Below the pieces are notes generated by a model, which searched no databases, was not told the origin of the DNA, and saw nothing but the letters and a program-made list of their open reading frames with translations. A program made the position numbers and the translations under genes. This document shows, one piece after another, positions 1 to 28,551 of a stretch of DNA of 28,551 nucleotides. The stretch covers positions 1 to 28,551 of the forward strand of contig QZKU01000111.1 in assembly GCA_003598085.1 (NCBI GenBank), given 5' to 3'. Source of the stretch: Candidatus Abyssobacteria bacterium SURF_5 (GTDB lineage Bacteria; Abyssobacteria; SURF-5). The first letter of the stretch is position 1. Each line of letters opens with the position of its first letter.

Positions 1-381
1 CTACATTTCGACTTCCGGAAAATCGAACCCCCAAAAAATAAGGGGTTTTTGCAGATTTTTGACCAAACCCAAGCCCAAAGTGTCCAAAATGAGTTAGACA
101 TATCACGGTACCTTGTAAGCAAGCGACCTCGAGTTCCTGATGGCACACTCTACTATTCGCCTTCTGCAACCGTTGATGTTTACGAGCTCTTGCGTCAGTT
201 TATTGATGGCACGGATGAAGTTGATGGACTTTTAGTTGTTGTCATTGCCCCCATAGAGTTTATGAATGATGAACGAAGGGGCCTTAACAGATATTTAGCT
301 CTGAAGCTTCGGATTTCGAATGAAGTTCAAGACCAGCAAATGCAGAATCCTCTGGCGGCCCTAAATCGTCTTTCAATATAA
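1..381 (+). CDS. C-terminal fragment of a BREX-type (DUF2791/BrxD-like) ATPase
   Basis: The frame is open from the first base of the window to a TAA at 379-381, so the start lies upstream and at least 126 residues of the C-terminus are visible. A TTG at 49 is in frame but there is no reason to treat it as the start. The visible part has a hydrophobic strand (GLLVVVIAPIEF) followed by a charged segment DERRGLNRYLALKLRI. From memory this resembles the end of BREX-system ATP-binding (DUF2791, BrxD-like) proteins. Walker motifs would lie outside the window. The next ATPase gene starts 34 bases downstream with its own ribosome binding site, so the two are probably co-transcribed and may be paralogous. 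The family call is an inference from a short C-terminal stretch. That this is a real partial gene in the operon is fairly sure. Confidence 0.6.
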   Translation, partial: LHFDFRKIEPPKNKGFLQIFDQTQAQSVQNELDISRYLVSKRPRVPDGTLYYSPSATVDVYELLRQFIDGTDEVDGLLVVVIAPIEFMNDERRGLNRYLALKLRISNEVQDQQMQNPLAALNRLSI

Positions 382-415
382 TCTTGCTGCGCAAATGTAT
401 ATGGGAGGCGCTTGA

Positions 416-1666
416 ATGGAAGCACAAAGACAACAAGCTAGAAGAGCAATTGAGGCTTTGCGTTCGGGTGTACCCAATAGGGATGCAGTTTCAGTACTCG
501 AATGCGGCCAAAATAGGTTAGAACAACTTTTTAGAAGGAATTTAGAGGCGACACGAGAGGTGAGTTCCGATGGGCTTTACCCCAAGGGCCTACTCGTAAG
601 TGGCAGATTTGGAACAGGGAAATCTCATCTGCTTGAATATTTTCAACACATAGCTCTCGAAGAAAATTTTATCTGCAGCAAAATAGTGATAAGTAAAGAG
701 ACTCCTTTATATGATCCGGTAAAACTTTTCAGGGCTGCAGCAGATACAGCCATGATTCAAGGAAGACGCGGATCAGCTATCGCTGAAGTTGGTGAGGCGT
801 TAAATATAAGCAGCAAAGCATACTTTGAGCTCTGCGAATGGGCAAATACATCTACTGAAATCAGTCCGTTCTTCTCAGCCACCATTTTCCTACTCTCTAG
901 GCTTAATCAAGATCCAGAGCGCCGAGATCGTATATTTCGTTTCTGGGCTGGGGAAAAACTCGGAGTAGCGGAATTAAGAAGGTATTTAAGAGAATGTGGA
1001 GAAGCAGTGAGTTTTAAAATCGATCAAGTGAAATTGCGAGACCTTGCGTTGCAGCGTTTCAAGTTCGTTCCCCGACTGATGCAGGCGGCCGGCTATTCTG
1101 GATGGGTTCTTCTGATAGATGAGGTGGAACTGATTGGATGTTACTCCTTTAGACAACGTGCTAAATCTTATGCTGAACTAGCTCGATGGCGAGGAGATTT
1201 ACGGGGGGAAAAATATCCCGGATTAACAACAGTGCTTGCCATTACTGCTGATTTTCAAACCGCGATTTTATTAGATAAAGGAGATCTTGAAAATGTGCCT
1301 GGAAAGCTGAGGGCTATGGCGCTTTCTGATACTTGGATTCAGATCGCGGAACAGGCAGAGAAGGGTATGCACTCTATTCAGCAAAGCGTTCAACTGGATG
1401 AGCCGAACGAAGAAACTCGTAAGCAGATATTTAATGACGTTCGAGAAATTTATTCAAAGGCCTATGACTGGCAGCCTCCTTCAACTTCAACCTTCTCGCG
1501 CTTTGCCACTACTAGCACAAGAATGCGCGAATACATCAGAGGTTGGATAACCGAATGGGACTTGAAGCGACTTTATCCAACCTACCAATCAAAAATAGAA
1601 GTTAAGGAAATACCGACCAATTATATTGAAGACGAGGATCTTCAGCCGAAAGAGGAAACAGATTAG
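416..1666 (+). CDS. BrxD-like / DUF2791 P-loop ATPase of a BREX-related module
   Basis: This 416-residue protein has a clear Walker A motif GRFGTGKS at residues 63-70 and a Walker B motif LLIDEVE with the acidic pair at about 235-236. The N-terminal arrangement (REAxx-type helix, 'ECGQNRLEQLFRRNLE', then SGRFGTGKSHLLEYF) is what I recognise from the DUF2791 family. That family includes BrxD of type 2 BREX systems and related defence ATPases. Its role is probably ATP-dependent assembly or signalling on DNA for a nuclease/helicase partner; this is inferred. A GGGAGG ribosome binding site at 403-408 sits seven bases before the ATG. The gene is followed after 14 bases by the 188-aa gene and then the SNF2-nuclease gene. 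Base composition is AT-richer than the metabolic genes from 4585 on, which suggests horizontal acquisition. Confidence 0.75.
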   Translation: MEAQRQQARRAIEALRSGVPNRDAVSVLECGQNRLEQLFRRNLEATREVSSDGLYPKGLLVSGRFGTGKSHLLEYFQHIALEENFICSKIVISKETPLYDPVKLFRAAADTAMIQGRRGSAIAEVGEALNISSKAYFELCEWANTSTEISPFFSATIFLLSRLNQDPERRDRIFRFWAGEKLGVAELRRYLRECGEAVSFKIDQVKLRDLALQRFKFVPRLMQAAGYSGWVLLIDEVELIGCYSFRQRAKSYAELARWRGDLRGEKYPGLTTVLAITADFQTAILLDKGDLENVPGKLRAMALSDTWIQIAEQAEKGMHSIQQSVQLDEPNEETRKQIFNDVREIYSKAYDWQPPSTSTFSRFATTSTRMREYIRGWITEWDLKRLYPTYQSKIEVKEIPTNYIEDEDLQPKEETD

Positions 1667-1680
1667 CGACAGGAGTTATG

Positions 1681-2247
1681 ATGTCTGTTCCATTTAAAGA
1701 TGCCGACGAACTAATAGAATTGGGCACTGCCGGATTTTTGAAGATAGAATGTACAGAAGAGGGAAAAGGATTTCTGGGTGCTTTTTTTATAGTAAACGCA
1801 AAAGGAGAACCTGTTGAGTTCACATATAACAGAATTGATACTCCTAATATCTTCTTATGGCGCAAAGATGACATTCGGAGGCACGCATCAAAAAAACTCG
1901 CTACCTCCCTTTTTGCTCTCTGTAAGGACACACCAAGACTGATTCTCTGCCTCGCTCAGGAAATTGATTCGGAGGTCTTTTCGCAAGATTTGCAACTATC
2001 AATCCCTGTATGTCGCCTTGCCCCAGCCATTGAAGCTGTAGAATTTTCTGACGCAGAGGTAAGAGATTCTGTCGAAGCACATGATATGCAAAATGCTTTT
2101 TGGTCTCCGGATAAACCCAATGAAGAGTCAATCGAACATCGCCTTTTCGCTGCCTTAGTCAGCCGCGGCTTATTGCTTGAACCTTTCTCCAGAGCATCCA
2201 TTGGACTAAGAGAAGTTTTCGCAAAACAACCAACGAATGCAGGGTAA
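1681..2247 (+). CDS. unrecognised 188-aa protein of the BREX-like module
   Basis: I do not recognise this protein. Two ATG codons stand in tandem at 1678 and 1681. The AGGAG at 1671-1675 is only two bases from the first but five from the second, so 1681 is preferred. It has no predicted membrane segment or signal peptide. The N-terminal half is beta-rich (for example 'GFLGAFFIVNAKGEPVEFTYNRI') and is followed by helical segments such as 'RRHASKKLATSLFALCKDTPRLILC'. The C-terminal third has an acidic helix and 'EHRLFAALVSRGLLLEPFSRA'. The next gene begins at the base after its stop codon, so translation is probably coupled to the helicase. Its position between ATPase and helicase-nuclease suggests an adaptor or DNA-recognition subunit; this is inferred from context only. 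Confidence 0.7.
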   Translation: MSVPFKDADELIELGTAGFLKIECTEEGKGFLGAFFIVNAKGEPVEFTYNRIDTPNIFLWRKDDIRRHASKKLATSLFALCKDTPRLILCLAQEIDSEVFSQDLQLSIPVCRLAPAIEAVEFSDAEVRDSVEAHDMQNAFWSPDKPNEESIEHRLFAALVSRGLLLEPFSRASIGLREVFAKQPTNAG

Positions 2248-4431
2248 ATGCCGCTTCTCTGGAAAGAGACGAATCAGGACGATATCCCCAAAGGACGTTT
2301 TCTCCTCTTCTTTAAGCGTTCGATATCATTTCGCCAGAAGTTTGCAAAGCGTTTGAGCATTCCTCAACCAAGGGAACATCAGGTCGGCAATTTTGTCTTC
2401 AATATTAAATCCAGCCCTCTTTCCATTGAGGAATTCTCTCTCGTAGGCTCTGCATCAAGTATCGCGACTTGCTTGTACCCTAGCGACTGCGCAACCGTGC
2501 GGATTGCCCAACTTGCGGATGAAATAACGCCCACAAGAAGAGATTCTCCCAACCAGAGGAAGTGTTTTGAAAGTCATTCCTCGAATGCCGCGCCCTCGTT
2601 AGGTGAAGATATTCCCCTTGCGAAGCGATTGGCTTATCTCTTACAACCCTCCGTATCAATTCTGGCTTCGAATGCAGGCCCGCTGGAATGGCCTGCGACA
2701 TTGTATGATTTTCAGATAGAAGGAATCTCTGCCCTGCTTTCCCATGAGGCGCTCTTGTTGGCAGATGACATGGGGATCGGGAAGACCATTCAAGCTGCCG
2801 GCGCTCTCCGAATTCTATTTTATCGAAAACAAATTGATGCCGGATTAATCATTACGAGGGCCGGTCTAATTAAACAGTGGCGGGAAGAGTTAAGACGATG
2901 GGCTCCTGAGTTGAGAGTTTCAACAGTTCGGGGACCAGTAGAGGAACGTGTTTGGCAGTGGCGCAATCCGGCGCATCTGTATTTGGTAGGATACGAAACG
3001 TTGAGAGCAGACTTCACGGAAAACCCAAATTCAGTTCCACGGCGCCCTTGGGACGTTGTTGTTATTGACGAAGCCCAAGCCATCAAGAATCGAGAGACTG
3101 AGATCAGCAGGAAATGCAAGCGACTACTACGTCGCCGCGCATGGGCTCTGACAGGCACTCCTTTAGAGAATAAAGAAGACGATCTTGCATCCATCTTGGA
3201 ATTCCTTTGTCCTCTCGGGAAGGATGAACCGCCTAAAAAGGTATTTCCGGGTCCTGCTCTCTTTGAGAGGCAAAAGAGGCTCCAACTTCGCCGAAAGAAA
3301 GTTGATGTTCTCCCTCAATTGCCTCCTAAGCTCATCAGCCGAATAAATGTCGAACTTGAGGGTTCGCAACGCGAGCAATATGAAAAAGCAGAAAGGGAAG
3401 GTGTCGTAAGGCTTAAGGAAAAGGGAGAAGCTGTCAGAATAGAAAATGTGCTGGAACTTATCATGCGTTTGAAACAGATTTGCAACTTCAGCTCACTGAC
3501 GGGGCTCTCAGCTAAACTTGATGATATTAAAGAAAGACTGGATGTAATAATTCCGGAAGGATATCGCGCGCTTATATTCTCCCAATTCACGGACCAGGAA
3601 TACGGAGTGAGAAAAATTGCGTCATCTCTCTCAGAATTTCACCCCCTCATATATACAGGCGACCTCTCGGTTCTGCAAAGAGAGGAAATGATCAGGCGAT
3701 TCAAGGAAGATCAAATCAACAAGGTCTTTATCCTCTCGCTACGCGCAGGGGGCCAAGGATTGAATTTACAGCAGGCTAGTTATGTGTTCCATTTTGATCG
3801 TTGGTGGAATCCAGCAGTGGAGAATCAGGCCGAAGATCGCAGTCATCGTTTAGGGCAAGAGTTTCCGGTTACGGTTTATAAATATACTTGTTTGAACACA
3901 ATCGAAGAGAGAATTGATCAGATTCTCCAAGAAAAACAGGCACTGTTTAACCAGATGGTCGATGATGTTTCGATGGATTTGCGACAAAATCTTACGGAGC
4001 ATGAACTCTTCGGCCTGTTTGGACTTACGCCACCTGTGTCCCTAAAGAAGGTTAAGAAGGAAAGTCATTTGGTTCGTGGTTTTGATCATATGGGCGGCAT
4101 CGAATTCGAGCAATATGTCCAAGGACTTCTCCAACGTAAAGGATGGCGCGTTGATACAACTCCAGTGACGAGCGACGGAGGAATAGACCTTATTGCGAGT
4201 CGGATCGACGAACTTGGAGTGGAAACACGACTTCTGATCCAATGCAAGAATCACAGTCGGCCAGTAGGGGTAGATGTGATACGTGAGTTAAATGGAGCTT
4301 TGCCCTCCAATTTGATGGGCGAACGAGGTGTTGTGGTTTGCCCATCGGGCTTCACTGCTGAGGCAGTGTCATTCGCAAAAAACCGCGGTATTCTGCTATG
4401 GGATAGGCATCACCTTTTCAACATGGTTTGA
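2248..4431 (+). CDS. SNF2-family helicase fused to a C-terminal Mrr-like nuclease domain
   Basis: This 727-residue protein has an accessory N-terminus of about 150 residues and then a complete SNF2/SF2 motor. Motif I is DDMGIGKT near residues 171-178, motif II is DEAQ at 274-277, motif III region LTGTPLEN is at 301-308, and motif VI NQAEDRSHRLGQ is at 526-537. The last ~110 residues form an Mrr_cat/PD-(D/E)xK nuclease: 'GGIEFEQYVQGLLQRKGW', then D643-GGID647 and the Q665-C-K667 core. The expected activity is ATP-driven movement on duplex DNA coupled to cleavage. Helicase-Mrr fusions occur in phage defence (for example ZorD of Zorya), but the neighbours here are DUF2791 ATPases, not Zor proteins. 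The ATG follows the previous stop directly, with an AGGG-type ribosome binding site inside the upstream gene. Catalytic residues of both domains look intact. Confidence 0.88.
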   Translation: MPLLWKETNQDDIPKGRFLLFFKRSISFRQKFAKRLSIPQPREHQVGNFVFNIKSSPLSIEEFSLVGSASSIATCLYPSDCATVRIAQLADEITPTRRDSPNQRKCFESHSSNAAPSLGEDIPLAKRLAYLLQPSVSILASNAGPLEWPATLYDFQIEGISALLSHEALLLADDMGIGKTIQAAGALRILFYRKQIDAGLIITRAGLIKQWREELRRWAPELRVSTVRGPVEERVWQWRNPAHLYLVGYETLRADFTENPNSVPRRPWDVVVIDEAQAIKNRETEISRKCKRLLRRRAWALTGTPLENKEDDLASILEFLCPLGKDEPPKKVFPGPALFERQKRLQLRRKKVDVLPQLPPKLISRINVELEGSQREQYEKAEREGVVRLKEKGEAVRIENVLELIMRLKQICNFSSLTGLSAKLDDIKERLDVIIPEGYRALIFSQFTDQEYGVRKIASSLSEFHPLIYTGDLSVLQREEMIRRFKEDQINKVFILSLRAGGQGLNLQQASYVFHFDRWWNPAVENQAEDRSHRLGQEFPVTVYKYTCLNTIEERIDQILQEKQALFNQMVDDVSMDLRQNLTEHELFGLFGLTPPVSLKKVKKESHLVRGFDHMGGIEFEQYVQGLLQRKGWRVDTTPVTSDGGIDLIASRIDELGVETRLLIQCKNHSRPVGVDVIRELNGALPSNLMGERGVVVCPSGFTAEAVSFAKNRGILLWDRHHLFNMV

Positions 4432-4496
4432 GATGACCCTATCTTGTTAATCGCAATTTTTCTTCCCGACCAGCTCTTCATGTATATCTTCTCTCA

Positions 4497-4525
4497 TTGA
4501 CTTGTTCCTGTTGCGGCTGTATGAT
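4497..4525 (+). promoter_or_regulatory. sigma70-type promoter for the BKACE gene
   Basis: TTGACT at 4497-4502 and TATGAT at 4520-4525 are separated by exactly 17 bases; each hexamer matches consensus at five of six positions. It lies between the helicase-nuclease stop at 4431 and the BKACE start at 4585, so the BKACE gene probably has its own transcript with a leader of about 50 bases. Confidence 0.55.
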
Positions 4526-4584
4526 TTACCTGAAAATACATGCGACCCCAAGTTATAGTTGAACCTTTTTGAAAGGGAGGAACT

Positions 4585-5616
4585 ATGGCGCTGACGATAG
4601 ACAATACTTGCTGGAAATTTACCGACAACCGCGAATGGCGCGAACACTTCAAGAACTGGCCGCCGGCGATCATCTCGTGCGCGATAACCGGCGGAGTCCA
4701 CGGCAAGGCCGCAAACCCGAATCTGCCCGAGACGCCTGAAGAACAGGCCGATTCAACATACGAAGCCTATAAGGCCGGCGCCGCCATAGTCCATATCCAC
4801 GCGCGCGACCCCAACATGAACTACGCCACCAACTCGTCAAATGGGGAAGACTTCTACAAGGCCAATCACCTGATTCGCGAGCGCTGTCCCGATCTCATCA
4901 TCAATAATACGTGCTCGGGCCTGTTCAATGAGGATGATCAGGAAGTCATGAATCGCTTCTTTGCAGGCTGCAACCCGGAAGTGGCATCGCTCGACGTCGG
5001 CATGCTGTACATGCGCATGAAAATCAAATCGCCGTTCCCGCTGGACAACCCCGACGAGAGCGTGGTCGAGATGTTTAAACAGCGCGGGCTTACCATCTTG
5101 GACAAGAAGACGCTCCAGTACGAGGGCGTAAACATGCTCGGCTACACGAAGACCGAAAAGTTCGCGCGCGCGATGAAGGCAAGCAATATCAAGCCGGAAC
5201 TCGAAGTCTTCAACAGCCAGAGCTGGTGGTTCGTCGACAACCTCATCAACCAGAACCTGCTCGAGCCCCCGTATTGGTGCCAGCTTGTGTTCGGACAGGA
5301 CGGCGCATGCAGTCCGCCCACGGTGATGTCGGCGCTCGATATGATCGCGAACATGCCGCCCAACTCGATGTTCTCGGCGATCGGAACCGGCGTGCTCGAG
5401 CTGCCGATCATCACGCTCAGCCTCATCATGGGCGGCCACATCCGCGTCGGCCTCGAAGACAACGTCTATTACAAGCGCGGCCAACTGGCCAAGAGCAACG
5501 CGGAACTCGTCGAGCGCGCGGTTCGCCTCGTGCACGAGCTCAATCGGGAGGTCGCCACGCCCGCTCAGGCTCGCGAAATGCTCGGCCTCAGCCAGACACC
5601 GAAACAGTATCCATAG
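4585..5616 (+). CDS. beta-keto acid cleavage enzyme (BKACE, DUF849 family)
   Basis: This 343-residue protein is a full-length DUF849/BKACE enzyme. These TIM-barrel zinc enzymes condense a beta-keto acid with acetyl-CoA to give acetoacetate and a new CoA thioester; the type member is 3-keto-5-aminohexanoate cleavage enzyme (Kce) of lysine fermentation. Visible marks are the zinc-binding H70-I-H72-A-R-D motif, 'PELEVFNSQSWW' with E205/E207, and the C-terminal 'GGHIRVGLEDN' segment. The ribosome binding site AGGGAGG at 4574-4580 fixes the start. The substrate cannot be read from sequence. Family members act on 3-keto-5-aminohexanoate, dehydrocarnitine and other beta-keto acids, and a 3-hydroxyacyl-CoA dehydrogenase-like gene and an MttB-like methyltransferase lie further downstream. 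GC content is visibly higher than in the defence block just upstream. Confidence 0.9.
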   Translation: MALTIDNTCWKFTDNREWREHFKNWPPAIISCAITGGVHGKAANPNLPETPEEQADSTYEAYKAGAAIVHIHARDPNMNYATNSSNGEDFYKANHLIRERCPDLIINNTCSGLFNEDDQEVMNRFFAGCNPEVASLDVGMLYMRMKIKSPFPLDNPDESVVEMFKQRGLTILDKKTLQYEGVNMLGYTKTEKFARAMKASNIKPELEVFNSQSWWFVDNLINQNLLEPPYWCQLVFGQDGACSPPTVMSALDMIANMPPNSMFSAIGTGVLELPIITLSLIMGGHIRVGLEDNVYYKRGQLAKSNAELVERAVRLVHELNREVATPAQAREMLGLSQTPKQYP

Positions 5617-5646
5617 ATTTGCTCTGACCGCTAGCCAAGGGATTAG

Positions 5647-5848
5647 AAATCCTGACCCCCCTTTTTCAAAAGGGGAGAAAGAGCGCCGGGACCCTGGACA
5701 GCAGGCCCTTTTGCTTATCTGATCTGCTTTTGAAGGAGAGGCCTTCAATCTCCCCTTTTTAGCAAGGAGGATAAGGGGGATTTTGTCATTCTGTAGCCGG
5801 TATATATCGCCTCTCCCTTTCTTCTGGGGGAGAGAGCCGGTCACCGGC
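5647..5848. repeat. cluster of intergenic palindromes (REP/MITE-like)
   Basis: The 279-base spacer between the BKACE and dehydrogenase genes carries several inverted repeats. CCCCTTTT/AAAAGGGG is at 5658-5675 with a two-base centre. TTGAAGG/CCTTCAA is at 5730-5748. ATCTCCCCTT pairs with AAGGGGGAT at 5748-5781. CTCTCCC/GGGAGAG is at 5811-5834, and the perfect 13-base palindrome GCCGGTCACCGGC is at 5836-5848. The segment near 5647-5683 is also an approximate reverse complement of the one at 5745-5784, so the whole may be one larger inverted-repeat element. Such C/G-run palindromes are common dispersed repeats in environmental bacterial genomes. There is no transposase. Some hairpins may also act as mRNA ends for the BKACE gene. 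Confidence 0.6.
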
Positions 5849-5895
5849 GTGTGATGACTGGTCCGATCGCGCATATGTGAAGAGAGAAGAGACGC

Positions 5896-6921
5896 ATGCC
5901 CCGAAAAATGAAGGCGCTCATTTTTCCTTCCCCGTGGAAGGTTGAAGTCATTGAAGTCGATGTTCCGCTACCCCGACCAGACGAAGTGCTGGCGGAGATT
6001 CGCTGTTGCGGCATTTGCGGCAGCGATGTAGGCATTTACGAAGGAACCCACTGGATCGTTGCGCACAGGGCAGGCGGGCATGGACATGAGACCGGCGCGG
6101 TCGCTGTCGAAGTCGGAAAAAACGTAAAGGGCATACAGCCGGGAGACCATCTCGCCAGGATGGGCGCCGGGTATGCTCAGTACAGCACGCACGTCAATGT
6201 AGTGGGCCATGGCAAAGATGAGAAATTCGGCGCCGGCCCTATCGTGAGAAATGATCTTACTCTCGAACAGATCTCTTTTGCCGACGCGGTCGGCTGCGCA
6301 CTGAACTGCACCGAGCGCGCGGAACTTGACCGAATCAGCGGAAGAAAACCCAAGGCTATCGTGCTCGGACTGGGGCCGATTGGGTTGATTCTGACACAGA
6401 TACTGATCAACAGGGGAGTAGAGGTGGCGGCTTCCGAGCCGTATGAGCACAAGCGCGAATTGGCGGCTGGCTATGGGGCAGAAGTTTTCGACCCGCGCTC
6501 ATTTGCTCGTCCGAAATACGGGCGAAAGACATATGTCGAGCATATTCTCGAGGAATTCGGAGAGGCTGACGCCGTCTTCGAGATGGTCGGAAACAATGAG
6601 ACTCTGCTCGACGCCATACGCCTGGTGAGGCCGGGCTATCGCGTCCTCATTTTCGGAGCGCAAACTATCCAGTCGATCCCCTACGAGACCTGCCGGAAAA
6701 AGGGGGTCGAACTCGTTTATCCCGAAGCGATGGTGAATTCCAAAGCCGACGTCGATTACTGGAACGCCGCTCTCGATCTGATCGCCGGAAAAGATGGCGC
6801 GAAACTCCAACTCGAAAACCTGATAACCAGGCGTATTTCCCTCAAGGAAGCCGTAAAGGCTTTCGAGTTCTACGACCGCGAAAAGTGGATCAAGATTCTG
6901 GTCGAGCCGTTCAGAGAATGA
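5896..6921 (+). CDS. zinc-dependent MDR-family alcohol/polyol dehydrogenase
   Basis: This 341-residue medium-chain dehydrogenase should oxidise a secondary alcohol or amino alcohol with NAD(P). The catalytic zinc ligands are visible as C41 in 'CGICGSD' and the H64-E65 pair in 'GGHGHE'. The Rossmann GxGxxG is G158-L-G160-P-I-G163, followed by 'EVAASEP', where no basic residue follows the end of the second strand, so NAD is slightly favoured. The four-cysteine lobe that binds structural zinc in classical members is absent; the corresponding region ('ARMGAGYAQYSTHVNV') has no cysteine. A purine-rich AGAGAGAAGAG tract precedes the ATG. It follows the BKACE gene in the same direction, across the palindromic spacer, so a shared pathway is plausible, but the substrate is unknown. 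Confidence 0.85.
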   Translation: MPRKMKALIFPSPWKVEVIEVDVPLPRPDEVLAEIRCCGICGSDVGIYEGTHWIVAHRAGGHGHETGAVAVEVGKNVKGIQPGDHLARMGAGYAQYSTHVNVVGHGKDEKFGAGPIVRNDLTLEQISFADAVGCALNCTERAELDRISGRKPKAIVLGLGPIGLILTQILINRGVEVAASEPYEHKRELAAGYGAEVFDPRSFARPKYGRKTYVEHILEEFGEADAVFEMVGNNETLLDAIRLVRPGYRVLIFGAQTIQSIPYETCRKKGVELVYPEAMVNSKADVDYWNAALDLIAGKDGAKLQLENLITRRISLKEAVKAFEFYDREKWIKILVEPFRE

Positions 6922-7574
6922 CGCGCCTGCTCTTCGATCATCTAGAAGTTCAAATCTGCAACTCAGCAGCTTCATCGAGATGCAACCGAAAAAATTCCCT
7001 CACGCAAAGGCGCAAATCTGCAAAGCGCGCGAAGAGAAAAGGGAATTTAACCGGCTGACCTTGCCTGCCAAGCTGACCTTGCCTGCCAAGCGCTTCGCAT
7101 GGCCACGCGCCCCGCATGGTTCGCATGGCCACGCTTCGCGTGGTGCCGGCCGATAACCGCAGATTATGAAGATCCGATAATTCCGCAAATTCCGGAGCCT
7201 GCCAAAAAGCCCATCCGCAAAAGGCGAACCTCGTGATGATATGTTTGATAGCAGTTGTTTGAGGAATAAGTGCAGGGTTGATGATAAACTCTTAACTTCT
7301 GCCTCAATTCTTTCCCATCAGAATTTGGGTGAAAGTTGCAGTTATGCAACAGTGCGGAAGATCAAGCTTTTTGGATTAAACTTTACTTATCTCTCACGGG
7401 CCGGAAAAGCCTTACTGTGGGTCCTTCGAATGGTGAAGAGTCGCTGATAGTATTTACTCTCGTCTTTTTGTTCTAGCGCAGATGTTCAATGAAAGTTTCG
7501 CTCTCCAGAAGTGAAGACTGCCGCTTCCATATTCTTACCCTTGAAGCGGAAGAACATGTCAGGAACTTTCGGAC
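6922..7574. other. non-coding spacer between dehydrogenase and TetR genes
   Basis: No open frame here has a convincing start, ribosome binding site or family similarity; a 68-codon + frame at 7241-7447 is the longest and looks random. The stretch near 6995-7045 ('CACGCAAAGGCGCAAA') resembles a dispersed repeat common in environmental genomes. Tandem repeats are annotated separately at 7054-7143. A perfect hairpin GTTGCA-GTTA-TGCAAC lies at 7335-7350. The rest is AT-richer and appears featureless until the promoter at 7575. Confidence 0.5.
7054..7143. repeat. short tandem and direct repeats with a hairpin
   Basis: An 18-base unit, GCTGACCTTGCCTGCCAA, occurs twice head to tail at 7054-7071 and 7072-7089. 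A second unit, TTCGCATGGCCACGC, occurs at 7094-7108 and 7120-7134. The end of the second copy forms a hairpin, CCACGC-TTC-GCGTGG, at 7129-7143, which can be extended by GGC/GCC pairing with one bulge. There are only two copies of each and no spacer regularity, so this is not a CRISPR. It may be a degraded variable repeat. Confidence 0.7.
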
Positions 7575-7603
7575 TTGACAAAGATAACTAATAGCGCTAT
7601 CAT
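7575..7603 (+). promoter_or_regulatory. strong sigma70-type promoter of the TetR-efflux operon
   Basis: A perfect -35 TTGACA at 7575-7580 and -10 TATCAT at 7598-7603 are separated by exactly 17 bases. The expected transcription start is near 7610, inside the palindromic operator at 7605-7622, which gives a simple repression geometry. Confidence 0.75.
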
Positions 7604-7604
7604 A

Positions 7605-7622
7605 GAACTGACTAGTCCGTTC
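7605..7622. promoter_or_regulatory. palindromic operator, probable TetR-regulator binding site
   Basis: GAACTGACTAGTCCGTTC is an 18-base inverted repeat with only the fifth and fourteenth bases unmatched; the core GACTAGTC is a perfect palindrome. It overlaps the predicted transcription start directly behind the -10 box and lies 25 bases before the TetR start codon. Size and position are those of a typical TetR-dimer operator, so autorepression of the whole operon is inferred. Confidence 0.7.
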
Positions 7623-7646
7623 TATTAATGGAAGGAGTTACCCGGT

Positions 7647-8279
7647 ATGGCTCGAAACATCGAGGCCGGCTTTGGCAGAAAGCGAAGCCAAGAAGCAATT
7701 CAACAAAGAAAGCACGCCATGCTCAAGGCGGCAATTAAAGAGTTTGCGAAAAAGGGCTATGCTGACGCCGACTTGGACCACATCGCGGGAGAGGCCAAAG
7801 TTGGGAAGGGGACAATATATCGATACTATTTCAGCAAGGAGGGGCTTTTTCATGCCGTGGCTGATGACGCATTTTGCCGGTTTCGCGACTTCGTATTCTC
7901 GGCGCTTCAGGGGGCCGAAAAAGCGAGTGCCCTTGAGCAGATAAAAGAGACAGGCAGGGCTGTCCTAACCTTCTTCGATGAGAACCGTGTTTTGGTGGAG
8001 ATCTTCCTGCACGAACGCAGTCAATTCAGAGGAATGATCCATTCGAAGTATCTTCGGCTGTACAGTGATCACATTCACGTATTCGAGGACTTGGTGGAAT
8101 CTTGCATGCGGCAAGGAGTAATCAGGCGTATGGATCCACGCAAGCTTCTCGACATCGTTGGTGACATGTTGGTGGGTCTTGTCTATATGTGGGGCGTGCG
8201 CCGAGAGAAGGAGCCTCTCGTGCAAAAATGGTCTCTTGTGGAGGAGACTATTTTCAAAGGGATTCTAATGACAAGATAA
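7647..8279 (+). CDS. TetR/AcrR-family transcriptional repressor
   Basis: This 210-residue regulator has the TetR N-terminal DNA-binding domain: helix 1 'AMLKAAIKEFAKKGYADADLDHIA' leads into the helix-turn-helix 'GEAKVGKGTIYRYYFSKEGLF' at about residues 46-66. A helical ligand-binding/dimerisation domain of normal length follows. AAGGAG at 7632-7637 lies nine bases before the ATG. It is the first gene of the operon and sits behind a near-consensus promoter whose start site is covered by the palindrome at 7605-7622. It most likely represses itself and the downstream efflux genes until it binds a toxic ligand, in the manner of CecR/YbiH in E. coli, which governs the similar ybhGFSR pump. The ligand is not predictable. 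Confidence 0.9.
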   Translation: MARNIEAGFGRKRSQEAIQQRKHAMLKAAIKEFAKKGYADADLDHIAGEAKVGKGTIYRYYFSKEGLFHAVADDAFCRFRDFVFSALQGAEKASALEQIKETGRAVLTFFDENRVLVEIFLHERSQFRGMIHSKYLRLYSDHIHVFEDLVESCMRQGVIRRMDPRKLLDIVGDMLVGLVYMWGVRREKEPLVQKWSLVEETIFKGILMTR

Positions 8280-8455
8280 AGCTGTTCTCATTCTTGATCG
8301 ACACTCTCCCTTAGTTGCCCTGGTAACTCATGGCAATTTTGGTGGCGTGGACTCATTACGCACAGTTCATTCGAATATGCTGCATCTGCCGCATCAGTGA
8401 CTTATCAGGTTTGAATATCCAGAACGATCAACCAAAAGAAAAAGGGAAAGAAATA

Positions 8456-9637
8456 GTGTCAAGAGGGCGAAACTGGTGGCGTCACCTCGGCAGGAAATCA
8501 GGAGAAGCAGGCGGAAAGTTAACTATGATTATACATGCTTACAAAGGGATCATTCCCTTGGCCCTGCTCATACCAGTCATGACTGTCGGCTATCTCTCTT
8601 TTGATCACTGGGTCCAGCGTGAGTCCCTCCCGGAGGGTTTGATCCAAGCTAATGGGCGTATTGAAGGCGACTTTGTGACGATTGCAAGTAAGGCTGCGGG
8701 GCGCGTCCAGAAGCTCATGGTTTATGAGGGGGATTCTGTCACGGCTGGCCAAGTGCTGGCGCAGATGGATGACATTCAGGTTCGGGCCAAGGTGGAACAG
8801 GCGAAGCAGGGTGTAGCCGCATTGGATGCCCAGGTACGAGCCGAAAGAACTGCCTTATCGAAGCTGAAAAAGGAAGTTCCGCTCAACATTGAGATCGCAC
8901 AAGCGGCTCTCAGTCATGCTCATTCTGTGTTGTCCGAGGCAAAAGCGAAGGAGGAACGGGCGAATCGAGATGCACAACGATTCCGTCAGCTTGCCGACGA
9001 GGGCATCGCTGACAAGCATAGCAACGAGCAGGCTGATACGGCATGGACTATAGCTCGCTACGAGGTCGACTCCGCATCCGCTGCTTTGACGCAAGCAGAA
9101 CGACAGCTTTCTCAGACTAAGCTGGGCTGGAATCAGGTCGAAGCGAAAGAGCAGGAGTTAGCAGCCTTGGAGGCACAGCGTATGAGGGCACGGGCAGTTC
9201 TAACCGAAGCGGAAAGCATTGTGGCAGACATGACAATTTTGGCTCCTACATCCGGAGTTATCACAACGAGGATGGTAAATGTGGGCGAGGTGACGCCCGC
9301 GGGCGCTCCCCTGCTCATCGTGGTTGACTTGGATCACCTTTATCTGAAGGCCTACGTGCCCGAGTTCCAGATTGGCAAGTTGCGACTTGGCTTACCTGCG
9401 CGCATCCATACCGATGCCTTTCCCGACAAGCCGTTTGAAGCTACAGTGCAGTACATCTCCTCCCGCGCCGAGTTCACGCCAAAGGAAGTGCAGACATCCG
9501 ATGAGCGAGTTAAGCTGGTTTACGCCACCAAGCTCTATCTGAAGGAAAATCCGGATCACTCCCTGACGCCCGGCCTGCCCGCGGACGCCATAATTCGCTG
9601 GAAAGAAGGTGTTCCGTGGGAGAATCCTCGGTGGTAA
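8456..9637 (+). CDS. HlyD-family periplasmic adaptor of an ABC efflux pump (YbhG-like)
   Basis: This membrane fusion protein has one N-terminal membrane anchor (GIIPLALLIPVMTVGYLSF). Next come a biotinyl-lipoyl half ('VTIASKAAGRVQKLMVYEGD', 'VTAGQVLAQMDD'), a long alanine/glutamate-rich alpha-helical hairpin of about 130 residues, the second lipoyl half ('ILAPTSGVITTRMVNVGEV') and a beta-barrel domain. It links an inner-membrane ABC-2 pump to an outer-membrane channel. The open frame extends back to an ATG at 8330, but that has no ribosome binding site. GTG at 8456 follows AAGGGA by eight bases and is preferred, with ATG at 8525 as another possibility. No outer-membrane channel gene is present here, so a TolC-like partner must be encoded elsewhere. 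The stop overlaps the start of the ATPase gene. Confidence 0.88.
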   Translation: MSRGRNWWRHLGRKSGEAGGKLTMIIHAYKGIIPLALLIPVMTVGYLSFDHWVQRESLPEGLIQANGRIEGDFVTIASKAAGRVQKLMVYEGDSVTAGQVLAQMDDIQVRAKVEQAKQGVAALDAQVRAERTALSKLKKEVPLNIEIAQAALSHAHSVLSEAKAKEERANRDAQRFRQLADEGIADKHSNEQADTAWTIARYEVDSASAALTQAERQLSQTKLGWNQVEAKEQELAALEAQRMRARAVLTEAESIVADMTILAPTSGVITTRMVNVGEVTPAGAPLLIVVDLDHLYLKAYVPEFQIGKLRLGLPARIHTDAFPDKPFEATVQYISSRAEFTPKEVQTSDERVKLVYATKLYLKENPDHSLTPGLPADAIIRWKEGVPWENPRW

Positions 9638-11592
9638 AGGAACTGAGTGACGCCCCGGTTGTCAGGGTAACGAATTTTGGGAAATGTTACCGCAAACATA
9701 ACGCCGTGAGCGGGGTGAGTCTCGAGGTCAAACCCCGAGAAATACATGGTCTCATCGGCCCTGACGGCGCAGGCAAGAGCACGCTTATGAAAGCGATCGC
9801 TGGAGTCTTATCGTTCAACGTCGGTGAAGTAGAGGTTTTCGGTGTCAGAATTGACTCGGAACGGGCAGCCAACCGAATAAAGCATCGCCTCGGCTTCATG
9901 CCTCAGGGATTGGGACTTAACCTCTATCCGGAACTGTCTGTGGAGGAAAATATTGATTTCTTTGCTTGCCTGCGCCTCGTGCCGAAGAGAGATCTTTCGG
10001 AACGTAAGAAGCGCCTCTTGAGCATCACCCGGCTGGAGCGCTTCCGAGACAGGACAACGAAGAACCTTTCAGGCGGTATGAAACAAAAACTTGGCCTCAT
10101 TTGTACTCTTATACATGAGCCGGATCTCGTAATACTCGACGAACCCACTACAGGCGTGGACCCAGTTTCACGAAAGGATTTTTGGGCCATCCTGGCCGGG
10201 CTGCTTCGTGAACGCGGTATTGCGGCCCTGGTATCCACCGCGTACCTCGATGAGGCTGCCCGGTTTCACCGAGCAACGCTTTTGTTCGGCGGACGTGTTC
10301 TGGCCAAAGGAGAGCCCCACGAGCTTCTTGCGTTGGCCCCCGGTACTTTGGTGGCGCTGCAGGCTGAGCCACAGATGCAGGCGCTGAGCCGGCTGGAATC
10401 GAATTTTTCTCAAGTGCAAGCCCTCGGGCCGTGGATACGGGCATTTGTGGAGAAAGCGGATGCCGATGAGGCAACTCGCCGAGTCAGATGCGCTCTCGAA
10501 AACGTTCAAGTCCGCGAGTTACAGCTCAGCGAACCGGAGTTGGAGGATGTCTTTATCGCTTTGCTCCGCCAACAGCAAGCCAGCGGAAGGAATACTCGCT
10601 TGCTTCCGCCACCGGTTTTACCCGGGACCGGTCACTCCATGAAAGATACCGCCATAGAAGCGGTCGAGTTAGTGTGTGATTTCAATGGTTTTCGCGCGGT
10701 AGATCGAGTCAGTTTTCAGATACAGCGCGGCGAAATCTTTGGCCTTCTTGGGGCCAACGGCGCGGGCAAAACAACCGTCATCAAGATGCTGGTCGGCATA
10801 TTACCCCCTACAGCGGGCGGAGGAAGAGTCGCGGGAGTAAACATGCATGGCATGGGACGAACCATTAGAGAACATGTCGGCTATGTGTCTCAGGTCTTCT
10901 CCCTTTATCAGGATTTGACTGTGATGGAGAACATCCGCCTTTACGCGGCTATTTACGGCCTGAGCCGGTCAGAAACCCGCGAGCGTATCGGCTGGATTAT
11001 TGACATGGCGGGGTTAACAGATCACGAAACCGACCAGGCCAGCCGCCTTCCCATGGGTTTGCGTCAACGATTGGCGCTGGGGTGCGCCTTGGTACATCAT
11101 CCTCAAATACTTTTTCTCGATGAACCGACCTCTGGTGTGGATCCAGTCGGCCGACGACAGTTGTGGAAAATTCTTTTTCATCTCTCACGCAATGATGGCG
11201 TGACCATACTGGTTACCACCCACTACATGAGCGAGGTGGAGCACTGCGACCATGTAGGGTTGATGCACGCCGGCCGTCTCGTGGCAGACGCCTCACCAGA
11301 CGAGATGAAGCGTCAGTTAGAAGCTGAGGTGGGACGGGTGCTGGAGGTGAGCACCGACCAGCCACTGGAGGCGTTGGACCTTTTGCAAATGGCTGGTTTC
11401 AACGGCGCGTCGTTGTTTGGCAAATGCATTCATGTGTCGGCGAAGGCCCCACAACTTGCGGAAGAACAGGTTCGCGCAGCGATGAATGCGGCAGGAATTA
11501 CCCTCCACGGCATTGCAGAGCGTCCGCTGACAATGGAAGACGTTTTCGTCTACCGTGTCATGGCGATGGACCGGAAGGAACCGGTCTCATGA
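9631..11592 (+). CDS. ABC transporter with two fused ATP-binding domains (YbhF-like)
   Basis: Two nucleotide-binding domains lie in one chain of about 653 residues. Domain 1 has Walker A GPDGAGKS at 43-50, signature LSGGMKQ and Walker B LVILDEPTTGVDP. Domain 2 has Walker A GANGAGKT from about residue 374, a degenerate signature (LPMGLRQ in place of LSGGxxQ) and Walker B ILFLDEPTSGVDP. The degenerate second signature is usual in YbhF/YhiH-type double-NBD proteins, which drive paired ABC-2 permeases. GTG at 9616 is in frame, but GGGAG at 9618-9622 sits at the right distance from GTG 9631. That GTG also overlaps the HlyD stop, so 9631 is preferred. The 3' end overlaps the next permease start as ATGA, implying translational coupling through the operon. 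Confidence 0.92.
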   Translation: MVKELSDAPVVRVTNFGKCYRKHNAVSGVSLEVKPREIHGLIGPDGAGKSTLMKAIAGVLSFNVGEVEVFGVRIDSERAANRIKHRLGFMPQGLGLNLYPELSVEENIDFFACLRLVPKRDLSERKKRLLSITRLERFRDRTTKNLSGGMKQKLGLICTLIHEPDLVILDEPTTGVDPVSRKDFWAILAGLLRERGIAALVSTAYLDEAARFHRATLLFGGRVLAKGEPHELLALAPGTLVALQAEPQMQALSRLESNFSQVQALGPWIRAFVEKADADEATRRVRCALENVQVRELQLSEPELEDVFIALLRQQQASGRNTRLLPPPVLPGTGHSMKDTAIEAVELVCDFNGFRAVDRVSFQIQRGEIFGLLGANGAGKTTVIKMLVGILPPTAGGGRVAGVNMHGMGRTIREHVGYVSQVFSLYQDLTVMENIRLYAAIYGLSRSETRERIGWIIDMAGLTDHETDQASRLPMGLRQRLALGCALVHHPQILFLDEPTSGVDPVGRRQLWKILFHLSRNDGVTILVTTHYMSEVEHCDHVGLMHAGRLVADASPDEMKRQLEAEVGRVLEVSTDQPLEALDLLQMAGFNGASLFGKCIHVSAKAPQLAEEQVRAAMNAAGITLHGIAERPLTMEDVFVYRVMAMDRKEPVS

Positions 11593-12746
11593 TAAGCGTT
11601 AGGCGGATAGTTGCCATCAGTCGGAAGGAATGGCGCGAGGTCGTTCGCGATCGGCTCTTCTTCTCTCTGGCCTTTCTCGTCCCAATCATGCTGATGCTGC
11701 TATTTGGCTATGGCTTCTCGATGGACGTGGAACATATCCCTTTCGCAGTCGTGGACGAAGACGGCAGCTCAATGAGCCGGGACTATGCTTACTGTTTCGT
11801 GAGTTCGCGCTATTTTGACTTTGTGGGCTATTTACGGAATGAGCGCGAAATCGGCCCGCTCTTGATGGAGAATAAGATCCGTACCGCAATCACCATTCCC
11901 GAGCATTTTCAGAAGAATCTCCTGACCTCTCATCCGGCTCAGGTGCAAACGATCATTGATGGAACCTTTCCTTTCCGCTCCCAGATCACCAAGGCTTACG
12001 TGACAGCCGTAAACAACGCGTTTAGCATGGAGTTGGCGATCCGCAACCTGTCCAGCGTGCGCGGTGTTCCCGGCAACAAGTCGCAGCAATTGATGGAGCC
12101 GGTCAAACTGGAGGTCCGGTACCTGTACAACCAGAGTGTGAAGAGTGCCTGGTCTATCACTCCGAATCTTTTGATGGTGATACTGTTTATGACAACTCCC
12201 CTCTTCACTGCGCTGGGTGTGGTTCGCGAAAGAGAGAGCGGCGCCATCTACAACATATATTCGTCAACAGTGAGCCGCTTGGAATTCCTGATAGGCAAAC
12301 TTGCCCCATATATGACAATTTCCGCCATGAATGCAATAGTGCTGTGGCTCCTGGCAACCGGCCTGTTTCGAGCCCCGTTCAAGGGGAATATAGTCTTCTT
12401 CTTTATCGTTTCCCTCATTTATGTGATCTGCACGACTGGCATCGGTCTGATGGTGTCGGTGTTGGTCAGGACACAGATAGCGGCGATGATCGTGACCACA
12501 ATCCTGACTGTGTTGCCGTCGGTACTATATTCAGGCCTGCTGATACCGGTAGAATCCATAAGCAAGGGCGGCCAGATTATCGCCCATATGCTTCCGTCGA
12601 TGTATTACAGCAATATTGTCGCGGGGAGTTTCCTCAAGGGAGTTGGCCCACGGATCCTGTGGGTAGACGTTGTTGCGCTGGCCGCCTATGCAATTGTCTT
12701 ATTCTTGGCGGGTTATTGCTTCTTTACCAAAAGGCCACGTATATGA
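11589..12746 (+). CDS. ABC-2 type permease 1 (YbhS/YbhR-like)
   Basis: This 385-residue ABC-2 membrane subunit starts 'MISVRRIVAISRKEWREVVRDRLFF' and enters a first membrane helix (LAFLVPIMLMLLFGYGFSM). A periplasmic domain of about 140 residues follows (for example 'IPFAVVDEDGSSMSRDY'). The C-terminus has five hydrophobic helices, with the conserved 'VRERESGAIYNIYSSTVSRLEFLIGKLAPY' coupling segment between the first two. The open frame reaches back to 11424 inside the ATPase gene, but the ATG at 11589 overlaps the ATPase stop (ATGA) and gives the normal family N-terminus. It likely forms a heterodimeric pore with the next permease. Confidence 0.9.
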   Translation: MISVRRIVAISRKEWREVVRDRLFFSLAFLVPIMLMLLFGYGFSMDVEHIPFAVVDEDGSSMSRDYAYCFVSSRYFDFVGYLRNEREIGPLLMENKIRTAITIPEHFQKNLLTSHPAQVQTIIDGTFPFRSQITKAYVTAVNNAFSMELAIRNLSSVRGVPGNKSQQLMEPVKLEVRYLYNQSVKSAWSITPNLLMVILFMTTPLFTALGVVRERESGAIYNIYSSTVSRLEFLIGKLAPYMTISAMNAIVLWLLATGLFRAPFKGNIVFFFIVSLIYVICTTGIGLMVSVLVRTQIAAMIVTTILTVLPSVLYSGLLIPVESISKGGQIIAHMLPSMYYSNIVAGSFLKGVGPRILWVDVVALAAYAIVLFLAGYCFFTKRPRI

Positions 12747-13912
12747 ATGGTCAATTCACATCGTTCCTGAGCAGAAGAATCATTTCTTTTCGAAGAATAC
12801 GAGTTATGACTGTTAAGGAACTATTGCAACTCTTGCGAGATACCGTACTGATGGGCTTCATCGTTTATGCATTCCTGGGGGATGTTTACCTTGCCGGGTC
12901 CGGAGTCAAGTTGCAGTTGACTCAGGCAGCCACGGTAGTCAACGACGCAGATCATAGCTTTGCATCGCGCGACCTCATTCAACGCTTCCAGTTGCCATAT
13001 TTTCGACTGGACGGACAGGTCAAAAATGGCAGAGAGGGTGTCGACCTGATGGACCGCGGCAAAGCGATGGTAGTAATCGATATCCCTCCGCAGTTTGAGC
13101 AATCACTGCTTAAGGGTGAACCCACATCCGTCCAAATGCACGTGGATACAACCAATTCCGTACCCGGTTTACTGGCTGGCTCTTACGCCATGCAGATCGT
13201 GGCTCAGTACGGGTTGGAAACAAGTTGGAAGCGGCTAGGATACACCATCGATGGTCCACCAACAGGGCCGATGGTTCTGAACAAGCATCGAGTATGGTTT
13301 AATCCGAATCAGAATGAAACGTGGTTTATGTCAATTTTGGAATTATCAAACGTCATAACTGTGTTGGCAATTTTGCTCCCTGGAGCGGCCATGGTCCGTG
13401 AGAAAGAAAGAGGAACAATCGAGCAACTTCTCGTTTCTCCGCTTACCCCTTTCGAAATCATGGTTCCCAAGGTATTAGCAATGAGTGTCATGATTCTTTT
13501 GGGAACGGCTCTGAGCATTCTTCTCATACTGGAGCCAGTCTTTCATATCCCTATTGAGGGAAGCCTGTTCCTTTTCTTCGCGGTCACCTCTTTGTATGTT
13601 TTTACTCTTGCCGGGTTCGGCTTGTTTGCCGCCACGATTGGCCGCAATTTGGCGGAGGTCGGTATGCTGACCATCTTGATCGTCTTGCCCATGATCTTTC
13701 CGGGCGCTTGGACCCCTCCCGAGGCAATGCCGAAATGGATGCTTATCTTAACCCTGCTCTCTCCCCTTCATTACTACACGGACGTAAGCTATGGAATCTT
13801 CCTCAAGGGAGCCGGGTTAGGCATACTGTGGGATTCAGTGGTGTGCATTATATTGCTGGGTGGTGCAGTGTTTGGTTTCGGCCTTTGGCGATTCCGACGC
13901 CAGTTCGGCTAG
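12743..13912 (+). CDS. ABC-2 type permease 2 (YbhR/YbhS-like)
   Basis: This 389-residue second permease has the same plan as its upstream neighbour: a cytoplasmic N-terminus ('RVMTVKELLQLLRDTV'), one membrane helix, a periplasmic domain, and a C-terminal five-helix bundle containing 'VREKERGTIEQLLVSPLTPFEIMVPKV'. The start ATG at 12743 overlaps the previous stop as ATGA; the frame is open from 12344, but that part is antiparallel noise inside permease 1. Both permeases share 'SxxHYYT/SxYYSNI...FLKGxG' motifs near the C-terminus, which points to an old duplication. This is the last gene of the efflux operon. No clear factor-independent terminator follows. Confidence 0.9.
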   Translation: MNGQFTSFLSRRIISFRRIRVMTVKELLQLLRDTVLMGFIVYAFLGDVYLAGSGVKLQLTQAATVVNDADHSFASRDLIQRFQLPYFRLDGQVKNGREGVDLMDRGKAMVVIDIPPQFEQSLLKGEPTSVQMHVDTTNSVPGLLAGSYAMQIVAQYGLETSWKRLGYTIDGPPTGPMVLNKHRVWFNPNQNETWFMSILELSNVITVLAILLPGAAMVREKERGTIEQLLVSPLTPFEIMVPKVLAMSVMILLGTALSILLILEPVFHIPIEGSLFLFFAVTSLYVFTLAGFGLFAATIGRNLAEVGMLTILIVLPMIFPGAWTPPEAMPKWMLILTLLSPLHYYTDVSYGIFLKGAGLGILWDSVVCIILLGGAVFGFGLWRFRRQFG

Positions 13913-14319
13913 AACCCCATGTGTGTTTGATTTGGGTGAGCCTGATCAAAGTGCTGATAGGATACATCCTTGCCGAAAGGTTTGAATTGTTTCTCTGACA
14001 GAAGTCAAGGTTTCGCCTTACTTCTACTCCTCGACATAACTTTGTAAAAAGCAAAGAGCTCGTTTTCTATTCTTCACCCTGAAACAAATCACTTCAAAGA
14101 TCCACCTTCCGTTATCGAATCTTCATTTCAAAACCTTCATTGGCGTGCATTGGCGCGCATTCGCGGTTCGAATAATCTCATCCTCGGTTAGATGTTCAAT
14201 CAAGCTGGATTCCCTGATATATGATATATTGTATGCCTGAAAAGGACGCATAATTCGCAGGGGTGGGAAAAGTAAATTCTCAAGGCAGGTAACTTTCTTC
14301 TTGGTGATCAGGAGATATC
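13913..14319. other. non-coding spacer between efflux operon and HCDH gene
   Basis: These 407 bases contain no credible gene. An AT-rich patch at 14215-14232 has tandem GATATAT units and a TATGAT hexamer at 14220-14225 that could serve as a -10 box for the downstream dehydrogenase, but no -35 at good spacing was found. A short direct duplication, 'TTGGCGTGCATTGGCGCGCAT', occurs at about 14140-14160. No clear terminator for the efflux operon was found. Confidence 0.4.
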
Positions 14320-15258
14320 ATGCAGGCAAATGAAGTCAAGAAAGCCCTCATCGTCGGCGCCGGCGTGATGGGTCATTCCATCGCACAGGTGTTCGCTCAG
14401 GCCGGCATCGACGTCGCTCTTGTTGATGTTGACGAAAAAACCCTGCAACACGCCCTTCAACTGATCGAGCACAACCTCGAGACGCTGGCGGAACTCGGAA
14501 AGCTGTCAATCCCGCCGCGAGCGGTCCTGGAAAAAATCCATATATCCACCGACCTCATCTCCGCCGCCAAGGGCGCCGAATTCGCGCTCGAGGCCGTCGC
14601 CGAGGTGCCTGATGTGAAGAGAAAAGTTTTTGAAATCCTTGATGAAGCCTGTCCGCCCGAAGCGATTCTGGCCAGTAACACTTCCACCCTGGACATCTTC
14701 GAGATTATCCGCGTCAGCCGCCCGGATCGCCTCATTACCGCACATTGGTTCGCGCCGCCACACATCATTCCGCTGGTCGAAGTCGCGCCCGGCCCCGAGA
14801 CTGCGCCGGAAGTTGTGAAATTCACCGCCGACCTGATGAAGCGGCTCGGCAAGACCCCCGTCGTCATGAAGAAGTTCGTGCCCGGCTACATCGTCAACCG
14901 CATCCAGAATTATATCTCGTTCGTGGTATTCGACATGCTTCAAAACGGGCTGGCCGATCCCGAGCAGATCGATCTTGCCGTCAAACTCAGCCTCGGCGTC
15001 CGGCTCCCGACCGTGGGCGTCGTGCAGACCATGGATTTCACCGGCCTCGACCTCGTCCGCCAGATCACGCGCAACAACGGACTCGAAAACAGGCTCATCG
15101 AGGAAAAAGTGGCGCGCGGCCATCTCGGCGCCAAAACCTCAAAGGGGCTGTACGACTACGGCGGGCGCACCGAAGAAGAGATACTCAAGAAGCGCGACCG
15201 GCTTTATCTCGGGGTGCTCGACCACCTGCAACAAACAACTGAATTCAAGCCGGTGTGA
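14320..15258 (+). CDS. 3-hydroxyacyl-CoA dehydrogenase-family protein
   Basis: This 312-residue protein has an N-terminal Rossmann domain (GAGVMG near residues 13-18, with D at the end of the second strand favouring NAD) and the C-terminal helical domain of the HCDH family. The catalytic pair is present as H142 and E154, twelve residues apart as in the family, with 'SNTSTLDI' before it and N193 in 'PGYIVNRI'. The usual HFFNP motif is changed to HWFAPPH, so the substrate may differ from ordinary 3-hydroxyacyl-CoA. Related enzymes include 3-hydroxybutyryl-CoA dehydrogenase, lambda-crystallin-type dehydrogenases and L-carnitine dehydrogenase. AGGAG at 14310-14314 supports the ATG. It lies 187 bases before the MttB-like gene, same strand. 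Confidence 0.88.
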   Translation: MQANEVKKALIVGAGVMGHSIAQVFAQAGIDVALVDVDEKTLQHALQLIEHNLETLAELGKLSIPPRAVLEKIHISTDLISAAKGAEFALEAVAEVPDVKRKVFEILDEACPPEAILASNTSTLDIFEIIRVSRPDRLITAHWFAPPHIIPLVEVAPGPETAPEVVKFTADLMKRLGKTPVVMKKFVPGYIVNRIQNYISFVVFDMLQNGLADPEQIDLAVKLSLGVRLPTVGVVQTMDFTGLDLVRQITRNNGLENRLIEEKVARGHLGAKTSKGLYDYGGRTEEEILKKRDRLYLGVLDHLQQTTEFKPV

Positions 15259-15263
15259 CCGGC
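15249..15263. repeat. perfect hairpin across the HCDH stop codon
   Basis: GCCGGT-GTG-ACCGGC forms a six-pair stem with a three-base loop that includes the TGA stop at 15256-15258. No T-run follows, so a factor-independent terminator is unlikely. It may affect termination of translation or protect the mRNA end. Confidence 0.35.
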
Positions 15264-15298
15264 TGGCGCATCGCCTGCTCATCTCTTGCGATATTCTT

Positions 15299-15415
15299 CC
15301 TTCAAGGCTATTGTTGAAGGGGTTGTTACACAGATAATTAGCTGCAGGGGCGTGATTCATCGCGCCCACTGGCGCATATGAATAATTTCTGTAGGGGCGA
15401 GTTTGAAACCCGCCC
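15299..15415. repeat. REP-like palindromic units before the MttB-like gene
   Basis: Three inverted repeats lie in the 187-base spacer. CCTTCAA pairs with TTGAAGG at 15299-15320. A GGGGCG...CGCGCCC unit with an AT-rich centre is at 15347-15367. A 21-base near-palindrome with arms GGGCGAGTTT and AAACCCGCCC (one mismatch) is at 15395-15415. The last two start alike (GCAGGGGCG and GTAGGGGCG), like members of one dispersed family, and this type of 'TAGGGGCG' repeat is frequent in uncultured bacterial genomes. Another repeat cluster of similar style lies at 5647-5848. Confidence 0.6.
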
Positions 15416-15445
15416 GCGGCTCCTCTTTTTTGACAAGAGTGTGAA

Positions 15446-16840
15446 ATGAACATGACTGACGAAAAATCTATTGACGGCATTATCGCCGATGCCCTTGATG
15501 TTCTCGAGAAGAAAGGCATCGAAATCGAAAGCCCGCGCATCCTCGATATCCTCAGCGGCGCCGGCTGCAGAATCATCGAGGAAAATCGAAAAGGCCATAG
15601 AGTCACGGTCGCCCGAATCCCTTCCGACCTCATCACAACCTCCCTCGAATCAGCTCCCAAAATGGTCGTCCTTTATTCGACAACGGGAGAACTATGCGTT
15701 ACTCTCAGAAACGGCGCTCCGGCCTTTTCCACCGGCTCTTCCGGCCGGATTTTTTGCGACGGCAGATCAGGCAATCATCCGTCAACCTCCGCCGATCTCA
15801 CAAAATTCATAAAAGTTGCCGATTTCCTGCAACACGTTGATATGGTCAGCACCGCCATGGTCCCGCACGACATCGAGCCGAGACTGCAGGACGCACACCG
15901 GCTGCTGGAGGTTTTCAGGAATTCGCGGAAACCCGTTATCACCGGAATCTACCCGCAGGCCGGAAAGAACAACTTCGAGCGGATGAAGGACATGCTGCTG
16001 GTGTTTCGCGGCTCGGGAGCGGAACTGCGGAAGAAGCCACTGGCTATTTTCGACTGCTGCCCTGATCCGCTGAAATGGTCGAGAACCCTCGGCGAGTGCC
16101 TTGTCGATTGCGGGAAATATGGGATTCCCGCCGAGATCATCTCGATGCCTCAGCCCGGCCTGAGCTTTCCCGCAACCCTTTATGAATGCGTTGTGCAAAG
16201 CGTCGCCGAAACCCTCGCTGGCTATGTGATCTCACAAACGGCTCATCCGGGTGCACCGGTTATCTGGGGCGGCTCGCCAAGCTCGATCAATTTCGAGCGG
16301 GGCAGAATGGACGCCGAGCTTGCAAGCCCGGCGGTCATGAAAATAATCACGGCTTACGCCGCAGTCGCAAGAAGATATGGTCTTCCCACTCATGCCTACG
16401 CGATAGCCGATTCGACGGTCATCGACGCCCAGTACGGCATCGAGAAGCAGCGCTCGATCAGCAGCGCGATGCGCGCGGGCATCGATAACATCACCGGCAT
16501 GGGCATGTACGGCGAGGAGGATATCCTGAGCTGCGAATCACTCGCTGTAGACAACGATATCATCGGCGCCGAATTGTATTTCGCGAAAGGGGTCCGAAAG
16601 AAACGCGATTCTCTGCAGGATATCGCCTTTCTTTCCGACGAGGGCGTCATCCATCCCGAGACCGCATCATTCCTGCGCAGCGACGAGCACTTCGCTCCGC
16701 GCGTCTTCGACCGCGACCGCACAAAGCCGATGCTGGATCGGGCCATCGAGGCGGTAGATGAGATTTTGAAAAAGGATACCCGGCAGCAGATATCTGAACA
16801 GCAGTTGAAAGAATTAGAAAAGTGTCTGTCTTTCAAGTAG
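15446..16840 (+). CDS. MttB-family (COG5598) methyltransferase, non-pyrrolysine type
   Basis: This 464-residue protein is in the trimethylamine methyltransferase (MttB) superfamily. Members move a methyl group from a quaternary or tertiary amine to a cobalamin-bearing corrinoid protein. The TIM-barrel core is visible: 'FSTGSSGRIFCDG' near the N-terminus, 'GAPVIWGGSPSSINF' in the middle, and the C-terminal stretch 'ADSTVIDAQYGIEKQRS' followed by 'CESLAVDNDIIG'. True MttB has an in-frame amber codon read as pyrrolysine; here the frame is uninterrupted, as in glycine betaine methyltransferase MtgB and other non-Pyl relatives. No corrinoid protein (MttC type) or reactivase gene is in the window. 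ATG 15446 is taken, with ATG 15452 also possible because the ribosome binding site is weak. The substrate is unknown. Confidence 0.85.
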   Translation: MNMTDEKSIDGIIADALDVLEKKGIEIESPRILDILSGAGCRIIEENRKGHRVTVARIPSDLITTSLESAPKMVVLYSTTGELCVTLRNGAPAFSTGSSGRIFCDGRSGNHPSTSADLTKFIKVADFLQHVDMVSTAMVPHDIEPRLQDAHRLLEVFRNSRKPVITGIYPQAGKNNFERMKDMLLVFRGSGAELRKKPLAIFDCCPDPLKWSRTLGECLVDCGKYGIPAEIISMPQPGLSFPATLYECVVQSVAETLAGYVISQTAHPGAPVIWGGSPSSINFERGRMDAELASPAVMKIITAYAAVARRYGLPTHAYAIADSTVIDAQYGIEKQRSISSAMRAGIDNITGMGMYGEEDILSCESLAVDNDIIGAELYFAKGVRKKRDSLQDIAFLSDEGVIHPETASFLRSDEHFAPRVFDRDRTKPMLDRAIEAVDEILKKDTRQQISEQQLKELEKCLSFK

Positions 16841-16850
16841 GGGAAAATTT

Positions 16851-17348
16851 ATGTGTCAGGATGCCAAAAAGATCGAAAAACTTCGAAAGGAACTATTCCT
16901 CGCGACGGCCAATCGCGGGCTCGTCTACACGGCGATCCTCAAGGAACTGCGAAACAAGTTGGGGGAGGAGCGCGCCAGCTCGCTTTTCAAGCGCGCTATT
17001 TACAAACACGGCGTCAATATCGCCAAATTGTTCACGCCGCCGGATACGCTGAAAGACTTCAAAGATTGGCTTCTCGATTTTTTCCCGGACGACGGCGCCA
17101 TGAATGAGCCCGAGGTAATTCGCTTCGATGAAGAGGAATTAGCCGTCCGCGTCCCTCGCTGCCCGCTGAGGGAGGGGTGGCGCATGTTCGACCTCAATGA
17201 TGAAGACGTCGCCGACATGTGCAGGCATGCCGATGCGTTCGACCATGGCTTTTTCGGAAGCTTCTTCGATTATGAGATGGAATTATGGGCGGACCGCCTC
17301 GATGATGCCTGCGTTCTTCACTTCCGCCCCAAAAAAGAGAAAGCATAG
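16851..17348 (+). CDS. ATC hydrolase-family protein (L-2-amino-thiazoline-4-carboxylate hydrolase-like)
   Basis: This 165-residue protein resembles the ATC_hydrolase family. Named members open the thiazoline ring of L-2-amino-delta2-thiazoline-4-carboxylate on the way to cysteine, but most homologues in anaerobes have no assigned substrate. Visible features are an N-terminal helical region ('LGEERASSLFKRAIYKHG'), then 'VPRCPLREGW' and 'DVADMCRHADAFDHGFF' with a conserved cysteine at 124, and a C-terminal beta strand. The ATG is ten bases after the MttB-like stop with AGGGG at 16839-16843, so the two are one operon. Its partner suggests a role in the same nitrogen-compound pathway; this is inferred. 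The gene ends 22 bases from the convergent SDR gene. Confidence 0.7.
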   Translation: MCQDAKKIEKLRKELFLATANRGLVYTAILKELRNKLGEERASSLFKRAIYKHGVNIAKLFTPPDTLKDFKDWLLDFFPDDGAMNEPEVIRFDEEELAVRVPRCPLREGWRMFDLNDEDVADMCRHADAFDHGFFGSFFDYEMELWADRLDDACVLHFRPKKEKA

Positions 17349-17370
17349 CGCGGAAGAGGGCCGAATATCT

Positions 17371-18198
17371 CTACACTCTTACCTCATCCGCAATTCGAAT
17401 GGCCTGCAGCTTGTCCATCTGCCTGCCCCAGAGCCACATCCCGAGATTTGGGCTAAGCCGGTGCAGCGCCCATGCGATCTTCGCCATCGGCGTCACCACG
17501 ATGAACGCCTTATTGCGCTCGACTCCGCCCACGATCACGCGCGCGCATTCATCGACGGGCAAAAGCGACGGGACGGCGCCCAACAGTTTCTCGCGATCAA
17601 GATTCAGCACCTTGCTGTTCTTCATGGGCGTATCGATCAGGCCTGGACACACAACGCTCACTTTTACCCCGTATCGCGCGCCTTCCACCCGCAGCGCGTT
17701 CGATAGTCCGACGACGCCGTATTTGCTGGCCACGTATGAGATGAGCCCGACCGGCGGCACCAGGCCGGCAAGAGACGCCGTATTCACGATGTGACCGAAT
17801 CCCTGCTCGATCATGAGCGAATATGCGGCCGCAACGCCGTTCACTACTCCATAAAGATTGGTATCGATAACCCTTCGCCAGTCCTCGTATGAGAAATCCC
17901 GCGCCTCACCGAAAACGACAACGCCTGCGTTGTTGAACAGATAATCAAGCCTGTCATTCTCCGATGCGACGGAATCCACCAGGCGCTTCACCGCCTCCGG
18001 ATCGGTCACATCCAACTCTGCCGCAGTTGCGCTGTGGCCGGCGCGAATTATTGATTCGGCCGCTTCGTTTGCTTTGGCCCCATTAATATCCGCCAGCACT
18101 ACATGCGCGCCCTTCCGCGCCAGTTGTTCGCCCACAGCCTTCCCGATGCCGGAGGCGCCGCCCGTGATGATCGCAACCTTGCCCGAAAAACCTCTCAT
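17371..18198 (-). CDS. short-chain dehydrogenase/reductase (classical SDR)
   Basis: This 275-residue classical SDR has the cofactor motif TGGASGIG at residues 12-19, 'LADIN' at the end of strand 2 (aspartate favours NAD), the NNAG motif near residue 90, and the catalytic Ser-Tyr-Lys set in 'NTASLAG' and 'SYVASKYG'. The C-terminal extension ('PNLGMWLWGRQMDKLQ') resembles SDRs that act on hydrophobic or acyl substrates, but the substrate is unknown. A GGGAGGGGG tract lies five bases before the ATG. It follows the metal-importer permease on the same strand after 119 bases, so it may be read through from that operon or have its own promoter. It converges with the ATC hydrolase-like gene. Confidence 0.88.
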   Translation of the reverse strand: MRGFSGKVAIITGGASGIGKAVGEQLARKGAHVVLADINGAKANEAAESIIRAGHSATAAELDVTDPEAVKRLVDSVASENDRLDYLFNNAGVVVFGEARDFSYEDWRRVIDTNLYGVVNGVAAAYSLMIEQGFGHIVNTASLAGLVPPVGLISYVASKYGVVGLSNALRVEGARYGVKVSVVCPGLIDTPMKNSKVLNLDREKLLGAVPSLLPVDECARVIVGGVERNKAFIVVTPMAKIAWALHRLSPNLGMWLWGRQMDKLQAIRIADEVRV

Positions 18199-18317
18199 TG
18201 AATCCCCCTCCCGTTAATCCCTGCGATTACTGTCACCTAAATTCCGCATTCGTAGTCCTGCAGCATATCATCGACATAAGGAGCCGCCAGGGCTGATGAT
18301 CGCGCAGGGGATTGAAA

Positions 18318-19133
18318 TCATATGTTGGCCCGTATCTGACCGTACAAAAAGATGAAGAAGAACAGGGCGGTTCCAACAAGCACTATGACGGGTCCGGTCG
18401 GCGAATCGAGATAGTACGAAAGGAGGATGCCGGCCAATACCGTGGCCTCGCAAATTATGATGCTCCTGATGATCAACCCCTTGAACGTTCGCGATATCAA
18501 TTTTGCCGTGGATGCGGGAATAATAAGGAGCGCGCTCACGAGAATGATACCCAGAATCTTCACTCCGAGAACGACGGATGTGGCAAGAATGATGTAGAAG
18601 ATGATCTGGAGCAGGTTCACGTTGATGCCTTCGAGATAGGCCGTCTCGGGATCGAGCGCTATCAAGGTGATCTGCTTGTGTTTGGAGAGAAGAAAAAGAC
18701 ATATCAGGAAAGACAGTAGCGTGATGAGAATGACGTCTGTGGTCTTAATGGCAAGGATATTTCCGAAGAGAAAACTCATAAGGTCGGGCTGATATCCGCT
18801 TCGCAGGCTGATCAAGATCACGCCGAGCGACATTCCCGCGGTAAACAGCATCCCGATTATCGCATCCGAGGACAATGTGGTCTTCCGCTCCAGGTAGTAG
18901 ATCGTCAGTGCAAACAGAATGCTGAAGATAATTGCCGCCGAAAGCGGTTGGAAGCTGCCAAGAATGCCGATCGCAATTCCCGTAAGAGAGGCGTGCGCGA
19001 TGCCGTCGGAGAAAAACGACATCTTTCTCATGATAACGAATGTGCCAAGCCACGCGAGCAGAACCGCCAGCACCACTCCCGCCAGGAATGCCCGCTGCAT
19101 GAAGGGGTATTGAAGTATATCAACCATGTTCAT
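18318..19133 (-). CDS. znuB: zinc/manganese ABC transporter permease (ZnuB/MntB family)
   Basis: This 271-residue integral membrane protein of the ABC-3 family has about eight hydrophobic helices. Typical features are 'FMQRAFLAGVVLAVLLAWLG' at the N-terminus, 'FFSDGIAHASLTGIAIG' carrying the conserved D-x-x-x-H-A coupling region, and 'ALDPETAYLEGINV' before the C-terminal helices ('GVKILGIILVSALLIIPAS'). It forms the membrane channel of a divalent-metal importer. Its start overlaps the ATPase gene by 14 bases, so they are translationally coupled. Zinc against manganese cannot be decided from the permease alone; the histidine-rich loop of the linked binding protein favours zinc. Confidence 0.9.
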   Translation of the reverse strand: MNMVDILQYPFMQRAFLAGVVLAVLLAWLGTFVIMRKMSFFSDGIAHASLTGIAIGILGSFQPLSAAIIFSILFALTIYYLERKTTLSSDAIIGMLFTAGMSLGVILISLRSGYQPDLMSFLFGNILAIKTTDVILITLLSFLICLFLLSKHKQITLIALDPETAYLEGINVNLLQIIFYIILATSVVLGVKILGIILVSALLIIPASTAKLISRTFKGLIIRSIIICEATVLAGILLSYYLDSPTGPVIVLVGTALFFFIFLYGQIRANI

Positions 19134-19830
19134 GGGGTCGGAATTCGATGTCCTTTCCGTACAATTTCTGGAGCACCTCCTTCGTTATCGCTTCTTTCGG
19201 CCTTCCGTCGCAGACCAGGTCCCGGTTCAGGCACAGGATCTGCGTCGCGAAGCTGTACACCATGTTGACCTCGTGAGAGATCAGCATGATCGTGAGGTTG
19301 TGCGTCTTGTTCAAGTGCTCGACCAACTCGAAGAACGTCATTTCAGCCGCCATATCCACACCGCTGGTCGCCTCATCCAGGAGAAGCAGCTTGGGCTCCT
19401 TCAGCAGCGCCTTCGCGATCAACGTGCGCTGCATCTGTCCGCCCGACAACTCGCCGATGCGTTTATCAAGAAAATGAGTCACCCCGACCTCATGCAGCAC
19501 TTCCTCTCGCCACTGCGGGGTTGTCAACCTGACGAAGCCGAGGAATTCGCTGACCGTCAGCGGGAAGGTCTTATCAAAATCAAATCTCTGAGGTACGTAT
19601 CCGATTTCATTGAGCGCAAATTTTGGGGCGCGCCCAAAAATGAGAACCTTTCCTTGGTATGGAATCAGGCCGAGTAACGCCTTGAGCATCGTCGTCTTGC
19701 CCGAGCCGTTCGGCCCGATGATGGCTACAATCTCGCCCGGCTTCACGTAGTAGTTGAGATTATTCAAGATAACATGATCATTATATTTGACGGTCAGGTT
19801 TCTGACCTCCAGAATCCTATTCTCGTCCAT
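19120..19830 (-). CDS. znuC: zinc/manganese ABC transporter ATP-binding protein (ZnuC-like)
   Basis: This 236-residue ABC ATPase has Walker A GPNGSGKT, Q-loop 'GYVPQRF', signature LSGGQMQR, Walker B LLLLDEATSGVD and the H-loop 'MLISHEV'. It powers the metal importer with the linked permease and binding protein. The frame extends five codons upstream to a TTG at 19845, but ATG at 19830 (MDENRILEV) fits family N-termini, with a GAGG about nine bases before it. The start lies inside the end of the binding-protein gene (14-base overlap), and the end overlaps the permease start by 14 bases: a compact, coupled transport operon. Confidence 0.92.
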   Translation of the reverse strand: MDENRILEVRNLTVKYNDHVILNNLNYYVKPGEIVAIIGPNGSGKTTMLKALLGLIPYQGKVLIFGRAPKFALNEIGYVPQRFDFDKTFPLTVSEFLGFVRLTTPQWREEVLHEVGVTHFLDKRIGELSGGQMQRTLIAKALLKEPKLLLLDEATSGVDMAAEMTFFELVEHLNKTHNLTIMLISHEVNMVYSFATQILCLNRDLVCDGRPKEAITKEVLQKLYGKDIEFRPHEHG

Positions 19831-20746
19831 GGGAGAGAGCCTCAACGATCGTATTTGTGTTGTATTTCATCAAGTCAATGTAGCTTTCCCGACCCGCAAC
19901 GCCGCCAATCGGATCGAGTACATACAGTTCCAGCCCCAAATCGGCAACGAATGCTTCAACCGATTCGGATGAAAGCTGCGGTTCCGAGAAAAGAACGCGA
20001 ATGTCATACCTCCGAATTTGCTCCTGCAGGCTCGCCAGATAGCGCGGAGTCGGCTGCCTTCCGGGAAACGGCTCAATGTTTCCGACAATCACGAGGTCGA
20101 ACTCGCGGGCGTAATAAACCCACGAATCGTGAAACGTGATCAATTCCTCACCCTGAAACGGCTCGAGTTGTTGCTTCAGCTCCAATTCCAAATGCTGCAG
20201 GCGGTCCTTATATAATGCGGCCTGATTCCTGTATGTTTGCTCATTTTGAGCGTCCACTTCGATGAGCTTCTCCAAAACATGGTCAGCTATGATCTGCGCA
20301 TTCTTGACCGAAAGCCAATAATGAGGGTTGACTCCATTATGAGCATGCCCATCCTCTTGCCCGTGCTGCTCTTCTCCTGCAGAGACAAGCTCCACTCCTT
20401 CATCTACGATTACCGCCTTCCCATCCTCAAGAAATTCGGTGAACCTGCCGGTCCAATCGTCGAGCCCGTGCCCGATACGGAATACGAGACGGCTGTTTTC
20501 CAGGCGCCGCACGTGCTGGGGCGTCAACTCGATGGTGTGCGGACTCGCTCCCGGCGGCAGAATAAGGACCACCTCCATCTTGTCCCCTGCAATGTTCCTG
20601 ACAATATCATATAAAGGGAATATCGTTGCCGCCACTTTGGGTTTTTCAGCGGATCGAGGCGGCTCTCCCTGACAGCCGCCGGAGCATATTGTCAGCGCCA
20701 AAACAAGAAACAGGCCCGAAAATACCCCCGCCAAGATCTTTCTCAA
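19817..20746 (-). CDS. znuA: zinc ABC transporter substrate-binding lipoprotein (ZnuA-like)
   Basis: This cluster A-I metal-binding protein has an N-terminal hydrophobic signal (ILAGVFSGLFLVLALTIC) ending near SGGC, a possible lipobox, so it is probably membrane-anchored. Metal ligands are visible: His in 'GASPHTIEL', His in 'NPHYWLS', His in 'ITFHDSWVY' and an acidic residue in 'LFSEPQLS'. A histidine/acid-rich loop ('EEQHGQEDGHAHNG') precedes the second ligand, a trait of ZnuA rather than manganese-binding relatives. The open frame reaches a TTG at 20782, but the TTG at 20746 has GGGGAGAG at good spacing and yields a normal short signal peptide, so 20746 is preferred. It begins 44 bases after the phosphoglucose isomerase stop, same strand. 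Confidence 0.9.
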   Translation of the reverse strand: MRKILAGVFSGLFLVLALTICSGGCQGEPPRSAEKPKVAATIFPLYDIVRNIAGDKMEVVLILPPGASPHTIELTPQHVRRLENSRLVFRIGHGLDDWTGRFTEFLEDGKAVIVDEGVELVSAGEEQHGQEDGHAHNGVNPHYWLSVKNAQIIADHVLEKLIEVDAQNEQTYRNQAALYKDRLQHLELELKQQLEPFQGEELITFHDSWVYYAREFDLVIVGNIEPFPGRQPTPRYLASLQEQIRRYDIRVLFSEPQLSSESVEAFVADLGLELYVLDPIGGVAGRESYIDLMKYNTNTIVEALSHGRE

Positions 20747-20790
20747 TTTCTTTCTCTCCCCGGTGGTCGGAAGCAGGACCAAATAGGTAG

Positions 20791-22203
20791 TCAGACGGTT
20801 AATTTTCTGCCCTTGCGGCTGCGCTTAACTTCACGCTTGTATTCTTCGTACCCTTTTCGCCCCATCATCCCGCAGGCGTATTTCTTCCCCAACTCGACCC
20901 CCGGCTGATCGAACGGATTTATATTGTAGAGCGCACCCGCGAATGCCGTTTGCACTTCATACAGGTAAATCAATTGCCCGATTACGAACGGACTGATCTC
21001 CGGCAGAACGATAGTGCAATTCGGCCGCGAATTCTTCGTCAGAGCCAGCGCGCTCGATTCCTGTTCGGCCTTCAGCAGATCGCCGAGCGGCTGCCCGCCA
21101 AGATACGAAATACCCTCCATCTCCCTGAAAGCTGATGGGATTTTGATCTCGCGCGGATAGGAGCGAACGGCAAGAAACGTGACTACCTTGTCGAAAGGTC
21201 CCTCCATGTAGAGTTGGAGCTGCGAATGTTGATCGGTCGCACCCAGCGCTTTCACCGGAGTTTGACCCGTGTAAACCCGCTTGCCATCGAGCGAGTACTC
21301 CTTCCCCAGGCTCTCCGCCCAGAGCTGCCGGTACCAGTCGGCAAAATCGCGCAGCCGGTGTGCGTATGGCATCATAACCGAGATTCTCTTTCCCTTGCGC
21401 GTGTCAAGCAAATAATGAAGTGCTGCATTGATGGCGGCGGGATTCCTCCTCGCGTCTGCGGCGGTGCATGCCTCATCCATCGAGGCGGCGCCTCTTAGCA
21501 GCTGCCTTATGTTGATGCCTGATACCGCAGCCGAAAGGAGTCCGACCGGCGTCAGAACCGAGAAACGGCCTCCAACTCCATCCGGCACCTCAAACGTCTG
21601 ATAACCTTCCGCATCCGCAATCTTTCGAAGATGGCCTTTAACCCTGTCCGTCGTCGCCACGATATGCCGCGCAAGCGACTGCCTACCCACCGCCCGCATC
21701 AGCCATGCGCGGGCAATCAGAAAATTACTCATCGTTTCCGCCGTATCGCCCGACTTGGTGATCACGTTGAATACCGTCTTTCGCGGGTCAAGCACCTGCA
21801 GCAGAGACAGCGTCCGGTCGGGATCCACATTGTCCAGAAAGAACATACGCGGGCCTCTCCGCCTGCGCGGGAGAGAATTATATTCAGGATGGTTGAGCGC
21901 CGAATGAAGCATGATGTTGCCGAGAGCGGATCCCCCGATTCCGATCACCACAAAATTGTCGACCACTTTCGGCAGTCGCCGCGCGTATGCCTCGATCTCG
22001 CGCACCCATTGCTCCTGGTAGGGCAAATCCAGAAATGCAAGCCGCCCCTCGCGCCGCATCTTGCGGAAGGATTTTGCGATCTCCTTCAGCCGCCCAAATT
22101 CGGCCCGCAATTCCTTCTGACTGATTCCATGATCCGGCCCGACCGCCTGTTCCATGAGGTTTGTATAATCGAGAACGATCCGTTGAGGGTGCGCTTTCGT
22201 CAT
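20791..22203 (-). CDS. pgi: glucose-6-phosphate isomerase
   Basis: This enzyme of about 470 residues interconverts glucose-6-phosphate and fructose-6-phosphate. Its length matches the shorter bacterial PGI type (Bacillus/Thermotoga) rather than the 550-residue E. coli type. Motifs are phosphate-binding 'VVIGIGGSALGN' and 'ITKSGDTAET', the PGI signature region 'GGRFSVLTPVGLL', catalytic Glu in 'WAESLGKE', His in 'GATDQHSQLQ', and the C-terminal signature 'FDQPGVELGKKYA' with the Schiff-type lysine. ATG 22212 is in frame, but AAGGA fits ATG 22203 (MTKAHPQR) better. A good promoter lies upstream on this strand. The metal importer genes follow at 44 bases, an unusual pairing. Confidence 0.95.
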   Translation of the reverse strand: MTKAHPQRIVLDYTNLMEQAVGPDHGISQKELRAEFGRLKEIAKSFRKMRREGRLAFLDLPYQEQWVREIEAYARRLPKVVDNFVVIGIGGSALGNIMLHSALNHPEYNSLPRRRRGPRMFFLDNVDPDRTLSLLQVLDPRKTVFNVITKSGDTAETMSNFLIARAWLMRAVGRQSLARHIVATTDRVKGHLRKIADAEGYQTFEVPDGVGGRFSVLTPVGLLSAAVSGINIRQLLRGAASMDEACTAADARRNPAAINAALHYLLDTRKGKRISVMMPYAHRLRDFADWYRQLWAESLGKEYSLDGKRVYTGQTPVKALGATDQHSQLQLYMEGPFDKVVTFLAVRSYPREIKIPSAFREMEGISYLGGQPLGDLLKAEQESSALALTKNSRPNCTIVLPEISPFVIGQLIYLYEVQTAFAGALYNINPFDQPGVELGKKYACGMMGRKGYEEYKREVKRSRKGRKLTV

Positions 22204-22264
22204 CGCTGACATCCTTTTTCTCCGTTCATCCGATGGATTTGACCGGCAAGTGGATAACCCAATA

Positions 22265-22293
22265 AATATGTCATTTTAACCAACCGATGTCAA
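22265..22293 (-). promoter_or_regulatory. sigma70-type promoter for pgi and the metal-importer operon
   Basis: On the minus strand TTGACA (22293-22288) is followed after 17 bases by CATATT (22270-22265). The -35 is perfect and the -10 matches at four of six. It lies about 60 bases upstream of the pgi start. No separate promoter or obvious Zur/MntR-type palindrome was found before the binding-protein gene. Confidence 0.5.
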
Positions 22294-22351
22294 AAACAGA
22301 GCCGCTCCTCCACTCGCGCACCGCCTCCGGAAGATGAGCTTCTGATTAGAC

Positions 22352-22375
22352 TTGTCATTGCAATTGTTGTATAAT
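22352..22375 (+). promoter_or_regulatory. possible promoter for the mla operon (strong -10, weak -35)
   Basis: A perfect TATAAT stands at 22370-22375, 57 bases before the MlaE start. The nearest good -35 (TTGTCA, 22352-22357) is only 12 bases away, too close for normal sigma70 use; TTAGAC at 22346 has 18-base spacing but matches poorly. Only the -10 is convincing. Confidence 0.35.
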
Positions 22376-22431
22376 TTACGCTGGGTTGCTCGCGATGTCA
22401 AATTTCCCCGCAAAACAGCAGGAAACCTCGC

Positions 22432-23217
22432 ATGAAAAACCTGCCGCGCGCGCTGGGCAGTGACTTTATCACGTATGCCAACTCCGCCGGCCGGATGTTC
22501 TTGTTCTGGGCCGACGCGATGGGCAAGGCGGTTACCCCTCAGTTTTACTTCCGGGAAACGATTCGCCAGGTCTTCAGCATCGGAGTGAAATCGCTGTTAC
22601 TCACCTCGACGGTGGCGCTCTCGGTCGGAATGGTAATGGCCATGCAAACCATCGGCACGCTCAAAACGTTCGGTGCCGTCAATTACGTCGCCGTCGTCGT
22701 CGGCCTTGCCGTGGTGAAAGAGCTCGGGCCGGTCCTGACCGCACTCATGGTGGCCGGACGCGCCGGCTCGGGCATCAGCGCCGAAATCGGCTCGATGAAG
22801 GTGACCCGCCAGATCGACGCGCTGACCGTTTCCGCCGTTAATCCCATCCGGTATCTGGTGGTGACGAGAATCGTTGCGTGCATGATCGCCGTGCCCCTGC
22901 TCGCCGTGATCGCGGACATCCTGGGCATCGGCGGCGGCCTCCTCATCGGCATCGTGCAGGGGAACATCGGCTACCATCTGTACATGTCGTACACGTTAAC
23001 CTATATCGGCTATGTCGATGTGCTTCCAGGCCTCCTTAAGACGATCTTCTTCGGCATGCTTATCGGGACAGTCGCCAGCTATTATGGTTTCAAGACTACG
23101 GGCGGAACCGAGGGCGTGGGAAATTCAACCAAGGCAAGCGTAGTCTCCACCTCATTGATGATCATGATCTCGGACGTCGTGCTCACCCGCATCATGATAA
23201 TCATTTTCGGAGAATAG
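22432..23217 (+). CDS. mlaE: MlaE/YrbE-family ABC lipid transporter permease
   Basis: This 261-residue inner-membrane permease of the MCE/Mla system moves phospholipid between the membranes of diderm bacteria. The family core is plain: 'QVFSIGVKSLLLTSTVALSVGMVMAMQ', the conserved 'VVKELGPVLTALMVAGRAGSGISAEIGSM' segment, 'RQIDALTVSAVNPIRYLV' (the coupling region with the R-x-x-A-L motif), and the C-terminal 'GGTEGVGNSTKASVVSTS' before the last helix. It is the first gene of a four-gene operon with the ATPase, the MCE substrate-binding protein and a TPR lipoprotein. The start ATG has an AGGA-containing tract just upstream. Confidence 0.94.
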   Translation: MKNLPRALGSDFITYANSAGRMFLFWADAMGKAVTPQFYFRETIRQVFSIGVKSLLLTSTVALSVGMVMAMQTIGTLKTFGAVNYVAVVVGLAVVKELGPVLTALMVAGRAGSGISAEIGSMKVTRQIDALTVSAVNPIRYLVVTRIVACMIAVPLLAVIADILGIGGGLLIGIVQGNIGYHLYMSYTLTYIGYVDVLPGLLKTIFFGMLIGTVASYYGFKTTGGTEGVGNSTKASVVSTSLMIMISDVVLTRIMIIIFGE

Positions 23218-23240
23218 GCAACTGGACATCCGTTTCCTTT

Positions 23241-24008
23241 ATGAACTATGAAGGTTCACGCAGCGCCCCTTTGATAGCCATTGAGGGGCTGAAGAAAAGT
23301 TTCAATGATCACGCCGTTCTCGATGGCGTCGATCTGAGCATAGCCGAGGGAGAGACTATCGTTATTCTCGGCGCCAGCGGCAGCGGCAAGAGCGTGTTCA
23401 TCAATATTCTGGTCGGCCTGATGGAGCCGGATGAAGGTCGCATTCTTATCGAAGGTCAGGACGTGACGGCGTTCACGAATGATGAGGAATGGGATCGGCT
23501 TCGCCTGAAAATCGGATTCCTCTTCCAGGGATCGGCCCTCTATGATTCCTTGACGATCGGCGAAAACATCTCGTTTGTCCTCGAGCACCATTCGGATTTA
23601 AGCGAGCGCGAAATCCATGAGAGAATTATTCAGAAATTGAGGCTGGTAGGCCTTGAGAATGTCGAAGATCAAATGCCCGCCGAATTGAGCGGAGGAATGC
23701 AGAAAAGAGCCGCGCTCGCGAGGGCGCTCGCGTTCGATCCTCGCATCATCATTTACGATGAGCCGACGACCGGCCTCGACCCCATCCTTGCAAAGCAGAT
23801 ATCGGAACTCATTCACCGGCTCCAATTGGATTTAAAGGTTACCTCCATCGTAGTTACGCATGACCTGATATGCGCAAGTATCGTGGCCGATCGAGTCGCA
23901 CTCCTGCACGAGGGCAAATTCATTTTCGTGGGAGCCATGGATGAGATGATGAAGAGCGAGAACGAGTATGTGCAGGAGTTCCTCGAGGCAAGTTCGTTGC
24001 GCCGGTGA
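23241..24008 (+). CDS. mlaF: MlaF-family ABC transporter ATP-binding protein
   Basis: This 255-residue ABC ATPase has Walker A GASGSGKS ('ILGASGSGKSVFINILVG'), Q-loop 'GFLFQGSALYDSLTIGENI', signature ELSGGMQKRAALARAL, Walker B 'IIIYDEPTTGLDP' and the H-loop 'VVTHDL'. The 'FQ-x-x-ALYDSLT' and 'LSGGMQKR' variants are characteristic of the MlaF/MCE-associated group. It energises the MlaE permease encoded 23 bases upstream. No strong ribosome binding site is visible before the ATG, so translation may rely on coupling with mlaE. Confidence 0.94.
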   Translation: MNYEGSRSAPLIAIEGLKKSFNDHAVLDGVDLSIAEGETIVILGASGSGKSVFINILVGLMEPDEGRILIEGQDVTAFTNDEEWDRLRLKIGFLFQGSALYDSLTIGENISFVLEHHSDLSEREIHERIIQKLRLVGLENVEDQMPAELSGGMQKRAALARALAFDPRIIIYDEPTTGLDPILAKQISELIHRLQLDLKVTSIVVTHDLICASIVADRVALLHEGKFIFVGAMDEMMKSENEYVQEFLEASSLRR

Positions 24009-24072
24009 GGCGGCTGCCGCATGAAGGCATTTTTGCGTCTGACATTATGGAGTATATTCAGGAGGTGGATGG

Positions 24073-25131
24073 ATGGCTAAGCGAAGGAGAATGACGGAAA
24101 CGATCGTGGGCCTTTTCGTCCTGTCGTCACTCTTGCTGCTGCTCGTCCTCGTCATTTTTATCGGAAGACAACAGAACATCTTTCAGGAGCGGTATCAGAT
24201 ACAGGGCTTCTTTGGATCGGTCGGCGGACTGCAGGCGGGCGCCGATGTGCAATTGGCGGGCATAACCGTCGGATACGTCAAGGACATCACGTTCGGGCCA
24301 AACAATAAAGTCAAGGTGGTCATGAGCATCACAAAAAGTCAGATGCAGCGCATTCGCGCCGATTCCATCGCCTCCATTAAAACGTTCGGTCTCATGGGAG
24401 ACCGCTATGTCGCCATCACTGTCGGCTCGGAAGACGAACAGATTATTCCGCCCGACGGCGTGATCAAGACGCAGGAGTTTGTCGAGTTGACCGACGCCCT
24501 CGAAGCGGCGCGGCCCACCATGGAGAATCTCGAAAACACCATGCGAAACATCTCCGCCCTCACCGATCGGCTCGCCAGCCCCGACAGCGACGTCGCCACA
24601 ATCTTGCGAAATATCAAAATCATGACCGACAATATGCGGCAGGGGGAAGGCACCATCGGCGCACTCGTCCAGCGAAACGATCTCTATGAAAAAACCAACG
24701 AAGTCCTCGACACCACTCAGGAAACCATGGATAATTTCAGAACGGTATCAGCCAATGCGCAAATGGCCTCTTCCGACCTCCCATCGCTTATGGAAAACCT
24801 GAAAACCTCCTTGCAGAAGATGGAAGAGTTTTCTGTAGATGCCTCCGCCGCCGCGACTGAGCTTTATCAGCTCATGGGTTCCGGAAAAGTCGTTATGGAA
24901 GATGCGCAGGCCATAACGGGAAATCTGAAAGCGGCTTCGGAAGACATTAAAGAGGTCACCCCGCGGCTCGCACCGCTGGTCGAATCCGCCGATGAGGGGG
25001 TTGGCGAAGCGAAAGAGGTTATCGAGGCCGCAAGAAGAAGCTGGCTCTTCGGCGGCCCCAAACCGCCACCCGCGGCCGGACCAATGGCGGTCGGTGAGCG
25101 CGATACGGCTCGCCCCGAGGTGGCCCAATGA
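24073..25131 (+). CDS. mlaD: MlaD-family MCE lipid-binding protein with long helical C-terminus
   Basis: This 352-residue protein has one N-terminal membrane anchor (about residues 10-31, 'VGLFVLSSLLLLLVLVIFIG'). A single MCE domain at about 38-120 follows ('FGSVGGLQAGADVQLAGITVGYV', 'FGLMGDRYVAI'). The C-terminal region of about 220 residues is predicted helical, with repeated 'MENLENTMRNISALTDRL'/'MENLKTSLQKMEEF' patterns. E. coli MlaD has about 180 residues, so this is a longer type, with a tail that may form a periplasmic tube or bind partners. A strong AGGAGGTGG tract precedes the ATG. The stop overlaps the next gene as ATGA. Confidence 0.92.
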   Translation: MAKRRRMTETIVGLFVLSSLLLLLVLVIFIGRQQNIFQERYQIQGFFGSVGGLQAGADVQLAGITVGYVKDITFGPNNKVKVVMSITKSQMQRIRADSIASIKTFGLMGDRYVAITVGSEDEQIIPPDGVIKTQEFVELTDALEAARPTMENLENTMRNISALTDRLASPDSDVATILRNIKIMTDNMRQGEGTIGALVQRNDLYEKTNEVLDTTQETMDNFRTVSANAQMASSDLPSLMENLKTSLQKMEEFSVDASAAATELYQLMGSGKVVMEDAQAITGNLKAASEDIKEVTPRLAPLVESADEGVGEAKEVIEAARRSWLFGGPKPPPAAGPMAVGERDTARPEVAQ

Positions 25132-26177
25132 GTGCGGCGCATGTGGTGATGCACAAATGCTCTCTCGCGCGCTCTTCTCTCCTGAATGCTCAATGCATCC
25201 GCAGAAGAAGCGCCTTCCTTCTCCTCACCGCTTGCGCATGCTTATGTGCCTTTGCATTCTCTTCCTGCGCGCGCGTGACGCCGCCCCCAACCCAGATCGA
25301 GCGGGCGGGCGAACAAATGAGCAGGGGGATCGAATTGTATCGCAAGGGCGATAATGTCGGCGCCTTGGGCAAATTCAACGAGGCTTTGCGCAGCAGCATC
25401 CTGGTTGACTACCGGGAGGGCGTCGCCGAAGCCCACAACAACATCGGCGCCGTTTACCTCGAGCAGGGCAAAACCGAGCGGGCGCTCGACAGTTTCCAAA
25501 AGGCGCTTTCCGCCTATGCCGCCCTCAATAGTCCTCGAGGGATTGCAACCGCGCAGGTCAACGTGGCTTCAGCTTATTCAGCACTGAATCAAAAAGGGCA
25601 GGCCGAACGAAATTTAATGGATGCGCTGGAGATTACCGAGTCAAACAAATTGCCGGCTCTTCGGGCGAAAGTGCTGAATAATCTGGGGATACTCGCGAAA
25701 GAAAAGGGAAATCTGCAAGAGGCGAAGGACCTTTATCAGCAAGCGTTGAAACTGAATGAAAACGTTGGAGATCAACTCGCCGTCGCGGAAAATCTGACGA
25801 ATCTGGGAACGCTTTCCCTCGCCATGAATGACCCGGATGCCGCCCTCGATCTCTATGAGCGCGCCCTCGAAATCGACAAGCAGCTCGAAGCCTCAACCGC
25901 CATCGGGATCGACCTCTTTAATATCGCCGCCGCTTATCAGGTCAAGGAGGATTATGCAAGCGCCCTTCGCTATTACACGAGAGCGCTCGACATTTTCAGC
26001 CTCCATCAGAATGACCGCCGCATGGCTGAAACCCTCTACAGAATGGGATTGGTAAGACAAAAGACCGGAGACGTGAAGAAAGCGCAGGAACATCTGGAAA
26101 CCGCGCATGAACTGGCTTCCGCGGCAGGGTTGAAAGAATTGGATGAGATGGTCGTTTCGGAGTTGAATTCGCTGTAA
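25128..26177 (+). CDS. TPR-repeat lipoprotein linked to the mla operon
   Basis: This 349-residue protein has an unusually long N-terminal lead, then a signal-like stretch (RRRSAFLLLTACACLCAFAFSSC) with a possible lipobox cysteine, and about six tetratricopeptide repeats (for example 'AEAHNNIGAVYLEQGKTERALDSF', 'KVLNNLGILAKEKGNLQEAKDLY', 'AENLTNLGTLSLAMNDPDAALDLY'). TPR proteins scaffold protein complexes. The start ATGA overlaps the mlaD stop, so it belongs to the operon; an internal ATG at 25149 is also possible. It may be the outer-membrane or periplasmic partner that replaces MlaA/MlaC/MlaB, none of which is encoded here; this is inferred from position only. Confidence 0.85.
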   Translation: MSAAHVVMHKCSLARSSLLNAQCIRRRSAFLLLTACACLCAFAFSSCARVTPPPTQIERAGEQMSRGIELYRKGDNVGALGKFNEALRSSILVDYREGVAEAHNNIGAVYLEQGKTERALDSFQKALSAYAALNSPRGIATAQVNVASAYSALNQKGQAERNLMDALEITESNKLPALRAKVLNNLGILAKEKGNLQEAKDLYQQALKLNENVGDQLAVAENLTNLGTLSLAMNDPDAALDLYERALEIDKQLEASTAIGIDLFNIAAAYQVKEDYASALRYYTRALDIFSLHQNDRRMAETLYRMGLVRQKTGDVKKAQEHLETAHELASAAGLKELDEMVVSELNSL

Positions 26178-26187
26178 CTTGAATCTC

Positions 26188-26203
26188 GCCTCAACCAAGA
26201 GGC
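26188..26203. terminator. weak hairpin between convergent genes
   Basis: GCCTC-AACCAA-GAGGC fills most of the 28-base gap between the TPR lipoprotein stop (26177) and the end of the minus-strand gene at 26206. It could end transcripts from both sides, but there is no T-run on either strand. Confidence 0.3.
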
Positions 26204-26205
26204 CC

Positions 26206-26832
26206 TTAGAGCGGATAGAACGTGAACTCGCAACACCCTTCGGGCAATTTCGCCGTGTGAGCAACCCTCATTTTCAAGGATAAAGACTTCGCTGCCTCAA
26301 TAAATCCCGCAATACAACTTGCGCCGCAGGGAAGCCCCTCGAGATTTATACCCGCCGCCGAAAGCGCCGCGTGCAGCGCGCAGCCGTATTCCTGAAATTT
26401 CAACTCGTGAGTAGTCGAGAGAGTGACGTTCCATTTGTCCTGCGGCCGCAGCGACAGGACGGAAAGCTCGATGTAGCGCTGCAGTTGATGCGGGAACCGG
26501 ATACCGGTCTGTTTGGCGACTACCTCGATCATCTCGGCCGTCCGATCCTTGTACTTGCCATCCGCCAATTCAAACACTTTCTGCATGACGCCCCGGCCGA
26601 ATTCGTCAAAAGCTTTTCGCGCTTCACTCTCACCCTTATCCCGCAGTTTCTCCGCAAGATCCGCAAAACTGAAAGCGGCCGACATCTCCTCCGCCATCTC
26701 CTTCGGCATATCAAAATCGCGAGACACTCCTTCTTCGAGTTTCAGGCGTCTGCCGGCTGCAATCTCATCACTCGGGCCGATTTTCTTCCTTGCGGCCTCC
26801 GTGCTCTTTCGTTTTACCTTCTTCTCCGCCAT
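26206..26832 (-). CDS. unrecognised 208-aa protein in a ferredoxin operon
   Basis: I do not recognise this protein with confidence. The N-terminus is lysine/arginine-rich and likely disordered (MAEKKVKRKSTEAARKK). A helical middle follows ('MAEEMSAAFSFADLAEKLRDK', 'GRGVMQKVFELADGKYKDRTAEMIE'). The C-terminal domain has five cysteines in 'EYGCALHAAL', 'LPCGASCIAGFIEAA' and 'EGCCEFTFYPL'. The last domain is reminiscent of small ligand- or metal-binding domains such as V4R or ATC hydrolase-like folds, but that is only a resemblance. GGAGGAG eight bases before the ATG gives a firm start. It lies 33 bases after the ferredoxin gene on the same strand, so a redox or metal-linked role is plausible. 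Confidence 0.75.
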   Translation of the reverse strand: MAEKKVKRKSTEAARKKIGPSDEIAAGRRLKLEEGVSRDFDMPKEMAEEMSAAFSFADLAEKLRDKGESEARKAFDEFGRGVMQKVFELADGKYKDRTAEMIEVVAKQTGIRFPHQLQRYIELSVLSLRPQDKWNVTLSTTHELKFQEYGCALHAALSAAGINLEGLPCGASCIAGFIEAAKSLSLKMRVAHTAKLPEGCCEFTFYPL

Positions 26833-26865
26833 CTTATCAACTCCTCCATATGCGTTGCGGATCGA

Positions 26866-27153
26866 TTATTCCGGCGAGGGCGCCTCCATCGAGTCGCCGG
26901 CGGGCGCATCCGCCATGCCGGCAACAGAAACCGTTATCGCTTCTCCCGGACATCCTTCCTCGCACTTGCGGCACGTAATGCACTGATCGTAATAGCGCGC
27001 ATATACTTGATAATCTTTCCGATCGGTCTCGCGGAATTTCCATATCTTCGTAGGCCCGGTGATAAAAACCATCATTGGACACGTCCGCAGACAGTTCCCG
27101 CAATCTAACGGCCCGATGCATTTCTCATTATCGACGGTTATGACTGGAAGCAT
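26866..27153 (-). CDS. small ferredoxin with two [4Fe-4S] clusters
   Basis: This 95-residue ferredoxin has two four-cysteine motifs: C12-x5-C18-x2-C21-x3-C25-P, with a longer first gap than usual, and C58-x2-C61-x2-C64-x3-C68-P, the standard form. The 32 residues between them carry an insertion rich in aromatic and basic residues ('WKFRETDRKDYQVYARYYDQ'). After the second cluster comes an Ala/Pro-rich acidic tail of about 20 residues. GGAGG eight bases upstream fixes the ATG. It is probably an electron carrier for the larger Fe-S protein encoded 58 bases upstream on the same strand. Confidence 0.9.
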   Translation of the reverse strand: MLPVITVDNEKCIGPLDCGNCLRTCPMMVFITGPTKIWKFRETDRKDYQVYARYYDQCITCRKCEEGCPGEAITVSVAGMADAPAGDSMEAPSPE

Positions 27154-27211
27154 TCAACATTCCTCCGGTTCTTCCCAAAGCGACTTCGCCCAAAGCGGCA
27201 GCTCACACGAG

Positions 27212-28045
27212 CTACCAATTAGCGGCCAAGGCCGGAAAACCGCTTCGCTCGGAAAGAGTTATTGCCTTCGTCGGGCACACGCTCGCGCACAGCCCGCACC
27301 CGAAGCACCTCGTCATGTCGATCGCGGCCTTCTCAGCAAAAATCTTGAAATACATGGCCCGAAAGTGGCACCGCGATATGCACTTCTTGCAGCCGATGCA
27401 TTTCTCAGGGTCGACTTCCGCCACATGCTCCCCTTTGAGCAGAAACTTGAAGTCGTAATCGACTCGGTTGCGGATTGCCACGCAGCCGGGATACTCGCAC
27501 TGGCACATGCCCCCGATGTAGGGCAGTCCGAACACATCAACGGTATGAACCAGCCCGGCCTCGTCGGCGACATCAGCCCATTTCTTCGCTTCCGCCGGCG
27601 ACATGAATTCTACGCCGCCCCGATACGTCTCCGGCCATCGCTCCCATTTATACATGCCCGGCCCGATCCCGATACACGTGAAATTCTGTTCGTCCGGCAA
27701 CGCGATCGATGCGCGCCTGCAAGCACAGGTCATCCGGGCAATCGGATATGCTATGTCGAAAATCTGCTTGGTCTCCTCAAGGGTCACCACCTGTGCAAAA
27801 TGACGCCCGTACGCTTCCTCGAGGGCCTCTTTTTTTACTCGCTCCTCTTCATCGCGTTTTCCTGCCGAGCGCAGGCGGATAATCTCATTGATTGCCGCGC
27901 CCCCCATTCCCGCGGCTTGTGGATCGGCCTCGACGCCCAGTGCCTCCTCCGCGTCCTTCCGTATCTTATACAAGCGGCGAGCATAATTGGAAGGATTCAA
28001 ATACCATTTTCCGCCGTTACCGTATTCTTCACAAAAACGACACAT
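27212..28045 (-). CDS. Fe-S protein with two C-terminal 4Fe-4S motifs and extra cysteine pairs
   Basis: This 277-residue protein starts MCRFCEEYGNGGKWYLNP, so a cysteine pair stands at the extreme N-terminus. The middle region has 'MTCACRRA' and 'GGMCQCEYPGCVAIRNR', and the C-terminus has two ferredoxin motifs: CIGCKKCISRCHF (His in place of the usual Pro) and CFGCGLCASVCP. Up to about sixteen cysteines could hold a third metal site. I recognise it only as a '4Fe-4S binding protein' of a type seen in anaerobes; the reaction is unknown. The open frame extends to 28144, but ATG at 28045 follows GGAGGGAGGAG and is clearly better. It shares the operon with the small ferredoxin and the 208-aa protein. 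Confidence 0.85.
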   Translation of the reverse strand: MCRFCEEYGNGGKWYLNPSNYARRLYKIRKDAEEALGVEADPQAAGMGGAAINEIIRLRSAGKRDEEERVKKEALEEAYGRHFAQVVTLEETKQIFDIAYPIARMTCACRRASIALPDEQNFTCIGIGPGMYKWERWPETYRGGVEFMSPAEAKKWADVADEAGLVHTVDVFGLPYIGGMCQCEYPGCVAIRNRVDYDFKFLLKGEHVAEVDPEKCIGCKKCISRCHFRAMYFKIFAEKAAIDMTRCFGCGLCASVCPTKAITLSERSGFPALAANW

Positions 28046-28174
28046 CGTGCTCCTCCCTCCGGAATCCCATTCCCTTGATCGTGCAGGAGGTTTATTCTCG
28101 CTGCGACATGGACGGGAAGATCCCTCCGCTTTTCCTCCGCGCATGCATCCAAAAATAAAACGAAGCAGACAGCG

Positions 28175-28399
28175 TCATTCGCCGCCGGAGGAAAGACTTC
28201 CCAACCGCGCCAGCGCTTCCGAAAAATCAGGATCGTACCGGAGCACCTGCCGGAGCTCGTCGGAAGCCCTCGCTTTGTCTCCTGCTCGTAAGAATTCTAT
28301 AGCTCGCCCGTAATGCCGCAGGGCGAGCTCGGGGTTCTGTTCTGCCGACTCGTGTAGATGGCCCAGATGCATAAAACTCGGATTGTCCTCTGAGGACAC
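28175..28399 (-). CDS. small TPR-like protein
   Basis: This protein has up to 74 residues and two tetratricopeptide-like units: 'NPSFMHLGHLHESAEQNPELALRHYGRAIEFLRAGD' in part, and 'KARASDELRQVLRYDPDFSEALARLGSL'. The first unit needs residues upstream of the internal ATG at 28372, so the GTG at 28399 is kept although it has no ribosome binding site. The predicted promoter places transcription start near this GTG, so the mRNA could be leaderless. It is the first gene of the minus-strand Fe-S operon and probably a protein-interaction module. Confidence 0.55.
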   Translation of the reverse strand: MSSEDNPSFMHLGHLHESAEQNPELALRHYGRAIEFLRAGDKARASDELRQVLRYDPDFSEALARLGSLSSGGE

Positions 28400-28405
28400 G
28401 GGAAA

Positions 28406-28435
28406 ATTTTACCACACTCTTTACAGCGAATGCAA
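28406..28435 (-). promoter_or_regulatory. putative promoter of the minus-strand Fe-S operon
   Basis: On the minus strand TTGCAT (28435-28430) and TAAAAT (28411-28406) are 18 bases apart. The -10 matches consensus at five of six positions and is preceded by TGG, an extended -10 feature that makes up for the weak -35. It lies just before the small TPR gene. Confidence 0.45.
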
Positions 28436-28551
28436 GGATATCCACCCGGAGTCTAGGGCTTACGCATCTAAATCGGCCCTTGGGGGCGGATTTTTGCTGA
28501 CTGCTCCTTCTTATTGGCTCTGTTGGGTTTCCTTTGTGGTTTTGGAGATGA

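Follow-up and report, generated by a model that had tools for sequence, protein, structure and literature searches.

The left end of contig C111 of Candidatus Abyssobacteria bacterium SURF_5 encodes BrxD-like ATPases and a helicase-nuclease fusion protein, which raises the question whether these genes are the visible part of a BREX-type defence operon continuing beyond the contig edge or a system of their own. The window analysed here is this whole contig of 28,551 nucleotides, one of 145 contigs in the assembly.

Gene layout and the interruption of gene A

Four tightly spaced open reading frames lie on the forward strand, as stated in the original prediction: the first (1-381) is open to the left and is followed by genes B, C, and D (Table 1), and the coordinates confirm gaps of 34, 14, and 0 bases. 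The second gap is 14 bases when counted from a start of gene C at 1681 and 11 bases from 1678; the family alignment favours 1681 (188 aa) over 1678 (189 aa). Together they form the right-hand portion of an operon of five genes, F1-A-B-C-D, the left portion of which ends contig C12 of the same genome. The contig edge had been suspected to hide PglZ or a methyltransferase; instead, the sequence found there holds the fifth gene, F1, together with the missing 5' portion of A. Upstream of F1, the translations on C12 read as metallo-beta-lactamase-like, TrkH-like, and TrkA-like proteins, response regulators, and a histidine kinase, and the genes downstream of the operon in the window appear metabolic by their translations.

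The first frame had been described as a truncated BrxD-like C-terminus. It does match the BrxC_BrxD domain, but nucleotides 1-93 are the end of an insertion element and only 94-381 belong to gene A, which is a Walker-less paralogue (see below). The 93 bases occur in seven copies in the genome, all of them at contig ends, the opposite end of the element occurs in ten copies, and the terminal inverted repeats of the two ends match imperfectly. The sequence TTAGA is common to both junctions (94-98 in the window and near the end of C12), and joining the C12 and C111 flanks yields an A protein of 318 aa that is 49-55% identical over its full length to most relatives, the best alignments being mostly gap-free. 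The shared TTAGA, the inverted repeats, and the restoration of A by the joined flanks thus indicate that an insertion element lies within gene A. The link between the two contigs is inferred, since the assembly is fragmented; sequence, frame, and duplication all agree on it. The operon copy in the source genome is broken.

Interpretation of the first frame as an ordinary truncation was ruled out, as its first 31 codons are element sequence. The element is present in high copy number and breaks the assembly, with ten left ends and seven right ends found. Ends are located at window positions 1-93 and on contigs C12, C19, C20, C23, C39, C42, C50, C54, C57, C78, C81, C101, C106, C122, C135, and C144 of the source genome (G000).

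Table 1. Features of the interrupted operon and of the Nitrospirales variant (window coordinates unless a locus is given)
Feature	Location	Strand	Remarks
Insertion-element end interrupting gene A	1..93		imperfect terminal inverted repeat CTCATTTTsGACAsTTTG; 7 identical copies at contig ends
Target-site duplication TTAGA	94..98		recurs near end of C12, beside the element's other end
Gene A, 3' part	94..381	+	degenerate BrxD-like (ORC/Cdc6-type) paralogue; PF10923; joined flanks give 318 aa
Gene A, 5' part	L051:9352-10025 (G000:C12)		found with profile built from relatives
Gene F1, 266 aa	L051:8555-9355 (G000:C12)		found with profile built from relatives
Gene B, BrxD-like AAA+ ATPase, 416 aa	416..1666	+	PF10923, 81.3 bits; intact Walker A and Walker B
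Gene C, 188 aa	1681..2247	+	predicted RNase H-like fold (EndoV/UvrC/PIWI group); no sequence family
Gene D, SNF2-family translocase with C-terminal Mrr nuclease domain, 727 aa	2248..4431	+	
Mrr_cat domain of D	4084..4425	+	E619, D647, Q665-x-K667 conserved
Nitrospirales variant	L019:8035-16382		similar in L020, L023, L025, L029, L030

Protein families encoded by the operon

Two BrxD-like ATPases had been predicted, and both A and B match PF10923 above the curated cut-off, with 27.9 bits for A (first frame) and 81.3 bits for B (second frame); in fact they form an active/degenerate pair. B is a complete DUF2791-like ATPase, as proposed, with a Walker A motif GxFGxGKSHLL (at about window positions 602-625) and a Walker B motif DE (at about 1109-1123) that are kept in every relative aligned. 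At the corresponding positions A has GGAAVKF and LDI(S/T)R and, judged from these motifs, is therefore a degenerate, Walker-less paralogue of B. Both proteins are fused in locus L034 and in Nitrospirales. The pairing of an active with a degenerate ORC/Cdc6 protein has precedent in other operons, as noted in a paper on Dnd-linked systems (PMC10853773).

Gene D encodes a protein with SNF2-rel_dom (140.5 bits), Helicase_C (64.2 bits), and Mrr_cat (PF04471, 93.6 bits) domains, the helicase core spanning about residues 150-580. The SNF2 motifs including the Walker motifs are kept in all copies, and the Mrr residues listed in Table 1 are conserved in 11 of 11 nuclease-bearing sequences (the window and 10 relatives). 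The SNF2-Mrr fusion had been taken for the effector of the system; its domains were all matched, but the nuclease is optional among relatives. When copies cut by contig ends are left out, Mrr is present in 12 copies (the window and 11 relatives, L018 via a frameshifted D) and absent from seven (L007, L009, L015, L016, L032, L033, L034).

The 188-aa protein C was rightly called unrecognised in the sense that it has no match in PADLOC, Pfam, or NCBIfam, but it is predicted to adopt an RNase H-like fold. Its model has a mean pLDDT of 77, a level at which two of five models agree, and is closest to Endonuclease V (Z 10.6, rmsd 3.9 over 149 residues), followed by UvrC and PIWI domains. The likeness to Endonuclease V, the UvrC C-terminal domain, and PIWI is confined to this predicted fold, whereas profile similarity is missing and the Asp of the first strand seems to be absent. 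This usual strand-1 Asp seems replaced by Lys, Arg, Thr, or Ala, as read from the sequence and predicted strands rather than from coordinates; invariant acidic residues include E44, E47, D65, E95, E99, and D104. The profile of C had no match among PDB sequences. Membership of C in the Endonuclease V family by sequence was rejected, as there is no Pfam match and the hhalign probability is below 1%.

F1 has no match to known families in Pfam and PADLOC. In its model (pLDDT 86), a long helical hairpin is combined with an alpha/beta region, and the secondary structure predicted for the C-terminal part would possibly fit a winged helix. A fold search of the PDB gave no match with E <0.001 and Z values near 10 for the helical hairpin only, and the F1 profile matched only designed helical proteins among PDB sequences.

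Recurrence and genomic neighbourhoods

The gene order recurs in unrelated genomes. One scan returned 36 loci, of which 21 carry the F1-A-B-(C)-D operon whole or in large part; their genomes are labelled Thermodesulfobacteriota, Myxococcota, Bacillota, Chloroflexota, Nitrospirota, and others. All five genes are found in 18 of the 21, some broken by a contig end or frameshift, while C is missing from L033 and L034, and in L005 C is truncated and D is absent. The genes are mostly tightly packed with frequent overlaps of 1-4 bases, which supports the original view of a compact methylase-free module of BrxD-type ATPases and an SNF2-Mrr protein. Copies labelled Nitrospirota (L008) and Bacillota (L006) are 79% identical in F1 and 82% in A, and the F1 tree has 12 phylum changes versus a minimum of seven, a count that is supportive only because the labels come from metagenome titles. 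Within the order of Syntrophus, F1 occurs in eight of 149 genomes, one of them holding a remnant with stop codons (G081:C6:28815-29176; L067, L068), a case of loss elsewhere. Gene C was found in one of 60 genomes of the relatives set, the window's own, and is absent from the two other members of that genome's family. Genome G064 (L024, L039) carries two operon copies, and in L039 one ends about 3 kb before the next.

F1 was not found in the viral_contigs or plasmid collections; B was not found in the phage collection, and the plasmid collection returned only a remote annotated BrxD. No exact match to a named system exists in PADLOC, Pfam, NCBIfam, or the literature covered, which leaves out most subscription papers and bioRxiv preprints and in which this gene set was not found; the passages considered from the 2026 BREX survey (PMC12839542) do not describe it either. 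Thus, the operon is real, widely recurring, and unnamed in the libraries and papers searched.

A PADLOC scan of 144 proteins encoded next to the operon loci detected Types I and II restriction enzymes, a methylase, AbiE, JetD, and others. In total, 138 PADLOC families passed 1e-15, many being redundant models of the same protein and all being pooled over loci. The same scan of 74 neighbours of Nitrospirales-type loci, a smaller and less diverse control set, returned one family. In L037 (1430-5646), genes for an HsdR-like protein and a YgjP-like metallopeptidase lie directly upstream of F1, and homologues of both precede F1 in the contig-cut L010 (1-1409); L004 has a Type II restriction enzyme as neighbour. 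In L009 (L009:3-16340), genes for DUF499, a DUF1156 methylase, and a PLD-helicase end a few bases upstream of F1, and a DpdF match lies downstream, so that two defence-type modules adjoin. PADLOC gave no strong defence matches for the neighbours of L007, L011, L016, L021, L024, L032, L033, and L034. The association with defence genes is therefore real but partial, being found beside some of the 21 loci only.

A variant in Nitrospirales consists of F1 and two A-B fusion proteins in tandem (758 and 774 aa), followed by a histidine kinase and a response regulator, and lacks C and D. F1 was found in 29 of 196 genomes of this order. D was absent from all six variant genomes tested, where the best D matches scored 264-284 bits inside far longer SNF2 proteins, compared with 1083-1400 bits for true D. 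The conserved chromosomal setting of the variant near the two regulatory genes suggests that the F1/A/B core has a cellular role. It is mainly for this variant that defence is not treated as settled, and a non-defence role is possible.

Proposed function and competing explanations

On balance, the locus is rather likely to be a mobile five-gene operon directed against invaders, in which A and B load D onto DNA. This reading is based on the conserved compact order with frequently overlapping genes in many phyla, on the near-alike copies in L008 and L006 and the mixing of phyla in the F1 tree, and on the sporadic presence in the order of Syntrophus, with one copy decayed. It is further supported by restriction enzymes and the L009 system as neighbours, compared with the single PADLOC family at the Nitrospirales variant, by the retention of the Walker motifs of B and D and of the Mrr catalytic motif throughout, and by the loader role proposed for BrxD in Type-2 BREX (PMC12839542). 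Counted against it are the several loci without defence neighbours, the chromosomal setting of the Nitrospirales variant, the lack of copies in the phage, plasmid, and viral collections searched, and the broken copy in the source genome.

ORC/Cdc6-type ATPases assemble on DNA. Similarly, the active AAA+ protein B and the degenerate A may form a complex that assembles on DNA. The DNA would be chosen by F1, with its coiled coil and possible winged helix, and by C as a putative RNase H-like protein that binds or cuts nucleic acids. A and B would then load or activate the SNF2 translocase D, which would track along the DNA and cut it where the Mrr domain is present; a D protein without Mrr would act by translocation alone or together with a nuclease encoded elsewhere. 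Since the operon contains no methylase, it presumably tells self from non-self without methylation of its own, and the target may be recognised by a DNA structure, a modification, or an invasion intermediate. By such steps the operon would act against phages.

More tentatively, the operon could be a separate, undescribed defence system with a heteromeric loader made of the active/degenerate BrxD pair and a swappable output (SNF2, SNF2-Mrr, or none). In such a system, F1 would be a recognition protein of a new kind, C would act as a nuclease or sensor with an RNase H fold, likewise new, and the F1/A/B core would have been co-opted for a cellular role in Nitrospirales.

A role in DNA repair or genome maintenance, with the AAA+ pair loading an SNF2 remodeller at sites of DNA damage and C serving as a repair factor of the EndoV/UvrC type, is rather doubtful. 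Such a role would be in keeping with the predicted fold of C, whose closest counterparts are Endonuclease V and the endonuclease domain of UvrC, and with the conserved setting of the Nitrospirales variant. Sporadic presence, near-identical cross-phylum copies, decay, interruption, and neighbouring restriction systems, however, are found more typically with defence, and the optional Mrr domain is restriction-like.

The features tested set the operon apart from BREX, Shango, Zorya, and DUF499 BR systems, and a divergent form of one of these, Type-2 BREX included, is improbable. Such an origin would be in line with the PADLOC scores of B for BrxD (64 bits) and, weaker, for SngB (35 bits), and of D for ZorD (236 bits) and DpdE (228 bits), both reached via the helicase core. 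However, B reaches 67.2 bits against the BrxD equivalog NF033438 with its cut-off of 350, D reaches 144.3 bits against the ZorD equivalog with its cut-off of 1500, and neither F1 nor C has a match among the components of the named systems. The term BREX-related, as originally applied, holds for the BrxC/BrxD superfamily domain in A and B and for nothing else. PglZ (PF08665) has no match in the genome, which is 98% complete, and none upstream on C12; no PglZ, methylase, or BrxC adjoins the operon, and no BrxX/PglX-type methylase was found in the upstream or downstream translations or in the conserved operon of relatives. A BREX operon hidden to the left was ruled out by the content of C12 and the absence of PglZ.

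In Type-2 BREX (Pgl), BrxD and an SF2 helicase (BrxHI) form a tightly linked dyad with BrxD as the proposed loader (PMC12839542). The operon shares the BrxD-type AAA+ protein with a partner helicase but lacks PglZ, PglX, PglW, and BrxC, and its helicase is of the SNF2 family. Shango consists of a TerB-like protein, an ATPase, and a DEAD/DEAH helicase and has no methylase (PMC10250203). It resembles the operon in its methylase-free combination of an ATPase with an SF2 helicase, whereas the operon has no TerB, encodes an SNF2 protein with or without Mrr, paired active and degenerate ATPases, and the additional F1 and C. F1 and C have no match to TerB/SngA in Pfam or PADLOC, and SngC is not among the best 25 PADLOC matches. 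Type I Zorya likewise has an SNF2 helicase with an Mrr-like nuclease, ZorD, and the C-terminus of D carries the conserved PD-(D/E)xK-type motif, but ZorA/ZorB (the MotAB-like pair) do not recur in the conserved operon and are not evident in the translations of the window or C12. DUF499 BR systems combine an ATPase with an SNF2 helicase that is sometimes nuclease-fused (PMC12839542), but have DUF499 and an N6-methylase where the operon has a BrxD-type pair without DUF499 matches and no methylase. No Lhr-type helicase is found in the conserved operon. In its presumed way of working, the operon would come closest to the ATPase-helicase pair of Shango and to the dyads of BrxD and helicase in Type-2 BREX, with a motor of the SNF2 family.

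That D alone acts as a Type IV-like restriction enzyme with the other genes as passengers is highly improbable, as F1, A, B, and D co-occur tightly spaced across phyla even without Mrr, although motor and nuclease motifs are both intact in the fusion.

In both BREX and Shango, ATPases of the BrxD type are repeatedly found next to SF2 helicases, where their role is uncharacterised. With a methylase-free operon composed of just a BrxD pair, an SNF2 motor, and two small proteins, the proposal that such ATPases load helicases could be tested directly. F1 and C also represent two protein families that Pfam and PADLOC do not recognise.
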